63,555 nt of DNA from Synergistaceae bacterium (GTDB lineage: Bacteria; Synergistota; Synergistia; Synergistales; Synergistaceae), in NCBI GenBank assembly GCA_021372895.1, contig JAJFTP010000012.1, positions 1 through 63,555 on the forward strand, given 5' to 3'. The notes under the pieces were generated by a model that worked only from the letters and a program-made list of their open reading frames with translations, did not search any database and had not been told where the DNA came from. Below, in pieces: positions 1 through 63,555 of the stretch; the first letter of the stretch is position 1; every line of letters starts with the position of its first letter. The position numbers and the translations under genes are program-made.

Positions 1-251
1 CCAAAAATCAATCCGCCGATGACAACACCGCCCAAGATTGTTGGTTTCAATGAAAGCTTCACAAGGCCTAAATCATTTAGGAAGTAGATGCCAACCATAG
101 CAACAAGGACGTGGGACAACATAAATTTTACGATGGTCATATCCTTCAGGCGCAAGGCGCCGATTTGTTTGTCATAACGAAGAACGCGGCCCTTTTGCAG
201 GAAAAACCCGAACAGGATACCTGTAATCAAACCATACATGAGAATGGTCAT
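1..251 (-). CDS. YeeE/YedE family transporter half (partial, N-terminal part)
   Basis: The frame opens with an ATG at 251 and runs off the left edge, so only about 83 N-terminal residues are visible. They begin MTILMYGLITGILFGFFLQK and contain hydrophobic segments near residues 3-18, 45-60 and 72-83. This matches the first part of the YeeE/YedE (sulfur transport) membrane family. The start overlaps the stop of the upstream family member by 4 bases (ATGA), so the two are translationally coupled and probably form one transporter built from two small subunits. In characterised relatives (YeeE/TsuA) the substrate is thiosulfate; here the substrate is inference only. Confidence 0.75.
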   Translation of the reverse strand, partial: MTILMYGLITGILFGFFLQKGRVLRYDKQIGALRLKDMTIVKFMLSHVLVAMVGIYFLNDLGLVKLSLKPTILGGVVIGGLIF

Positions 252-766
252 TTGCTGTCATCTCCTTTATACAGTAAATTTGCTGAAATCAGCCCGCCGA
301 CAAAGAAACAGGCTAAAGCTATATATCCGCTGACTGCCAATTGTGAAGCACCGGCAAGGCCATGCCCGCTGGGACAGCCATCAGCCAGGCGTGCGCCAAA
401 CATGGCAATGATACCGCCAATAAAAGCAGTCACCGCTCTTGGTTTAATTGTTGAACCAAAACGGGCTTCCCACATATCAGGCACCATTTTTATCTGAAAA
501 CCTCCGGATGTTATCGCGGAGATAAACGCACCGATGGCAATGCCGACAACGAACATCCACTGCCAGTCTACCATTGGCACTTCTTTGATAAAATAAGCCA
601 TTTGGGCAACCCTCTCCGGCGAAAAGAGCTTTTCAATCATTCCTGCCGTTCTTACGAACGTAGTCGACGCACCGAAGAATTTACCAACAAACCAGGCTGA
701 GCCGATTGCTACCACGCCGCTCATCGCGCCTGCTAAATAAGGACTCCAACTCCCATCCTTTCTCAT
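248..766 (-). CDS. YeeE/YedE family sulfur-transport membrane protein
   Basis: A 172-residue membrane protein with hydrophobic stretches near residues 10-30, 70-90, 110-125 and 140-165. Its conserved loop reads LADGCPSGHGLAG (around 128-140), the cysteine-containing signature of YeeE/YedE proteins, which in TsuA-type thiosulfate transporters lines the substrate path. It is about half the length of a full YeeE, and the downstream gene supplies a second half. A strong GAAGGAGG ribosome site precedes the ATG. It lies 22 bases after the ArsR-type regulator, so expression is probably controlled by that repressor. Family assignment is firm; the sulfur species carried is inferred. Confidence 0.85.
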   Translation of the reverse strand: MRKDGSWSPYLAGAMSGVVAIGSAWFVGKFFGASTTFVRTAGMIEKLFSPERVAQMAYFIKEVPMVDWQWMFVVGIAIGAFISAITSGGFQIKMVPDMWEARFGSTIKPRAVTAFIGGIIAMFGARLADGCPSGHGLAGASQLAVSGYIALACFFVGGLISANLLYKGDDSK

Positions 767-788
767 ATAACCGACCTCCTTCTATTTT

Positions 789-1067
789 CTATAAAAATAA
801 TGCTGTTATCAATGCTTCAACCCGATTATCGCTTACCCTGTATTTGATTTCCTTCCCGTTCCGCGCGCCTGTTATGACACCCGCTGCTTTTAATTTTTGC
901 AGATGCTGTGAAATTGTGGATTGCGGTTCATGGAGGCATGACTGCATGTAAGAAACGTTACATTCACCTTTGCTTAACAATCCTTTTACAATGCAAAGAC
1001 GCACAGGGTGAGCCAAAACCTTCAGAAGCTCTGCTGCTTCGTTAAACTTCTCAAAATCGCGATCCAT
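789..1067 (-). CDS. ArsR-family transcriptional repressor
   Basis: A winged-helix regulator of 92 residues. The recognition region reads PQSTISQHLQKLKAAGV, typical of ArsR/SmtB proteins. The frame can be extended to an ATG at 1106, but a consensus promoter places its -10 box at 1107-1112. Transcription would therefore start near 1100, so I choose the ATG at 1067. Cysteines lie at residues 25, 36 and 44 (this numbering), flanking the second and third helices, where ArsR sensors often bind metal or react with persulfide. The gene heads a likely operon with the two YeeE/YedE genes, which suggests sensing of a reactive sulfur species; this is inference, and a metalloid signal is also possible. 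Confidence 0.85.
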   Translation of the reverse strand: MDRDFEKFNEAAELLKVLAHPVRLCIVKGLLSKGECNVSYMQSCLHEPQSTISQHLQKLKAAGVITGARNGKEIKYRVSDNRVEALITALFL

Positions 1068-1105
1068 TAAAGCACCAACTTTCGATATAAACATCTTAAT
1101 ATTCA

Positions 1106-1135
1106 TATATTATGATATAAAAATGTAAAAGTCAA
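1106..1135 (-). promoter_or_regulatory. Promoter and palindromic operator of the arsR-yeeE operon
   Basis: On the minus strand TTGACT (1130-1135) and TAATAT (1107-1112) are spaced by 17 bases, close to the sigma-70 consensus. An imperfect palindrome on the plus strand, TATAT-TATG-ATATA (1106-1119), overlies the -10 box, the usual position for an ArsR autorepression site. The promoter is seen directly; the operator role is inferred. Confidence 0.65.
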
Positions 1136-1687
1136 TAATCTATTTTTAAGAGGAAGTATGGAAAAATATTTGCAGCCTGGTCTTCGGTCTGGCTGATTGC
1201 GAAAAGACATCCGACTTGGTAACTTGGACTATGCTATGCTTCACTATTCAGCACCGCGGAGGAATCAACTGATTTTGCAGGCTCTAAAAAAACGCGTTTC
1301 GCATTGTGGATGTGGAGGGGGTTTTGTTTATTTTATGCTGTGTTGGGTATAAATTTGCAACTGAGTCGGCTCTTGCTCTATCATAGAGGAATTGCGAATC
1401 CATATCATTAAGAATCACCTCAGCAGTATGCGTGAGAAAAGTTAGGATTACCTAGGGAAAGCATATAAGAAGGATGTGGCAATGAACATAGATAGGGCTC
1501 AAGGGGTGTTTTTCAAATCACACCACCTTATTTTGTGATGTCTCCCTGGGCTTGTTTAACGGGATTCACCCAAGGAATTGGGAATGTTTTTTAGCCTCTG
1601 TTTTTTAATAAAAGACCACTACTGCAACAACGAGTGATAATATGCCGCAATCAGCCACCTTTTTGTTGCCGTTGACCTCTTGCATCT
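1136..1687. other. Non-coding stretch, no recognisable gene
   Basis: About 550 bases between the arsR promoter and the small secreted protein. No frame is long enough or family-like enough to call. A plus-strand frame from about 1142 to 1395 is open apart from one stop, but resembles nothing I know. Short inverted repeats occur near 1510-1540 (ATCACA/TGTGAT) without a T-tract. The stretch begins the gene-poor accessory region and may be decayed DNA. Confidence 0.4.
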
Positions 1688-2116
1688 TTATTTTTGATAT
1701 TTAGCTTCAGATATAGCTTTTACCCACTCCCAAATATGTTCGCCAACAGTCTCAGGAACTATTTCTTTCCACTTATCAATTGATAAATTGGAATTAAACA
1801 ATTCTTCATGTTCTCCATTTTCAAAATAAACATATTGTGCTAAATTTTGACTTTGACGTTCATTTAATTTATATGCATCAAAATACATAAAATGTGACAC
1901 TTTCTTTTTTGATATTTTGTTTACACGTTTTAATTCTTCCCCTATCGGAATACACTTTTTCCAACAAGTCACATAATCTCCCTTATTCTGAAAAGAATCT
2001 GAATCTAAATAAATTGAATAATAATCATCATCCCTGTATATTTCAACAAAATTTGCAGCACTTGCCATAGACGCAACACAGAAGGCCAATAATAATGCCA
2101 CAATTATTTTTTTCAC
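1688..2116 (-). CDS. Small secreted protein of unknown function
   Basis: A 142-residue product starting at a GTG preceded by GGGGAGGGGG. The N-terminus (VKKIIVALLLAFCVASMASA) is a classic Sec signal peptide with a likely cleavage after ASA. The mature part begins NFVEIYRDDDYYSIYLD and is rich in aromatic and charged residues, with cysteines only near C53 and C57 (CWKKC). The opening resembles small periplasmic proteins that report a surface variable (pattern: W/F-x-x-I-x-R-D-x-x), but I cannot name a family. The reading frame extends upstream without a stop into a separate protein fragment; the GTG with its ribosome site and signal peptide decides the start. Confidence 0.65.
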   Translation of the reverse strand: MKKIIVALLLAFCVASMASAANFVEIYRDDDYYSIYLDSDSFQNKGDYVTCWKKCIPIGEELKRVNKISKKKVSHFMYFDAYKLNERQSQNLAQYVYFENGEHEELFNSNLSIDKWKEIVPETVGEHIWEWVKAISEAKYQK

Positions 2117-2434
2117 AGAAACCCCCTCCCCTATTGATCCTTTTTCTCCGCGTTCCTCTTGATTATCTCTGCCCCCAACTTCCTGTACAACTCTCCCGAT
2201 GTCAGCGGCTCGTTCTTTTGCTCTGAGACTGTCTCCGGAGTAGTCTTTGAGGATCTGCTCGAATAGTATCACCCTATCACGTACCCACGCGTATAAATCG
2301 GGTCGTCCGGAGGCGCTAATTTGATCGAGAATTCCTCCTCCGGTTCTGTCTTCTTCCCAGTCTTGGACATAACCATACTCCCCCTCCACCGTAATAATCT
2401 CCAGCACCTCTGCTACGAAAATAAGACGCAACAC
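2117..2434 (-). pseudogene. Truncated protein fragment in frame with the secreted protein
   Basis: The frame stays open for about 106 codons upstream of the secreted-protein start and encodes a plausible soluble segment (for example LEIITVEGEYGYVQDWEEDR and GRPDLYAWVRDRVILFEQIL). The first part looks loosely like an SH3-type strand pattern, the second like an amphipathic helix. No good start is visible and the upstream side meets insertion-sequence DNA near 2440. I read it as the 3' remnant of a gene cut by the neighbouring element. It could instead be translated as a longer fusion with the downstream protein, but the internal signal peptide argues against that. Confidence 0.35.
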
Positions 2435-2539
2435 CGTGCTACCTTTATTTTCATTCCCGGCTGTGATGGCATTTCATGGGGCGTTGAAAAATACATATAG
2501 GATCACGCGAAAAAAACAAGAGAAAAGCCCCTTGAGTGG

Positions 2540-3275
2540 TATAATTGAGATAGCGACAAATCAAGCAATACCAACAACAGGGAAGCTTTCCTATGACAAA
2601 CATTATAGCAGATATAAATGATAACCGCGACGTCTTTAAATCATCGGTTGACCATTTCTTTTCCAGAATAAATATATCCAAACAGCTCAAGATCTCAAAC
2701 TTTTACAAGGAGTCGGGGTTCAGCTGCACTCAGATACTCAAGGAGTTTTCTACCCTGGTTTTTACAGGCAAAAACCTTTACGGAAGTCTGTTATCGGAGG
2801 ATGCGGTGCTCTCCTTCAGCAAGAACACAGCGTACCGTTTCCTCAACAGCGGACATTTCAACTGGAAAAAAACTTCTGTATAGGGTAATGTCTCAGCTCA
2901 TTTCAGAAGTCGACCGCCTGACAGGAAACAACAGGGAGTCGGTGCTTATAGCAGATGATTCCCTGTTTAGCAGACAGCGCAGCAAGAAAGTGGGACTGCT
3001 TTCTAGAGTGTTCGGCCATACAAGCCATATATACTGCCGCGGGTTCCGTATGCTTACCCTTGGATGGTCTGACGGCAACACATTCCTTCCGGTCAATTTC
3101 AGCCTTCTGAGCTCACCAAGAGATGAAAATGTGATCTGCCCGGGCCAGGAGGCCGATAAGCGTACCAACGGCTATAAGCGGCGTAAACTTGCAAGGATGT
3201 CGACAACGGATGTTATTATTGAAATGCTTCACAATGCAGGCAGTATACCCGCAATATTCGTGCTCTTCGACGTAG
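2540..3275 (+). pseudogene. IS4-type transposase remnant, frameshifted and truncated
   Basis: The first frame opens at 2593 with MTNIIADINDNRDVFKSSVD and reads as a transposase N-terminus up to about 2870 (NTAYRFLNSGHFNW), where it falls into a stop. The adjacent frame continues with VLIADDSLFSRQRSKKVGLL, RGFRMLTLGWSDGNTF and KRTNGYKRRKL, the conserved core of a clostridial-type IS4 transposase including the first catalytic Asp region (ADDS). Similarity ends near IPAIFVLFD at about 3275, before the remaining catalytic residues. A TATAAT box at 2540-2545 probably belongs to the element. About half of the usual length of roughly 450 residues remains, so it is dead. Left and right ends of the element are not resolved. 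Confidence 0.8.
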
Positions 3276-3345
3276 TGTGCTATAGACGCTGTCGCAAGGA
3301 TGCTTTCCCATGTAGTCCTTATCGCCGTATTTGCCGGTTTATGAT

Positions 3346-4416
3346 CTACAACTCAGGTCCCTGCTCCTGTTCCAGTTTTTCCTTTTCTGCATTGAGAGTT
3401 TCCAGGATCATTTTCAATGAGGCGGTTTTATTTTCGATGTTTTTCTCCTGTTCCTCGCCTGCTTCCAGAATCATCTTGATTACTTCCGGATTATTGCCGC
3501 CGAGCCTGGGGTCCTCTGCTCTATGCCACTGTTTTTCAGTATGTATCCAGTGATTTCTGAAAGGAAGGTTCTGTCTTATAGCGTCTATTACTGGAAGAAG
3601 GAACAGCTTCGTGCCTGATACCGCCTCCGAAAAAGAACGGTTATCCAACACCTTTTTGCTGCGAAGAAATCCTTTCCAACGCTGCTGCCTCTCATAATTA
3701 TCCGTAAAGCTTTCTTCAAATGCCGCAATTTCTTCAAAATGGGTATAACGGTTTTCAAATGTTTCTATTATTGCCTGCTTGAGCATTTCTCCGTTAAAAT
3801 CTTCACGCTCTGAAAGAGTGCAGAGATCATAAAAGTCTTTATAACGGCTGTTTGTCAGTCCAAGTGAAACAATCGCCTCAATTTTTTCCGCTACGATTGA
3901 ATAAGTGGGGTATGCGAAAATATGGGGAGCGTCATTGTCGAGAATGGTGGGATAATCCATTATAATCCTGTCGGGATAGATAATATCACCGAATCCGATA
4001 TCTATGCTGACAGGAATCCTTGTTCTGTCGAGATAGGCTGCTGTAGTAACCTTTACACCGTGATATTTCTTGAATTCCGTAATATTGTCGACATCCAGCG
4101 CATCAATATCAAAACGGATAGGGTCATCCGTCTCGATGGAAAGAATCTGCGCAAATACACTTTTCAGTTCATCCTTGTCATTGGTGATATTCCCGCCAAG
4201 GAGATCGATATCGGTAGTGGCGCGGGTAAAGTCATCCTCATATAAGCCATAGAGAAGAATGCCGCCTTTTAAAGTGAAATTATCCATATACTTGGATTTT
4301 GAAATACGAAAGAGTACACGCTCTAAAATATAAGCGGTCAGCACATCTTGAAATATCCGTCCGCTTTTTATTGCGTAATTTTTTAATCTGTCCTTTATCG
4401 AAGCGGCGCCGCTCAT
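3346..4416 (-). CDS. abiEii: AbiEii-type nucleotidyltransferase toxin (locus 1)
   Basis: A 356-residue member of the AbiEii/AbiGii toxin family. Visible motifs are the nucleotide-binding TLKGGILLYGL (around 48-58), the acidic pair in TTDIDLLGG (around 67-75), VAEKIEAIV (around 173-181) and RYKDFYDL (around 190-197). AbiEii proteins are DNA polymerase beta-like nucleotidyltransferases that block growth when not countered by AbiEi, and characterised pairs abort phage infection. The ATG overlaps the antitoxin stop by 4 bases (ATGA) and has a GGAGG site. A coiled-coil-like charged tail fills the last 45 residues and is absent from the second toxin in this window. Phage defence here is inferred from the family. 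Confidence 0.92.
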   Translation of the reverse strand: MSGAASIKDRLKNYAIKSGRIFQDVLTAYILERVLFRISKSKYMDNFTLKGGILLYGLYEDDFTRATTDIDLLGGNITNDKDELKSVFAQILSIETDDPIRFDIDALDVDNITEFKKYHGVKVTTAAYLDRTRIPVSIDIGFGDIIYPDRIIMDYPTILDNDAPHIFAYPTYSIVAEKIEAIVSLGLTNSRYKDFYDLCTLSEREDFNGEMLKQAIIETFENRYTHFEEIAAFEESFTDNYERQQRWKGFLRSKKVLDNRSFSEAVSGTKLFLLPVIDAIRQNLPFRNHWIHTEKQWHRAEDPRLGGNNPEVIKMILEAGEEQEKNIENKTASLKMILETLNAEKEKLEQEQGPEL

Positions 4417-4994
4417 ATCAGCACCTCCACAAATTGTTTCATAGTCGTTTTAAGGCGGAGCATCCCGGCATACCGCGTCAGTCGGTTAAGGTCTCGGTTC
4501 CGCTTATTCAGATATTTTTTAATGACCTCGACAGCCGGTTCAAATCCCAGCTTGTTGCGATAGAAGATAACGTCGCATACTGTTTTTTCCATATCGTAAA
4601 TATAAAAGGGATTGCCGTCCGCATTGACTTTTTCTACTCCGACTTTATATCGTTGATCCGAAAAAAGATAGAATCGCATCAGCGGCCAGTCAGGCGACCG
4701 CGGCACCCTTGATCTCCGGGGGAGGGCAACGTCAATTTGCGCGGGTCTTTCTGTTGTAAGCTCATAATATGCTGCCGCACTCATAAGGCAGATTATGCCT
4801 TTTTCATCAGAGTAGGCGGGAACGGCATAGAAATCGTTGATTTCGCCGTTATATTCCATGTTTTCATAGTAGCTGCGGTTGACCCTGCCAAGTTTCCCTG
4901 CCGAAACAAGCTGATTTATCTTATAGAGGGAATACCCGTCCTCTTTCAGGTTCTTAAGAGGTATAAATTGCCGCTTTTGGATTTCTGCGTTCAT
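4413..4994 (-). CDS. abiEi: AbiEi-type antitoxin and autorepressor (locus 1)
   Basis: A 193-residue AbiEi-family protein: an N-terminal winged-helix part (KDGYSLYKINQLVSAGKLGR-type) followed by the conserved C-terminal antitoxin domain (DMEKTVCDVIFYRNKLG, ending in LRLKTTMKQFVEVLI). The frame extends to an ATG at 5012, but AAGGAGGT lies just before the ATG at 4994, which I take as the start. In the family it both represses its own promoter and neutralises AbiEii; a perfect inverted repeat lies upstream. It ends in a 4-base overlap with the toxin gene, as is usual for these pairs. Confidence 0.9.
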   Translation of the reverse strand: MNAEIQKRQFIPLKNLKEDGYSLYKINQLVSAGKLGRVNRSYYENMEYNGEINDFYAVPAYSDEKGIICLMSAAAYYELTTERPAQIDVALPRRSRVPRSPDWPLMRFYLFSDQRYKVGVEKVNADGNPFYIYDMEKTVCDVIFYRNKLGFEPAVEVIKKYLNKRNRDLNRLTRYAGMLRLKTTMKQFVEVLI

Positions 4995-5015
4995 GGGAAC
5001 ACCTCCTTGCATGAT

Positions 5016-5056
5016 ATTTTAACCAATGTTTTCAGTTTTGTAAATATGAAAACATT
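5016..5056 (-). promoter_or_regulatory. Promoter and inverted-repeat operator of AbiE locus 1
   Basis: A perfect 10-base inverted repeat, AATGTTTTCA (5025-5034) and TGAAAACATT (5047-5056), is separated by 12 bases. On the minus strand a -35 box TTTACA (5039-5044) lies in its spacer and a -10 box TAAAAT (5016-5021) follows after 17 bases, so a bound repressor would cover the promoter. AbiEi antitoxins are known to bind paired inverted repeats and repress their operon; use of this site is inferred. Confidence 0.65.
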
Positions 5057-5170
5057 AAATCAAAACAGGACATAAGGAAGCGGGCTCGCGAACGACGGAA
5101 CGGTGGCTCATGAAGTGTGGAATGGCGGGCTCATTTCAACGTAATATGCATCCTCCTCAAATAATGTGAG

Positions 5171-5646
5171 TTATTTAATTTCCTCATATTCAATAATGTT
5201 AAACCAATTACTCTCTATAAGTTTTTTAGCCCCGCTATCAGAGTAAAACCAGTTACCCTTTATAACACCCCATTCTTCAATGTCAGTCCTTTGACGATAC
5301 TTCCTGCTCTGTTTCCCGACCATTTGGCGTATTGAGCCTTGGCCCGGCGCTCTGTCTCTGTTTTTTCCTGTGTGCCCCAGTTTTCTAAATACGATTCCGT
5401 GATCTCGCTTGCGTCTACAGAATAGAAAGAAGTTTTGTTGAAGTAGCTAGAAGTGTGGTGCCATGATGACTCATACAAGGCCAGATCCCTCAGTGCTTCA
5501 ACAGGCATCTTCTCAATGTCGGAGAGCGGGACGTTTAACTCGGTCTCTTCATCTTTCAACTGTCGTTTGATTTCTATCGCCTCTCTGCATGCATATTGTT
5601 TCACCACTCCATTCCACTTATGCATATGTATGTTGAAATGAGCCAT
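5171..5646 (-). pseudogene. Unrecognised gene, frameshifted, 5' end abutting an IS21 remnant
   Basis: The main frame gives a hydrophilic product containing VPLSDIEKMPVEALRDLALY and YESSWHHTSSYFNKTSFYSV, ending near AQYAKWSGN. About 60 codons later in sequence order it hits a stop at 5260, but a neighbouring frame continues smoothly as KYRQRTDIEEWGVIKGNWFY and ends SNWFNIIEYEEIK at a TAA (5171-5173). One single-base change near 5310-5320 would rejoin them. The 5' end merges with istB sequence, so the true start is lost or is the ATG at 5646 or 5625. I do not recognise the family. Either a pseudogene or a sequencing error. Confidence 0.5.
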
Positions 5647-6068
5647 CTGAATGAGAAAACGACAGTTCTTCGAGCAGATCGGGGATTCTGGCGTACTTTG
5701 CGGAATATCGTCCCCGGCAGGCTGCTGTTCCGAGCGCACATGCCAGGTATGTTTTGCCCACTCCGGGTGTATCCCATGATTATGATGTTCTGTCCGTTTG
5801 CGATGTATCCGCAGCAGGCAAGCTCGTTTATGAGGCGTCTGTCAAGGTTTCTCTCAGGAAGTAGGAAGGCAGTCAATGTCTGTAACTGAGGCGCTTTTGT
5901 AACAGAATGACGGATCGCGGGTAAGATCCGTTATCCTTCTGCTTTTTCTCCTGTGCCACTCTCTGTCCACCGGCATGCTCATCTGGTCTTCGAATTGAGT
6001 TCCATGAAGCTCTTGTCCTCTATGCGTTCACGTATGTCTTTTGAGAAGACCATATTTTCATGTCTCAT
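5634..6068 (-). pseudogene. istB: IS21-type istB helper ATPase remnant, three reading frames
   Basis: Read across frames, this is an IstB: EDKSFMEL, then FEDQMSMPVDREWHRRKSRR, then ERNLDRRLINELACCGYIAN, then IIIMGYT, then GVGKTYLACALGTAACR (Walker A) and KYARIPDLLEELSFSHSDGSF. One frameshift lies near 6000 (before FEDQM), one near 5880 and one at the Walker A, where an extra C splits GYT from GVGKT. The Walker B region and C-terminus are missing, and no istA is present on the upstream side. It is the relic of an IS21-family element, dead and truncated at both ends. Confidence 0.8.
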
Positions 6069-6098
6069 TTCTTGGGAGCGCTATAATTCAGAAAGATA

Positions 6099-6329
6099 AT
6101 GAAACACATCAGCGAAGACAGCTTCGATTTTACTATGTATCCTAACCTGCTGTTGCTTCTGTGGGACAGGAACCGCAAGGTCCTGGAAGCGGCCGACGCA
6201 TTTGACGTGCTTGACGAACGACTGGCCAAATATATCAGGCCGGAATGGCTTACAGACGAGGAGAAAAAAGTCATACAAGTCCTTGCCGACCGGTTCTCAG
6301 CCGGCATTATCAATGGCTGGGATTCCTGA
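6099..6329 (+). CDS. Small hypothetical protein
   Basis: A 76-residue soluble product, MKHISEDSFDFTMYPNLLLL at the start and ending VLADRFSAGIINGWDS. A weak AGAAAG site precedes the ATG. The composition (acidic, helical, two tryptophans) looks like a real protein rather than noise, but I recognise no domain and it has no clear partner. It lies between the istB relic and the second AbiE locus, on the same strand as the latter, about 125 bases upstream of its start and separated from it by that locus's own promoter. It may be a fragment of a longer gene. Confidence 0.4.
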   Translation: MKHISEDSFDFTMYPNLLLLLWDRNRKVLEAADAFDVLDERLAKYIRPEWLTDEEKKVIQVLADRFSAGIINGWDS

Positions 6330-6388
6330 TCAGTGATTCGATACGCATGACAGAGACGGAATTAATTGCAAAAATAGATTATCGCTTG

Positions 6389-6435
6389 TTGAACATTTAC
6401 ACTACATTATGCTATAGTGTGTAGCGTAAATGTTC
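6389..6435 (+). promoter_or_regulatory. Promoter and 16-base inverted-repeat operator of AbiE locus 2
   Basis: GAACATTTACACTACA (6391-6406) and TGTAGCGTAAATGTTC (6420-6435) form an inverted repeat matching at 15 of 16 positions, with a 13-base spacer. A promoter TTGAAC (6389-6394), 18 bases, TATAGT (6413-6418) runs through it, with the -10 box in the spacer. It is the expected binding site for AbiEi autorepression. The half-sites differ from those at locus 1, so the two antitoxins probably recognise different DNA. Confidence 0.75.
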
Positions 6436-6453
6436 ATACAGGAGGTGACGGTT

Positions 6454-7047
6454 ATGAACGACTGCGAAACGATCCTGAAAATGCTTAAAGAAGGCAAGGG
6501 TTTTATTACCGCTTCGGAGGTAACTGCAGCGGGAATTCAGCGGCGCGCGCTGGGTGAGCTTGTGACGACAAATCGTGTTTATCGCGTGGCGAGAGGAATC
6601 TACGCGCTGCCTGAAACGTGGGAGGACGAAATGTATTTCCTGCAATATCGTTTTTCGAAAGGCATTTTTTCCAATGAAACGGCTTTGTATCTGCACGGAC
6701 TTTCCGATCGCACACCGATGAGCTACACGCTGACATTCCCCCACGGCTACAACGCCGTGGGACTTAAAAGCCTTAACGCGAATTCAAAATTCGTAATACC
6801 CGAAATTTATGATTTGGGTATTACAGAAAAACCCTCCCCCTGTGGGAATCCTCTTCGCGTCTATAACGTGGAGAGAACACTATGCGACATCGTTAAAGGT
6901 AAAAACGCCTATGATATTCAGCTTGTGACTCAGGCAATGAAAGCCTATGCGGTTTCCAGGGAAAAGGATGTGGCAAAACTCGTGGAATACGCGGAACGGT
7001 TACGCGTAAAACCCAAGATACTCAGATTTATGGAGGTTTTGCTGTGA
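6454..7047 (+). CDS. abiEi: AbiEi-type antitoxin and autorepressor (locus 2)
   Basis: A 197-residue AbiEi-family protein. The N-terminal winged helix is visible as GFITASEVTAAGIQRRALGE followed by VYRVARGIYALP, and the antitoxin domain carries NVERTLCDIVKGKNAYD and ends LRVKPKILRFMEVLL. AGGAGGTGA at 6440-6448 fixes the ATG at 6454 rather than the in-frame codon at 6430. The last codons overlap the toxin's GTG start (GTGA). Sequence similarity to the antitoxin of locus 1 is confined to family motifs, so this is not a recent duplication. Its strong upstream palindrome points to autoregulation. Confidence 0.92.
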   Translation: MNDCETILKMLKEGKGFITASEVTAAGIQRRALGELVTTNRVYRVARGIYALPETWEDEMYFLQYRFSKGIFSNETALYLHGLSDRTPMSYTLTFPHGYNAVGLKSLNANSKFVIPEIYDLGITEKPSPCGNPLRVYNVERTLCDIVKGKNAYDIQLVTQAMKAYAVSREKDVAKLVEYAERLRVKPKILRFMEVLL

Positions 7048-7919
7048 TTACAAAAAATCCGATGCAATTGAAAACGTTTATTAAGAAAAAAGCGGAAGAA
7101 AATAATATTTCAAGTCAGCTTGTTATGCAGAACTATATGATGGAACGGCTTCTGGAACGTATCTCCCTCTCTCCCTACAGGAAGAACTTTATTCTCAAAG
7201 GCGGATTTCTAATAGCCGCCATCGTGGGCCTGAATACGCGTACGACAATGGACTTGGATACCACAATAAAGGGGCTGGACTTAACACACGAGTCTATCGA
7301 CAGGATATTCAAGGAAATCTGCGCTATCAAGGTAGAAGACAATATTACCTTCAATGTACTGCGGACGACTGAAATTCGTGAGGGAGACGATTATCCCGGA
7401 CTGCGTGTAGCGCTGGAAGCAAACTACCACCCCCTTGCAGTGCCATTAACCGTGGATGTGACAACAGGCGATAAAATTACTCCCCGCGAAGTGAAACGTT
7501 CTTTGCGGCTCCTTTTTGACGACCGCAGTATTTCGGTCATGACGTATAACCTGGAAACGGTACTTGCGGAGAAGATTGAAACTGTATTGTACCGCAATAT
7601 AGCGAACACCAGACCGAGGGATTTTTATGACATTTACATTCTTACTGCTCTCTACGGCCAACAGCTGGATTTAACAGTCTTAAAACAGGCATTGCTTGAA
7701 ACTGCCCGAAAAAGAGGCAGCCTGCAGATTTTACCCGAGTATAGGCAAATAATTCAAGATATACAGGCAAGTCCAAGGATGCGGGACTTTTGGGAGCAAT
7801 ACCGAGGGAGATTCAATTACGTAAAAAATATTTCATTTGATGATGCCTGTAAATCAGTTCTGATGATTATGGAAAACACGTACGGGGTCCCGCATATTAA
7901 CGACTCGCCAGAAGTTTGA
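7044..7919 (+). CDS. abiEii: AbiEii-type nucleotidyltransferase toxin (locus 2)
   Basis: A 291-residue AbiEii/AbiGii toxin starting at GTG with an upstream GGAGG. Motifs: NFILKGGFLIAAIVGL (around 47-62), the acidic pair in TTMDLDTTIKG (around 66-76), VLAEKIETVLYR (around 174-185) and RPRDFYDIYIL (around 190-200). It is shorter than the toxin of locus 1 because it lacks the charged C-terminal tail. Together with the preceding gene it forms a complete type IV toxin-antitoxin pair, by family knowledge a bacteriostatic nucleotidyltransferase with a phage-abortive role. No terminator is obvious just downstream. Confidence 0.92.
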   Translation: MITKNPMQLKTFIKKKAEENNISSQLVMQNYMMERLLERISLSPYRKNFILKGGFLIAAIVGLNTRTTMDLDTTIKGLDLTHESIDRIFKEICAIKVEDNITFNVLRTTEIREGDDYPGLRVALEANYHPLAVPLTVDVTTGDKITPREVKRSLRLLFDDRSISVMTYNLETVLAEKIETVLYRNIANTRPRDFYDIYILTALYGQQLDLTVLKQALLETARKRGSLQILPEYRQIIQDIQASPRMRDFWEQYRGRFNYVKNISFDDACKSVLMIMENTYGVPHINDSPEV

Positions 7920-8274
7920 CTATAGTTGTTACTCTGCGTCTTCTCAGAATTGCTACGGCACGTATGACAAAGCGGGGGGCACCTGGTCCCCTACTACTCA
8001 ATACACTGTTCGTCATCTGCTGTAACCCACTTGGACATCTTCATCCAGTAAATCCGTTAACCCGAGGTTCCTGAGTACAGCATTTACGGTCTTTTTCGTG
8101 TAGCCGCATGGGTCCCCCTTTCTGTCATTGCCTTTTATGCGCTTCTGAAGTCCATGCGAACTGCATGCTTGATCCTTGGTCTGCCCGGGCCTTTTCGTCG
8201 GGAGTGTCATTTATCCGGTGATAATGTGAGTTTTCGTTTGGTTCATTTTTTGCCCGCTTTGGAAAAAATACATG
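7920..8274. other. Spacer between AbiE locus 2 and tRNA-Val
   Basis: About 350 bases without a gene I can support. A minus-strand frame (8013-8210, 65 codons) contains GYTKKTVNAVLRNLGLTDLL and might be a decayed fragment, but it has no ribosome site and no recognisable family. No copy of the tRNA-Val 3' end is present here, so I see no sign that this accessory stretch integrated at that tRNA. Confidence 0.4.
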
Positions 8275-8299
8275 AAAAAGGACGAGCCGAAGCCCGTCC
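8275..8299 (-). terminator. Rho-independent terminator of tRNA-Val
   Basis: On the minus strand an 8-pair stem (GGACGGGC / GCTCGTCC, one G-T pair) closes a TTCG tetraloop and is followed by TTTTT. It lies about 15 bases past the tRNA 3' end. Confidence 0.85.
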
Positions 8300-8313
8300 G
8301 TGGTTTACGAATA

Positions 8314-8388
8314 TGGTGGGCGATAGAAGAATTGAACTTCTGACCTCTTCCGTGTCAAGGAAGCGTTCTACCTCTGAACTAATCGCCC
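8314..8388 (-). tRNA. tRNA-Val (anticodon GAC), CCA encoded
   Basis: A complete cloverleaf on the minus strand: acceptor GGGCGAT paired with ATCGCCC, D-arm with GTTCAGAGGTAGAAC, anticodon stem CTTCC/GGAAG with loop TTGACAC, T-loop TTCAATT, discriminator A and an encoded CCA. Anticodon GAC reads GUC/GUU valine codons. It has its own consensus promoter just after guaB and a strong terminator, so it is an independent transcription unit, though read-through from guaB is possible. Confidence 0.95.
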
Positions 8389-8399
8389 AACGAGCAAAG

Positions 8400-8428
8400 A
8401 TTCTACTATCTATCATTCCTCATGTCAA
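8400..8428 (-). promoter_or_regulatory. Promoter of tRNA-Val
   Basis: TTGACA (8423-8428), a 17-base spacer and TAGAAT (8400-8405) on the minus strand, ending 11 bases before the mature tRNA 5' end. A near-perfect sigma-70 promoter located between the guaB stop and the tRNA. Confidence 0.85.
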
Positions 8429-8448
8429 TACTGCTCAGATAGGTTTCG

Positions 8449-9972
<1,524 letters not shown>

Positions 9973-11151
9973 TTATGCATTAAGCGCGATTTTGCCCTTT
10001 CTCCTCGAAAGAGTAGCCACTCCATGGCAGATCATGCACTCAGAGCGTCCAACGCTGCCGCATCCCTCTCCTGATTTGATCTTTATGTTCAAATTGCGCT
10101 CACCGTCACTCTCGCTGAGGTAAGGCGCAAGGCTTGCGATAAACATCGGAACCATGTCGCCCAACCTTGGTGTCTGAGCTTCTAGAGTTATGTCGACCCA
10201 TTCGATCTTCCATCCCGAAGCTCTTATTCTTTGTACAACAGAGTCGAGCATTCCTGTGCTTGCAGCATCCTTCCATTTTACATCAGATGCGGGGAATAGG
10301 GTCCCAATATCGGGCTCACCCGCTGCTCCCAAAATGGCATCCATCACTGTGTGCGTAATAATGTCAGCGTCAGAATGGCCAAGCAGTCCTATAACGGAGT
10401 CGCTGATCTCCATGCCGGCAAGTATCAGCCTGCGTCCGGGGATAAGTTTATGGACGTCAAAACCATGTCCGGTGCGGCGCTCTATGTTTCCTTCAGCAAG
10501 AGCATAGGCTATTGCCAGGTCAAAAGAGGTCGTAATTTTGAAGTTTGACTCAATTCCGTCTACGACGCCAAGTTCACGTCCGGCAGCTAACCATGCCTCA
10601 GCCTCGTCCTTTCCCTTAGACCCGTACTGTTCTATCGCGGAGATGAGCGATTTTTTTTCAAATGCCTGCGGGGTCTGTGTGCGAAAATATTCTTTCCTGT
10701 CAACACATGTGATTTTACCGCCGGAGATTTTTTTCAATGAATCTGAGGAGGCAAGCAACGGTACGCCAGAGCCGCATTCTTCAGTTTTCTTTATGAGCCT
10801 GCGGCATAGTCCGGCGGTTATAAAAGGGCGGGCCGCATCGTGGACCAGCACGTGTGACCCGCTGCATATCTTTAATCCATTCATTACCGAGTCTGATCGT
10901 GTATCTCCTCCGGCTGTGATCTTCAGAGGGATCCTGAGATCATCTTCAGACTCAACATTTTTAAAATTTGTGGGCGGAAGCACAAGGACAAGCTCTTTTA
11001 TTTCCCCTGCAGCCCAAAGTTTTTCTGCTGTTTCAGCGGACCATCTCCATAAGGGGATGCCGTTAAGTTCCCTGAACTGTTTTGGTATGCCCCCGATGCG
11101 GCTTCCTGATCCGCCGGCAACTATAATGAACGACCATGTGTTTTTCTGCAT
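9973..11151 (-). CDS. ispDF: Bifunctional IspD/IspF (MEP pathway)
   Basis: Two consecutive-pathway enzymes in one 392-residue chain. The N-terminal part (1 to about 225) is 2-C-methyl-D-erythritol 4-phosphate cytidylyltransferase, with the nucleotide loop IIVAGGSGSRIGGIPKQF and VLVHDAARPFI. The C-terminal part (about 227-392) is 2-C-methyl-D-erythritol 2,4-cyclodiphosphate synthase, with metal ligands D232 and H234 (GFDVHKL), GHSDADIITHTVMDAILGA and KSGEGCGSVGRSE. IspE, which acts between them, is not in this window. The gene follows yacL by 4 bases. Such fusions are known in several phyla. Confidence 0.95.
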   Translation of the reverse strand: MQKNTWSFIIVAGGSGSRIGGIPKQFRELNGIPLWRWSAETAEKLWAAGEIKELVLVLPPTNFKNVESEDDLRIPLKITAGGDTRSDSVMNGLKICSGSHVLVHDAARPFITAGLCRRLIKKTEECGSGVPLLASSDSLKKISGGKITCVDRKEYFRTQTPQAFEKKSLISAIEQYGSKGKDEAEAWLAAGRELGVVDGIESNFKITTSFDLAIAYALAEGNIERRTGHGFDVHKLIPGRRLILAGMEISDSVIGLLGHSDADIITHTVMDAILGAAGEPDIGTLFPASDVKWKDAASTGMLDSVVQRIRASGWKIEWVDITLEAQTPRLGDMVPMFIASLAPYLSESDGERNLNIKIKSGEGCGSVGRSECMICHGVATLSRRKGKIALNA

Positions 11152-11155
11152 GATC

Positions 11156-12316
11156 CTAAGCGCTGATGCGGCCGAATACCATTCTTCCCGCGGAAGTCTG
11201 GAGCATTGATGTCACTGTTACTTTTACCCTCTCGCCTATGTGTTTATAGCCATCCTCGACTACCAGCATTGTCCCGTCGTCGAGATAGCCTATGCCCTGA
11301 TGGTTTTCTTTGCCGATCCTGATAATGTCGATTTCGACATCTTCTCCGGGCAGAAGCATAGGTTTAAGCGAGTTTGCAAGGTCGTTTACGTTAAGTACCG
11401 AGACACCCTCGATCTGCGCGACTTGGTTCAGGTTATAGTCGGTAGTTATGACCTTGCCTCCGAGTCGCCTTGCCAGAACGACAAGCGCCTCATCGACCTT
11501 GTCTCTTTCCAGATCCTTAAGCGTAATTTCTGGGATTTCGATGTTGAGAGCCCCGATTTTTTGAAGCTCTGTAACTACAGACAGGCCCCGCCTCCCACGC
11601 GTGCGGCGCAGAGAATCTGTAGAGTCGGCGACTCCCTGCAGTTCCGCAAGAATAAATCTCGGGAGCACTATAGTGCCCTCCAGGAACCCCGTCTGTGCAA
11701 CATCCAGTATCCTTCCGTCAATGATCGAACTTGTGTCAAGTATTTTGGGAACTGAAAAATAATATTCTGCAGATGTGCTGACCTCTTCTTCTCTTACATT
11801 CTCACCGTTGCCTATTTTCTTTTTGCGCTTTGGAAGTTTCAGCCTGATATCACCAATATTTGTGATAACGTTCCATATGTCGTCCCTGCGCTTTGCAAAA
11901 ACACGCAGCCCAAGATAAGCAAGGGCTATGTTCAGCAGGACTGCTATATAGACCCCTACTCCGCCCGGAAGCCTTGACATAGGCATAGCGATAAGGTTTG
12001 CCAGAAGCAGCCCCATAACAAGCCCGACCAGACTGACTATCAGATCAGGCACGCTTGTGTTCTGTAATCTAGATTCTATAAATTGACTGAACTTAGAGAG
12101 ACCTAACCAGAACAAAGGTGCAAGAATAAAGCCGAGGCATGCTGACAGCAGTATGATAAAAATAGTCGTACCGATAGGGTGAAGCAGTGTGATCGACGGC
12201 CACCAGTTATAATCAAGGACTAGATTCGATATCTGATAACCGGCAGCCCCGCAGATAAAAACCATAACTGCGCGTACCAATCTTCTCATGACGATGGAAA
12301 GTCCTGATTCAGACAT
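11156..12316 (-). CDS. yacL: PIN/TRAM-domain membrane protein, YacL type
   Basis: A 386-residue protein with about four N-terminal membrane helices (about 12-32, 42-70, 90-112, 120-140), a PIN nuclease-fold domain starting at ILDTSSIIDGRILDVAQTG (around 195-213) with acidic residues also in LVVLARRLGGKVITTDYNLN, and a C-terminal TRAM domain (about 320-386, with GYLDDGTMLVVEDG). This is the architecture of Bacillus YacL, whose proposed role is RNA binding or cleavage at the membrane. AGAAAGGAG precedes the ATG. It is coupled to ispDF, as yacL often is in Gram-positive genomes. Confidence 0.92.
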   Translation of the reverse strand: MSESGLSIVMRRLVRAVMVFICGAAGYQISNLVLDYNWWPSITLLHPIGTTIFIILLSACLGFILAPLFWLGLSKFSQFIESRLQNTSVPDLIVSLVGLVMGLLLANLIAMPMSRLPGGVGVYIAVLLNIALAYLGLRVFAKRRDDIWNVITNIGDIRLKLPKRKKKIGNGENVREEEVSTSAEYYFSVPKILDTSSIIDGRILDVAQTGFLEGTIVLPRFILAELQGVADSTDSLRRTRGRRGLSVVTELQKIGALNIEIPEITLKDLERDKVDEALVVLARRLGGKVITTDYNLNQVAQIEGVSVLNVNDLANSLKPMLLPGEDVEIDIIRIGKENHQGIGYLDDGTMLVVEDGYKHIGERVKVTVTSMLQTSAGRMVFGRISA

Positions 12317-12384
12317 TACACATTCTCCTTTCTTAATTTTAATTTCTATTGCTTTTTACAAACAGTGAAAAATCTCTCAATAAA

Positions 12385-12981
12385 TTACATTTCTTTTCTG
12401 GATTCAAGAGCCATATGGAGCGTTACCCGATCGGCAAAACCTATACTGCCCCCGACCGGAAGGCCGTAAGAGAGCCGCGTGATTTTCACGGGCAGTCCGC
12501 ATACAGCCTCCTGTATGGCAAATGCAGTAAGATCTCCCTCTATTCTCGGAGCTGTGGCAAGGATCAGCTCTTCTATGCCAAGCTCAGAGATCCTAGCTCT
12601 CAGTCGTTCTATGCTTGCCTTCGGTATCTCCTGATCGTCAAGAGGAGATACCCTCCCGCCGAGCACATGATAAAGCCCGTTAAATATCCCTGCCTGTTCT
12701 AAAGCCACACAATCTTCATCGCTTTCCACAACACATATGATTTTTCTGTTTCTCATCAAATCACGGCATATAGAGCATGGTTCCATGTCCGTTATGTTGC
12801 CGCACTCGGAGCAATGGTGGACCTCCTCTGTCAGCTGTGCTACGGCGCATGAAAAATCCTTCACCCAAGAGGGATCCTGTCTTAAAAGGAAAAATACCAT
12901 GCGTCTCGCTGTCTTTTCCCCGACGCCTGGCAGTTTGCTCCATAATTTTATAAGTTTCTGTACCGAACTTGGAAGTGTCAC
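12385..12981 (-). CDS. recR: Recombination mediator RecR
   Basis: Works with RecO/RecF to load RecA at gaps. The 198 residues show an N-terminal helix-hairpin-helix (LWSKLPGVGEKTARRMVFF), a four-cysteine zinc finger (HCSECGNITDMEPCSICRD, about 56-74), and a Toprim domain starting at IICVVESDEDCVALE with YHVLGGRVSPLD. The start is GTG at 12981 with a poor ribosome site; no better in-frame start exists. It lies 16 bases after ybaB, the usual partner. dnaX, the common third member, is not adjacent. Confidence 0.96.
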   Translation of the reverse strand: MTLPSSVQKLIKLWSKLPGVGEKTARRMVFFLLRQDPSWVKDFSCAVAQLTEEVHHCSECGNITDMEPCSICRDLMRNRKIICVVESDEDCVALEQAGIFNGLYHVLGGRVSPLDDQEIPKASIERLRARISELGIEELILATAPRIEGDLTAFAIQEAVCGLPVKITRLSYGLPVGGSIGFADRVTLHMALESRKEM

Positions 12982-12997
12982 CGGAGTTTGATTTTCC

Positions 12998-13309
12998 CTA
13001 TTTCAGTCCGGGAAAGCCGCCCATTCCGCCGGTTACAGAGCTCATGGCCTTGTCTGCCATTTCCTTGCTCTTTCCTATGGCATCCTTTACCGCGCTTAAA
13101 ACGAGATCTTCCAGCATCTCCACATCATCTGGTCGTACTACTTCAGGAGAGATAGAGATAGACAGAACCTCACCATGACCATTTACTTTTGCCTTGACCA
13201 TGCCGCCGCCGGCTGTGCCTTCAACTATATTTTTACCTAATTCTTCCTGAGCCAGAGCCATTTGTGCCTGCATTTTCTGTGCCTGTTTCAGTATTTTATC
13301 CATATTCAT
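12998..13309 (-). CDS. ybaB: Nucleoid-associated protein YbaB/EbfC
   Basis: A 103-residue DNA-binding dimer of the YbaB/EbfC family, recognised by the opening MDKILKQAQKMQAQMALAQE, the glycine-rich GTAGGGMVKAKVNGHGE and the glycine- and methionine-rich tail MSSVTGGMGGFPGLK. AAAGGATG precedes the start. Next to recR, its conserved neighbour. Members bind DNA with a tweezer-like dimer and influence nucleoid structure or gene expression. Confidence 0.93.
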   Translation of the reverse strand: MNMDKILKQAQKMQAQMALAQEELGKNIVEGTAGGGMVKAKVNGHGEVLSISISPEVVRPDDVEMLEDLVLSAVKDAIGKSKEMADKAMSSVTGGMGGFPGLK

Positions 13310-13419
13310 TGCAAAAAAACATCCTTTCGACAGAATATCGATTATTTAATAAACAGTGAATATACAACTATATTGATGATATTGCCAGAGGAAAATACTT
13401 ATTCAATTTCCCTGTAAGT

Positions 13420-13455
13420 TCAAGTATGCAATAAACAACCATCTACGCAAAGCAT
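13420..13455 (-). CDS. Possible 11-codon open frame with a strong ribosome site
   Basis: GGAGGAG lies about six bases before an ATG that opens a frame reading MLCVDGCLLHT and a TGA. It is in the 227-base gap between the glycosyltransferase fusion and ybaB. It could be a leader peptide or chance; there is no attenuator-like hairpin that I can see. Confidence 0.2.
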   Translation of the reverse strand: MLCVDGCLLHT

Positions 13456-13536
13456 CGGGATCTCCTCCGCGTATCTGACTATTGCCGGTATATTAGCAGA
13501 CGATTCCTTAATAGATCCTACCCGGTTTTTTTCTGG

Positions 13537-15303
13537 CTAAGGTCTTTCATTTGTATAACTGACATCGGGTCCATCTTCTTTATACCAATCAATATGCATG
13601 ACCGTAAGAAATATGTAAAAAACAAATATCGGCAACTTCATGATACGCCGCCAGCGCCACGGCTCCTGAATAGTCCTGTATAACCACTCCAGCCCAAGTT
13701 TCTGCCATATCTTCGGCGCACGCGAAAGTCTGCCCGAAAGGACATCCATGCTGCCGCCTATTCCCATTCCGACAATGGCACCTGTGGCTGCGAGATTATC
13801 TTCGAGCCAGTATTCCTGCTTTGGCACACCGAGTCCCACAAATAGTATTTTTGCCCCGCTTGCTGCGATCTCAGCACATATATCCCCTGTTTCATCAGCC
13901 TTAAAAAATCCATCGTTGGTTCCTGCGATCACCAGTCCCGGATATTTTGCAGCCAGCACATCTCCCGCTATTTTCGAAACCCCCGGTCCTCCCCCAAGCA
14001 ACCAGACACTCCAGCCTTCATAGGCCGCACGTTTGCAAAGATGTTCTGTGAATTCAACTCCCGGGATCCGCTCCTGTATGGGGCTGCCTATAATGCGCAA
14101 TGCCATGATAAGGCCTGTGCCGTCCGGCAGGACAAGACCTGCTTCACGCACTATCTTCCTGTATCGTCTGTCACTTCTGCTCCTCAACGCCGCGAGAGCA
14201 TCTGGTGTTACTATTATATGTGGTGTGTTTTCCGAGGTGATCCAGTGCTGCACTTGTGATATCGCGTAATTCAGGGATATATTGTCTACCCTTATGCCCC
14301 AAAGCCCGGGCCGCCTGCTGAAGCCTTTGTTCCCAACAGAGGCAAATTTGACCCTGAAGAAGATACCTGTTACTGCAAATATTACGGCAGCTGCTGTGAT
14401 GAGAGAAAAGAAACCATCAGCCCCTATCTGGAAACAAGCAGCCAGACAGCCGGTTATCGCGCAGATCATGACTACCGTATGTATCGCGCTTGCGTGATCC
14501 ATACCCCGGGCGATCAATTTTCTGTAAATTATAAGATTTCCCGTGGGTTTGGGTGATAATGCAGCGCTTATTACGCTCAGCAGGGTTTCAGCAAGCGGCA
14601 GGGCAAAAAGGCCAATGGAGAGGAGTGCCAGGGTATAAAATGGGATCCCCTTACTTATTCCGAGGATCGATACTCCTGCAAATAGCGTCCCCCATAATGC
14701 CGTAAGGGGTTCTGTAAGTCTGCGGTAAGCATGGATATGCCTGCTCCATAAGACAAGCAGGAATATCATTCCTGTTATGCATATCTGGGATGCTTCGCGT
14801 AGATTCTGAGAAGAAGAGAGTATCACTGCGGATACAAGAGTCCAGCTGATTGCCAGAAGAAGTCCGCACATACCTGGAACTTCATCGATCTCTTGAAAAA
14901 AAATCGGGAATATTCCCATCCATAGTGTACTTATAGTAAGAGATGCAAAATAAGAGAGATAATAATATTCACTATGAGAAAACTCTATAAAGGCGATGCG
15001 CGGGCCGAATAATGAAAAACCGAGCCCTACGAGAAAATATAAAAATCGGAGATTTCTTCCTTTTGTCACCTTCTGACAGAAACCTATGCATGCAGCTACG
15101 ACACCGGCCGCTATCGTCACACGCAACGGGCCGTCGGGGGCCCATATGCCGAACAGCGCCCAAGCGGCAACCAGAGTTATGTCCTTGAGGTAGTAATACT
15201 GGTCGCTTTCAAGGTATTTTTTAAAGAATTTCTGTATGAAGACGCAGAGGGCGGCAATGAAAAGTACGATTAATACTGTCATTGCATTAGTATTGTTAAA
15301 CAT
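13537..15303 (-). CDS. Membrane domain fused to WecG/TagA/CpsF glycosyltransferase
   Basis: A 588-residue protein. The first about 320 residues hold roughly ten hydrophobic helices. The C-terminal about 240 residues are a WecG/TagA/CpsF (GT26) glycosyltransferase: GLWGIRVDNISLNYAI, HIIVTPDALAALRSRSDRRY, VLPDGTGLIMALRIIG, the glycine-rich VWLLGGGPGVSKIAGDVLA, and LFVGLGVPKQEYWLEDN. In relatives this domain transfers a second sugar (ManNAc or ManNAcA type) onto an undecaprenyl-diphosphate sugar in surface polysaccharide synthesis. The frame extends to 15369, but the ATG at 15303 follows GGAGG and starts just before the first helix. Family members are usually soluble or peripheral; the long membrane domain is unusual. 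No other polysaccharide genes are nearby. Confidence 0.85.
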   Translation of the reverse strand: MFNNTNAMTVLIVLFIAALCVFIQKFFKKYLESDQYYYLKDITLVAAWALFGIWAPDGPLRVTIAAGVVAACIGFCQKVTKGRNLRFLYFLVGLGFSLFGPRIAFIEFSHSEYYYLSYFASLTISTLWMGIFPIFFQEIDEVPGMCGLLLAISWTLVSAVILSSSQNLREASQICITGMIFLLVLWSRHIHAYRRLTEPLTALWGTLFAGVSILGISKGIPFYTLALLSIGLFALPLAETLLSVISAALSPKPTGNLIIYRKLIARGMDHASAIHTVVMICAITGCLAACFQIGADGFFSLITAAAVIFAVTGIFFRVKFASVGNKGFSRRPGLWGIRVDNISLNYAISQVQHWITSENTPHIIVTPDALAALRSRSDRRYRKIVREAGLVLPDGTGLIMALRIIGSPIQERIPGVEFTEHLCKRAAYEGWSVWLLGGGPGVSKIAGDVLAAKYPGLVIAGTNDGFFKADETGDICAEIAASGAKILFVGLGVPKQEYWLEDNLAATGAIVGMGIGGSMDVLSGRLSRAPKIWQKLGLEWLYRTIQEPWRWRRIMKLPIFVFYIFLTVMHIDWYKEDGPDVSYTNERP

Positions 15304-15378
15304 ATAAAGCTTAACCTCCACCCGCCTGGTGAATTTTTTATGGTCAGTTCTGCTTTTCTTCTGCAACACAAAACACTC

Positions 15379-15426
15379 TGCGGGACCTTAGGTACTGCAT
15401 TTCAATTAACCGTCAGGGACCCCGCA
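15379..15426. repeat. Inverted repeat upstream of the glycosyltransferase fusion
   Basis: TGCGGG (15379-15384) and CCCGCA (15421-15426) face each other across 36 bases, with further GGGAC/GTCCC complementarity inside. It lies between the serS stop and the fusion gene. It could be a terminator-like or leader structure; the T-rich run (15430-15435) is on the plus-strand side, where there is no gene. Confidence 0.3.
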
Positions 15427-15504
15427 AGTGTTTTTAAGGAAACACCGGATAAGCAAGTTCACTATATATCTGGAGTAACACAAGGTAAATGGTATTAAGC
15501 GCGT

Positions 15505-17267
<1,763 letters not shown>

Positions 17268-17319
17268 AAAACATCTCCCTCTCCGAATGATTGTAAAATA
17301 TTTTTATTTGCGGCCGATC

Positions 17320-17348
17320 CTTATATGTTTTATCTGAAAATCCGTCAA
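17320..17348 (-). promoter_or_regulatory. Promoter of ribH-serS
   Basis: TTGACG (17343-17348), 17 bases, TATAAG (17320-17325) on the minus strand, in the 109-base gap between ribBA and ribH. A close sigma-70 match about 55 bases before the ribH start. Confidence 0.75.
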
Positions 17349-17376
17349 GTAACAATGATCGCTGCTGTTTTTGCGT

Positions 17377-18624
17377 CTATTTATTGCACTCCTTGCAGTC
17401 TCTGTACAAAGGGTCTGATGTGTGCAGATAGTGCCCCATCTTACATATCTTCGTGTTGAGATATTTCTCATTGTATTTATTGGGCGGGATCTCGATCGGT
17501 ACCCTCTCAGATATTTCAAGTCCATAGCCGGCAAGCCCGGCAATTTTTACCGGGTTGTTGGTCATAAGCTTAAACCGTTTCAGCCCGAGGTCTACAAGTA
17601 TCTGTGCGCCTACACCGTAATCCCTGAGATCCGGGGCAAAACCAAGAGCTGTGTTTGCCTCGACTGTGTCCATTCCCTTTTCCTGGAGTTCGTAAGCCTT
17701 AAGCTTAGCCAGCAGGCCGATCCCGCGCCCTTCCTGTCTCATATAGAGAAGAACACCGCGCCCGGCATTTTCTATCATCTGCATGGCTTTATGCAGCTGG
17801 GGCCCGCAGTCACAGCGAAGCGAACCAAGCAGGTCTCCTGTGAAACATTCGGAATGTACGCGGACAAGCACATCGTCGATCCCTGCAACTTCTCCTTTGA
17901 CCAGCGCAAGATGGAGTGCCCCAGGGTTATCTCCGTATGGACTGGTATATGCATGGCACATAAAATCGCCCCACATTGTCGGAAGATGTACGACGGCCTC
18001 TTTACGTACAAACTTTTCACGAATTACACGGTATCTGATAAGATCTTCTACGGAGATTATTTTAAGTCCATGTTCCTCGGAGAACTTCATGAGCTGCGGA
18101 AGACGCGACATGCTGCCGTCGTCATTCATTATTTCGCATATAACGCCGCCTTCGTTAAAACCCGCTAAACGTGACAGGTCCACTGCTGCTTCTGTATGCC
18201 CCGCCCTTTTAAGAACACCGCCATGGCGCGCCACAAGCGGAAATATATGCCCCGGTTTTCGGAAGTCCTCGGGCCGCGAAAGGGGATTTGCCAGTGCTCG
18301 GGCAGTTGCTGCCCTCTCTGCCGCAGAGATGCCTGTCGTTCCTTCTGAATAGTCTACTGAGACTGTAAATGCTGTCCCAAGCAAATCGGTGCTGTTGTCA
18401 ACCATCGGCGTAAGATTAAGGCGTTTAGCCTGCTCTATCCCGATAGGCACACATACCAGTCCGCGTGCGTTAATGAGCATAAAATTCAGGTCTTCTGTTC
18501 GGCAGCAGTCCGCCGCCATTACAAGGTCGCCTTCATTTTCGCGGCTCTCGTCGTCCACTACGATAACCATTTTCCCCTGCTTTATGTCGGCAATTGCTTC
18601 CTCTATCGTATTAAACATCTTCAA
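17377..18624 (-). CDS. ribBA: Bifunctional DHBP synthase / GTP cyclohydrolase II
   Basis: Makes both riboflavin precursors. The first about 200 residues are 3,4-dihydroxy-2-butanone 4-phosphate synthase, with DDESRENEGDLVMAAD (metal and substrate acids), GTTGISAAERAAT and AGHTEAAVDLSRLAG. The second half is GTP cyclohydrolase II: RVHSECFTGDLLGSLRCDCG supplies the zinc cysteines, and MRQEGRGIGLLAKLKAY the catalytic residues. Length 415 is typical. ATG at 18624 is the natural start. It sits 9 bases downstream of ribE in a ribD-ribE-ribBA run. Confidence 0.97.
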   Translation of the reverse strand: MKMFNTIEEAIADIKQGKMVIVVDDESRENEGDLVMAADCCRTEDLNFMLINARGLVCVPIGIEQAKRLNLTPMVDNSTDLLGTAFTVSVDYSEGTTGISAAERAATARALANPLSRPEDFRKPGHIFPLVARHGGVLKRAGHTEAAVDLSRLAGFNEGGVICEIMNDDGSMSRLPQLMKFSEEHGLKIISVEDLIRYRVIREKFVRKEAVVHLPTMWGDFMCHAYTSPYGDNPGALHLALVKGEVAGIDDVLVRVHSECFTGDLLGSLRCDCGPQLHKAMQMIENAGRGVLLYMRQEGRGIGLLAKLKAYELQEKGMDTVEANTALGFAPDLRDYGVGAQILVDLGLKRFKLMTNNPVKIAGLAGYGLEISERVPIEIPPNKYNEKYLNTKICKMGHYLHTSDPLYRDCKECNK

Positions 18625-18633
18625 ACAGCCCCC

Positions 18634-19299
18634 CTATGCCCAACCGTATTGGACAAGTTTATCCCATGTAAGAGAATTTTTCACCTCTGCATTGCCATCT
18701 TTGTCTGAAAATCTTGCGTCAAGGAAGCTTTTGACGAATTTACCTATCATGTCTGTCTCAATATTGACGTCATCGCCGGTCTTGAGCTCAGGAAGCGTCG
18801 TATTTGTAAGTGTGGTGGGAATTATCCCGGCTGAAAATGTACTTTCGTCCACGTGGATAACAGTCAGGCTTATCCCGTCGATCGCAACAGAACCCTTTGG
18901 AACTATGCCGGAGAGAATCTCAGGCGATGCGGCGAAGAAATATTTTCTTGTGTTCTGCTCCGCCTCTATCCTTACTATTTGTGCGGTCCCATCCACATGT
19001 CCAGCGACCAGATGCCCGCCAAGGCGTGAATCAAAACGCATGGCGCGCTCAAGGTTGACATGCGAGCCTCTTTTAAGACGACCCAATTTTGTTCTATTGC
19101 GCGTCTCCTCCATCATCTCAACGCTGAAGCCCTGTGCATCATAGCGCACAACTGTATTGCAAGCACCGGAAACCGAGACTGAATCACCGAGATGAAGCTC
19201 TGCGGCAATTTCCGGCGCAGATATATCCAGCTGCCACACATCGCCCTTCTGCTGTACGGCTGCAATTGTACCTACTGTTTCTATAAGTCCGGTGAACAT
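18634..19299 (-). CDS. ribE: Riboflavin synthase
   Basis: Dismutates two lumazine molecules to riboflavin. The 221 residues show the family start MFTGLIETVGTI and the two tandem lumazine-binding barrels, each with a G-H-x-V/D signature (LGGHLVAGHVDGTAQI in the first half-junction). The frame runs up to 19320, but AAAGGGGGTG lies before the ATG at 19299, which gives the canonical N-terminus. It overlaps the ribD stop by 19 bases. Confidence 0.95.
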   Translation of the reverse strand: MFTGLIETVGTIAAVQQKGDVWQLDISAPEIAAELHLGDSVSVSGACNTVVRYDAQGFSVEMMEETRNRTKLGRLKRGSHVNLERAMRFDSRLGGHLVAGHVDGTAQIVRIEAEQNTRKYFFAASPEILSGIVPKGSVAIDGISLTVIHVDESTFSAGIIPTTLTNTTLPELKTGDDVNIETDMIGKFVKSFLDARFSDKDGNAEVKNSLTWDKLVQYGWA

Positions 19300-20387
19300 G
19301 CAAGCACCCCCTTTATCCAAAGATCGTCCCCACAGTGGGAATATTGTATATTCTTAAGGCTTATTGAGTTTTCCATAAATGCAAATTCAAGCTGTTCGGT
19401 ATAATGTATGCCGTTGCCCATAAGTTTTGGTGCGATGAAAAGGGAGAACTCGTCAACTGAGCCGGAAGCAAAAAAAGCACTTGTAACCTTCGCTCCGGCC
19501 TCAACCATAAGATAGTTTACCCCTTTTTCACATAATTTCAGTAAAATTTGTTCAATTTGTCTGTCTCGTGCGGTATCTATTATTTCTACCTCCGCACCTT
19601 TGCCTCGAAAGAAATAGAGCCTTTCTTCCGGCGCTTCAGGGCCGGCAAAAAACAAAGTGTTGCCCGATTCCAATATCCTTGCATCCGGCGGTGTCCTTAG
19701 CATGCTGTCCAGCACCACTCTTAGCGGTGTCCTGCCTGGAGCGTTTCGGACAGAGAGCTCGGGATCGTCCGCAAGTATCGTTCCGATGCCTGTAAGTAAT
19801 GCATCGCTCTCAGCCCTTAGCATATGCACCTTTTCCCTGGACTCCGGCCCTGTGACCCACTTGCTGGAACCGTCTTCCAGCGCGATGTCCCCATCAAGAG
19901 ACGACGCGGACTTGACCATAACCCACGGACGCCCGACCGTCATCCTGCGGATAAAACCTCTGTTGATCCATCGGCATTGGTCTTCAAGTACACCCGTTGT
20001 TACCTCTATCCCCGCTTTATCCAGAAGTGTGACCCCTCCGCAGTTAACGACAGGGTTGGGATCCGTGATCCCTGCGACAACTCTGGAAACGCCATGCTCT
20101 ATAAGCATCTGCGCGCAAGGAGGTGTCTTACCATAGTGACAGCATGGTTCCAGGTTTACGTAAACAGTCGCACCGCGGACATCTCCGCCTGCGTCATCCA
20201 CAGCTGCGACCTCTGCATGAGGACCTCCGCAGTGCCTGTGCCATCCGCTTCCTATAATTTCTCCGTCTCTCACTATGACAGCACCTACCCTGGGGTTGGG
20301 GCTGGCCGATCCTGTGCCGCGCATTGCCAGGCTCAGCGCGATCCTCATATAATGTTCGTCTATGCGTCTTTGTTCAGCTTGTTTCAC
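19281..20387 (-). CDS. ribD: Bifunctional riboflavin biosynthesis deaminase/reductase
   Basis: Deaminates and then reduces the pyrimidine intermediate. The N-terminal deaminase shows the zinc site GGPHAEVAAVDDAG and NLEPCCHYGKTPPCAQML; the C-terminal part is the NADPH reductase (SSLDGDIALEDGSSKWVTG, VLDSMLRTP, LMVEAGAKVTSAFF). An open frame reaches 20447, inside uvrC. I prefer the GTG at 20387, preceded by AAGGTGAT, giving 368 residues. The uvrC stop lies 34 bases upstream, leaving no room for an FMN riboswitch, unlike many ribD-first operons. Confidence 0.94.
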   Translation of the reverse strand: MKQAEQRRIDEHYMRIALSLAMRGTGSASPNPRVGAVIVRDGEIIGSGWHRHCGGPHAEVAAVDDAGGDVRGATVYVNLEPCCHYGKTPPCAQMLIEHGVSRVVAGITDPNPVVNCGGVTLLDKAGIEVTTGVLEDQCRWINRGFIRRMTVGRPWVMVKSASSLDGDIALEDGSSKWVTGPESREKVHMLRAESDALLTGIGTILADDPELSVRNAPGRTPLRVVLDSMLRTPPDARILESGNTLFFAGPEAPEERLYFFRGKGAEVEIIDTARDRQIEQILLKLCEKGVNYLMVEAGAKVTSAFFASGSVDEFSLFIAPKLMGNGIHYTEQLEFAFMENSISLKNIQYSHCGDDLWIKGVLACSPDL

Positions 20388-20421
20388 CGCACGATCACCT
20401 TCTTTGTCATCTGCCTGCCTT

Positions 20422-21894
20422 TCAGTGGCTGTTTTTATCCGTATCATCTGACAGATGCTCTATTATTCTTCTTGCAAGAACAGGTCCTATGCCAGGCGTC
20501 GACGCAAGCTCCTCTTCCCGGACATCACGTATCGCCTTAGTGCTGCCGAATTTTGTGATGAGCTGTGCGGCCTTTGCCTTTCCTATGCCTGGAACGTCTT
20601 CCAGCCTGCTTCTGCGGAAATTCTTACCCCTTGCCGCCCTGTGCGAAGTTATTGCATAGCGGTGCGCCTCATCGCGAACACTCTGCAGCAGGCAAAGTAC
20701 CGGATCTGTATGTTCAAGCCTTAGAGGCTTGCTTTCTCCGACAATATATATTTCTTCAAACTCTTTAGCAAGCGATATTATCGGGATATTTGTCAGATCC
20801 AATTCCTGAAGCGCAGACAGCGCAAATTCAAGTTGGACAGCACCTCCGTCTATAAGAATAAGCTGCGGCATGGGTTCTTCGCCGTCTATGCAGCGTTTGT
20901 AGCGTCTCTTGAGCGTCTCTTTCATCGAACGAAAATCATCTATGCCGTCAACTGTCCTGATGTTGAAACGCCGGTAAAGAGATGTGTTTGGATAGCCCTG
21001 TTCAAAAACCACCACCACACCGACTGTTTCGTTTCCTGCCGTGTGCGATATGTCGAACCCGTCTATCCGCCACGGCAGCATGGGCAGTTTAAATGCCTTC
21101 TGCAGAGCGTTGAGGGTCTCCAAAAAGTTTTCTTTGCCGGTCGGAATATCAGGCATCGTATGGCGCTGACGGCTTACTCTCCATATAGCGCGGATCGTGT
21201 CCCGTAAACGCGCGGCTTCTTCAAAGGCAAGGCTTTGAGCGGCTTTGTCCATCCTCTTTCTGAGCCTTTCAACAAGCTCGGCCCCGTGGCCCTGCAGCAG
21301 CATCATTACATCTGCGACACGGTCCCTGTATTCATTCTCAGTACACAGACCGGCACACGGAGCAAGGCAGCGACCCAGTGAATACCTCATGCACGGCCTG
21401 TCTCTGTCCTGCGCGTCGATATCGGAAGAACAGGACCGCAGCGGCAGATAGCGCTCAATAAGTCTGAGCAGTTCGCGTACTTCTGCGACCCTGACATATG
21501 GACCGATATAGACAGATCCGTCATCCTGCTTATATCTTGTTACAGCTATTGTCGGGAATTTTTCGGAAGTGATCTTGATATAGGCGTACCTTTCGTTCAT
21601 TTTAAGGTCCACATTGAAAAATGGCTGATAGAGCTTTATCAGCCTGTTTTCCAGAATAAGCGCTTCAATTTCGGTCTCCGTACGTATAGTTGAGATATCA
21701 CAGATAGATCCTACAAGTTTCCTGAGCCTTGGAGAGGCAAATTTATCGGCATGCCTGAAGTAAGAGGAGACACGTCTTTTCAATGATTTTGCCTTGCCCA
21801 CGTAAATAATCATTCCATCTGAACCATGCATCAGATAGACTCCCGGTTTATCAGGAAAAGATCTTACGTGGCGCAATAATTCTTCTTTTGTCAA
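20422..21894 (-). CDS. uvrC: Excinuclease ABC subunit C
   Basis: Makes both incisions in nucleotide excision repair. Domains in order: GIY-YIG nuclease (PGVYLMHGSDGMIIYVGKAK, about 15-35), a cysteine cluster (CSSDIDAQDRDRPCMRYSLG), the UVR helix pair (KAAQSLAFEEAARLRDTI), the RNase H-like endonuclease (GFDISHTAGNETVGVVVVF) and tandem helix-hairpin-helix motifs (LEDVPGIGKAKAAQL, LASTPGIGPVLARRI). A TTG at 21894 behind AAAGGAT gives MTKEELLRHVRSFPD, the usual start; the longer frame to 21981 has no support. At 490 residues it is shorter than the about 600 of E. coli UvrC but has every domain. Confidence 0.95.
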   Translation of the reverse strand: MTKEELLRHVRSFPDKPGVYLMHGSDGMIIYVGKAKSLKRRVSSYFRHADKFASPRLRKLVGSICDISTIRTETEIEALILENRLIKLYQPFFNVDLKMNERYAYIKITSEKFPTIAVTRYKQDDGSVYIGPYVRVAEVRELLRLIERYLPLRSCSSDIDAQDRDRPCMRYSLGRCLAPCAGLCTENEYRDRVADVMMLLQGHGAELVERLRKRMDKAAQSLAFEEAARLRDTIRAIWRVSRQRHTMPDIPTGKENFLETLNALQKAFKLPMLPWRIDGFDISHTAGNETVGVVVVFEQGYPNTSLYRRFNIRTVDGIDDFRSMKETLKRRYKRCIDGEEPMPQLILIDGGAVQLEFALSALQELDLTNIPIISLAKEFEEIYIVGESKPLRLEHTDPVLCLLQSVRDEAHRYAITSHRAARGKNFRRSRLEDVPGIGKAKAAQLITKFGSTKAIRDVREEELASTPGIGPVLARRIIEHLSDDTDKNSH

Positions 21895-21912
21895 AAAAAT
21901 TATCCTTTCTGC

Positions 21913-21941
21913 GATTGCCCAAGCGCATATCTTGGTATAGG
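21913..21941 (+). promoter_or_regulatory. Probable cysS promoter
   Basis: In the 90-base divergent gap between uvrC and cysS the plus strand reads TTGCCC, 17 bases, TAGGAT, about 40 bases before the cysS start. The match to consensus is moderate. The coordinates are approximate. Confidence 0.35.
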
Positions 21942-21984
21942 ATAGCACAGTATGTCCCAATAAGCATTCAGGAGGTGCCATTCA

Positions 21985-23400
21985 ATGGCTCTTGTAGTTT
22001 ATAACGATCTTACGAGAAAAAAAGAGGCTTTTGATACTGTGGAAAAAGGCAAGGTAAGGTTCTATGTATGCGGGCCCACAGTGTATGACTATTTTCACAT
22101 CGGCAACGCACGCCCGTTTGTGCTGTTCGATGTCTTCAGACGCTACCTTGAAAGCTGCGGATATGAAGTAAAATATGTTCAAAATTTCACGGATATCGAC
22201 GACAAGATGATCAAACGAGCGAACGAGATGGGCATAACCGTATCGGAACTAGCTGAAAAATTCATCGCCGCCTATTACGAGGACGCCGACGCCCTTGGAA
22301 TCAAACGTGCGACGGTAAACCCGCGTGCCACCCATGAAATAGATGAGATCATAAAGATAGTCGGTATACTTGTTGAGAAAGGTCACGCCTATGAGGTTGA
22401 CGGTGATGTCTACTTTGATGTGGAGAGTTTTCCGGATTACGGCAAACTCTCCAAACAGAGCGTCGACGAGCTTCAGTCAGGTGCGCGCATAGAAGTTGAC
22501 GAGAGAAAGAAAAACCCGCTTGACTTTGCGCTGTGGAAAGCATGCAAACCAGGAGAACCTTTCTGGGAGAGCCCTTGGGGTCGCGGCCGTCCGGGATGGC
22601 ACATCGAATGCAGTGCTATGTCCACTAAATATCTGGGAGATACTATTGACATACACGGCGGCGGAAGCGATCTTATCTTCCCCCATCACGAGAATGAAAT
22701 TGCTCAGTCGGAGTGTGCCTTCGGCTGCCAGTTCGTCAAATACTGGCTCCATAACGCATATCTGATGATAGACAGGGAGAAGATGTCCAAATCTCTCGGC
22801 AACTTTAAGACTGTGCGGGATATACGCAAGATGTTCAATCCGCTTGTGCTGCGTTATTTCCTTATCAGCGCACACTACCGCTCGCCCATCAACTTTTCCA
22901 AAGAGGGGCTTGACCAGGCCCAGAGTGCACTTGAAAGGCTCAGCAACTCCTGTTCCGACCTCAAGTTCGCTCTTGCAAACCGTAAGCATGGAGAAAAGGA
23001 CGAGGAACTTACCGCTGCTGTTAAAAAAGCATCTGATGGCTTTAAAGAGGCGATGGACGACGATTTTAACACGGCTGGGGCGCTCGGTTCCGTTTTTGAT
23101 GCAGTCAGAGCAGTAAATGTCCACCTTACGGAGCATGACGATGCCGATATGTCCGGACTGAGGGCCGCCCTTGGTTTTCTGAACATGGCTGACAACATAC
23201 TCGGATTCTTCCCTGCCGAAGAAAAGAACAGTATGGAAGAATCCGAGATAGAGGTTCTTATTTTAGAACGTAACGAGGCAAGAAAGGCCAAGAACTTTGC
23301 ACGTTCGGATGAGATAAGGGATCAGCTTGCGTCTCGCGGGATCATCATTGAAGATACTCCGCAGGGAACTCGCTGGAAAAAGCAGCTGCAGTCTGTTTAA
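21985..23400 (+). CDS. cysS: Cysteine--tRNA ligase
   Basis: Class I synthetase charging tRNA-Cys. The 471 residues carry the HIGH-type motif in VCGPTVYDYFHIGNARPF (first zinc Cys included), the zinc ligands WHIECSAMS and GGGSDLIFPHHENEIAQSE, and the KMSKS loop (DREKMSKSLGNF, around 267-278), then the DALR anticodon-binding helices. AGGAGGTG precedes the ATG by seven bases. It is one of only two housekeeping-block genes on the plus strand, divergent from uvrC and convergent with glpX. Confidence 0.97.
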   Translation: MALVVYNDLTRKKEAFDTVEKGKVRFYVCGPTVYDYFHIGNARPFVLFDVFRRYLESCGYEVKYVQNFTDIDDKMIKRANEMGITVSELAEKFIAAYYEDADALGIKRATVNPRATHEIDEIIKIVGILVEKGHAYEVDGDVYFDVESFPDYGKLSKQSVDELQSGARIEVDERKKNPLDFALWKACKPGEPFWESPWGRGRPGWHIECSAMSTKYLGDTIDIHGGGSDLIFPHHENEIAQSECAFGCQFVKYWLHNAYLMIDREKMSKSLGNFKTVRDIRKMFNPLVLRYFLISAHYRSPINFSKEGLDQAQSALERLSNSCSDLKFALANRKHGEKDEELTAAVKKASDGFKEAMDDDFNTAGALGSVFDAVRAVNVHLTEHDDADMSGLRAALGFLNMADNILGFFPAEEKNSMEESEIEVLILERNEARKAKNFARSDEIRDQLASRGIIIEDTPQGTRWKKQLQSV

Positions 23401-23525
23401 AGCAGGATCAAAGTCCTGGCCTCCGCCACCGTCATCCACATGTTCACAGTAAAACTTGACTGCTCCAAAAAATGATCCAACTGCAGCCCCAATCGAGGTT
23501 TGAGTATTTAAGCTTAAAACTGTTT

Positions 23526-23573
23526 TTAAAAAAGCCGGTTTCAGGATTTTTTATTATTCCCTTGCCGGCTTCG
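23526..23573 (-). terminator. Terminator of glpX
   Basis: On the minus strand AAGCCGG (23565-23571) pairs with CCGGCTT (23532-23538), with inner AGG/CCT pairing, and is followed by a run of T. It lies past the glpX stop in the convergent gap with cysS. The rest of that gap (23401-23525) holds nothing I recognise. Confidence 0.7.
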
Positions 23574-23608
23574 AAACTTATCTGTTATATGCAAACGATA
23601 ATTATAAT

Positions 23609-24619
23609 TTAGAGGAACGATACCGAGGAAGAGGCTGCTCCGTATTTGATACCGCTGATCTCATCCAGTTTCTGGATATTGTGTATTGCGTCTATATAGC
23701 GTATTGTGCCGCTCTTAGCGCGCATTACCAAGGATGAAGTATACACAGCTTCTCCATCGTAACGGACACCCTTGAGCCAGTCTCCGTCAGTAACGCCAGT
23801 CGCCGCAAAGAACACGTTGTTTGATGAGACAAGGTCGTTAAGGTACAGTACTTTGTTGACATCCATCCCCTTCTCCTTGCATTTCTCACGCTCCTCGTCG
23901 TTGCGGGGCCATAGTTTGCACTGCATATTACCGCCGACACATTTCACCGCGCAAGCCGTTATTACTGCTTCCGGCGAACCGCCGATACCCATAAGAAGGT
24001 CGATACCGGAAAGAGGCTTGCACGTTGAAAGCGCGCCGGCGATGTCGCCATCCGGGATCAGGCGGATACGAGCGTGGATCTCGCGTATTTCTTTGATAAG
24101 TTCTTCGTGGCGTGGCCTGTCCAGTATTATTACTGTTACGTCCTCGACAGATTTTCTGAGCGCTTTTGCAACTGCTCTGATGTTATCTGTCGGGGTCGCT
24201 TCGATGTTGATAACATGAGCGGCAAACGGACCGGTAGCGATTTTGTTCATGTAAAAAATATGCTGGGGATTATACATCGTACCTCGATCTGCAAAAGCGA
24301 CTACGCTGACTGCGTTTGGAAGTCCCTGTGCCGTAAGGCGTGTTCCGTCAATAGGATCGACAGCTATATCGACCTGAGGATCGCAGCCGTCTCCAAGTTT
24401 CTCACCGTTGAATAGCATAGGCGCCTCGTCTTTCTCGCCTTCTCCGATAACGACCTTGCCATCCATGTGAACGTTGTTTAGCATGAAGCGCATAGCATTT
24501 ACAGCAGCTCCATCCACGCCGTTCTTGTCGCCCCGTCCCATCCATCGCCCGGCGGACATCGCCGCAGCTTCCGTAGCACGAACCATTTCAAGCGCCATGT
24601 TTCTGTCTGGTACAGCCAT
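23609..24619 (-). CDS. glpX: Class II fructose-1,6-bisphosphatase
   Basis: Hydrolyses fructose 1,6-bisphosphate in gluconeogenesis. The 336 residues show the lithium-sensitive phosphatase metal site: [11 protein letters not shown] and [14 protein letters not shown], then [10 protein letters not shown] and [18 protein letters not shown] near the active site. An in-frame TTG at 24625 exists, but GGAGGGG is seven bases from the ATG at 24619. It follows purB by about 40 bases and ends at a good terminator, so it closes an operon beginning upstream at tmk or earlier. Confidence 0.96.
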
Positions 24620-24660
24620 TTGCAACCCCTCCGAATTAAATTATTGGTCTTCAGACTATG

Positions 24661-25962
24661 TCAATTGCCTATTTCAGGGAATCTTTTGAATATCTCTTCT
24701 ATATGCTTTAAATAATAGCCTACATCAAACAAAGATTCCAGTTCTTTTGCCGTCATATTTTTTATTCTTCCGTCGGATTTAAGGAGCGTAAGCAGCGGGA
24801 TCTTTTCATTCCAGCATCGCATCGCATTGCTCTGAGTTATAGCGTAGGCATCTTCTCTGCTGAGGCCCTCTCTCTCTACAAGGGCGAGCAACACCCTTCC
24901 AGAAAAAAGGAGCCCCTTAGTGATCTCAATATTCTCTATCATTTTTTTGTCGTCAACTGCGAGACCGCTGACAACTCTGTCCATGACCTTCGCCATGTAG
25001 TGGATAAGATGGAACATATCAGGCCACATCACACGTTCGACGGACGAATGGCTTATATCACGCTCATGCCAGAGCGCTATGTCTTCGACAGCCGGAACGG
25101 TAAATCCCCGAAGAAGGCGTGCCATGCCGCACACCCGTTCACAGAGTATCGGATTCTTCTTATGGGGCATTGCCGATGATCCCTTCTGGCCTTTTTTGAA
25201 AGGCTCAAGCGCTTCAAGGACTTCGGTACGCTGCAGGTGGCGTATCTCAAGCGCAAGGCGCTCAAGCGATGCGCCGCAGATCGCAATGTCGGTGACCAGT
25301 CGCGCATGCCTGTCCCTCTGTATGACCTGTGTTGAGACCGGGTCAACGTCAAGCCCAAGAAGCTCACATACCCTTGCCTCTATTGAAGGCGGGCAGTTTG
25401 CATAGGTTCCCACAGCGCCTGAAAGCTTGCCAACCATCATTTCTTTTTTTGACTGAGAGAGCCTTTCTATGTCTCGCCCAATTTCAGCATAATGGTTGAG
25501 AAGTTTGAGCCCGAAACTGGTAGGTTCTGCGTGGATGCCGTGAGTCCTTCCCGCACATGGGGTATATCGGTACTGCCATGCCTTGGCTCCTACGGTACTG
25601 TGAAGTTTTTTCAGCTCTTCTATTATGACGGACATGCTCTCGCCAAGAAGGAGCGATGAGGCGGTATCTATCACATCACTGCTGGTAAGCCCTAGGTGGA
25701 TAAAACGGCCTGATTCCCCCACCGTCTCTGCTACGCTTGAGACAAACGCTATCACGTCATGCTGCGTGACTTCTTCTATCTCGTTTATGCGTTCTACGCT
25801 GAAGCCGGCCTTATCACAAATATTACTGAAATCCTGGTCAGGGATAACTCCTGCTTCATTCCAGGCACGACATGCCGTCAGTTCAACATCAAGCCAGCGC
25901 TGAAATTTGTTCTGGTCAGTCCATATAGATTTTATCTCCTTTGTTTCATAGCGCGGTATCAT
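24661..25962 (-). CDS. purB: Adenylosuccinate lyase
   Basis: Splits SAICAR and adenylosuccinate in purine synthesis. The 433 residues carry the fumarase/aspartase superfamily signature SSAMPHKKNPILCERVCGMA (around 262-281), the substrate-binding LGLTSSDVIDTASSLLL and the catalytic-histidine region CAGRTHGIHAEPTSFG. ATG at 25962 gives MIPRYETKEIKSIWTD, the usual N-terminus. Neighbours are the DUF4416 gene and glpX. Confidence 0.96.
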   Translation of the reverse strand: MIPRYETKEIKSIWTDQNKFQRWLDVELTACRAWNEAGVIPDQDFSNICDKAGFSVERINEIEEVTQHDVIAFVSSVAETVGESGRFIHLGLTSSDVIDTASSLLLGESMSVIIEELKKLHSTVGAKAWQYRYTPCAGRTHGIHAEPTSFGLKLLNHYAEIGRDIERLSQSKKEMMVGKLSGAVGTYANCPPSIEARVCELLGLDVDPVSTQVIQRDRHARLVTDIAICGASLERLALEIRHLQRTEVLEALEPFKKGQKGSSAMPHKKNPILCERVCGMARLLRGFTVPAVEDIALWHERDISHSSVERVMWPDMFHLIHYMAKVMDRVVSGLAVDDKKMIENIEITKGLLFSGRVLLALVEREGLSREDAYAITQSNAMRCWNEKIPLLTLLKSDGRIKNMTAKELESLFDVGYYLKHIEEIFKRFPEIGN

Positions 25963-25974
25963 CCGAGCACCTCC

Positions 25975-26544
25975 TCAAGTGCGGCTATGGTCCCTCTTCC
26001 AGTCCTCGCGGACGCATTCCAGCCAATCGTCATAAACTCCGCTTTTAAAATCAGGGAATGTATAAAAGAACCTTTCCCATTTGCCTTTCCTACGGCATAG
26101 CGTCACCTCGGCAAAGATCCCGTTCCTGAGGTATATTCTGTGAGCCTGTCCTTTTGTAGAGGCCAGCATCAGACTAGCTCCATCAAGAGCCCCCGGATCC
26201 AGGTTGACACGCCTGCTCTTGCCGGTTGCCCTTTCGATCTCACAGGTCTTCAGCTTCCAGTCCGGGAGTTTTGATAGGGGAAAAAGACCGGGATATGAAA
26301 AAAAACACCTGTCAAGTTCCGGTGCAATGTCTTCGTAATAATTCGTCCATATAAATGGTATGAGCCCGCTCTCCCGCTCAGGCTTGCCCCAGCTATCAGA
26401 CAGCATTTCTTTCAGTTTTCCGAACATTGCATCGTCTCCGCGCGGAATTAGAATGGCGAGGATTTTTTTTACGAGAGGATCCCGCGGATGCCGCCCCTCA
26501 CAGTCATGCAGAAGCAGGTCTTGTTTATTCGGTATTTCCTGCAT
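25975..26544 (-). CDS. DUF4416 family protein
   Basis: A 189-residue protein of the DUF4416 family, recognised by the aromatic PFIWTNYYEDIAPELDRCF (around 63-81) and the strongly conserved RRVNLDPGALDGASLMLAST plus AHRIYLRNGIFAEVTL. Function is unknown; members are found in anaerobes and often sit near purB or ftsY, as here. The frame opens further upstream (26592) but the ATG at 26544 fits better, overlapping the ftsY end by 20 bases. Confidence 0.88.
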   Translation of the reverse strand: MQEIPNKQDLLLHDCEGRHPRDPLVKKILAILIPRGDDAMFGKLKEMLSDSWGKPERESGLIPFIWTNYYEDIAPELDRCFFSYPGLFPLSKLPDWKLKTCEIERATGKSRRVNLDPGALDGASLMLASTKGQAHRIYLRNGIFAEVTLCRRKGKWERFFYTFPDFKSGVYDDWLECVREDWKRDHSRT

Positions 26545-27460
26545 CAAGCAGTGTCTCCACAAACGTCCTGGGATCAAAAAGCTGAAGGTCATCTACGCCC
26601 TCGCCAACCCCTACGTAGCGTATAGGCAATTTCAGTTTCTCTGCTATTGCAAGGATGATCCCGCCCTTGGACGTATTATCATATTTAGTGAGTATAACTC
26701 CTGTGATCGGCATGGCATTGCTGAAGGTTTCCGCCTGAATAAAACTGTTCTGTCCCGTTACCGAATCGAGAACTATGAGAACCTCTGCAGGGCCTTCAGG
26801 CAGCTCTCGCTTCACCACGCGATAAACCTTTGAAAGTTCTTCCATAAGGTTTGATTTTGTGTGCAGGCGGCCTGCAGTATCAGCAATTACAACATCATCC
26901 CCTGCAGCCTTTGCCGCCATGATGGCGTCGAACACGACTGCCGCGGCATCGCTGTACTGATTCTGCGCAACGACCCGTACCCCTGACCTTTCTCCCCATG
27001 CTTTAAGCTGCTCTATGGCGGCAGCTCTGAATGTATCAGCGGCAGCCATTATAACCTTTATTCCGCTGTTTTTAAGCTGAGCGGCAAGTTTACCCGCAGT
27101 TGTCGTCTTTCCGCTTCCATTGACTCCTATCATTATGACCACTGCCGGCCGATGCTCCAGATCCAGCGGTTTGCCCATCCCAGGTACAGACTCCAGCATC
27201 TCTATGAGAATCTCTTTAAACTTTGCGCGTAGTTCCGAAGCCCTTCCGATCCTGCCGTCAATGGCTGTCTGTTTCAGTTTTTCTATAAGCACTTCTGCGG
27301 TATCAATACCAACGTCTCCAAGGATCAGCTGTTCCTCAAGCTCATCCCAGAATTCCTCCGTAATAGGCTCGTCTGAAAAAAGGTTGGAGATACCCTGAGC
27401 CCATTTGTTGCTTGTTTTCTTAATTTTTTCTGTTAGGTTTTTCCATATCGGCATGTCCAT
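26525..27460 (-). CDS. ftsY: Signal recognition particle receptor FtsY
   Basis: GTPase that docks SRP-ribosome complexes at the membrane. The 311 residues contain the N-domain helices (about 5-95) and the SRP G-domain: G1 GVNGSGKTTTAGKLAAQL (around 113-130), DTFRAAAIEQLKAW, DTAGRLHTKSNLMEEL (G3), TKYDNTSKGG (G4) and VGVGEGVDDLQLFDP at the C-terminus. The N-terminal acidic A-domain is almost absent, as in many Gram-positive-like FtsY proteins. Confidence 0.96.
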   Translation of the reverse strand: MDMPIWKNLTEKIKKTSNKWAQGISNLFSDEPITEEFWDELEEQLILGDVGIDTAEVLIEKLKQTAIDGRIGRASELRAKFKEILIEMLESVPGMGKPLDLEHRPAVVIMIGVNGSGKTTTAGKLAAQLKNSGIKVIMAAADTFRAAAIEQLKAWGERSGVRVVAQNQYSDAAAVVFDAIMAAKAAGDDVVIADTAGRLHTKSNLMEELSKVYRVVKRELPEGPAEVLIVLDSVTGQNSFIQAETFSNAMPITGVILTKYDNTSKGGIILAIAEKLKLPIRYVGVGEGVDDLQLFDPRTFVETLLDAGNTE

Positions 27461-27470
27461 TTATACCCCG

Positions 27471-28754
27471 CTATTCTTGAACTGGTGTCTGTCCCGCGTT
27501 CTTTTTTGTCCCGTGTCCTCTTCTGTGTCTCGGTTTACGGGCCTTCGGCTGTATAACGGCGTTGATATCGCCGAATTCTGCCGTGACAGGCTGTTTCTGC
27601 CGATGTCCGCTTTCTTCCGCAGCAATTATATGATCCGGATATGCTCCCTTGGAGAAAACGGGCGGTTTCCGCTGGCGTTTTTTTGCCTTTTTCTGAGCCA
27701 TACCGTTGCCGGCCCTATCTTCGGAGATTTCAATCACAGGACTCTTTCTTTCCAATGCAGGAGAAATATTCGCAGACCTTTGCGTCAGCTTTTTTTTATC
27801 CATGCCCGATGATATACATCCGGGGCATACCGAACGCAGGTTCGAAAGGACCGGTACGATCTCCTCAGCCTGAACCAGCCATTCTTTTCCGCTGACTACC
27901 GTATCCCTGAATTCCTTAAATTTGTCAACGGGGATCTTTATTTCACCTCTCCCGGGGATGTAGCAGCGAACGCTCTTTGTGTGCAGCTCTATGCCTGAAA
28001 CAATCACATTCCCGTTCGGGGTTTTGATTTTACTGCCAGGATTTGGAAGATTCTCCCATATCTCATGATATGCATTGTGCTCAAAACAGAGGCAACACAT
28101 AAGACGTCCGCAAATGCCGGATATCTTCGCCGGGTTGAGCGCCAGGTTCTGTTCCTTGACCATCTTTATGCATATCGGCGCAAACTGGTTGAGCCAGTAA
28201 CTGCAGCAGCAAGGCTGGCCGCAGGGACCTATGCCCTTGATGACCTTCGCCTCGTCACGCACACCTATCTGTCTCAGCTCTATGCGCGTTTTGAATTCTC
28301 GCGCAAGATCGCGAACATAGGCTCTGAAGTCCACCCTTTGTTCTGAAGAGAAATAGAAAAAAAGTTTGCGCCTGCCGCGCAGAAACTCAACATCTATCAG
28401 CTTCATGTCGAGTTCATGAGGCTTCAGCAGCTCCTTTGCGCTTTGCAGGATCCCGTCCTCTTCCCTGCGATATTCGGCATCCGCTTTTAGATCATCATCT
28501 GTGGCAAAATTTAAAAAATTAAGATCCGTTACCACGGGCTCAACATTCTTTGCGGTGCCGTCGCCGTGTTCTGACGTATTTCTAAGCTGTCTGTATGACG
28601 ATTCCTGTTCAGGCGTTAGTTCTCCGGCAACTATAGCCATCTCCTCGCCGCGGTGCGATTCTACAATAATTGGATCACCTTTTTTTATCTCTTCGTCGTA
28701 TTCGACAATACCAAGATATCTCGGTTTACCATACACTGCCAAATATTTGCTCAT
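27471..28754 (-). CDS. PSP1-domain protein (YaaT/RicT type) with a long basic tail
   Basis: A 427-residue PSP1 family protein. The core carries LRGRRKLFFYFSSEQRVDFR and the cysteine-rich GPCGQPCCCSYWLNQF plus ISGICGRLMCCLCFEHN, the ligands that in Bacillus RicT join RicA and RicF in binding iron-sulfur clusters and stimulating RNA maturation and phosphorelay. AAGGAGGG before the ATG at 28754 fixes the start; the frame to 28781 is longer. Its 5' end overlaps holB by 29 bases, an order (tmk-holB-psp1) common in Gram-positives. The last about 120 residues are a lysine/arginine-rich, probably disordered extension. Confidence 0.9.
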   Translation of the reverse strand: MSKYLAVYGKPRYLGIVEYDEEIKKGDPIIVESHRGEEMAIVAGELTPEQESSYRQLRNTSEHGDGTAKNVEPVVTDLNFLNFATDDDLKADAEYRREEDGILQSAKELLKPHELDMKLIDVEFLRGRRKLFFYFSSEQRVDFRAYVRDLAREFKTRIELRQIGVRDEAKVIKGIGPCGQPCCCSYWLNQFAPICIKMVKEQNLALNPAKISGICGRLMCCLCFEHNAYHEIWENLPNPGSKIKTPNGNVIVSGIELHTKSVRCYIPGRGEIKIPVDKFKEFRDTVVSGKEWLVQAEEIVPVLSNLRSVCPGCISSGMDKKKLTQRSANISPALERKSPVIEISEDRAGNGMAQKKAKKRQRKPPVFSKGAYPDHIIAAEESGHRQKQPVTAEFGDINAVIQPKARKPRHRRGHGTKKNAGQTPVQE

Positions 28755-29472
28755 ATGGGATTCCCTCCTTGAGGACAGCAAAAGTCAGATCCTGGATCAT
28801 CGGCACGGAGAGCCTTTTCTGCTCCATCAGCCTTATTAGTGATTCCATTTCCGCCGCTTTTACAAAATCCCCTGTCTCTGTTAAATGTTTGATCCAGCTT
28901 TCAATTTCAAGATATAAAATCTCGGCGCCGGCCTTTTTATTGCTGTTGTCCATCCATGCCGCCCATTCTTCCGGGGTCTCCGGATGAGGGCGCGACCTTA
29001 CAAGTTCTTCCGGCAGTTCTATTGATATTGACCATACGCGGCTCTTTATCGTGGGAATAAGCTTGTCCTCTTCAGATATATAAAGGACATATCCATGAAG
29101 CGGAGGCTCTTCTGTCAGCTTCAGGAGGCTGTTCGCCGCCTCAAGGGAAAGTTTGTCCGCAGACCATATCACTGCAAGCCGTCTTTCTGAAATCACAGGA
29201 TGGAGTCCAAGCTCGCCCTGCAGTGTCCGGCAGTCATCAATGGAAGGCTGTGTAAGATATCTGCCTGCGTGGACAAGATCCGGATGAGTTCCGTCTTTCC
29301 AGGCCGGACTGTCTCCAAGCAGAAGCTTACCGTAGCGCTCGACAAACAGCTCCTGCATCGCAGATGGGATTACAACTGCCAACGATTGCGGACTGCGTCC
29401 CATTTTGAATGCAGAGATTATCTCTTGCCAGCCTCTTGAATTTTCAAGAAGGGCGCCAGTGTCGTCAATCAC
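28726..29472 (-). CDS. holB: DNA polymerase III delta' subunit
   Basis: A 248-residue clamp-loader subunit of the delta' type. The conserved region is IWSADKLSLEAANSLLKLTE followed by EPPLHGYVLYISE and LIPTIKSRVWS, the sensor-like motif of delta'/DnaX proteins. It is short and lacks a zinc module and Walker A, as expected for delta'. It begins at GTG overlapping the tmk stop by 8 bases. Placement between tmk and the PSP1 gene supports the call. Confidence 0.85.
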   Translation of the reverse strand: MIDDTGALLENSRGWQEIISAFKMGRSPQSLAVVIPSAMQELFVERYGKLLLGDSPAWKDGTHPDLVHAGRYLTQPSIDDCRTLQGELGLHPVISERRLAVIWSADKLSLEAANSLLKLTEEPPLHGYVLYISEEDKLIPTIKSRVWSISIELPEELVRSRPHPETPEEWAAWMDNSNKKAGAEILYLEIESWIKHLTETGDFVKAAEMESLIRLMEQKRLSVPMIQDLTFAVLKEGIPYEQIFGSVW

Positions 29473-30082
29473 AAAAAAACCCTCTCATCTCCAGCGCCTT
29501 TAAAAGGCTGCCGAAGACAACTTCCTCATCCCCGTATGAACAATCCAGTTGTATCCATCTTTCAGGCTCACTGCGGGCAAGGGCGAGATAGCCTTCCCTG
29601 ATTTTTGTCATAAACGGCATTCCTTCACTCTCAAATGTGTCCGGCATGCCGCGTCTCGCTGTTCTTTCAAGCGCCGTTTCAGCCGGAACATCAAAAAATA
29701 TGGTCACGTCCGGAACGGGGAAGGCAGAAAGGCGGGCAAGCTCCTGGAAGATCTCAAGCGGCAACCCCCTACCCCAGACCTGATATGCTATTGTTGAGTC
29801 CTGATATCGCTCACATACGACGTCAAGCCCCTTATCCAATGAAGGCTGTATGACGTTTGCAACATGTTCGGCGCGGTCAAGCATGAATAGATATGCCTCA
29901 CTCCAGGGGTGCTTCAGCCGTCCGCTTATGACGATATCCCGAAGCACCGCCACACCTTCCCACCCGCCGGGTTCACGTGTGAGAACGGCATGTCTATCTT
30001 GTTTTTTATTGAGCCAGTCTGTGAACATTCTTGCCTGTGTCGACTTGCCCGAACCATCAAGCCCCTCAAAGGTAATAAACAT
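29465..30082 (-). CDS. tmk: Thymidylate kinase
   Basis: Phosphorylates dTMP to dTDP. The 205 residues start MFITFEGLDGSGKSTQARMF with the P-loop at about 8-15, then LTREPGG (the DR-like nucleotide loop), VVCERYQDSTIAYQVWGRGL and DVPAETALERTARRG (lid). A complete enzyme at the head of the tmk-holB-psp1-ftsY run; the gap upstream holds the selC hairpin. Confidence 0.97.
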   Translation of the reverse strand: MFITFEGLDGSGKSTQARMFTDWLNKKQDRHAVLTREPGGWEGVAVLRDIVISGRLKHPWSEAYLFMLDRAEHVANVIQPSLDKGLDVVCERYQDSTIAYQVWGRGLPLEIFQELARLSAFPVPDVTIFFDVPAETALERTARRGMPDTFESEGMPFMTKIREGYLALARSEPERWIQLDCSYGDEEVVFGSLLKALEMRGFFCD

Positions 30083-30123
30083 GATACCACACCCCTACAA
30101 CGGATAATCATAACACAAAACAT

Positions 30124-30158
30124 CCCGCAGAAAGGAGATAAACACTCCTTTCTGCGGG
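30124..30158 (-). terminator. Strong hairpin next to the tRNA-Sec half copy
   Basis: CCCGCAGAAAGGAG (30124-30137) and CTCCTTTCTGCGGG (30145-30158) form a perfect 14-pair stem with a 7-base loop, followed on the minus strand by ATGTTTTG. It lies about 14 bases past the duplicated tRNA-Sec 3' end. I infer it is the original terminator of the tRNA-Sec gene, left behind at the tmk side. Confidence 0.75.
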
Positions 30159-30171
30159 ACATATTTTCAAT

Positions 30172-30240
30172 ATGGCGGAGGCATGTGCGAATCGAACACA
30201 CCGTGACCGGCGTCACGACCCCCGCCGGATTAAAATCCGG
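30172..30240 (-). repeat. Displaced 3' half of a tRNA-Sec gene (att-like direct repeat)
   Basis: This 69-base stretch aligns with the 3' part of the intact tRNA-Sec gene (31093-31163): 64 of 71 columns identical, five substitutions and two single-base gaps. It holds the anticodon stem, variable arm, T-arm, 3' acceptor strand and CCA, but no D-arm or 5' acceptor strand. The variable arm still folds as its own stem (CGTGAC/GTCACG), so it is not simply decaying. The anticodon loop is altered (TTTTAA instead of CTTCAAA). It cannot make a tRNA. It looks like the far attachment site of an element integrated in selC. Confidence 0.75.
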
Positions 30241-30388
30241 AAAAAGCGTAATGCAGGAATTAAGTAGTCGTCACTGAAAAACATGAATAACTCAGTCATA
30301 GACCGTCTTGAAAACATGATAAAATGGACCACGAATTAATATTGCTTTCCAAGAAAATATGTAGGATGGATATGTGGAGGGGAAATAT

Positions 30389-30949
30389 ATGGGCCGTTTT
30401 GCCGTTATCGACACTGAGACGACTTGGAGCGACGCCGTGATGTCGATCGGTACTGTCGTAGCCGATTCCGAAAACTTCAAGCCGATCGATAAGAAATACT
30501 ATATACTCACGCCGTTCAAAAACCACGGCGGTATGTATTCATACGCTCTCTATGCGGACGGGATAAAGCCAGACCTCGAATGTTCAAGGGAAAAGGCGAT
30601 GAACGAGTTGATTCGATTCCTCGCCTCTCATGATGCCACCACGATTTTTGCATACAACGCCGTCTTTGACCACAGGCACTTGCCGGAACTCCGCCATCTG
30701 AATTGGCACGACATAATGAAGCTGGCGGCGTACAGGCAGCACAATCCCAAAATTCCGAGTTGTGCCGAATGCTACGGTACGGGCAGATTGAAGCGCGGAT
30801 ATGGCGTTGAGAGTGTTTACAGGATGTTGAGCGGAGACTATGGATATTGCGAGATACATAACGCTCTGACCGACGCGATTGATGAGTTGGAGATAATGCG
30901 GCTTCTGAGTCTAGAAATCGACCGCTATACCTTGGCGAGAATCGGGTGA
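30389..30949 (+). CDS. DEDDh 3'-5' exonuclease-like protein
   Basis: A 186-residue DnaQ-fold protein. Exo I is FAVIDTETTWSDAVMSIG (Asp and Glu near residues 8 and 10), Exo II lies in FAYNAVFDHRHLPEL, and Exo III is HNALTDAIDELEIMRLL, where His and Asp give the DEDDh set, so it is probably active on DNA or RNA. A cysteine pair (CAECYGTG, around 130) may bind metal. GGAGGGG before the ATG at 30389 fixes the start. It is alone, on the opposite strand to everything around it, enclosed by the tRNA-Sec repeat copies, so it is probably cargo of an integrated element. Not a replicative proofreader by length and context. Confidence 0.75.
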   Translation: MGRFAVIDTETTWSDAVMSIGTVVADSENFKPIDKKYYILTPFKNHGGMYSYALYADGIKPDLECSREKAMNELIRFLASHDATTIFAYNAVFDHRHLPELRHLNWHDIMKLAAYRQHNPKIPSCAECYGTGRLKRGYGVESVYRMLSGDYGYCEIHNALTDAIDELEIMRLLSLEIDRYTLARIG

Positions 30950-31048
30950 GTCCGACAATACTTCCTGTTTTTTTACAATAACAAAGGTCTCTTGGATGGA
31001 AACGATGAAAATCGTGTATATTATGATATATAGCGGCAAAATTCCATT

Positions 31049-31084
31049 CAAAAAGGGCTTACAGGCTAAAACCCGTAAACCCTT
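31049..31084 (-). terminator. Terminator of tRNA-Sec
   Basis: On the minus strand AAGGGTTTACGGG pairs imperfectly with CCTGTAAGCCCTT around a short loop and runs into TTTT, about 10 bases after the tRNA 3' end. It differs entirely from the 14-pair hairpin next to the half copy. Confidence 0.6.
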
Positions 31085-31093
31085 GCTATTACA

Positions 31094-31190
31094 TGGCGGA
31101 GGCGTGTGCGAATCGAACACACCGGGACCGGCGTTACCGACCCCCGCCGGATTTGAAGTCCGGGCCCAGCACCAGCTGAAACTCGCCTCC
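31094..31190 (-). tRNA. selC: Selenocysteine tRNA (anticodon TCA)
   Basis: A 97-base tRNA with encoded CCA. The acceptor strands GGAGGCG and CGCCTCC pair, the anticodon arm is CCGGA-CTTCAAA-TCCGG giving UCA, the long variable arm contains GGTAACGCCGGTCC, and the T-loop is TTCGATT. Length and anticodon identify tRNA-Sec, so the organism decodes UGA as selenocysteine. SelA, SelB and SelD are not in the window; serS is. The 3' half is duplicated about 0.9 kb away. Confidence 0.95.
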
Positions 31191-31203
31191 GAAGGATAAG
31201 GAC

Positions 31204-31232
31204 AGATTAGCAGAAAAAGCGCCGAAATACAA
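31204..31232 (-). promoter_or_regulatory. Promoter of tRNA-Sec
   Basis: TTGTAT (31227-31232), 17 bases, TAATCT (31204-31209) on the minus strand, in the 50-base gap after the pdp stop and 14 bases before the mature 5' end. Confidence 0.6.
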
Positions 31233-31240
31233 CGGCCAAA

Positions 31241-32545
31241 TCAATATATCCTGTCTATTATGAGTTTTCTCTTATCTGCGTATCCCGCTACGTCCCAAGA
31301 TGCCTCAAAGTAAGGCTTAGCTGCCTCAAGCTGTTTGGATGTGTTGTAGTGTATTCTCATAACCCTGCCGCCGGCATCGATCCTGTCTCCTGTCTTGGCA
31401 AAAAGCTGCACTGAGACAGCCCGGTCAATTTCGTCTTCCTGTTTGAGGCGCCCTCCCCCGAGTGCCCGCAGCCCTTCGCCGACCGACAGCGCGGACAGTC
31501 TGGAGAGATATCCTGCCTTATCAGACATGATGTCGCAGAAATATTTTGCCCTAGGCAGTATGTTCTGTGGTTCATCGATAACCCTGAGGTCGCCGCCCTG
31601 GGATTTGACCATATCTGCAAATTTGTTGAGTGCGGTGCCGTCACCCAGTGCTTTGGCGCATAATACGGAGCCAGCATCTGGATCAGATGCGACGCCCGCC
31701 ATGCTGAGCATATAACCTCCCAGGGTGATGCAGAGCTCCCTGGTATCGGCAGGCCCGTTTCCGCCAAGCACCTGAATGGCCTCGTAAACCTCCGCGGCAT
31801 TACCGATCCACTCTCCCAGCGGCTGTTCCATGTCGGTTATTATTGCGATACATACCCTGCCCAGTTTTCTCGATATCCGCACCAGTTTTTCGGCAAGCGC
31901 CGCAGCCTCGTCATTGTTGCGCATAAACGCGCCGCTTCCCGACTTAACGTCAAAAAGAAATCCGTGTGCACCGCCTGCAAGTTTTTTGCTGAGGATGCTG
32001 GATGTTATCAACGGGATGGACGGTACTGTACCCGTTACGTCGCGAAGCTTGTAGAACCTGCCCTCGGCAGGGGCAAGCCAGGCAGAATGTCCTGATATGG
32101 CACAGCCGATATTTGCCACCTGCTCTGTGAGCCTGTCGCCGGAAAGATGGAGGTCCATCCCAGGTATTGATTCAAGCTTGTCTACTGTCCCTCCCGTATA
32201 GCCAAGCGCCGGTCCGCTGAGTTTTGATATTTTTGCGCCGCAGGCGGCCACAAGCGGGACCAGTATAAGCGTAGTTTTGTCCCCAACGCCGCCGGTGCTG
32301 TGTTTATCGACTATCCTGTCCGTTGCAGGGTATGTAATGGTATTTCCTGAATGTGCAAGGGCCTCTGTAAAATATACTGTCTCATGATCATCCAGTCCGT
32401 TCAGGTATGCCGCCATAAGCCACGCCGAAAGCTGATAGTCTGGTATGGATGCATCCATTACGCCACTGACAAGGTGCTGCAGCTCCGCACGCGTATGATG
32501 CCCTCCGTCGCGTTTCTTTTCAATAAATTCCACAACGTTGAACAT
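31241..32545 (-). CDS. pdp: Pyrimidine-nucleoside (thymidine) phosphorylase
   Basis: Phosphorolyses thymidine or uridine for salvage. The 434 residues show the glycosyltransferase family 3 signature SKLSGPALGYTGGTVDKLES (around 109-128), the phosphate loop KHSTGGVGDKTTL (around 81-93), and SSILSKKLAGGAHGFLFDVK. Whether it is specific for thymidine (deoA) or broad (pdp) cannot be read from the sequence. The stop of punA overlaps its ATG by one base, so the two nucleoside phosphorylases are coupled. Confidence 0.93.
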   Translation of the reverse strand: MFNVVEFIEKKRDGGHHTRAELQHLVSGVMDASIPDYQLSAWLMAAYLNGLDDHETVYFTEALAHSGNTITYPATDRIVDKHSTGGVGDKTTLILVPLVAACGAKISKLSGPALGYTGGTVDKLESIPGMDLHLSGDRLTEQVANIGCAISGHSAWLAPAEGRFYKLRDVTGTVPSIPLITSSILSKKLAGGAHGFLFDVKSGSGAFMRNNDEAAALAEKLVRISRKLGRVCIAIITDMEQPLGEWIGNAAEVYEAIQVLGGNGPADTRELCITLGGYMLSMAGVASDPDAGSVLCAKALGDGTALNKFADMVKSQGGDLRVIDEPQNILPRAKYFCDIMSDKAGYLSRLSALSVGEGLRALGGGRLKQEDEIDRAVSVQLFAKTGDRIDAGGRVMRIHYNTSKQLEAAKPYFEASWDVAGYADKRKLIIDRIY

Positions 32546-33369
32546 CAGAGCCTCATTTCCCTCAGAAATGCCGAAATAAGCGTGCAGAGAGAATCAGCGG
32601 TATTGTTCATTGAATCCAGAACTTCTTTGTGGGAAAGCCTTTGGTCTGTTATGCCGGCTGCATAGTTTGCAATGCAGGAAATGCCGCATACTCTTATCCC
32701 CATATGTCCCGCTACGATGACCTCCGGCACGGTTGACATCCCGACCAGGTCTGCACCCATATTTTTTGCCATGCGTATCTCGGCAGGAGTTTCAAACGAG
32801 GGACCGGGAAAGGCAATATAGACGCCCTTTTCAAGCCTTATCCCCTCCTTCTTGGCGGCCCTTTCCAGATCTTTGAGGAACTCGCGGTCATAGGCCATTG
32901 TCATGTCGGGAAACCTCGGGCCCCAATAGTCGTTGTTCTCACCTATGAGTGGATTCGTGCCCATATAATTTATATGATCCTCTATAGCTGTTATTGTCCC
33001 GGCAGGAATATCTGTATTTATGCCGCCGGAGGCATTTGTTACAAGAAGGGCTTTTATCCCGAGTGAACCCAGGACCCTTATCGGGAATGTCACTTCCTCC
33101 ATTGTGTAGCCTTCGTAGTAATGCACACGCCCCTGCATTACGGCAACAAGACGGCCCTCAAGAGAGCCGATCACAAGTTTTCCCGCATGTCCGGGAGCAG
33201 TAGAATGAGGCCAGTACGGGATATCTGTGTATGGGATCATCTGGGCTCCCTCCACTTTTTCTGCAAGCCTGCCAAGACCTGAGCCCAGTATTATCGCAAT
33301 ATCCGGTCTGAGGTCTGTTTTATTTTCGATGTACCTCATGGCTTCGTTTACCTTTTCGGGAAACAACAT
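32545..33369 (-). CDS. punA: Purine-nucleoside phosphorylase
   Basis: A 274-residue trimeric-type purine nucleoside phosphorylase: IILGSGLGRLAEKVEGA (phosphate loop, around 26-42), GRVHYYEGYTMEEVTFPIRV, NASGGINTDIPAGT, the purine-site GPSFETPAEIRMAKNMGADLVGMS and the C-terminal SHKEVLDSMNNTA. It releases purine base and ribose-1-phosphate from inosine/guanosine. It could also act on methylthioinosine, which would link it to the mtaD-mtnA genes in this window; that is inference. ATG at 33369, 2 bases after the recombinase gene stop. Confidence 0.94.
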   Translation of the reverse strand: MLFPEKVNEAMRYIENKTDLRPDIAIILGSGLGRLAEKVEGAQMIPYTDIPYWPHSTAPGHAGKLVIGSLEGRLVAVMQGRVHYYEGYTMEEVTFPIRVLGSLGIKALLVTNASGGINTDIPAGTITAIEDHINYMGTNPLIGENNDYWGPRFPDMTMAYDREFLKDLERAAKKEGIRLEKGVYIAFPGPSFETPAEIRMAKNMGADLVGMSTVPEVIVAGHMGIRVCGISCIANYAAGITDQRLSHKEVLDSMNNTADSLCTLISAFLREMRL

Positions 33370-33371
33370 TG

Positions 33372-34298
33372 TTATTCCTCCTGACGTTGACCGGATCTCG
33401 GGTGATACTTGTCGTAGTAGTCGCGTATTTCAGTGTCCAGGTGGGTGTATTTCTCTGTTGTCATGATAGATGAATGCCCCAGTATCTCCTGCAATGTCCT
33501 CTGATCCATCCCGTTGCGCAGGAGGTGTGTCGCGAATGTGTGGCGAAGCACGTGAGGATGCAGGCGGGACGCGGAGATACCTGCGGATTTCCCTCTTTTA
33601 TGCAGAATGTGCCACAGGAACTCACGCTGTACCTTTCTGCCCGTCCTAGTCAGAAAAAGCCACGGAAGGGAAAGTTTGTCCATCTGCGGACGGTATTCTG
33701 CTATATACTCCTCGACATTTTTTCTTACTGCACCGACATAGGGCACCACTCTTTCCTTGCCGCCCTTGCCCCTTGTGTAGATAAGTCCGCTGCTGCGGTC
33801 TATGTCCTTAAGTTTTATGTTGCAGAGCTCAGAGGCCCTCATTCCGACCCCGTAAGCAAGTTCGATAATGGTCCTGTCCCTTCTCCCGAGGATAGTCCCG
33901 TCCTCGCACGCGTTGATTATCCTCTGTATCTCTCCCTCTGTCATTATTTCAGGAAGTTTCTCGTCCTTGGATGGCAGAGGGTCGAGTTTCGGCATCTTAT
34001 CCATTTCTCCGTCATAGACGAGAAAGCGCGTGAAAGAGGCAAGCACCGCGGCGTTGCGCTGTATCGTACTCTTTGACATACCCCTGACTGACTGAGCGCG
34101 CAGGAACCTGGATATGCTTTCAGCAGTAAGCTCCTTCGGGTCGTGCTGCATATTTAAGCAGTAAGAGTACCATAACCTTATATCCGAGGAGTATGCCTTA
34201 AGTGTATTTTGGCTGCAGCTGCGTTCAAGCAGCAGATAGTCCTCAAATCTGCCGAGAGATCTGAGAAATTTTGCATCGCTGATCTCTGTCAACGGCAT
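33372..34298 (-). CDS. xerD: Tyrosine recombinase, XerC/XerD type
   Basis: A 308-residue site-specific recombinase with an N-terminal SAM-like DNA-binding domain (about 8-95) and a catalytic domain showing the Arg in GVGMRASELCNI, Lys in TRGKGGKERVV, HPHVLRHTFATHLLRNG (H-x-x-R), GHSSIMTTEKY and the nucleophile Tyr in TTEKYTHLD. Size and motif order fit chromosomal Xer recombinases, which resolve dimers at dif with FtsK. It sits in a housekeeping run with the NUDIX gene (10-base overlap) and punA, favouring a Xer role over an integrase, although a duplicated tRNA-Sec half lies 2-3 kb away. Confidence 0.9.
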   Translation of the reverse strand: MPLTEISDAKFLRSLGRFEDYLLLERSCSQNTLKAYSSDIRLWYSYCLNMQHDPKELTAESISRFLRAQSVRGMSKSTIQRNAAVLASFTRFLVYDGEMDKMPKLDPLPSKDEKLPEIMTEGEIQRIINACEDGTILGRRDRTIIELAYGVGMRASELCNIKLKDIDRSSGLIYTRGKGGKERVVPYVGAVRKNVEEYIAEYRPQMDKLSLPWLFLTRTGRKVQREFLWHILHKRGKSAGISASRLHPHVLRHTFATHLLRNGMDQRTLQEILGHSSIMTTEKYTHLDTEIRDYYDKYHPRSGQRQEE

Positions 34299-34852
34299 TC
34301 TTCTGCCGCCTTTCTCGATACATACCAGAAATAAGCCATTATTGTCTTTCCGTCATTAACTTCTCCGGAGTCGATCATCGCGCTTATTTTCTGCGGTGTA
34401 AATTTAGAGGAAGAAAGATATTCGTCGTCGTCTTCGGGCAGTTTTGACTGTTCCAGGTCTGTCGCATAATACAAATAAATTTTTTCTGTTGAGTAGCCCG
34501 GAGAAGAATAAAACTCAGACACTTTCTCTATTTTGCCCGGTTTGCAACCTATCTCCTCCTGAAGCTCTCTCACTGCAGTTTCAAGAGGATCCTCCCCGGA
34601 CTCGACTATCCCCGCCGGGATCTCCAACACATCTTTGTCTATTGCATGGCGATACTGTGAAACCATGTGTATGCTGCCGTCTTTATCAACGGCCAGTATA
34701 GCCGCGGCGGCTTTATGCTCCACGACCTCCCTGATTTTTTCCGCACCGGATGGGAAAAGCACCGTATCTATACGAAGATTTAGCACCCTGCCCCTGTATT
34801 GATATTTCTGTCCAATTATATTTCTGAGGAAATGGCTGCTGCATACCAACAT
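34289..34852 (-). CDS. NUDIX hydrolase, ADP-ribose pyrophosphatase type
   Basis: A 187-residue NUDIX enzyme. The box reads GIVESGEDPLETAVRELQEE plus IGC, matching G-x5-E-x7-R-E-x2-E-E-x-G. Before it lies SQYRHAIDKDVLEIPAG, the ADP-ribose pyrophosphatase pattern (E-I/L-P-A-G). AAAGGGGGAAGAG precedes the ATG. The 160-base gap upstream, before the fmt stop, holds no gene; this gene may have its own promoter there. It probably recycles ADP-ribose or related nucleoside diphosphate sugars. Confidence 0.9.
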   Translation of the reverse strand: MLVCSSHFLRNIIGQKYQYRGRVLNLRIDTVLFPSGAEKIREVVEHKAAAAILAVDKDGSIHMVSQYRHAIDKDVLEIPAGIVESGEDPLETAVRELQEEIGCKPGKIEKVSEFYSSPGYSTEKIYLYYATDLEQSKLPEDDDEYLSSSKFTPQKISAMIDSGEVNDGKTIMAYFWYVSRKAAEECR

Positions 34853-35012
34853 CTCTTCCCCCTTTTCAGATTAATACATACCGGCAGAGACAGAGCAGAT
34901 CCTTTCACGGGAAAAACTCCGGACATTGATCAGAGCACGGACTATAAAAATTTTTCGGGCGGTTGTCCTGATATTATGGCTTTTACCGTCGAACTTTGTA
35001 GAATGTTTTTAG

Positions 35013-35945
35013 CTATAAACTGTCTCCGAGTTTCAGCCTGCGGCCGCGAAGCCAATCGTTTGCGTTTTGTATTTTCCCGCCTTCAGGCTGGACGCTGATA
35101 AGCTTTAATGCCCCTGCCCCGCAGGCGATGACAGGCATTCCGTCCTCTATCGCAATTACAGTTCCTGCGGTCCCGTTTTTTTCTGCAAGCTGGGCACTGT
35201 ATATCCTTAGTCGCCTTGAGTTTATCATACAGTAAGTTCCGGACGAGGAGCTCAGTGCACGTATAGTATTATAAAGTTTTATTGAAGGCTCATTCCAGTC
35301 AAGCCTTCCCTCATGTTTTTCGATCTTAGGCGCCGATGAGGCCCCGCCCTCTGATTGCTGAGTAAAAACCCATTCTGAAGGATCAACATCACAGATGTAA
35401 TGAAGCATGGCTTCCGTACCGGCTTTCGCACACTTGCTCAGCAGCGACGCAGTGTCATCAGATTCCTCTATAGGAATCGGCACCTGAGCGAGTATCGGCC
35501 CGGAGTCCATACCCGCGTCGAGCCTGAATAGCGTTACCCCTGTTATCTTAAGGCCATCCATGATCGCCCTCTGTACCGGAGCCGACCCTCTATATGCTGG
35601 AAGCAGCGAAGGATGGATATTTATACAGCACAGGGGAGCCATCGTAAGCAGGGGTTCTTTTAAAATATGTCCGAAATCTATGACCAGCATCAGATCAGGC
35701 AGATTGTTTCTGATCCATTCCAGCAGTTCGGTATCGGCGGAAATTTTTTCTGTCGTTCGGCATGTGAGCCCCAATGCCTGTGCTGCCAGCTGAACAGGTG
35801 TGCTGCGACATTCCAGGCCTCTTCCTGCAGGTTTCGGCGAGTTGGTTATGACCCATACAGGCTTGATTCTTTCGTATAGGCAGGCAAGGCATTCAGCAGC
35901 AAAACTGCCGGAGCCGAAAAATCCAACTTTGATCTTATTTGTCAT
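35013..35945 (-). CDS. fmt: Methionyl-tRNA formyltransferase
   Basis: Formylates initiator Met-tRNA using 10-formyl-THF. The 310 residues contain GFFGSGSFAAECLACLY at the start, the catalytic NIHPSLLPAYRGSAPVQRAI (around 108-127) with HPSLLP, LDAGMDSGPILAQ, and the C-terminal OB-like domain beginning near EKHEGRLDWNEP. It overlaps def by 4 bases (ATGA), the standard def-fmt pairing. Confidence 0.97.
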   Translation of the reverse strand: MTNKIKVGFFGSGSFAAECLACLYERIKPVWVITNSPKPAGRGLECRSTPVQLAAQALGLTCRTTEKISADTELLEWIRNNLPDLMLVIDFGHILKEPLLTMAPLCCINIHPSLLPAYRGSAPVQRAIMDGLKITGVTLFRLDAGMDSGPILAQVPIPIEESDDTASLLSKCAKAGTEAMLHYICDVDPSEWVFTQQSEGGASSAPKIEKHEGRLDWNEPSIKLYNTIRALSSSSGTYCMINSRRLRIYSAQLAEKNGTAGTVIAIEDGMPVIACGAGALKLISVQPEGGKIQNANDWLRGRRLKLGDSL

Positions 35946-36436
35946 ATGGCCTCAGCCGCTTTTTTGGATATTTTTTTCTTTAGGAACTGTCTCTTCAGCG
36001 GCGAAACTCTGTCAATAAGCAGCCTGCCGTTGAGATGATCGATCTCATGCGAAAAGACACAGGCAAGGAAGCCGGCGACATCTTTTTCATGCTGTTCTCC
36101 GCTCTCATCTTTGTACCTGACCCGCAGCCTTTCCGGCGCTTCTACTTTCTCATATATGCCGGGAAAACTGAGGCAGCCCTCCTCAACAACCGCCGAACCT
36201 TCTTTTTCTATTATTTCAGGGTTTATCAGCACATGTTTCTCATCGTGACAGTCTATGACAATTATTTTTTCACTCAGGCCTATCTGCGGCGCAGCCAGGC
36301 CTATGCCGTCAAAAACATACATAGTATCCCACATATCTGTAAGGATAGATTTTAGCCGTTCATCAAAACTTTCAACAGCCTCCGTGGTTCCGCGAAGGAC
36401 CGGATCAGGATAAACATGGATTTTTCTGACAGACAT
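35942..36436 (-). CDS. def: Peptide deformylase
   Basis: Removes the formyl group from nascent proteins. The three active-site motifs are present: GIGLAAPQIG (around 44-53), EGCLSFP (around 86-92, metal Cys) and SHEIDHLNGRL (around 128-138, metal His pair and Glu). GGAGGAG before the ATG at 36436 selects MSVRKIHVYPDPVLR as the N-terminus rather than the 11-residue longer frame. 164 residues, typical. Confidence 0.96.
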   Translation of the reverse strand: MSVRKIHVYPDPVLRGTTEAVESFDERLKSILTDMWDTMYVFDGIGLAAPQIGLSEKIIVIDCHDEKHVLINPEIIEKEGSAVVEEGCLSFPGIYEKVEAPERLRVRYKDESGEQHEKDVAGFLACVFSHEIDHLNGRLLIDRVSPLKRQFLKKKISKKAAEAI

Positions 36437-36493
36437 TGAATAGGTCTCCTCCAAATATATTGCTTTCATTCATACATATATTTTAACAGAAAT

Positions 36494-36521
36494 CCCCATG
36501 CCTGCATAAAAAGGCACGGGG
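36494..36521 (-). terminator. Terminator of the rpsA transcript
   Basis: On the minus strand CCCCGTGCCT and AGGCATGGGG (10 pairs, one G-T) close an 8-base loop 39 bases after the rpsA stop, followed by ATTTCTGTT. The T-tract is weak. Confidence 0.55.
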
Positions 36522-36559
36522 AAGAAATATTAAAAATGTTTTTTACGTCCGAAGATTTT

Positions 36560-38131
36560 TTAAGCTTCCGAATCCTCAGCCTGCTTCAGGAAATCGCCTA
36601 TCGTTACATTTGTCTCTTCCTGCGGCATATGATTGTTCTGATTATCGGATCTCTTCCTGTCTCCGCCCGTTGTACTGCGGCGGCGGGGACGATCATCCTT
36701 TTTCTGTCCGTCTGCACTCTGAGGAGCATCCTCACGGGGAGCGCGCTTTACGGGCTCTTCATGTGCGGGACGCAGGCTCAGGCGAATACGGCGCTCCGAT
36801 GGGTTGACCTCTAGGATCCTTGCCGTGATTTCCTGACCCTCAGCAAGGATCTCCCTGGGGTTCTCTACCCTCTGCTGGCTGATCTGCGATATATGGATCA
36901 GTCCTTCTATACCCTCTTCGAGCTCTACAAAGGCACCAAAATCTGCAAGCCTCACTACTTTAACAGGGACTTCCTGATCCTTCTGGTACTTCTCAGCAGC
37001 GTCCTTCCAAGGATCTTTCAGCTGCTTGTATCCCAGGCTGATCCTTTTGCGGGCCGTGTCGACCTCGATGATCGAGACTTCCACTTTTTGGCCTTTTTTA
37101 AGGACTTCCTTCGGGTGCTTTATACGCGTCCAGCTCAGGTCTCCTATGTGTATGAGACCCTCAATGCCAGGCTCTATCTCTACAAATGCGCCGAATTCTG
37201 TCAGGTTGGTCACAGTTCCCTCTGTCGTCCTGCCGGCTGTCCAGCGTTCCGCAACAGAGTCCCACGGATCGTCAAGCGTCTGTCTGATGCTAAGGGATAT
37301 CCTGTTGTTTTCTTTGTCTATGCCGATGACCTTGACTTTGACGTGGTCACCCTTGCTGACGATATCCTTAGCCTTTGCATTGCGCTGCCATGACAGTTCG
37401 CTTACGTGGACGAGCCCTTCTACCGCACCGAGATTTACGAAAACACCAAACGATGTGATGCTGCTGACGTCGCCTTCAAGCACATCTCCCTCTTTGATCT
37501 GTTCGTAGAATGACTGGCGAAGACCTGCCATCTCTGCTTCAATAAGGCTGCGGCGCGAGAATACGAGGCGACGCTTCCGGCGGTCCTTTTCAATCAGCTT
37601 GACAGGGAAATCCTGCTCCAGCAGGTGCCCGGGATTGACCCCGCGTCCCTCTTCTGCGAGATGTGAAATGGGAATGAATCCTTCGATCCCGCGGCAGCTG
37701 ACAATAAGCCCTCCCTTTACCTTACGGATACCCTTGACATCAATGGTATCATTTTTTTCAAGGTCTTCTTCAATCTTGTTCCAGCGTTCGTCGAACTCGC
37801 AGCGCCAACGGCTCAAAAGGAGCTGCGTGTCTTCGCCCTGACCGATGTTTGTGATCTGGACCCTGACCTTTGCTCCGTTCTCCGGCTCCGGTGTCTCTTC
37901 GACGAGAACTCTGTGCGTCCACTCCTTGCGGGGAAGAAATCCCTCGCATTTATAGCCGACGTCAACAAGCCAGCCGTCTTCACGGGTATCAACGATTGTG
38001 CCTTCCACGATCTTGCCGCGATGGAAATCGCCCATCACGTCAAACTGCTGCATCATTTCTTCCATCGTTTCTTCTTTTTCCTGTGTTGCCTGTGTTTCCA
38101 TCACTTCTTCGGTGCGAAGCTCGTCAACCAT
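36560..38131 (-). CDS. rpsA: 30S ribosomal protein S1
   Basis: A 523-residue S1 protein with five visible S1 RNA-binding repeats: near GTIVDTREDGWLVDVGYKCE, GIRKVKGGLIVSCRGIEGF, DVSSITSFGVFVNLGAVEGL, TVTNLTEFGAFVEIEPGIEG and KVVRLADFGAFVELEEGIEG. A basic, low-complexity tail (about 460-523) follows. AGGAGG lies nine bases from the ATG at 38131; the earlier ATG at 38140 touches the ribosome site itself. It follows ispH by 17 bases and would be translated from the same message. Confidence 0.94.
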   Translation of the reverse strand: MVDELRTEEVMETQATQEKEETMEEMMQQFDVMGDFHRGKIVEGTIVDTREDGWLVDVGYKCEGFLPRKEWTHRVLVEETPEPENGAKVRVQITNIGQGEDTQLLLSRWRCEFDERWNKIEEDLEKNDTIDVKGIRKVKGGLIVSCRGIEGFIPISHLAEEGRGVNPGHLLEQDFPVKLIEKDRRKRRLVFSRRSLIEAEMAGLRQSFYEQIKEGDVLEGDVSSITSFGVFVNLGAVEGLVHVSELSWQRNAKAKDIVSKGDHVKVKVIGIDKENNRISLSIRQTLDDPWDSVAERWTAGRTTEGTVTNLTEFGAFVEIEPGIEGLIHIGDLSWTRIKHPKEVLKKGQKVEVSIIEVDTARKRISLGYKQLKDPWKDAAEKYQKDQEVPVKVVRLADFGAFVELEEGIEGLIHISQISQQRVENPREILAEGQEITARILEVNPSERRIRLSLRPAHEEPVKRAPREDAPQSADGQKKDDRPRRRSTTGGDRKRSDNQNNHMPQEETNVTIGDFLKQAEDSEA

Positions 38132-38148
38132 ACCCAACATCCTCCTGC

Positions 38149-38982
38149 TTACATTATGTTTAATTTTTTAATCAGTTCTTTTATTAGCCAGTCAGGTGTG
38201 CTTCCGCCTGCCGCTATTCCTATTCTTTCTCTGTTTTCCAGCCACCCCCTGTCAAGTTCGTCTGCGTGTTCGATCCATATTGTCGACACTCCGGCATCTA
38301 TGGCGATCTCCGCCAGCTTGCGTGTATTTGCACTGTTGCGTCCGCCAAGAACAATCATTCCGTCGACCTGAGATGCCAGCTGACAGACGGACTCCTGACG
38401 GGCAAGCGTTGCCTTGCATATTGTATTATATACCTTAATTTCAGGAGATATAGATACAAATGCGCCTACAAGCGCGACAAAAGATGCAACTTTCTGTGTA
38501 GTCTGGCTCAGGATGCCGCACCTCCGGCCCTTTAACGATTCAGGGATATTGCTTTCGGAGGAGATAACTTCGACTTTTCCGTCCACATATCCCATTATCC
38601 CCTGTACCTCAGGATGTTCCAGGTCGCCTGATATTACCACTATATAACCCTCTTTGGAAAGTGCCCTTGCCCTTTCCTGTGCTGTCTTCACAAAAGGACA
38701 TGTCCCATCCACGACCAATGAACTCCGCATGCGCAGAGTTTCGTAAACCTGAGGTGTTATCCCGTGCGCACGGACGAATGATACGGCTCCAATCGGAACA
38801 TCCTCAGGGGAATCGACTACGACGAGCCCCAGCCTGCATAGGCGCTCTACTTCCTGTGGGTTGTGTATCGGACTCCCAAGCGAATATACCGCTTTTGTGC
38901 GATGCAGTTCCCGTTCAAGTGTCGAAATGGCCCTTTTTACTCCAAAACAGAGCCCTGTGGGGTTCGCTATGAAAATGTCCAT
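38149..38982 (-). CDS. ispH: 4-hydroxy-3-methylbut-2-enyl diphosphate reductase
   Basis: Last MEP-pathway enzyme, an iron-sulfur protein making IPP and DMAPP. The 277 residues show the three cluster cysteines: GLCFGVKRAI (about 12), DGTCPFVKTAQERA (about 94) and NTICKATLARQESV (about 188), plus RAHGITPQVYE, GDLEHPEVQGIMGY and VLGGRNSANTRKLAEI. Complete. Its direct neighbour is S1; in several anaerobes the two are one polypeptide. Confidence 0.96.
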   Translation of the reverse strand: MDIFIANPTGLCFGVKRAISTLERELHRTKAVYSLGSPIHNPQEVERLCRLGLVVVDSPEDVPIGAVSFVRAHGITPQVYETLRMRSSLVVDGTCPFVKTAQERARALSKEGYIVVISGDLEHPEVQGIMGYVDGKVEVISSESNIPESLKGRRCGILSQTTQKVASFVALVGAFVSISPEIKVYNTICKATLARQESVCQLASQVDGMIVLGGRNSANTRKLAEIAIDAGVSTIWIEHADELDRGWLENRERIGIAAGGSTPDWLIKELIKKLNIM

Positions 38983-39950
38983 TACGTCCGCCGATCCCCC
39001 TGTTCAATGTGTTTTAAACATTTTGGGAGTGCATCTCTGAGAACTTCTTCCACAGAGAAAGAGTCTAAATCATACCATTCAGCCGGTTCAAAATGTTTAA
39101 ACCATGTCATCTGTCTGCGCGAGAAAACTTTTGTCGAACGGATGTCTCCGAGAAGCGCCTCCTCAAAAGTGCATCCGCCGCTCAGATACCTGACCAGCTC
39201 TCTGTAACCGAATCCCTGCATCGCAGGAAGCCTCGGCGAATATCCCTTTGAAAGCAACCATTCTACCTCTTCGGGATAGCCGCTTGCAAACTGTATTTTA
39301 ACCCGTTCCTCGATGTTCCTGTACAGATTTTTCCTGTTCCTTATCAGGCCTATATATAAAATATTATAAGGAGATGTGATCTTATTCTGCCGATCATACC
39401 ACCAGGTCGCATTTTTCCCTGTTATGCGGAATATTTCAAGAGCACGCATAGTCCTGACAGGGTCGTTAGGATGTATCTTCTCTGACGCCATCGGGTCTAT
39501 CAGCTTCAATTCACTATGCAGTACCTCAAGCCCCTTAGCCTCTATTTCTTTTTCGATCTGTTCACGAACAGCCGAGTCTTTGGGCAGGCCTTCAGACAGT
39601 GATCCGCAGAGCGCTTTATAATAAAATGGCGTCCCTCCTATAAGCAGCGGGATCCTGCCCCTTGCGATGATCCGCGTGACAGCGTCGGACGCCTGCGAAG
39701 CAAAATCCGCAGCCGAATATATCTGGTCGGGGTCAACTATGTCTATAAGATGGTGAAGCACCTGCCTGCGTATTTCACATGAGACCTTGTCTGTGCCTAC
39801 ATCAAGATAGCGGTACACCTGACGGGAATCTACGGATATGACCTCGGCGTTCAGTCTCGCCGCCAGTTCGAGGCTGAACATTGTCTTACCGACGGCAGTC
39901 GGTCCGATTATCGCAACAACTGGTATCCCTTTGCTTGCTTTCTTTTCCAT
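38982..39950 (-). CDS. miaA: tRNA dimethylallyltransferase
   Basis: Isopentenylates A37 of tRNAs that read UNN codons, using the DMAPP made by the neighbouring ispH. The 322 residues show VVAIIGPTAVGKTMFSLELA (P-loop), VISVDSRQVYRYLDVGTDK, HHLIDIVDP, LIGGTPFYYKAL and AMQGFGYRELVRYL. The ATG at 39950 overlaps the mutL stop (TGATG), so I prefer it to the ATG at 39965. The ispH ATG overlaps its stop by one base. Confidence 0.95.
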   Translation of the reverse strand: MEKKASKGIPVVAIIGPTAVGKTMFSLELAARLNAEVISVDSRQVYRYLDVGTDKVSCEIRRQVLHHLIDIVDPDQIYSAADFASQASDAVTRIIARGRIPLLIGGTPFYYKALCGSLSEGLPKDSAVREQIEKEIEAKGLEVLHSELKLIDPMASEKIHPNDPVRTMRALEIFRITGKNATWWYDRQNKITSPYNILYIGLIRNRKNLYRNIEERVKIQFASGYPEEVEWLLSKGYSPRLPAMQGFGYRELVRYLSGGCTFEEALLGDIRSTKVFSRRQMTWFKHFEPAEWYDLDSFSVEEVLRDALPKCLKHIEQGDRRT

Positions 39951-41677
39951 CAGCGTTCGAACCATTCTTCAAGCCGTCTGTTTTCCAGTATAAACAAGGT
40001 AGGCCTGCCGTGCGGGCATGTATACGGCGTGCCGCACCGCTCAAGCCTCTGAAGAAGCGCCATAGCCTCTTCCCTCTCCATCTTCTGTCCCAGTTTGACT
40101 GCATCGCGGCAGGCAAGCCTTGCCAGCCTCCACCATACCTCCATGTCACGTTTTGCCGGGTCATGTTCGACCTCGATACCGCGCATCGCTGAACGAAGCA
40201 TGTCAAGCGGGGAAATATGCCCCTTACCGCGCAGCAGCGGGACTCCTGTCAGCATTGCTCCGTCCACTGTGAAACCGAGTTTGCCCAGCTCTCCGATGCT
40301 GACCCTGATTTCAGGCAGCAGCGCCGCAGGTATTTCAACAGGAACTGCAAGTGTCTGTGTCAAAATAGAATCCTTGAACGAGGAAGATATCTCCTCAAAA
40401 AGAATCCTCTCGTGCGCGGCGTGAGGGTCCATAACAGCCAGCCCCTGCGGAAAATCAAAAAGGAGAAAGCCGCTTGCCGTTTGTCCTATATAGTTCCTGT
40501 CTGATGTGATATTTTTATCGCCTATCCCCTTCTCGGCCTGGGTGAATACGGTTTCAGCATGGCTTGCAGTCCTATCCCATTCCTGTTTTGTCACCGGACG
40601 CCATGGGACCTGGCTGAAAAGAGGGGCTGTTCGGTCAAAATCTGGCTGAAGCATGCCGGAGTCAGTCTCAAGCCGATGCGGGCCAAATTGAGATCCGGCC
40701 CATGGGTTCTGATGTATTGAAAAACGTTTTGAAAAAACATTCTGGGCATTATCATAAACCAGCTTAAAAATCTCCTGAGAGCGCCTGAAGCGCACCTCTT
40801 CTTTTGTAGGGTGTATGTTTACGTCAAGCTGGTCTGGCGGCATATCAAGTATTATCAGCCATTCGCCGTACGCAGCGGAATCTCCGCCGCACACCGCCGC
40901 CCTTATCGTAGGATCCTGTATGCGCCGTCCGTTTACAAAAACAGTCATGGCAACACGCCTCGCATCCGGTATCGGGTTCCACCAGAGCCGTATCCTGTTT
41001 GAGCCGAGCGCTGATCCAGAAAAATATTTTTCTCCGTCACTGCCCCACCTTTTCGCCAGCGCCTCGCTTATATTTTCTGTACGTGTATGTTCGAGCAGTT
41101 TTTTCCCGTCAGAAAAAACTCTGATCGTTATCTCCGGATGTATCAGCGCGTAATCATTTACTATCTGGATTATGCGTCGAAGCTCGGCCGATGCGGTCTT
41201 CAGAAATTTTCGCCTAGCAGGTAGGTTATAAAACAGGTCATCAACCTGAATTCTGGTCCCGGGCCTGCAGGGGTTATCCGTGTGGAGTGTGACCATACCT
41301 CCCTCGCAGCGTATTATGCCGCCCGTTTCAGAGTCTGCGGTCCTGCTTCTTATTTCAAGGCGGCTTACCGCGGCTACGCTCGCAAGCGCCTCTCCCCTGT
41401 AACCAAGAGTTGATATCCTCTCAAGGTCGTCAAGCGAGCTTATCTTGCTCGTGGCATATCTCTCAAGCGCGAGCGGCAGTTCCTCGCACGAAATTCCCAC
41501 GCCGTCATCTTCAATGACAAAAGATGTCTTGCCTCCCTGTTCTATATAGATATTCATGTTTCGAGCCGATGCATCTATAGCATTCTCTATGAGCTCTTTC
41601 GCGACGGAAGACGGCCTTTCTATGACCTCTCCTGCCGCTATCCTGGTCGCTATGTCGGCATCAAGTTTTTTTATCAT
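39950..41677 (-). CDS. mutL: DNA mismatch repair protein MutL
   Basis: A 575-residue MutL. The GHKL ATPase has IAAGEVIERPSSVAKELIEN, DDGVGISCEELPL, TLGYRGEALASVAAV and a transducer region with VNGRRIQDP and HPTKEEVRFR. The C-terminal dimerisation/endonuclease domain shows DPHAAHERILFEE, ACRDAVKLGQ and CPHGRPT, the metal-binding set of MutL homologues that nick DNA themselves (no MutH needed). The first motif has Pro where Gln is usual. Overlaps mutS by 4 bases. Confidence 0.95.
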   Translation of the reverse strand: MIKKLDADIATRIAAGEVIERPSSVAKELIENAIDASARNMNIYIEQGGKTSFVIEDDGVGISCEELPLALERYATSKISSLDDLERISTLGYRGEALASVAAVSRLEIRSRTADSETGGIIRCEGGMVTLHTDNPCRPGTRIQVDDLFYNLPARRKFLKTASAELRRIIQIVNDYALIHPEITIRVFSDGKKLLEHTRTENISEALAKRWGSDGEKYFSGSALGSNRIRLWWNPIPDARRVAMTVFVNGRRIQDPTIRAAVCGGDSAAYGEWLIILDMPPDQLDVNIHPTKEEVRFRRSQEIFKLVYDNAQNVFSKRFSIHQNPWAGSQFGPHRLETDSGMLQPDFDRTAPLFSQVPWRPVTKQEWDRTASHAETVFTQAEKGIGDKNITSDRNYIGQTASGFLLFDFPQGLAVMDPHAAHERILFEEISSSFKDSILTQTLAVPVEIPAALLPEIRVSIGELGKLGFTVDGAMLTGVPLLRGKGHISPLDMLRSAMRGIEVEHDPAKRDMEVWWRLARLACRDAVKLGQKMEREEAMALLQRLERCGTPYTCPHGRPTLFILENRRLEEWFER

Positions 41678-44229
41678 GAAAAACCCAGCGCTTTCCGGCT
41701 CTCTTCCCTGAGCCTGTAGACAAGTTCAAGTGCCTCCATCGGAGTCATTTCGTCAGGATCGACGGATGAGAGTTCCTCAAGCACGGCCTCCTGCCTTATA
41801 TCAAAAAGTATCATCTGATTCTGTGCGCCTGTGCCATCCGGGATCTTTCTCCCTGCATCAGATTTCTCAAATTGATCAAGCAGCTCTTTGGAGCGCCGCA
41901 GGACAACGGAAGGCACTCCTGCAAGGCGCGCTACCTCTATGCCGTATGAACGGTCAGACGGAGAGGGTACAACTTTATGCAGGAAAGTTATGCCGTTTGC
42001 GTTCTCCTCAACGGCCATGCTCAGGTTCACGACACATGGCAGCCTTCCGGCAAGCTGCGTAAGTTCATGGTAATGAGTCGCAAAAAGCACCCTTGCCCGG
42101 CGCTGCTCCTGGCTCTGCAGGTATTCCACGACTGACCATGCGATGCTCAATCCGTCGTATGTAGAAGTTCCCCTGCCGACTTCATCCAGCACGACAAGGC
42201 TTCTGTCAGTAACATTCCTCAGGATATTGGCGGTCTCTACCATCTCGACCATGAAGGTGCTCTGCCCTCTCGCAAGTTCGTCCCGCGCACCTATTCTTGT
42301 GAAGACCCTGTCTATGACGCCGATATGCGCGCTCTCGGCAGGGATATAGGAGCCCATATGCGCCAGTATGGCGATGAGTGCGGCCGTCCGCAGATATGTG
42401 GATTTTCCGGCCATGTTCGGACCTGTGATTATTGCGATCCTCTGTCCTGTTAAGCTGCTGAAATTATAATCATTGGGAGTAAACGGCTGGCGGCCCAGCG
42501 TTACCTCTATCACCGGATGGCGTGCCCCTTTGACTATAAAGTCTGTACCCATATCCATAAAGGGACGGACATAATCCCTTTCGCAGGCAACGTCTGCAAG
42601 TGAATATAAAACGTCCGTCACAGCTATAAACTGTGCGGCTTTCTGTACCGCGGTACTGTAGGAGAGTGTCGTATCCACGAGCTGCCCGTATATTTCCGCT
42701 TCGAGATCCAGCATCTCCTCTTCCGCGCTGAACATTTCCTTTTCAAATGCCTTAAGTTCCTCAGTTATGAAGCGTTCCGCGTTCACAAGCGTCTGTTTCC
42801 TTATATAGTCAGGGGGGACCTTATCAAGGCTCCCCTTTGGGATCTCAAGATAGTAGCCAAAAACCTTGTTGACGCCAGCCTTTAGGTTTTTTATCCCTGT
42901 CCTGCTGCGCTCGGCTTCCTCAAATCGTTCAAGCCAGACTGCGGAATCCGACGCCTTTTCCTTCCATTCATCCAGCGCGGGGCTGTATCCCTTTCTTATA
43001 ACTCCGCCGTCACGCACAAAACGCGGCACAGTATCGGAGAGAGCCGCACATAGCAGTTCGGAAAGATGTGAGACATCAGGCACGTCAGCCCACACGGCAA
43101 GAGCAGGTGATAAAAGGACAAGTTTTTTTATCTCCGGCAGCACTGAAAGAGTCTCCTTGACTGCCAGAAGGTCGGACGGCGTCCCCATATTAAGCGTTAT
43201 GCGGCCTATTGATTTCGCAATATCCCTGCACTCTGAAAGCAGCCTGCCAAGTTCGGCGGCAAGTTGCCTTTCCTGCACGAGCACTGCAATGGAGGACTGC
43301 CTCTGTCCTATCGCATCGAGGTCCTGCAGGGGAGACAATATCCATTCTTTCAGCAGCCTTTTGCCCATAGGCGTGCGGCAACGGTTTAGCACATAATAAA
43401 GAGATGTTCCCTGAGGTTCGATAAGCTCAAGGTTTATCTGTGTGCTCTGATCAAGCACAAGATTTTCCGAGGGAAGAATAGGAGTTATACAAGAGATGTG
43501 CTTCGCCTGCGAGAACTGCGTCTCCTCCAGATAGCGGAGAGCCGCATAAGCGGCCCCTGAGGCGGGATCCATATCGTCGAGACCCATTGAATTCAGCGTC
43601 GCAATGTCCCACTTCCTGCAAAGCCACGCTGATGCCGCTTGAACGCTGAATTCGCCCTTTTCGCGTTCAACTATATTTGCACCGGTAATGTTGGGGACAA
43701 GCGTACAGAGCAATTCACACTGCCCTTTGCGCACCAGTATTTCATCAGGCTTGAATGATGACAGAATAGATGCTGCCTCTTCGGCAGGGAAGGTACCTGC
43801 CTTCAGCGTTCCGCTTCCTGAGATGAGCAGGGCGATGGAGACATTTTTGCCGTCAAATATGCATGCTGCGAGATGTCCGTCAGACTCAGAATTTTCGGGA
43901 AGCCATGTGCCTGGTGTGATGATACGGGTGACTTCACGCTGCACAAGTGTCTTCCCGTCCGGTTCCGTGATCTGGTCGCATATGGCCACCCTGTAGCCCG
44001 CAGATATAAGACGCCCGAGGTATGAGTCTACCGAATGGAACGGCACTCCTGCCATCGGTATCGCGTTATCCGCGTCGCGGGAACGGGAGGTGAGAACAAT
44101 ATCAAGCACTGATGATGCCGTCATGGCGTCATCAAAGAACATCTCATAGAAGTCTCCCATGCGGAAAAAAAGAAGGCAGTCCGGGTACTGTTCTTTCCAA
44201 TGAATATACTGTTCCAGCATGGGGGTCAT
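41674..44229 (-). CDS. mutS: DNA mismatch repair protein MutS
   Basis: An 851-residue mismatch recognition ATPase. The N-terminal reader motif LFFRMGDFYEMFFDDA (F-x-E), the clamp/lever helices, the Walker A GPNMAGKSTYLRTAA (around 599-613), LVVLDEVGRGTSTYDGLSIA (Walker B and signature) and FATHYHELTQLAGR are all visible. AGGGGATA before the ATG at 44229 gives MTPMLEQYIHWKEQYPDCLL, the standard start; the frame to 44253 starts with TTG. It is followed by mutL in the standard mismatch repair order. Confidence 0.97.
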   Translation of the reverse strand: MTPMLEQYIHWKEQYPDCLLFFRMGDFYEMFFDDAMTASSVLDIVLTSRSRDADNAIPMAGVPFHSVDSYLGRLISAGYRVAICDQITEPDGKTLVQREVTRIITPGTWLPENSESDGHLAACIFDGKNVSIALLISGSGTLKAGTFPAEEAASILSSFKPDEILVRKGQCELLCTLVPNITGANIVEREKGEFSVQAASAWLCRKWDIATLNSMGLDDMDPASGAAYAALRYLEETQFSQAKHISCITPILPSENLVLDQSTQINLELIEPQGTSLYYVLNRCRTPMGKRLLKEWILSPLQDLDAIGQRQSSIAVLVQERQLAAELGRLLSECRDIAKSIGRITLNMGTPSDLLAVKETLSVLPEIKKLVLLSPALAVWADVPDVSHLSELLCAALSDTVPRFVRDGGVIRKGYSPALDEWKEKASDSAVWLERFEEAERSRTGIKNLKAGVNKVFGYYLEIPKGSLDKVPPDYIRKQTLVNAERFITEELKAFEKEMFSAEEEMLDLEAEIYGQLVDTTLSYSTAVQKAAQFIAVTDVLYSLADVACERDYVRPFMDMGTDFIVKGARHPVIEVTLGRQPFTPNDYNFSSLTGQRIAIITGPNMAGKSTYLRTAALIAILAHMGSYIPAESAHIGVIDRVFTRIGARDELARGQSTFMVEMVETANILRNVTDRSLVVLDEVGRGTSTYDGLSIAWSVVEYLQSQEQRRARVLFATHYHELTQLAGRLPCVVNLSMAVEENANGITFLHKVVPSPSDRSYGIEVARLAGVPSVVLRRSKELLDQFEKSDAGRKIPDGTGAQNQMILFDIRQEAVLEELSSVDPDEMTPMEALELVYRLREESRKALGFS

Positions 44230-44258
44230 TTTTATCCCCTGCGGAAGTTCCAACTCAG

Positions 44259-44672
44259 TTATGTCCTCCCTCTGTCCAGATAGCTCTGCAGAAGAAGCGC
44301 AGCTGCGATCTTGTCGACCTTCTGCTTTCTTCCTCTGCGTGACACATCAGCTTCTATAAGCGCCTGCTGCGCTATGGCGGTCGTGAAGCGTTCATCCCAG
44401 AATTCTATCTCGAGATCCGGGAAGCGGTCCCTGATAGTCTCTGCCGTATCCCTCATCTTTATGGCTTCAGGCCCCTCGCTGCCATCAGTCCTGCGCGGAA
44501 GTCCCACCAGAAGCTTGGGGTTCTCATATACCGCCGTTATCTCAGCAAGTTCTTCCAGCCATTCACCCTCTGCGCGGAGCACTGCGATCCCCTGGGCAAA
44601 AAAGCCGAGAGGATCGCTCACTGCGACCCCTATCCTTACAGTTCCTATATCAAGCGCTATGATCCTCTGCAA
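44259..44672 (-). CDS. ruvX: YqgF/RuvX family nuclease
   Basis: A 137-residue RNase H-fold protein (YqgF). Motifs: IIALDIGTVRIGVAVSD at the start (catalytic Asp), LLVGLPRRTDGSEGPEA, FWDERFTTAIAQQAL and the C-terminal KVDKIAAALLLQSYLD. Members process pre-16S rRNA and were proposed as Holliday junction resolvases. Start TTG at 44672 after AAGGA, overlapping nothing but four bases from the alaS stop; alaS-yqgF order is common. Confidence 0.93.
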   Translation of the reverse strand: MQRIIALDIGTVRIGVAVSDPLGFFAQGIAVLRAEGEWLEELAEITAVYENPKLLVGLPRRTDGSEGPEAIKMRDTAETIRDRFPDLEIEFWDERFTTAIAQQALIEADVSRRGRKQKVDKIAAALLLQSYLDRGRT

Positions 44673-44676
44673 TAAA

Positions 44677-47328
44677 CTATTCCTTATTCTTCATGAGGTC
44701 TGCAAATATTTCGGGAGCTTTGGCAAAAGCTTCTTCCAACTTAGAGGCGTCAGGTGCGCCGCCCTGAGCGAGATTTGGTCTCCCGCCGCCCTTACCGCCC
44801 ATTATCACAGCTATATCCTTAAGCAGCGTGCCTGCATTGACGCCCTTTTTGACAGCTTCCTCACTTGCCATGGCTGTCAGCGTAACGCGATTCATCTCGC
44901 CGATCCCTGCAAGCACCAGAACTGCGACCGGGTGCTTCTGCCTTATCCTGTCGCCGATCTGCCTGAGTAAGTCCGGCGTTATGTTGTCAAATTTCTCCAC
45001 GATGAGATCAACGCCGTTTATAGATGCGCATGGCCTGACAGTGCCCTCTATGTCCGACATTGCGACTTTGACCTGAAGTTCCCTGTTCTTACGCTCAAGG
45101 ACCTTCTTTTCGTCCATGATCTCTTCGATCCTGCTGACGATGGAGTCCGTATCCTCTCCGAGCATCGTCATCATCGACGTAACGGCAGAGCCAAACTGCT
45201 GAAACAATAAAAGTGCAGGTTCTCCGGCAATGGCGTTGATCCTTCGGATACCAGAGCCTATGCCCTCTTCGCGTATTATTTTGACAAGCCCCACCTCGCC
45301 GGTATTCCTGACGTGCGTACCGCCACACAGCTCCGTCGAGTAACCCGGGATATCAAGGACCCTGACCTCGTCTCCGTATTTTTCATCGAAGAGAGCTCGC
45401 GCGCCTGATTTTTTTGCCTCTTCTATCCGCATTATTGTGGTTTTGACAGGCAGGTTCTTCAAAACCTGTTCATATACCATTTTTTCTACTTCGCGGATCT
45501 CATCCACCGAGACAGGCGCGAAATGGTTAAAGTCAAAGCGGAGGAAAGTAGGGGTTACTATTGAACCTGCCTGGCGCACATGCTTGCCGAGGACCCTTGT
45601 GAGAGCTTCGTTGATCAAATGGGTAGCGGTGTGATGACGCTGTATGGCTTTTCTGCGCCTCTCGTTTATTGACGCGGTAACAGGCTGTCCTTTTTTAAGG
45701 ACCCCTTTATTTACGATACCCCTGTGTACGATAAGATCAGGAACAGGATATATAGTATCCTGCACCTCAAAAATCATATCATCTGCCGTAAGAAAACCGG
45801 TGTCGCCTACCTGTCCGCCTTTTTCGCCGTAGAAGGGAGTGTTTGAGAGAACGATATCCGCCGCCTCTCCTTCTGCGACTGAGTCTTTCAGCGCAGCGCC
45901 CGCAATAATTGCGATGACATAAGCCTCAGACTGCATTTTTGTGTATCCGCAGAACAAGCTGGGGCCTGTTTTGTCTACAAGCTCGGTGTAGACGTTCTTT
46001 GAAATGGTGCTGCCGGTCTGCTTGCTTGAGGCCCTGGCACGCTCACGCTGCTCCGTCATCTCTTTTTCAAAACCGTCTTTATCGATCAACACAGAGTGTT
46101 CTTTGCATATTTCCTCAGTCAGCTCGAGGGGAAATCCAAAGGTGTCGTAAAGGATAAACGCAACGCTGCCCGGCAGCGTCTTTTTGCCGTCCATGGCGAG
46201 TTTCTCAAGCTCAGACTCAAGAAGATCGCTGCCCTGGGAGAGTGTCCTGGAAAAACGCTCCTCTTCCGTGCTGAGCACCTGCTCGATTGCGGAAGCCTGC
46301 TCTACGAGCTCGGTATATTCATCGCCCATAGATTCACGTACGGCCGGCAGAAGTTCCGTAAGGAAGGGCCTGTCTATGCCAAGCAGCCTTCCGTAGCGGA
46401 CGCTGCGCCGGATAAGCCTTCTGAGCACATAGCCGCCGCCGTCGTTTGCGGGCAGTATCCCATCGGCGATCATAAATGCAGCCGCCCTTATGTGGTCAGA
46501 AATAACTTTGACCGCCATATCCTTCTTCTTGTCTGTTCCGTACTTTACGTTTACCAGTTCACAGGCTTTGTCGATTATGGGGAGGAAAAGATCTGTCTCA
46601 AAATCCGTCGGGACATTCTGCACAACCGAGGCAAGTCTCTCAAGTCCCATCCCTGTGTCTATGTTCTTGGCGGGCAGCGGGGTGAGGTTGCCCGCCTCGT
46701 CCCTGTTGTACTGCATAAAGACAAGGTTCCATATCTCAAGGTACCTGTCGCAGTCGCAGCCTACCGCACAGGTCGGTTTGCCGCAGGAATACTCAGGCCC
46801 CTGGTCATATATGATCTCGGAACAAGGGCCGCATGGGCCTACAGGTCCGGCTGCCCAGAAATTATCGTCTGCACCAAGGCGGACTATGCGATTTTCAGGG
46901 AGCCCGACCTTATCCCGCCAGATATCATGGGCTTCGTCGTCGTCAAGATAGACAGTCGCATAAAGCCTGTCCGGGTCAAGACCTATGCGCTCGGTGAGAA
47001 ACTCCCATGACCATGGGATGATCTCATTTTTGAAATAGTCGCCAAAACTGAAATTTCCGAGCATCTCAAAAAATGTATGGTGACGTGCGGTGCGCCCGAC
47101 GTTTTCGATGTCGTTTGTACGGACACATTTCTGTGCGGTAGTCGCACGCGTTACCTCCGGGGTCTTCAGCCCAAGGAAATAAGGCTTGAAAGGAACCATG
47201 CCGGCGATTGTAAAAAGAAGAGTCGGATCATCCGGCACCAGGGAAAAGCTGCGATAGCGCCTGCAGCCCTTTTCTTCAAAAAATGAAAGAAACAGTTCTC
47301 TTAATTCTTTTCCTTTTCTATACTGCAT
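44677..47328 (-). CDS. alaS: Alanine--tRNA ligase
   Basis: An 883-residue class II synthetase with all domains: aminoacylation core (LLFTIAGMVPFKPYFLG, motif 2 CVRTNDIENVGRTARHHTFFEMLGNFSFGDYF in pieces), a CxC-like zinc patch (SCGKPTCAVGCDCDRYLEIW), the editing domain (RHHTATHLINEAL and the zinc CGGTHVRNTGEVG) and the C-terminal DHHA1 domain (IMGGKGGGRPNLAQGGAPD). GGGGGGAAAT lies before the ATG at 47328; a TTG three bases upstream is the alternative. It leads yqgF and the mismatch repair genes. Confidence 0.97.
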   Translation of the reverse strand: MQYRKGKELRELFLSFFEEKGCRRYRSFSLVPDDPTLLFTIAGMVPFKPYFLGLKTPEVTRATTAQKCVRTNDIENVGRTARHHTFFEMLGNFSFGDYFKNEIIPWSWEFLTERIGLDPDRLYATVYLDDDEAHDIWRDKVGLPENRIVRLGADDNFWAAGPVGPCGPCSEIIYDQGPEYSCGKPTCAVGCDCDRYLEIWNLVFMQYNRDEAGNLTPLPAKNIDTGMGLERLASVVQNVPTDFETDLFLPIIDKACELVNVKYGTDKKKDMAVKVISDHIRAAAFMIADGILPANDGGGYVLRRLIRRSVRYGRLLGIDRPFLTELLPAVRESMGDEYTELVEQASAIEQVLSTEEERFSRTLSQGSDLLESELEKLAMDGKKTLPGSVAFILYDTFGFPLELTEEICKEHSVLIDKDGFEKEMTEQRERARASSKQTGSTISKNVYTELVDKTGPSLFCGYTKMQSEAYVIAIIAGAALKDSVAEGEAADIVLSNTPFYGEKGGQVGDTGFLTADDMIFEVQDTIYPVPDLIVHRGIVNKGVLKKGQPVTASINERRRKAIQRHHTATHLINEALTRVLGKHVRQAGSIVTPTFLRFDFNHFAPVSVDEIREVEKMVYEQVLKNLPVKTTIMRIEEAKKSGARALFDEKYGDEVRVLDIPGYSTELCGGTHVRNTGEVGLVKIIREEGIGSGIRRINAIAGEPALLLFQQFGSAVTSMMTMLGEDTDSIVSRIEEIMDEKKVLERKNRELQVKVAMSDIEGTVRPCASINGVDLIVEKFDNITPDLLRQIGDRIRQKHPVAVLVLAGIGEMNRVTLTAMASEEAVKKGVNAGTLLKDIAVIMGGKGGGRPNLAQGGAPDASKLEEAFAKAPEIFADLMKNKE

Positions 47329-47357
47329 CAATATTTCCCCCCAGTGATAAATTATTT

Positions 47358-48638
47358 TTATTTTTGTGTAAGTGATTTTCTTGCATTTAGAGCAGATGCC
47401 ATTACTTTGTCTCTGTCAATCGTTGTAAATTGGCCGTTTTCATAGAGGACTTCACCTGCTACTATTGTCGCCTTTATATCATCAGACGAGCCGGCGTAGA
47501 CGATATATCCGGACAGGCTTTCCTCATCCCAGCCCACATAGTGAGGCTGGTCGATATCTATCAGGATCATGTCGGCGTTATAACCTTCTTTGATGAACCC
47601 CGTATTATTAAAACCAAGGGCTTCCGCCCCAGCTGATGTGGCCATTTTAAGAGTTTCCGCCGACGAAATCAACGTTGGATCATGATTGACGCCCTTCTGT
47701 ATCAGAGCGGCAAAACGCATCTCATCCCACATATCAAGCCTGTTGTTGCTTGCGGCCCCGTCAGTTCCAAGCGCGACAGAGACCCCGGCTGAAAGCATCT
47801 GCGCAACATGCGCTACCCCGCTTCCAAGTTTCAGATTGCTCTTTGGATTGTGTACTACTGTGACATTCGGCCGCTTATAGAAATCCGCTGCTCCTTTGTC
47901 TATCCAGACCCCGTGGGCCAGGACAAGATGCTTTACCTCTGCCATACCGGTCCTCGTAAGATATTCCTCGGGGCTCATTGTGCCATCGAAACCGCTTATC
48001 GTCCATTCAGATGAAGTCTCAAGCCAGTGCAGCTGGACTCCAAGACCGTTCTCCCGCGCCGCGTCTGCGACAGATGACATCTGTTCGATCGAAACAGTAT
48101 ATGGGGCATGCGGCCCAAGCTGTATGTTCACCAGACCCTTTGCTCCGTTATAATCCTTTGCCAGCTGAAGGTTTTCCTTAAGGCGCGCCCCGTCGCTGTC
48201 TCCGACGATGCCCCGTGAAAGGCCGCACCTCATCCCAGCCTCTAGTGCGGCATCTGCGACTCTGTCCATAAAGAAATACATGTCTGCAAAACAGGTCGTC
48301 CCGGTTGAGAGCATTTCCATCATGGCAAGCTGTGCTCCCGTGTATACAAGATCCGCATCCAGCCTGTTTTCCACGGGCCAGATACGTTTTTCAAGCCATT
48401 CCATAAGGGGGAGTTCTTCTCCAAGCCCCCTGAGAAGAGTCATGGCCGCATGTCCGTGCGCATTAACAAATCCTGGCAGCATCGCGGTCCTGCCCCTGCC
48501 CTCATATGCGCATCCCGATGTGACGGAACCGGCAGGATACACGGCGGCGATCTTTCCATGCTCGGTAAGGACGTCGCACCTCTCCGCACGTGTGCGCGAT
48601 GCGTCCCAGACTACCACATCCCTGTAACAGCGCAACAT
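47358..48638 (-). CDS. mtaD: MTA/SAH deaminase-type amidohydrolase
   Basis: A 426-residue metal-dependent amidohydrolase. Metal ligands are visible in GFVNAHGHAAMTLLRGLGEE (around 57-76; note H-x-H preserved as HGH), LGPHAPYTVSIEQM (third His), LAHGVWIDKGAADF and VALGTDGAASNNRLDMWDE (the catalytic Asp). The pattern is that of 5'-methylthioadenosine/S-adenosylhomocysteine deaminases; a guanine or chlorohydrolase-type substrate cannot be excluded from sequence alone. Its neighbours ahcY and mtnA support a role in recycling SAM by-products. GGAGGGAA precedes the ATG. Confidence 0.88.
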   Translation of the reverse strand: MLRCYRDVVVWDASRTRAERCDVLTEHGKIAAVYPAGSVTSGCAYEGRGRTAMLPGFVNAHGHAAMTLLRGLGEELPLMEWLEKRIWPVENRLDADLVYTGAQLAMMEMLSTGTTCFADMYFFMDRVADAALEAGMRCGLSRGIVGDSDGARLKENLQLAKDYNGAKGLVNIQLGPHAPYTVSIEQMSSVADAARENGLGVQLHWLETSSEWTISGFDGTMSPEEYLTRTGMAEVKHLVLAHGVWIDKGAADFYKRPNVTVVHNPKSNLKLGSGVAHVAQMLSAGVSVALGTDGAASNNRLDMWDEMRFAALIQKGVNHDPTLISSAETLKMATSAGAEALGFNNTGFIKEGYNADMILIDIDQPHYVGWDEESLSGYIVYAGSSDDIKATIVAGEVLYENGQFTTIDRDKVMASALNARKSLTQK

Positions 48639-48640
48639 TT

Positions 48641-49888
48641 CTATTCCCTCCAGCCTGCCAGATACTTTTCCTGTTCCGGCGTCAGCCTGTCTATTTTGAT
48701 CCCAAGCGATTCCAGCTTGAGATCCGCGACCATCCTGTCAAGTTCTTCTGGGACATTATAAAGTCCGGATCTGAGTCTGTTCCGGGTTATGTAGATACAG
48801 GAGAGCAGCTGCATCGCAAAACTCAGGTCCATGATCTCGACAGGATGTCCGTCACCCGCCGCAAGGTTGACGAGCCTTCCCTCTCCAAGCAGATGAAGCC
48901 TGCGCCCATCAGGAAGGACATACGTTTCGATGTTGTCCCGCGGCTTTTTTACTTCAACAGAAATATCCTTAAGGTCCGGTATACAGACCTCAACATCAAA
49001 ATGTCCGGCGTTGCACAGAAGTACGCCGTCCTTCATGTTGATGAAGTGCTCCCTTCTTATTACTCTGGTGTTTCCTGTTACGGAAATAAAAACATCTCCG
49101 ATTTTACTCGCTTTGTCCATGTCCATGACGTCAAAGCCGTCCATAAGAGCCTCGAGCGCGCGATGCGGGTCAACTTCAACGACGATGACGCGGGCTCCAA
49201 GGCCTGAGGCCCTTCGTGCCGCACCCTTTCCGCACCAGCCGTAACCTGCGATCACGACCTGTTTGCCGGCAACAAGGAGGTTTGTTGTTCGGAGTATCGC
49301 ATCCCAGACAGACTGCCCCGTACCATAGCGGTTATCAAAAAGATGCTTGCTCTGGGCATCGTTAACAGCAAGCATCGCAAAAGGGAGGACGCCTTCCGTA
49401 TCCATTGCGCGGAGACGTTTTATGCCGGTGGTCGTCTCTTCGCAGCCTCCCAGGATGTTCGGGATGAGGTCTCTTTTCTTCTCTATTATCATAGAGACGA
49501 CATCCCCGCCGTCGTCTATTATTACCTGAGGATTCCAGTCAAGCATCTCCATGATGTTATCGCCGTACTCTTTTGCACTCATTCCATGTCGGCTGAAAAC
49601 ATGGATGCCGCTTTCAGCAAGCGCGGCACACACGGCATCCTGAGTCGAAAGCGGATTGCTGCCCACGGCCACAACGGTCGCGCCAAGCTGATGGAGTACC
49701 TTAAGCAGGCATGCTGTTTTGGCTTCCAAGTGTAAACAGGTACCTATGACGATCCCTGAAAGCGGCTGATTGAGAGCTTCTTTCTCCGCCGCCAGCCTGA
49801 GCACCGGCATATATTCCCATGCCCAGTCTATACGCCTGTGTCCTTCCGGCGCCAGATTTATATCAGCGACAATAAATTCATTTTTCAA
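48641..49888 (-). CDS. ahcY: Adenosylhomocysteinase
   Basis: Splits S-adenosylhomocysteine to homocysteine and adenosine. The 415 residues include the NAD-binding QVVIAGYGWCGKGAARRASG (around 207-226), the substrate region with GCEETTTGIKRL and DNRYGTGQSVWDAILR, and NAGHFDVEV. It is a short form, like archaeal and thermophile enzymes that lack the about 40-residue insertion of mammalian enzymes. It starts at a TTG that overlaps the mtnA stop by 4 bases (TTGA). Confidence 0.95.
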   Translation of the reverse strand: MKNEFIVADINLAPEGHRRIDWAWEYMPVLRLAAEKEALNQPLSGIVIGTCLHLEAKTACLLKVLHQLGATVVAVGSNPLSTQDAVCAALAESGIHVFSRHGMSAKEYGDNIMEMLDWNPQVIIDDGGDVVSMIIEKKRDLIPNILGGCEETTTGIKRLRAMDTEGVLPFAMLAVNDAQSKHLFDNRYGTGQSVWDAILRTTNLLVAGKQVVIAGYGWCGKGAARRASGLGARVIVVEVDPHRALEALMDGFDVMDMDKASKIGDVFISVTGNTRVIRREHFINMKDGVLLCNAGHFDVEVCIPDLKDISVEVKKPRDNIETYVLPDGRRLHLLGEGRLVNLAAGDGHPVEIMDLSFAMQLLSCIYITRNRLRSGLYNVPEELDRMVADLKLESLGIKIDRLTPEQEKYLAGWRE

Positions 49889-50928
49889 TATGATGTCATC
49901 CCCTTTTTATCTTTATAGTGTTTCAATCCTTCTATTTTAACAGCATCAGGGCGGCTGATTATCCCCGCCTCCGTAATTATCCCTGTTATAAGCCCGGCTG
50001 GAGTGATGTCAAACGCAGGGTTCCACACAGCGATCCTCTCAGGTATGACAACTTCCGAGCCGATGATCCTTATTTCATCGTGGCTTCGTTCCTCTATCTG
50101 GATCGCATTGCCATTAGGGCAGTTCATGTCTATAGTGCTGAGGGGTGCGGCTATATAAAATGGTACATTGTGCTTCTCTGCCGCGATAGCCAGGCCATAA
50201 GTGCCTATTTTGTTTGCCGTGTCGCCGTTAAGCGCGATCCTGTCTGCCCCTGTGATCACTGCGTCTATTTTTTCGCGGGACATAAGGAATGCCGCCATTG
50301 AATCACATATGACAGTGACATCAAAACCATCTTCGTAAAGTTCAAAAGAAGTAATGCGCCCTCCTTGGAAACGCGGACGGGTCTCGTCTGCGTATATTTT
50401 CATTTTTTTGCCGTTCTCCGACGCTGCGCGGAATACCCCGAGCGCTGTCCCGTAGCCTGCGGTGGCAAGAGCGCCTGCATTGCAGTGCGTAATTACAGTC
50501 GCACATTCGGGAAGGAGCTGCTGCCCATAATAAGAAAGTTTTTTATTGACCGCTATGTCTTCTTTATGCATCAAAACAGCCTCTGCTTCAAGGACAGATG
50601 CAAGTTCGTCCTTTCCCGGATATCTATTTATAAGTTTTTTCATCCTGTCAAGCGCCCAGTAGAGGTTCACTGCGGTCGGCCTGGTTTTAGCAAGCCGGTC
50701 AATGCCCGCCATTATATCAGCTTCGCCGCCGCGGGCCGCAAGCACCACTCCGTAAGCGGCAGCAATCCCTATGGCAGGCGCTCCCCTCACCGTCATGTCT
50801 TCAATTGCACGTGCCACATCTTCATAAGTCCGACAATCACAGAAACAGATAGCATCAGGGATCGCCCTCTGATCCAGCAGCCTCAGGGCCGGGATCTGCG
50901 GCAGCCACTGCATGGTCGGGGGCAGCAT
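49885..50928 (-). CDS. mtnA: S-methyl-5-thioribose-1-phosphate isomerase
   Basis: A 347-residue aIF2B-fold sugar phosphate isomerase: DMTVRGAPAIGIAAAYG (around 46-62), THCNAGALATAGYGTALGVF with the catalytic Cys, ADETRPRFQGGRITSFEL and the catalytic Asp in TGADRIALNGDTANKIGTYG. It converts methylthioribose-1-phosphate to methylthioribulose-1-phosphate. The next enzymes (mtnB onward) are not in the window, so the product may leave by a shorter shunt. ATG at 50928 overlaps the xseA stop (TGATG). Confidence 0.95.
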   Translation of the reverse strand: MLPPTMQWLPQIPALRLLDQRAIPDAICFCDCRTYEDVARAIEDMTVRGAPAIGIAAAYGVVLAARGGEADIMAGIDRLAKTRPTAVNLYWALDRMKKLINRYPGKDELASVLEAEAVLMHKEDIAVNKKLSYYGQQLLPECATVITHCNAGALATAGYGTALGVFRAASENGKKMKIYADETRPRFQGGRITSFELYEDGFDVTVICDSMAAFLMSREKIDAVITGADRIALNGDTANKIGTYGLAIAAEKHNVPFYIAAPLSTIDMNCPNGNAIQIEERSHDEIRIIGSEVVIPERIAVWNPAFDITPAGLITGIITEAGIISRPDAVKIEGLKHYKDKKGMTSY

Positions 50929-52166
50929 CAAACATTTCCTTTCAGCGGGGCAGACTGCATAACATCATCAACTCTTGCGGAAAGAGTCCCATCCCTCATC
51001 TGTATTCTTATAAGGTCATCCTCGGAGACAGAGGAGACGTCCCTTATCATAGTTCCGTCCGGCCTCCTGCATATTGCATAGCCCTTGGAGAGAATATTCA
51101 GCGGTGACGCGTTCTGCATATTTCCTGCAGCTGTGGCAAGCCTGACCTCAGCTTCACGAAGGCGGTAATTAATATTGCTGCATATCTTGCCTCTGACATT
51201 GTCGATAAAGTCAGAAGCCGGGTTGCAGCAGAATCTGATAATATCGGATGTAAGTCTTTTTTTGATCTCATCCACATCTGATATCGTCCTATCAATTTTT
51301 GAGGATAATCTTACGTATAAAGAACGGCTTATACCCTTAATAAACTGCTGAAGTTCCCTTATATCAGGAAAGACTCTCTCCGCCGCCCCAGACGGCGTAG
51401 GGGCCGAAGCATCGGCCGCCATGTCGGACAAAGTGTTGTCTATTTGATGGCCCAGCCCTGTGATGACGGGCACAGGACATGAACGTACAGCCCTCACGAC
51501 CTGCTCGTTGTCGAAGGTGTCAAGGTCATCCCTGCTGCCGCCTCCGCGCACTAGCATGACGAGAGAAAGATCTCTGATGCCGCAGCACATGCTGAAGCTG
51601 TGAACAATTTCATCCGCTGCGGTCACACCCTGCATGAGGCTGGGAACGACTATAAGTTCCGCGGCAGGATAGCGCATCGAAGATATTTTTATCACGTCCT
51701 GCAGTGCAGCCCCTGTCGGTGACGTTATAACTGCAACTTTATCAGGAAAAACGGGAAGTGGGCGTTTATGCCGCAGGTCAAACAGGCCCTCTCTTGTAAG
51801 CCGGTCCATCAGCTCTTCTTTTGCGCGCGCCTTTGCACCCTCACCAAGCGGAAGAAGGGTCGTGGCATATATCTGATACGAGCCGCGTACCCCATAGATA
51901 TCGATCCGGCCTCGCACCAGGACATCGTCGCCGTCCTTTGGCCACTGTATGACCGATGAGGCATTTGAACGGAAAAGTATGCATGAGACGCGGGTCTCTT
52001 TGCCTAGGATCGTAAAGTAACAATGTCCGCTGGTGTGGCGTTTGAAGCCCAGCAGCTCTCCGCGCACGGAAAGATCCTGCAGGTCAGCTGCCGAGCAGAT
52101 CACCTCGCGGATCCTGCCTGTCATTTCATCAACTGTCAATACCTTGTTCTGAGGCTGCAAAATCAT
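50928..52166 (-). CDS. xseA: Exodeoxyribonuclease VII large subunit
   Basis: A 412-residue XseA: N-terminal OB-fold (LSVRGELLGFKRHTSGHCYF), then the nuclease domain with KVAVITSPTGAALQDVIKI, VMLVRGGGSRDDLDTFDNEQ and GLGHQIDNTLSDMAADASAP, and a coiled-coil C-terminal part. The small subunit xseB normally follows but is not seen between xseA and mtnA, so it is elsewhere or absent. The ribosome site before the ATG at 52166 is weak. Confidence 0.95.
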   Translation of the reverse strand: MILQPQNKVLTVDEMTGRIREVICSAADLQDLSVRGELLGFKRHTSGHCYFTILGKETRVSCILFRSNASSVIQWPKDGDDVLVRGRIDIYGVRGSYQIYATTLLPLGEGAKARAKEELMDRLTREGLFDLRHKRPLPVFPDKVAVITSPTGAALQDVIKISSMRYPAAELIVVPSLMQGVTAADEIVHSFSMCCGIRDLSLVMLVRGGGSRDDLDTFDNEQVVRAVRSCPVPVITGLGHQIDNTLSDMAADASAPTPSGAAERVFPDIRELQQFIKGISRSLYVRLSSKIDRTISDVDEIKKRLTSDIIRFCCNPASDFIDNVRGKICSNINYRLREAEVRLATAAGNMQNASPLNILSKGYAICRRPDGTMIRDVSSVSEDDLIRIQMRDGTLSARVDDVMQSAPLKGNV

Positions 52167-52175
52167 CGCGTATAT

Positions 52176-52604
52176 TTATTTCGTGGGTTCTTTGCGTACA
52201 ATTCTTCCAAGCACTCCGTTTACAAAGCGGCCTGATTCGGCTGTGCCGAACGTCTTGGCAAGCTCGACCGCTTCGGAGATCGCAACTGCGATCGGGACTC
52301 TTTCAGAAATTACGCCTTCGTAAAGCGCAATGCATATCGCAGCCTTATCCACGGCTACCATACGCTCCGGTCTCCAGCCTATGATATTATCCCTGAGAAG
52401 CTCTGATATTTCCTCTCCATTCTCCATTACGCTCCTCAGAAGCTCACATGCATATATAAAGACTTCCTCCTGCTCTCCCTCTGACGGGTATAGGGCGATG
52501 GCTTCTTCAATATCAACATCAGGTCTCAGATTAAGCTCATATATCAGCTGAAGCGCTATTTCACGGGATCTGTGGCGCATTTGCGCCATTGCTGAACGGC
52601 TCAA
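52176..52604 (-). CDS. nusB: Transcription antitermination factor NusB
   Basis: A 142-residue helical RNA-binding protein acting with S10 in rRNA antitermination. RHRSREIALQLIYELNLRPD and the C-terminal ISERVPIAVAISEAVELAKTFG plus ESGRFVNGVLGRIVRK are diagnostic. AGGAGAT precedes a TTG at 52604. It lies between the small membrane-protein gene and xseA, the common Asp23-nusB-xseA arrangement. Confidence 0.94.
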   Translation of the reverse strand: MSRSAMAQMRHRSREIALQLIYELNLRPDVDIEEAIALYPSEGEQEEVFIYACELLRSVMENGEEISELLRDNIIGWRPERMVAVDKAAICIALYEGVISERVPIAVAISEAVELAKTFGTAESGRFVNGVLGRIVRKEPTK

Positions 52605-52608
52605 ACTA

Positions 52609-53082
52609 TCATCTCCTAAATTGCTGCATCAATGCGGAGACATGTTTTTGTCCGTCTTCAGTGAGGAATATCCATGAGATCCCATAGCCTACGACCGCCG
52701 CGAAGAGAGACCAGAGTATCCCCTTAAGCCCGAGATATACAAGCGCGGTCAGTCCGGATGCAACTCCTGACCAGAAGAGAGGCAGCATCCATAAAGGTGT
52801 GGTTACAGGGTTGTCTTCCGGGGCGACGTAGCCCCAATCGATCTGTACAGCCATACCCGATTTGCCGAAAATATCGACCATTTTTTTTTCCAGAGCGGCT
52901 TTCTCTTCCGATGCACTGTCCTCCGGCAAAGTAATGTAGATGTTCAGGAGATTCTTCTCACCAATAAATGAAACCTCCTGGCAGTAAAAATCCTTCGGCA
53001 GTCTTTTGGCGATGATCTGTCTGACGGCATCGCCGTCGACCCAGATCTTGCCGTGCTTTGTTGTAGTCCAGAGGAAAAGCAT
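52609..53082 (-). CDS. Small membrane protein in the Asp23-nusB cluster
   Basis: A 157-residue protein with a soluble N-terminal half (about 1-95) and two hydrophobic helices near 96-119 and 121-140 (TPLWMLPLFWSGVASGLTAL onward), followed by a short basic tail. No family recognised; position suggests a counterpart of the AmaP-like or YqhY-neighbour membrane proteins of Gram-positives. The frame extends to a GTG at 53091; AGAGGTG favours the ATG at 53082. Confidence 0.7.
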   Translation of the reverse strand: MLFLWTTTKHGKIWVDGDAVRQIIAKRLPKDFYCQEVSFIGEKNLLNIYITLPEDSASEEKAALEKKMVDIFGKSGMAVQIDWGYVAPEDNPVTTPLWMLPLFWSGVASGLTALVYLGLKGILWSLFAAVVGYGISWIFLTEDGQKHVSALMQQFRR

Positions 53083-53103
53083 ATCTAACACCTCTCAATG
53101 TAG

Positions 53104-53133
53104 AGGGCCGGCTCCTGCATGGAAACCGGCCCT
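53104..53133. repeat. Intercistronic GC-rich hairpin
   Basis: AGGGCCGG (53104-53111) and CCGGCCCT (53126-53133) form a perfect 8-pair stem with a 14-base loop in the short gap between the Asp23 gene and the small membrane protein. No T-tract on the minus strand, so a processing or attenuation role is as likely as termination. Confidence 0.5.
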
Positions 53134-53152
53134 TTCTGATCAATAAACCGGA

Positions 53153-53623
53153 TCAGGCCTCTTCGCCGAAAGAACCGTATGTTTCATCTGTCACGGCTGA
53201 TTCAGGAGCCTTCCTGTCAGTAAAAGAGATCCCCTGCACATAGATATTCACAGCCTTGATCGTATACCCCGTGAAACGTTCTATCTGTTCCTTTATCGCT
53301 TCCTGGACATCCCAGCATACATCCGGGATCCGCAGGCCATACTTCACTGCAATATATGCATCAACTGATATCTCCGGTGTTTCTCCATCGGATATGGAGA
53401 TCCTGACTCCGTTTACGGTTTTTCTGCCAAGGCGCAGATTTGCCATGAGCCCGGGATTAGCGGGCGAAACCCCCTCTACGCTGTTCAGCGCTTTTGTCGC
53501 AAGCTGGGCAATGACATCCTCAGATATGCGAATCTTACCCTCAAGGTTGTTCTGATCTATAGACGGACCAGATTCCGCTGTTTCCTTTATATTCTCAATA
53601 TTCTCTTTGTTGGCTTCAACCAT
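53153..53623 (-). CDS. Asp23/Gls24 family envelope stress protein
   Basis: A 156-residue Asp23/Gls24 (YqhY-like) protein: GKIRISEDVIAQLATKALNS, GVRISISDGETPEISVDAYI, AVKYGLRIPDVCWDVQEAIK and TGYTIKAVNIYVQGISF. YqhY sits between accBC and nusB in Firmicutes and is thought to tune lipid synthesis; here nusB is nearby but acc genes are not. GGAGGGAT precedes the ATG. Confidence 0.92.
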   Translation of the reverse strand: MVEANKENIENIKETAESGPSIDQNNLEGKIRISEDVIAQLATKALNSVEGVSPANPGLMANLRLGRKTVNGVRISISDGETPEISVDAYIAVKYGLRIPDVCWDVQEAIKEQIERFTGYTIKAVNIYVQGISFTDRKAPESAVTDETYGSFGEEA

Positions 53624-53679
53624 GTAGTGATCCCTCCCATGCTAAAAGATATCGTACCTGTATGTCAATATTTCTCCGG

Positions 53680-54075
53680 TCAATCTTCAGGAAATTTGAA
53701 CGGTTTGCCGCAGTGCGGGCAAAGAAGGTCCTCGTCATCGTCATATGCTGCCGGTTCAAAATAGAAATCCTTTGCGCAATGCGGACATGTCACCGATGTA
53801 TACTCTTCTTCGTCGAAATCATCGTCATCTTCTTCATCCGTCTCATCTTCAATGATAGCCTCGATATCATCCTCTATGCTGCAGATATCTTCATCCAGCT
53901 GTTCCAGATAGTCGTTGAGTTCCTTATGGACTTCTTCATGTTCCTCAATTTCATCCGCCAGGGAATCAAGAGCGTCGATAAGTGCCGCATAAAACTTCGT
54001 CTTCTCCGGCGTATCAGCCACATTCTGACCATCGATAAGCCCTTTCAGGTATGCTATATTCTCCCGTGCGCTCAT
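53680..54075 (-). CDS. CD1247-type zinc-ribbon protein
   Basis: A 131-residue protein. The N-terminal helical part (MSARENIAYLKGLIDGQNVA, about 1-70) is the CD1247 N-terminal domain, followed by an extremely acidic linker (EDETDEEDDDDFDEEE) and a CPHC-x21-CPHC zinc ribbon. Function unknown; family members are found in anaerobic Firmicutes and relatives, next to Asp23 or efp as here. GGGAGGGAT precedes the ATG. Confidence 0.88.
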   Translation of the reverse strand: MSARENIAYLKGLIDGQNVADTPEKTKFYAALIDALDSLADEIEEHEEVHKELNDYLEQLDEDICSIEDDIEAIIEDETDEEDDDDFDEEEYTSVTCPHCAKDFYFEPAAYDDDEDLLCPHCGKPFKFPED

Positions 54076-54099
54076 AAGAATCCCTCCCGTTGGATTATG

Positions 54100-54121
54100 C
54101 CTGCAGAGACAGATCTGCAGG
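54100..54121. repeat. Palindromic hairpin after efp
   Basis: CCTGCAGA (54100-54107) and TCTGCAGG (54114-54121) form an 8-pair stem with a 6-base loop immediately past the efp stop. No T-tract on the minus strand; it may mark an mRNA 3' end or processing site between efp and the zinc-ribbon gene. Confidence 0.4.
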
Positions 54122-54122
54122 T

Positions 54123-54695
54123 TTATTTCTTTGCCCTTTCGAGATACTCTCCTGTCCTTGTATCAACGAGAACCATTTCTCCGTTTTCTACAAAGAAGGG
54201 AACTGTAATATTAAGGCCGGTCGACGTCGTAGCAGGTTTGCCGCCGCCGGAGGCCGTATCACCTTTAAATCCGGGCGGGGTGTCTGTTATCTTCATAGGG
54301 ACGGAGTTAGGGAGTTCTATTCCCATTACCCTGCCCTCGTACATGTCAAAGCTTACTTCAAGGTCATCTACAAGATACTTTGCGGCATCGCCCAGGACAT
54401 CCTCTGAAAGATATACCTGATCGTAGGACTCCATATCCATAAATACATATCTGTCCCCATCTTTATATTGATACTGGGCCGGTTTCTCGTCAAAAACGAT
54501 CCTCTCAAAGCGCTCCCCTGATTTGAATGACTGGTCGACCCCTGCACCTGTCTCAAGGTTGCGAAGCTTGCCTCTTACGATCGCACCTCCCCGTCCCATC
54601 TTATGATGTGAACATTCCAGAATGACCCACATCCCGCCTTCCCATTTTATCTTCAGTCCGGGACGGAAATCACTCGTATCTACCATTTGTGCCAT
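54123..54695 (-). CDS. efp: Elongation factor P
   Basis: Relieves ribosome stalling at polyproline. The 190 residues have three beta-barrel domains; the tip loop ECSHHKMGRGGAIVRGKLRN carries the modified lysine position (about Lys34), and VDTRTGEYLERAK closes the OB domain. GGGAGGTTTTTTC precedes the ATG. A possible promoter (AAGACA, 18 bases, TATGAT) lies in the 107-base gap from the pilin-like genes. Confidence 0.96.
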   Translation of the reverse strand: MAQMVDTSDFRPGLKIKWEGGMWVILECSHHKMGRGGAIVRGKLRNLETGAGVDQSFKSGERFERIVFDEKPAQYQYKDGDRYVFMDMESYDQVYLSEDVLGDAAKYLVDDLEVSFDMYEGRVMGIELPNSVPMKITDTPPGFKGDTASGGGKPATTSTGLNITVPFFVENGEMVLVDTRTGEYLERAKK

Positions 54696-54802
54696 GAAAA
54701 AACCTCCCTGCGCCGATTAGCGGGGATATTACCCCACAAAACTAAACCCATAAACATGCCGCATAATCATAGCATAAAGAGCGTGATTTTGTCTTTCCTG
54801 AC

Positions 54803-55417
54803 TCATTGTTTTTTTGTACAAATGCAAATCGCCTGATAAGTTCCGTCTTCTCTTTGCAGCACAGCAAAATTTCTGACAAGCGTTATGTGGTCGTCAGGCA
54901 GATCATTCAGTGCAACAGACGCACGCAGCTGAAAATATTTTACACCGTATATGTCCTGACTTAACACTCCATCAGCAGAAGCTATCATCAATGGCCCGGT
55001 AAAAGGGACCCCGAGCTTATCCATGGAAGAAGCAACGCTATCGCTGTAATTCTGATCTATAATACTGACATTGATATCCGCAAGCGGATTTGATTTTTTC
55101 AAAATTGTAAGCATGTCTGACGGCAACGGGATATATGGGTCGCTGCGCGGAGCCGCCCCCGTTTCGAATTCCGACGCCGAAAAAAGGCTGCCGCTGTTCA
55201 GATTGCCGGTGAACCATGCTTCGGCCAATGCAGACGCCTGCGATGCTATATTATCCCGTCTCAGTATGGTCGTCTGCCAATTGTGTTCCGCCGCAGTGCT
55301 GTTTGCCACGGAGAGGATGAGCGCAGCGCAGGTGCACGCCGCAAAAACCCATAAAATGACAGTAATAAAAATTACTCCGTTATGCCTTTTCCGCTCAGTA
55401 TATTTTCGCCGATGCAA
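54803..55417 (-). CDS. Pilin-like protein resembling GspK/PilX minor subunits
   Basis: A 204-residue protein with a short basic N-terminus and one membrane helix, KRHNGVIFITVILWVFAACT. The G-VIFIT-V pattern resembles minor pilins of the GspK/PilX group, which lack the usual Glu at position 5 of the mature protein. TTG at 55417 behind GGAGG is my start; the ATG at 55432 is the alternative. It overlaps the preceding gene by about 46 bases. C-terminus has CICTKK. Probably a tip or initiation subunit of the pilus made by the upstream genes. Confidence 0.55.
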   Translation of the reverse strand: MHRRKYTERKRHNGVIFITVILWVFAACTCAALILSVANSTAAEHNWQTTILRRDNIASQASALAEAWFTGNLNSGSLFSASEFETGAAPRSDPYIPLPSDMLTILKKSNPLADINVSIIDQNYSDSVASSMDKLGVPFTGPLMIASADGVLSQDIYGVKYFQLRASVALNDLPDDHITLVRNFAVLQREDGTYQAICICTKKQ

Positions 55418-56325
55418 TTTGGCAGCCTCCATGTTATAGCCGAAGCGTAAAGCTGATATTCAGAAGGATCCTCCACCCATGGCCGCAAATATTCTTCGGG
55501 CCAGCTCTCACTTCCTATTATCTTCGGCGGAGTATCATAAACCGCGTTGCCCCTTGACAGGATATAGACCGTTACCTCCCTTTTAGCCATATCAACGTCA
55601 AAGCGCATGTCGCTGATACCTTCGATACGGGGCTGTTCACCGCTTGTGCGGTAGTCCGAAGTATATAGGCAGCCATCACGGCAGAATATCTTCATCGCTC
55701 TGAACAGATGCGTTCTGTCACCCTTTGGAATATAAAAACTGGATACGGAATAGCTTTTGACCTTCAATGATGATCCTTCGATTCTTATAACTGAAAGAGG
55801 CGCGGATGGCGGGATCGTCCCGCCAAAAATTATCCAGTTCTTGATATTCTTTGGTTTTGATGAGCCTGGCGAGACTGATATTATTTCACTTTCTTCCGGC
55901 TTCCTGGATAACGGGATCGTACCGGTCGGACTGTTGCATTTAAAAACAGATGACGTCTTAGTTGTTCCCGTCTGGGCATAGGCAATGCGAAGCTCGCTGT
56001 TTGGATAGATCCGGGAGACCGAACCTATAGGGCCATCCCATGAGAATGGCTCCGTGAGCTGATCTGCAAATGCTGCTTTATATTTCTGCCCATCCACAGG
56101 CAGACCGTATCCGCAATAAAAGATCGGGGCCTTTAAAAGCGCCGCCGCCCTTGCGGTCCTGGCAGAGGCGGTCCTGTAGTCTAAATAAAGAGGGACTCCC
56201 TCTGAAGCTGTCTTCAGCGTGGTCAGCATAGACGGAGCCATTAAGGCGAAGAGCAGCAACGCTACGCACATCGCAACGAGGAGAAACCCTCGCCTCCCGC
56301 TACTGCGCCGCCGGCCAGATGACAA
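55372..56325 (-). CDS. Prepilin-like protein, large
   Basis: A 317-residue product. TTG at 56325 after AAGGAAGGAA gives a basic leader (SSGRRRSSGRR) then GFLLVAMCVALLLFALMAP, a prepilin-like G-F junction and helix but without Glu5. The rest is a beta-rich soluble domain. The frame extends to 56520 but overlaps the previous pilin gene; the TTG overlaps it by 26 bases. I take it as a second minor pilin-like subunit in a three-gene cassette. Confidence 0.55.
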   Translation of the reverse strand: MSSGRRRSSGRRGFLLVAMCVALLLFALMAPSMLTTLKTASEGVPLYLDYRTASARTARAAALLKAPIFYCGYGLPVDGQKYKAAFADQLTEPFSWDGPIGSVSRIYPNSELRIAYAQTGTTKTSSVFKCNSPTGTIPLSRKPEESEIISVSPGSSKPKNIKNWIIFGGTIPPSAPLSVIRIEGSSLKVKSYSVSSFYIPKGDRTHLFRAMKIFCRDGCLYTSDYRTSGEQPRIEGISDMRFDVDMAKREVTVYILSRGNAVYDTPPKIIGSESWPEEYLRPWVEDPSEYQLYASAITWRLPNCIGENILSGKGITE

Positions 56326-56626
56326 GGGATTCCTTCCTTCCCGTAAATCCGTCTCGAAAAATTCGCAGGATAATTGTCCCGCCCTCCGATCGAACGGGGC
56401 CAATTTCGCACCCGCTGCCCGAGACGGAGATATCTGACACATTACTGCCCGCAGCCAGATCCGCCAGGACTTTTTCTTTGACCCGTTCCATAATAAGATT
56501 GTCATTTGAATCCCCGACAACTGCTGCTGCGGTATATAAAACAGACGCTACCGCGGCAATTGTGATAAAGGCAATGGAACAGGCCGCTATAGTTTCTGTC
56601 AGCATTGCACCGGTGTGCGCCTTCAT
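56300..56626 (-). CDS. Type IV prepilin-like protein with canonical Glu5
   Basis: A 108-residue protein. MKAHTG is a short leader; cleavage after Gly gives AMLTETIAACSIAFITIAAV with Glu at position 5, the type IV pilin signature for PilD processing and methylation. The helix runs to about residue 38, then a short beta-rich domain. ATG at 56626 lies 5 bases after pilT. Its size suggests a minor pilin; the major pilin is not in the window. Confidence 0.7.
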   Translation of the reverse strand: MKAHTGAMLTETIAACSIAFITIAAVASVLYTAAAVVGDSNDNLIMERVKEKVLADLAAGSNVSDISVSGSGCEIGPVRSEGGTIILRIFRDGFTGRKESLVIWPAAQ

Positions 56627-56631
56627 AATTT

Positions 56632-57708
56632 TTAAATAAGATATCGCTCAAGCTCTTTCACGTCGTAAGAACATGCAAGCGCATCTTTACGGCTGATGAA
56701 ACCTTCCTTATACATCCTCGCAAGGTCCTGGTCCATGGTGTGCATCCCGAGCGTAGATCCCGTCTGTATAGCATTCTTGATTTGTGCTGTTTTAGCCTCT
56801 CTTATACAATTACGCACAGCATTATTTGCTATTAAAAATTCAGTTGCAGCCATCCTCCCGGCTCCTGAAGCAATTGGCACAAGCTGTTGCGACAGTATGC
56901 CTATCAATATGGAGGACAGCTGGATACGTATCTGCTGCTGCTGATAAGGCGGAAATACATCTATGATCCTGTCAATGCTCTGCGGTGCATCTGATGTATG
57001 CAGGGTCGCAAGGATAAGATGGCCTGTTTCGGCAGCCGTTACTGCGGCCGCTATAGTTTCAAGGTCACGCAGCTCTCCTATCATTATGACGTCCGGATCC
57101 TGTCTCATTGCCCTGCGCAGCGCCTCGGCAAAACTTTTTGTGTCGCTTCCGACCTCCCTCTGATGGATTAGGGCCTGAGATGAATTGTATATATATTCTA
57201 TTGGATCTTCGATCGTTATTATATGCACCGAACGGTTTAGGTTTATCTCCTGAATAACGGCAGCAAGGGTCGTTGACTTGCCGGAGCCTGTCGGACCGGT
57301 TACAAGAAAAAGCCCGCTGTTCCTGTATGCGATGCTCTTCAGTTCTTCAGGCAGGCAGAGCTGCTTTATTGTACGTATGTTAGTTGTGATTATACGGAGT
57401 GCGATCGCAGGATTACCGCGTTCAAAAGAAAAGTTGCATCTGAACCTTTGGCTCTCCCCTGCTCCGTAAGAAAGGCTGAAACTGAAGTCGTATTCACGTT
57501 CAAGATAGAACTTCTCCGCCTGTTCTTTTGTCAGCAGTTTTTTCAGTATCCCGTCCATATTCTCAGATGATAAAGATTCAAAATCATCGCACCTGACAAG
57601 AGATCCGTTGATCCTCAGCGCGGGCTGCTCGCCTACTTCCAAATGAATATCACTGGCACTGTTATTTATGCCATACAGCAGAACATCCTGAAGCTCAAAG
57701 TTTTTCAT
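56632..57708 (-). CDS. pilT: Pilus retraction ATPase PilT
   Basis: A 358-residue hexameric ATPase that depolymerises type IV pili. Walker A GPTGSGKSTTLA (around 138-149), HIITIEDPIEYIY (Asp box), QREVGSDTKSFAEALRRAMR, MIGELRDLETIAAAVTAAET (Walker B), HTSDAPQSIDRIID (His box) and AVRNCIREAKTAQ, the PilT AIRNLIRE-like motif, are all present. Lies between the pilin-like genes and pilB. Confidence 0.95.
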   Translation of the reverse strand: MKNFELQDVLLYGINNSASDIHLEVGEQPALRINGSLVRCDDFESLSSENMDGILKKLLTKEQAEKFYLEREYDFSFSLSYGAGESQRFRCNFSFERGNPAIALRIITTNIRTIKQLCLPEELKSIAYRNSGLFLVTGPTGSGKSTTLAAVIQEINLNRSVHIITIEDPIEYIYNSSQALIHQREVGSDTKSFAEALRRAMRQDPDVIMIGELRDLETIAAAVTAAETGHLILATLHTSDAPQSIDRIIDVFPPYQQQQIRIQLSSILIGILSQQLVPIASGAGRMAATEFLIANNAVRNCIREAKTAQIKNAIQTGSTLGMHTMDQDLARMYKEGFISRKDALACSYDVKELERYLI

Positions 57709-57726
57709 AAAATATCCCCCAAAAAT

Positions 57727-59436
57727 TTAATCTCCCATTGTTATGGAGAGCATTTCTTCTATGCTGGTCACCCCGTCAAGAACTTTCTTCAGAGCGGCTT
57801 CGCGCAATGTCTTCATGCCATGGTTTCGGGCATGATCTCTGATAACTTGTTCCGGGCTCGCATTGTTTATCATATCCCGCAGATCCGGGTCGATCATCAT
57901 AAGCTCGGCTATAGCCGTCCTGCCGCTGTAGCCTGTAAACCTGCAGGCCGGACAGCCTACAGGTGAATATAACTTCGTTCCTGAAGGCAGCCCGACCTCA
58001 GACGACACATGTTCGGATATTACTATCTCCTTTTTACAGTTCGGACACAATTTGCGCACAAGCCTCTGGGCGGCGACCCCGCGGACCGATGATGCCAAAA
58101 GAAAGCGCGGGACCCCCATATCAACAAGCCTGTTGATCGCGGTAGGCGCGTCATTCGTATGCAGCGTACTCAGCACAAGATGTCCTGTCAGTGCGATCCT
58201 GACGGCCAGATGTGCCGTCTCCGAGTCACGTATTTCACCGACCATAAGTTTATCAGGATCCTGACGAAGTACGGAACGGAGCGTGCTTCCAAAAGTGAGG
58301 CCTATTTTTTCGTTTATCTGGATCTGGGTTATTCCAGGTATGGTGTATTCGACAGGATCTTCCAAGGTTATTATATTCACTTTGGGGTCGTTTATGACCT
58401 CGAGGAGGGAGTAAAGTGTCGTTGATTTGCCGCTGCCTGTAGGTCCGGTAATAAGAAAAATACCATATGAGGCAGAAACAGCCTTATTAAGCGCCGTCAG
58501 CTGCTCATCGTCAAAACCAAGCTTGCCAAGGCCGACATTTTCGTTGCTCTGGTCCAGCAGACGAAGCACCGCTTTTTCCCCGAACATGGAGGGTATGGTT
58601 GAAACACGAAGGTCAAGCCTCCTGCCTCCGACCCTTATGAGGATACGTCCGTCCTGAGGGCGTCTCTTCTCCGCAATGTCCATTCCTGATAATATTTTTA
58701 TCCGTGCAATCAGCGAGAGGTGCAGGTTCTTTGGTATCTCTATGCTGCTGAAAAGGGTGCCGTCTATGCGTAATCTTACTCTGGTGGTCTCATCCGATGG
58801 TTCTATATGTATATCCGAGGCCTTTTCCCTTACCCCCTGTTCCAGTATGCTGTTTACAAGGCGAACTACAGGGGCGTCATCAGCACTGACCGAACTTACA
58901 TCCTGGGCTCTCGTCTGAGAGATGCTGACTATGTCGGGAGCGGCGGTCCCTTCATGTTTCTTTATATCGGCCATGGCTTCATTGACACTCGTATGCACGC
59001 GATAATGCGCAGACAGGGCTTTATTGATGTCCGTAGCTGTGGCGATCCTTATATCTATTTCCCTGGTGGTCAGCATGCGAAGTTCATCTACAGCCAGGGC
59101 ATCCATTGGATCAGACATTGCTATTATTATTCTGTCATTGCCGGAAAGGGCTATCGGCATAACGTTGAGCCGCGCTGCAACATTTTCAGGCACCAACGAT
59201 AAAGCATCCTGTTCCGGCCGTAACTTTACAAGAGAGATAAACGGTATTTCAAGCTGCTCGCTGAGTGCCTCCGCAAGATGAAGTTCCGTCAGATATCCGT
59301 TTTTTATCAGGATCTCACCAAGCCGCATCTGAGAAACTCGCTGCTCTTCAAGGGCCGCGTCAAGATCCGCTTTTGTAATAGCACCGGCTTTGATCAAAAG
59401 TTCCCCTAAGCGAACAGTCCTTATTGGTTTATTCAA
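57727..59436 (-). CDS. pilB: Pilus extension ATPase PilB/GspE
   Basis: A 569-residue ATPase: an N-terminal MshEN pair (LGELLIKAGAITKADLDAAL and LGEILIKNGYLTELHLAEAL), a catalytic core with Walker A GPTGSGKSTTLY, DPVEYTIPGITQIQ, RQDPDKLMVGEIRDSETAHL and HTNDAPTAINRLVD, and the four-cysteine zinc site CPNCKK...CPACRF. The start is TTG at 59436 after GGGAGGAAAT; the frame reaches 59481 but the longer start has no ribosome site. MshEN domains bind c-di-GMP in some relatives. Confidence 0.95.
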   Translation of the reverse strand: MNKPIRTVRLGELLIKAGAITKADLDAALEEQRVSQMRLGEILIKNGYLTELHLAEALSEQLEIPFISLVKLRPEQDALSLVPENVAARLNVMPIALSGNDRIIIAMSDPMDALAVDELRMLTTREIDIRIATATDINKALSAHYRVHTSVNEAMADIKKHEGTAAPDIVSISQTRAQDVSSVSADDAPVVRLVNSILEQGVREKASDIHIEPSDETTRVRLRIDGTLFSSIEIPKNLHLSLIARIKILSGMDIAEKRRPQDGRILIRVGGRRLDLRVSTIPSMFGEKAVLRLLDQSNENVGLGKLGFDDEQLTALNKAVSASYGIFLITGPTGSGKSTTLYSLLEVINDPKVNIITLEDPVEYTIPGITQIQINEKIGLTFGSTLRSVLRQDPDKLMVGEIRDSETAHLAVRIALTGHLVLSTLHTNDAPTAINRLVDMGVPRFLLASSVRGVAAQRLVRKLCPNCKKEIVISEHVSSEVGLPSGTKLYSPVGCPACRFTGYSGRTAIAELMMIDPDLRDMINNASPEQVIRDHARNHGMKTLREAALKKVLDGVTSIEEMLSITMGD

Positions 59437-59518
59437 AATATTTCCTCCCTCTGTAAGAAAAATTAGCAACAAGTCTGACAAAAGCCGGCGTAAGAGCTAT
59501 TAAGTGCTTATCTTGATT

Positions 59519-61381
59519 TTACTGTATCAGGCTTTTACCTGGCATATCATAAACCTCTGAAGCTCCTGTGGGCACATCAAGGATATGCGGGACTATAATA
59601 AATGCCATCTCGGATTTTGAATGGTTATCTTTTCTGTTCGTAAACAGTTCTCCGATAAGAGGGATATAGCCCAGAACAGGCACACGTGAAACGCTCTTCG
59701 TTTTGCTTTCCTGATAAAGGCCGCCGATAACAAAGAGTTCTCCGTTCCTCACACGAATCTGAGTCTCTACTTCGCGTTTCGTAGTCTCTGGGACTTCAGA
59801 GGCACCGCTGTCACGGAAAGCAACTATCTCTCCGGTAGAGATCTTTAGTTTCAGCGTAACAAAACCGTCGCGTCCCAGAATGGGTGTTATATCAAGAGTC
59901 GGTCCCGTCTCCTGCTCCGTGAATTCAGGGTTGCCGCTTTCATCCAATCCGGATTGATACAGATAATTATGAGTAAGCTTTATAGTCGCTTTCTGCCCAT
60001 CCAGTGCAACAACAGATGGATTTGCCAGCACCTTGCCCTTGTTGTTCGTCTCCATCGCCCTAAGTCCGGCGTCAAGCATCTTCATTGTCGGATCGACAAG
60101 GTTTACCGGGTTATAGGCATCGCCGGTGCTGTATCCGGGTATAGGGAACTCGCCCTGATCGGCAGTGTCTGACGGAACAATGTTGGGTGTCAGCCCGCCT
60201 GACATGTTGCCATAAGTGTACTCAGTGCCAAACCCGGTTGCTCCGTACGAAAAGAGCCATCCCCTGTAGACAGCGTTCAGCATTGTCTCTATTGCCTGTT
60301 CCGCACCGTCATTGATCTCGATGAGGCGGGCTTCCAGCATGACCTGCTTTCCTGGATGGTCGATCCTGTTCATCAGCGCTTCTACTTCGGCATGCTGCTC
60401 GGGCGTCCCTGTGACATAAAGAGCACGAAGCCTCTCATCGGCTACGGGAGGTTTGGGCAGCGCAACCAGACCCATGATGATAGCAGGCAACTTTGTGACA
60501 TCGCCGTAGGCCACCCTGTATTCCTTTGTGATGTTCTTCCCAAGTGTTTTTCCTATGCTCTCGGCGGTACCGACGACAAGGGTACGCCCCATAAGCGCAT
60601 AAGAAAGATCATTCATGCGAAGCATATAAGCAAATACTTCGCTGAATTTTGCGTTCCTGAAAGAAAATGTCATCAGATTGTCAGGTACAGAGGAGTCTAT
60701 TATAAGGTTAAGATGCCTGAGATCCGCGAGCATCCGGAATACATCCCTGACAGAGACCTCTCGAAGTTCCAGGGTAACAGGCGTCGCCATGCCGAGGGGA
60801 TCCCCCTCTGTTTTCGGTCGCGGAGGCGGCGGAGACGGCAGATTTATGTCACTCTCCGCCGCCAGTTGGAGAGTGATACGATCAGAGCCGGACATACCGG
60901 AGATCTTTTTGACCTTAAGCGGTTTTTCGCCGATTATAGTCATTGTCACGCCCTGTTTATCATTTGAGACCACCTGTATCCGCTGTGCGAGAGGATAATC
61001 ATATTTCTGCCACCATTCCTCGCTCTTTTGAGTGTCAAGCCTCAGGACATCCCATTCGTATCCGTCCCACCAGTCTTTTTTGTCCGTGTCACGCGGGAAA
61101 CGGATGCCGCTCCATTTCAGGACAAGAGCCGCAGAGGGATTTTCTTCCACTGCAGGCAGACTCATCGATGTCCCGCGCAGTTCAAGCACGATCTGATCAC
61201 TGCCTATCTGGCGGACCTTTATAGCCTCTATCACCGATTTGATCTCGCCTGTCTCGGCAGAAGGCGTAACTGAGAAAGCAGGCCGGACCGTAAGCGACAT
61301 CAGCGCCAGCACAGGGAGACAGAACCTCAGGCACCGCCTGAATATATTTAAAGCTCTGTGCGATATTTCTTCTTTGTCCAT
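59519..61381 (-). CDS. pilQ: Type IV pilus secretin PilQ
   Basis: A 620-residue outer-membrane channel. Sec signal near 15-37 (RFCLPVLALMSLTVRPAFS), an AMIN-like beta domain (about 45-190), STN/N0 domain with TLELREVSVRDVFRMLADLR, N1 region, and the C-terminal secretin domain (GDVTKLPAIIMGLVA, HPGKQVMLEARLIEI, VLANPSVVALDGQKATI, RNGELFVIGGLYQES, PVLGYIPLIGELF). AGGAGTGA precedes the ATG. Its presence implies an outer membrane. Overlaps PilP by 34 bases. Confidence 0.94.
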   Translation of the reverse strand: MDKEEISHRALNIFRRCLRFCLPVLALMSLTVRPAFSVTPSAETGEIKSVIEAIKVRQIGSDQIVLELRGTSMSLPAVEENPSAALVLKWSGIRFPRDTDKKDWWDGYEWDVLRLDTQKSEEWWQKYDYPLAQRIQVVSNDKQGVTMTIIGEKPLKVKKISGMSGSDRITLQLAAESDINLPSPPPPRPKTEGDPLGMATPVTLELREVSVRDVFRMLADLRHLNLIIDSSVPDNLMTFSFRNAKFSEVFAYMLRMNDLSYALMGRTLVVGTAESIGKTLGKNITKEYRVAYGDVTKLPAIIMGLVALPKPPVADERLRALYVTGTPEQHAEVEALMNRIDHPGKQVMLEARLIEINDGAEQAIETMLNAVYRGWLFSYGATGFGTEYTYGNMSGGLTPNIVPSDTADQGEFPIPGYSTGDAYNPVNLVDPTMKMLDAGLRAMETNNKGKVLANPSVVALDGQKATIKLTHNYLYQSGLDESGNPEFTEQETGPTLDITPILGRDGFVTLKLKISTGEIVAFRDSGASEVPETTKREVETQIRVRNGELFVIGGLYQESKTKSVSRVPVLGYIPLIGELFTNRKDNHSKSEMAFIIVPHILDVPTGASEVYDMPGKSLIQ

Positions 61382-61920
61382 GTCCAGCTCACTCCTCCCG
61401 TATCAATACCTGTTATTTTACCCTTGCCGCCTCCGAAGACCGACCCTTGCCTCATTATCTGCCCAGGCGGCTCTCCTTCAATATCCAGCGTGGCTGCTCC
61501 GGTGCGATCCATAACGACAATTGCCTTTACAGTCACAGACGGCGGCGCCATTTCAGGGACTGAAAGTTCTGTCGCGACGGGCAGAGGCAGCATGGCTACA
61601 GGATACCGTCCGACCGCCTCGGCAAGAGATACGAGCTGTCCGCTGTTTTTTCTGAATTTCATGTACGCCCCGAATTTGTTGTTAAGAACATCCGCCCTGG
61701 CCTTTATATCATGCTCCTCAGCGGTCGATCCGTCGTTTACGATCGGCAGTGATCCCGATATCCTGTTGAGCCAGATGTAATTAGTAATACTGAATGCCGA
61801 TGCGCAGGCAAAAAGCATGAACGCCGCGTAGAAAAACAACATCTTCTTATGTTCCTCCGGAGAAGAGGCTGTGTATTTGTCCCGCTTTATAAAGCTTAGA
61901 ATATCAGCCGGAGTTTTCAT
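61348..61920 (-). CDS. pilP: PilP-like pilus alignment protein
   Basis: A 190-residue inner-membrane anchored protein: one helix near 27-46 (MLFFYAAFMLFACASAFSIT), a charged middle part and a C-terminal beta-domain with VTVKAIVVMDRTGAATLDIE and SVFGGGKGKITGIDTGGVSW that fits the PilP/GspC HR domain contacting the secretin N0. No lipobox Cys, unlike Neisseria PilP. Position before pilQ supports the role. Overlaps PilO by 4 bases. Confidence 0.7.
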   Translation of the reverse strand: MKTPADILSFIKRDKYTASSPEEHKKMLFFYAAFMLFACASAFSITNYIWLNRISGSLPIVNDGSTAEEHDIKARADVLNNKFGAYMKFRKNSGQLVSLAEAVGRYPVAMLPLPVATELSVPEMAPPSVTVKAIVVMDRTGAATLDIEGEPPGQIMRQGSVFGGGKGKITGIDTGGVSWTWTKKKYRTEL

Positions 61921-62471
61921 CGTTTTACCTCCGCTTCACCGGAAGCGGCTGCGTTAGCTGTAACTGCCGATATTCCGGACTGAATGGTAAATGAAAATTT
62001 TACATTGCCTTCAACTCCGCCGGTTACATCAAGACTTGTAAGGCGGACCATGTAAGGGCCCTGCCTGAGCGAAGACAGCAGGCGCAGCAGAGCGAAATAA
62101 TCAGCCTCCGCGCTGACTGTGAAGCTGACGCTGGTTTCGTCAGATGAAGCCTTGACCACCTCCGCCCCATCAAAACCCGTAGCCGATAAAATACTTAAAA
62201 GTGCGGAATAAAACTTCGTGGCTGATTCTGCAGGTACAGGCAAAGAGGAACGATCTAATTTGACCATGGATTTATAGAGTACGATCGAATCTGACTTTCG
62301 GTCCAGCTCTGCCTGCATTGCACTGTTTTCATGTTTCAGAACCTGCACTTCAGTATAAAGCGTCCTGACCGATTTTATCAGGAAGAACTGGACGACCAGC
62401 AACAGTAATACTCCTGCTACTCCAGCCAGCATCTGTTTTTTTGTAAATTCATTCGGCTCAAACCTTATCAA
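61917..62471 (-). CDS. pilO: PilO-like pilus assembly protein
   Basis: A 184-residue bitopic protein: membrane helix near 13-32 (QMLAGVAGVLLLLVVQFFLI), a coiled coil (about 33-60) and a ferredoxin-like domain (about 75-170). Sequence identity to named PilO is low; size, topology and position between PilN and PilP support the call. Start TTG overlapping the PilN stop by 4 bases. Confidence 0.75.
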   Translation of the reverse strand: MIRFEPNEFTKKQMLAGVAGVLLLLVVQFFLIKSVRTLYTEVQVLKHENSAMQAELDRKSDSIVLYKSMVKLDRSSLPVPAESATKFYSALLSILSATGFDGAEVVKASSDETSVSFTVSAEADYFALLRLLSSLRQGPYMVRLTSLDVTGGVEGNVKFSFTIQSGISAVTANAAASGEAEVKR

Positions 62472-63085
62472 AGCCCCGTACCCGCCGATATGTCATCAGA
62501 TTTTAGCTTTGAGGCCATTTCAACTGACAAAATACGATAGAGCGGTTTCAGTTCGCACTCTATTGTAAAATCACGGACCTTAATGCCGTTTCTGACAGCA
62601 GGAACGATTACCGGCAACGAGACAGACAGGGTGAGATCGGAAGAAGCGATATTATCAGTAAAAAGAAGGATGCTTTTTTCATTATGCGCCATCCCTTTGA
62701 ATAAGGCTTTATCCTGGGTTATATTGACATGCTCCAGAGCGACTCCATCCGGAAGTATTGCCGAAAGGGCGGAGAGAAGTTCTAACGATGGAATATCTCC
62801 GAGCATATAATCAAGCTTATCCTCTGTCAGGTCATTTTCTTTGACCACCCGCTTAAGCTCGTTATCCATTATCTGCAATTTCTGCATTTCGGCAGCTGCC
62901 ATGCGCGCGAGATCTTTTTTTTCATTGCTCAGCGAATAAAACTTCCACGTGCCGAGACCCAAAATGATGATCATAGTGAACAAAAACAGCGCCGCGGCGG
63001 CAAAGACAAGAAGATGCCTATAGCCGGTCTCTATTTCCTTCCTCGTTTCCTTTCCCGGAATGCGCAGGTCAAGTTTGACTACCAT
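62468..63085 (-). CDS. pilN: PilN-like pilus assembly protein
   Basis: A 205-residue bitopic protein with a short N-terminal stretch (VKLDLRIPGKETRKEIETGY) in place of the usual PilM-binding NLLP/R motif, a helix near 27-49 (LLVFAAAALFLFTMIIILGL), coiled coil and a C-terminal ferredoxin-like domain. It joins PilM and PilO in the inner-membrane alignment ring. 5 bases after pilM. Confidence 0.78.
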   Translation of the reverse strand: MVVKLDLRIPGKETRKEIETGYRHLLVFAAAALFLFTMIIILGLGTWKFYSLSNEKKDLARMAAAEMQKLQIMDNELKRVVKENDLTEDKLDYMLGDIPSLELLSALSAILPDGVALEHVNITQDKALFKGMAHNEKSILLFTDNIASSDLTLSVSLPVIVPAVRNGIKVRDFTIECELKPLYRILSVEMASKLKSDDISAGTGL

Positions 63086-63090
63086 CGCTG

Positions 63091-63555
63091 CTACCTAAGC
63101 GCAAGTCCAAGCGGAATATCCCAGTTTCCCGCTTCGCTCTTGAACTCTAATCCGTGTACCCGCATTGGATCTATCCTGATGACCGAGGGCAAAGAAAGAG
63201 TTTCCTTCATCAACGAACAAAATCCATCAGAGACCGCTGATCCAAAAATAAATACCGATTCCGGCTCAAAACCTCTGATTTGTGAAAGTGCAAACTGCAG
63301 GGATAATCGGAGCTCTTTGACAAAAGCCACTGACCGCGCGGCAGCTTCTTCATTTTCAGAATCAGGCTCTAATGGTAAATTTTCAAAACCAAGAGACATC
63401 CTGCGGTAAAAAACACCGTTGCCCTTCCATGAAAGAGTGAGAACGGAACTTATCCTTCCGGCATACACATATACAGCCGCGTCACATGGCGCAAGCCTCG
63501 GAGTGGCAGATCTCTCAAGCGCGATCTGAGCCGGTTCGATGGCGGATATCTGTAT
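63091..63555 (-). CDS. pilM: PilM-like actin-fold pilus protein (partial)
   Basis: The frame is open to the right edge, so the N-terminus is missing. The visible 154 residues (for example CDAAVYVYAGRISSVLTLSW and LRLSLQFALSQIRGFEPESV, IFGSAVSDG, PSVIRIDP, GNWDIPLGLALR) match the C-terminal half of PilM/actin-like ATPases, where an ATP-site strand precedes IFGSA. It starts the pilMNOPQ-B-T order typical of type IV pilus loci. Confidence 0.75.
   Translation of the reverse strand: MQISAIEPAQIALERSATPRLAPCDAAVYVYAGRISSVLTLSWKGNGVFYRRMSLGFENLPLEPDSENEEAAARSVAFVKELRLSLQFALSQIRGFEPESVFIFGSAVSDGFCSLMKETLSLPSVIRIDPMRVHGLEFKSEAGNWDIPLGLALR

Follow-up and report, generated by a model that had tools for sequence, protein, structure and literature searches.

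A probable footprint of site-specific integration at the tRNA-Sec gene of a Synergistaceae bacterium

How did a second copy of only the 3′ half of tRNA-Sec come to lie 0.85 kb from the intact gene, with an exonuclease gene between the two? The window analysed here (63,555 nucleotides; contig JAJFTP010000012.1 of assembly GCA_021372895.1) contains an intact tRNA-Sec gene (selC) on the minus strand at 31094–31190, as called by both ARAGORN and Rfam (RF01852, 74.6 bits against a cut-off of 47). Local alignment within the window placed the second copy at 30172–30240, on the same strand and downstream of the intact tRNA 3′ end. The two copies aligned over 71 columns, with 64 identities, 5 mismatches and 2 gap columns (score 53). 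Elsewhere in the window, tRNA-Sec matched with a score of 12–13 at best, and the corresponding BLAST E-values were 2e-20 for the half copy and 2.3 for the next match. The half copy is therefore a match far above chance, and the intact gene and same-orientation half copy described in an earlier note were confirmed. The half copy begins in the 5′ arm of the anticodon stem (CCGGA..) and runs through GCCAT beyond the tRNA 3′ end, lacking the D arm and the 5′ acceptor strand, as the earlier note had also stated. Its anticodon loop is damaged (CTTCAAA to TTTTAA). As detailed below, we consider it very probable that the locus is the footprint of a tyrosine-recombinase element that integrated site-specifically into the host's single tRNA-Sec and has since decayed.

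The locus is flanked upstream by the nucleoside phosphorylase gene deoA/pdp (31241–32545, minus strand) and downstream by tmk (29465–30082, minus strand). Starting from the half copy, the DNA between the two tRNA copies comprises 26 bp (30241–30266), a truncated insertion sequence (IS) end of 93 bp (30267–30359, plus strand), the exonuclease gene (30389–30949, plus strand), about 100 bp of A+T-rich non-coding DNA (30950–31049; about 33% G+C compared to 49% for the window), and a terminator hairpin. This hairpin (31053–31084, –21.1 kcal/mol, z –4.2), followed by a T tract, lies within the 44 nt directly 3′ of the intact tRNA (TGTAATAGCAAGGGTTTACGGG..CCTGTAAGCCCTTTTT; 31050–31093, minus strand) and may be the new terminator of tRNA-Sec. 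Thus the 852-base insert does contain a DEDDh exonuclease, as first described, and in addition an IS end and a second terminator. Another hairpin, behind the half copy at 30120–30162 (minus strand), is in the same position relative to tmk as the terminator in empty sites, and is the original tRNA-Sec terminator. It is present as the earlier note had it, and folds with 18 pairs rather than 14 (–31.2 kcal/mol, z –8.3).

The arrangement expected of an empty site, with a single tRNA-Sec followed by the hairpin and tmk, had been predicted, and was found in 13 relatives from four genera (deoA, tRNA-Sec, terminator, tmk). The comparison drew on other genera, the closest being the nearest genus in the set, in which eight species (G007, G152–G158) had the empty site with tmk 70–74 nt beyond the tRNA; their tRNA-Sec was 98–99% identical to that of the window. 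Five genomes from three further genera (G002, G022, G004, G023, G005) had the same order and no second tRNA-Sec copy. Behind the half copy lies a flank (ATTGAAAATATG, hairpin, TTTTGTGTTATGATTA, start of tmk) that corresponds to the one behind the single tRNA of these relatives; the flank behind the window's intact tRNA-Sec showed no such correspondence. As it is the half copy, not the intact gene, that keeps the tmk-side flank, the half copy is the displaced host end (attR). It is also the decaying copy, since all the differences in the duplicated block are found in it alone and its anticodon loop is lost. The intact gene would then be attL, with a host 5′ part and a 3′ part, from about the anticodon loop, that was probably supplied by the element.

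Could the half copy instead stem from an old, local duplication of the tRNA 3′ half, with the IS and the exonuclease gene inserted later and independently? One base (C, alignment column 45) is common to both window copies and absent from the 17 other copies compared, and a local duplication would give this too. Such a duplication would also account for the absence of an integrase and for an IS remnant only 26 bp from the half copy, and in other relatives the interval between tRNA-Sec and tmk holds unrelated genes and IS copies without a tRNA copy. However, a local duplication should have repeated flanking DNA, and no match to the flanks, other than the tRNA sequence itself, was found in the DNA between the copies. 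The second terminator has no relation to the first, and is itself typical of integrated elements. Several separate events would have been required, ending in the exact configuration of an island with its break at the anticodon stem. We therefore regard this explanation as improbable. Simple tandem duplication is ruled out, because the insert and the second terminator are not copies of the flanks.

The interval between tmk and tRNA-Sec is a variable spot more generally, since three relatives hold unrelated genes there and no tRNA copy. By sequence, these genes encode an MBL-fold hydrolase, an ADP-ribosylglycohydrolase-like protein, a Bro-N protein, and IS66- and IS3-like transposases. The longer intervals of G014, G019 and G020 contained genes and IS copies, with no tRNA fragment and no integrase.

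If the intact tRNA-Sec marks the end of an integrated element, what is the origin of the DNA directly behind it? The 147 bp between the intact tRNA-Sec and the exonuclease gene were searched in 188 Synergistota genomes, and matched in 21 genomes besides their own. Nearly all matches were to the first 44 nt, with a few of the weakest covering other parts of the query. At 19 of 23 inspected places an intact tRNA (Ala, Val, Glu, Gly, Arg or Thr) had its 3′ end 1–6 nt from the motif. Three more followed a 3′ piece of a tRNA, which at two of them began at the anticodon stem and at the third was cut by a contig end; one place had no tRNA. Among 124 control tRNAs, from loci that had not been fetched by the motif, only the window's own tRNA-Sec was followed by the hairpin. 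An ordinary tRNA terminator of the phylum is thus ruled out as the identity of the motif, which followed none of the other tRNA-Sec loci. The 44-nt element end was also absent from the relatives' empty sites.

Beyond the hairpin, two direct repeats recurred at a spacing of exactly 11 bp: 65% of the other sites scored at least 7/8, compared to 0.7% of shuffles, and spacings of 9, 10, 12 or 13 bp gave little or no excess. These period-11 repeats may be tandem integrase arm sites. In the window's element end, where the non-coding DNA at 30950–31049 would hold such sites, the repeats were not recognisable. Genes beside some of the motif places encode a type IV secretion (T4SS) coupling protein, ArdC, a MobA/VirD2 relaxase and HTH_17 proteins. 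The attachment-site layout is recurrent in Synergistota: a tRNA 3′ end, a short spacer, a GGGTTTACG..CGTAAGCCC terminator, and two direct repeats spaced by 11 bp.

The same hairpin occurs in viral contigs. A pattern scan, using a pattern that the window's own element end does not match exactly, found it in three records, each with the order tyrosine integrase, tRNA 3′ half, hairpin. The integrase lay 0.1–0.7 kb upstream of the tRNA 3′ half, and two of the three integrases scored just below the Pfam cut-off. Sequence near-identical to the window's 44 nt thus occurs in viral attP, where the tRNA 3′ half also starts from the anticodon stem. One of the three contigs also carried, at the opposite end, an intact tRNA-Asn together with the hairpin. 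The layout was seen in the viral contigs L243–L246 and L267; no terminal overlap, which would be a sign of a circle, was found in contig L259. The proposal that the present 3′ half of the window's tRNA-Sec was supplied by an element is thus backed both by the flanks and by the recurrence of its hairpin after other tRNAs and in integrase-bearing viral attP.

Contig L267 (IMGVR_UViG_3300017548_000036, 10.9 kb), found with a variant of the pattern, resembles the window's locus in layout: one end has an intact tRNA-Pro and the hairpin, and the opposite end a tRNA-Pro half that starts at the anticodon stem. Unlike the window's remnant, the element on this contig is complete; its ORF list shows phage-type structural genes and a recombinase-like ORF. 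Its host-side terminator also resembles the hairpin motif, so the motif alone is no universal marker of element DNA. At the window locus it is nonetheless strong evidence, because the relatives' empty sites lack it.

The content of the insert is foreign, consisting of a Clostridia-type DEDDh exonuclease gene and a truncated IS end. The 3′–5′ exonuclease (186 residues; an alternative in-frame GTG start is possible at 30374) is intact and retains the DEDDh-type catalytic motifs. No relatives were found among the 187 other Synergistota genomes searched; the closest were in genomes and metagenome-assembled genomes of Bacillota, mostly Clostridia, with up to 83% identity. The gene is conserved at the protein level, with dN of about 0.11–0.14 and dS near or above 1.8 where computable. 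Its homologues sit in many unrelated contexts in which the gene itself is the sole shared part, and the family is a lone, widely transferred gene. It occurs across many Clostridia genomes, sometimes as two copies within a few kb. No solved structure matching the exonuclease by sequence was found. Searches of reference collections for a phage or plasmid origin gave no match, and the three IMG/VR contigs that contain exonuclease homologues have no PF00589 integrase. We also considered whether the exonuclease is itself a tRNA-linked mobile gene, and rejected this, as its homologues are seldom near tRNAs and have no common flanking DNA; flanking repeats around them were not above a random-position control. 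The exonuclease is likely to have been original cargo of the element.

The second foreign component, at 30267–30359, is the left-end remnant of a DUF772/DDE_Tnp_1 IS, identified from its match to contig C5 of the same genome and from the Pfam families of the transposase; the ends of the IS were defined with a copy in G154. The remnant is internally deleted and is cut 29 bp before the ATG of the exonuclease gene. Its longer piece is 93% identical to the full IS on contig C5, and this match within the same genome argues against a chimeric contig that has taken in foreign DNA. At the right end of the full IS, a 25-bp sequence (contig C5, 1476–1500) is found again at 14 further places in the genome, and could be either a repeat dispersed through it or a target preferred by the IS. 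The 26 bp that separate the IS end from the tRNA half may be the rest of the element's other arm.

No integrase is encoded in the insert, where the exonuclease gene is the only gene. Apart from XerD, a genome-wide PF00589 search found only a cluster of three recombinases on contig C91 (1237–3698), whose tandem tyrosine-recombinase genes are reminiscent of recombinase-in-trio elements. This raises the question of whether the locus is a remnant or a natural, integrase-less single-gene element (att–exonuclease–att) that is moved in trans by the integrase of another element. The earlier note had left both options open. A complete attL/attR configuration around a single intact foreign gene would fit a minimal element, as would the exonuclease homologues that stand alone in a variety of unrelated contexts. 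Elements that lack an integrase and retain both attL and attR (cis-mobilizable elements, CIMEs) are known (PMC5704250). However, the two att copies are no longer identical, no arm repeats can be recognised, the IS is truncated inside the insert, there is no second copy in the genome, and the exonuclease homologues elsewhere neither share flanks nor tend to lie near tRNAs. A natural minimal element, a 0.9-kb unit carried from one tRNA gene to another by the integrases of elements with the same hairpin-marked att sites, is therefore very unlikely. Shrunken remains of a larger element are the favoured reading.

How does the locus compare with catalogued islands? In Islander, known crossover subsites are defined as the anticodon or the T-stem/acceptor region; 2083 of 3919 islands have anticodon-centred sites, 3760 of 3919 have 3′ fragments, and lengths range from 2 to 200 kb, with a floor of 2 kb (PMC4383910). 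Like these islands, the locus has an intact tRNA with a same-strand 3′ fragment downstream, a fragment whose start, in the 5′ arm of the anticodon stem, coincides with a known crossover subsite, foreign DNA between the two, and an empty site with a single intact tRNA in relatives (13 genomes, four genera). Unlike them, it encodes no non-Xer tyrosine integrase, has 0.85 kb rather than 2–200 kb between the copies, and its att copies are not identical. They differ at 7 of 71 columns, which counts against integration. A CIME is a cis-mobilizable element, a decayed integrative and conjugative element (ICE) or integrative and mobilizable element (IME) that keeps attL and attR (PMC5704250). The locus has likewise kept attL and attR and lost the genes for integration and transfer, and element ends related to its own adjoin T4SS-coupling and relaxase genes elsewhere, yet these ends also occur in phages. 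The remnant fits the CIME class in its structure, and its ancestor could have been a phage, an ICE or an IME. Cis mobilisation is unlikely because the remnant is decayed. Given the lack of an integrase, the length of 0.85 kb, the divergent att copies and the lack of recognisable arm sites, the locus is probably an immobile, CIME-like remnant and not an active island.

Larger filled sites with an integrase had also been predicted. None were found in the same family, and the prediction held only loosely in the same order. In G058, an 8.5-kb island at tRNA-Sec (4367–12958) has a tyrosine integrase adjoining the intact gene, together with genes for a D5_N primase-helicase, an NrS-1 polymerase-like protein and HTH_17. 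An exact 139-bp repeat 8.5 kb upstream comprises 75 bp of upstream DNA and the first 64 nt of tRNA-Sec, so the fragment is of the 5′ part. Next to a run of N in this genome there is another copy, of 21 nt. Relatives of its integrase were not found in viral contigs. In G028, a tyrosine integrase lies about 400 bp downstream of tRNA-Sec, with no tRNA fragment in the 59.6 kb of contig beyond it. Apart from G058, a survey of 92 tRNA-Sec loci for fragments gave weak short matches only. These two cases show tRNA-Sec to be an integrase target in the order, and they are not the same element as the window's. In enterobacterial selC islands, tRNA-Sec is the attachment gene, as at this locus; there the crossover is in the 3′-terminal part of selC, compared to the anticodon stem here, and the islands span tens of kb and contain an integrase.

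The selC integration footprint proposed in the earlier note is thus supported by the empty sites, the flanks, the foreign insert and the recurring element end. We propose the following history. The attP of a tyrosine-recombinase element would have carried the 3′ half of tRNA-Sec, from the anticodon stem, together with its own terminator, and the element would have integrated into the host's single tRNA-Sec gene. A crossover at the anticodon loop would have fused the 5′ half of the host gene to the 3′ half and terminator brought by the element, such that the tRNA stayed functional, and would have pushed the host's own 3′ half and old terminator to the tmk side. Repair of the tRNA by an element-borne 3′ half, with displacement of the old half, is the standard scheme for integration into tRNA genes. 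The integrase and nearly all other genes would then have been lost, leaving the exonuclease gene alone and still intact. This loss was probably helped by the IS whose truncated end sits between the exonuclease gene and the displaced half; the position of its cut makes an IS-linked deletion on the attR side plausible.

The locus is a clean, well-controlled example of a type of event that is already known, and is ordinary in kind. It is a scar of the sort that island finders skip by design, being without an integrase and shorter than 2 kb. The conserved attachment-site layout may be useful beyond this locus: in Synergistota, it could serve as a guide for mapping integrated elements, and other scars, where genomes are fragmented.
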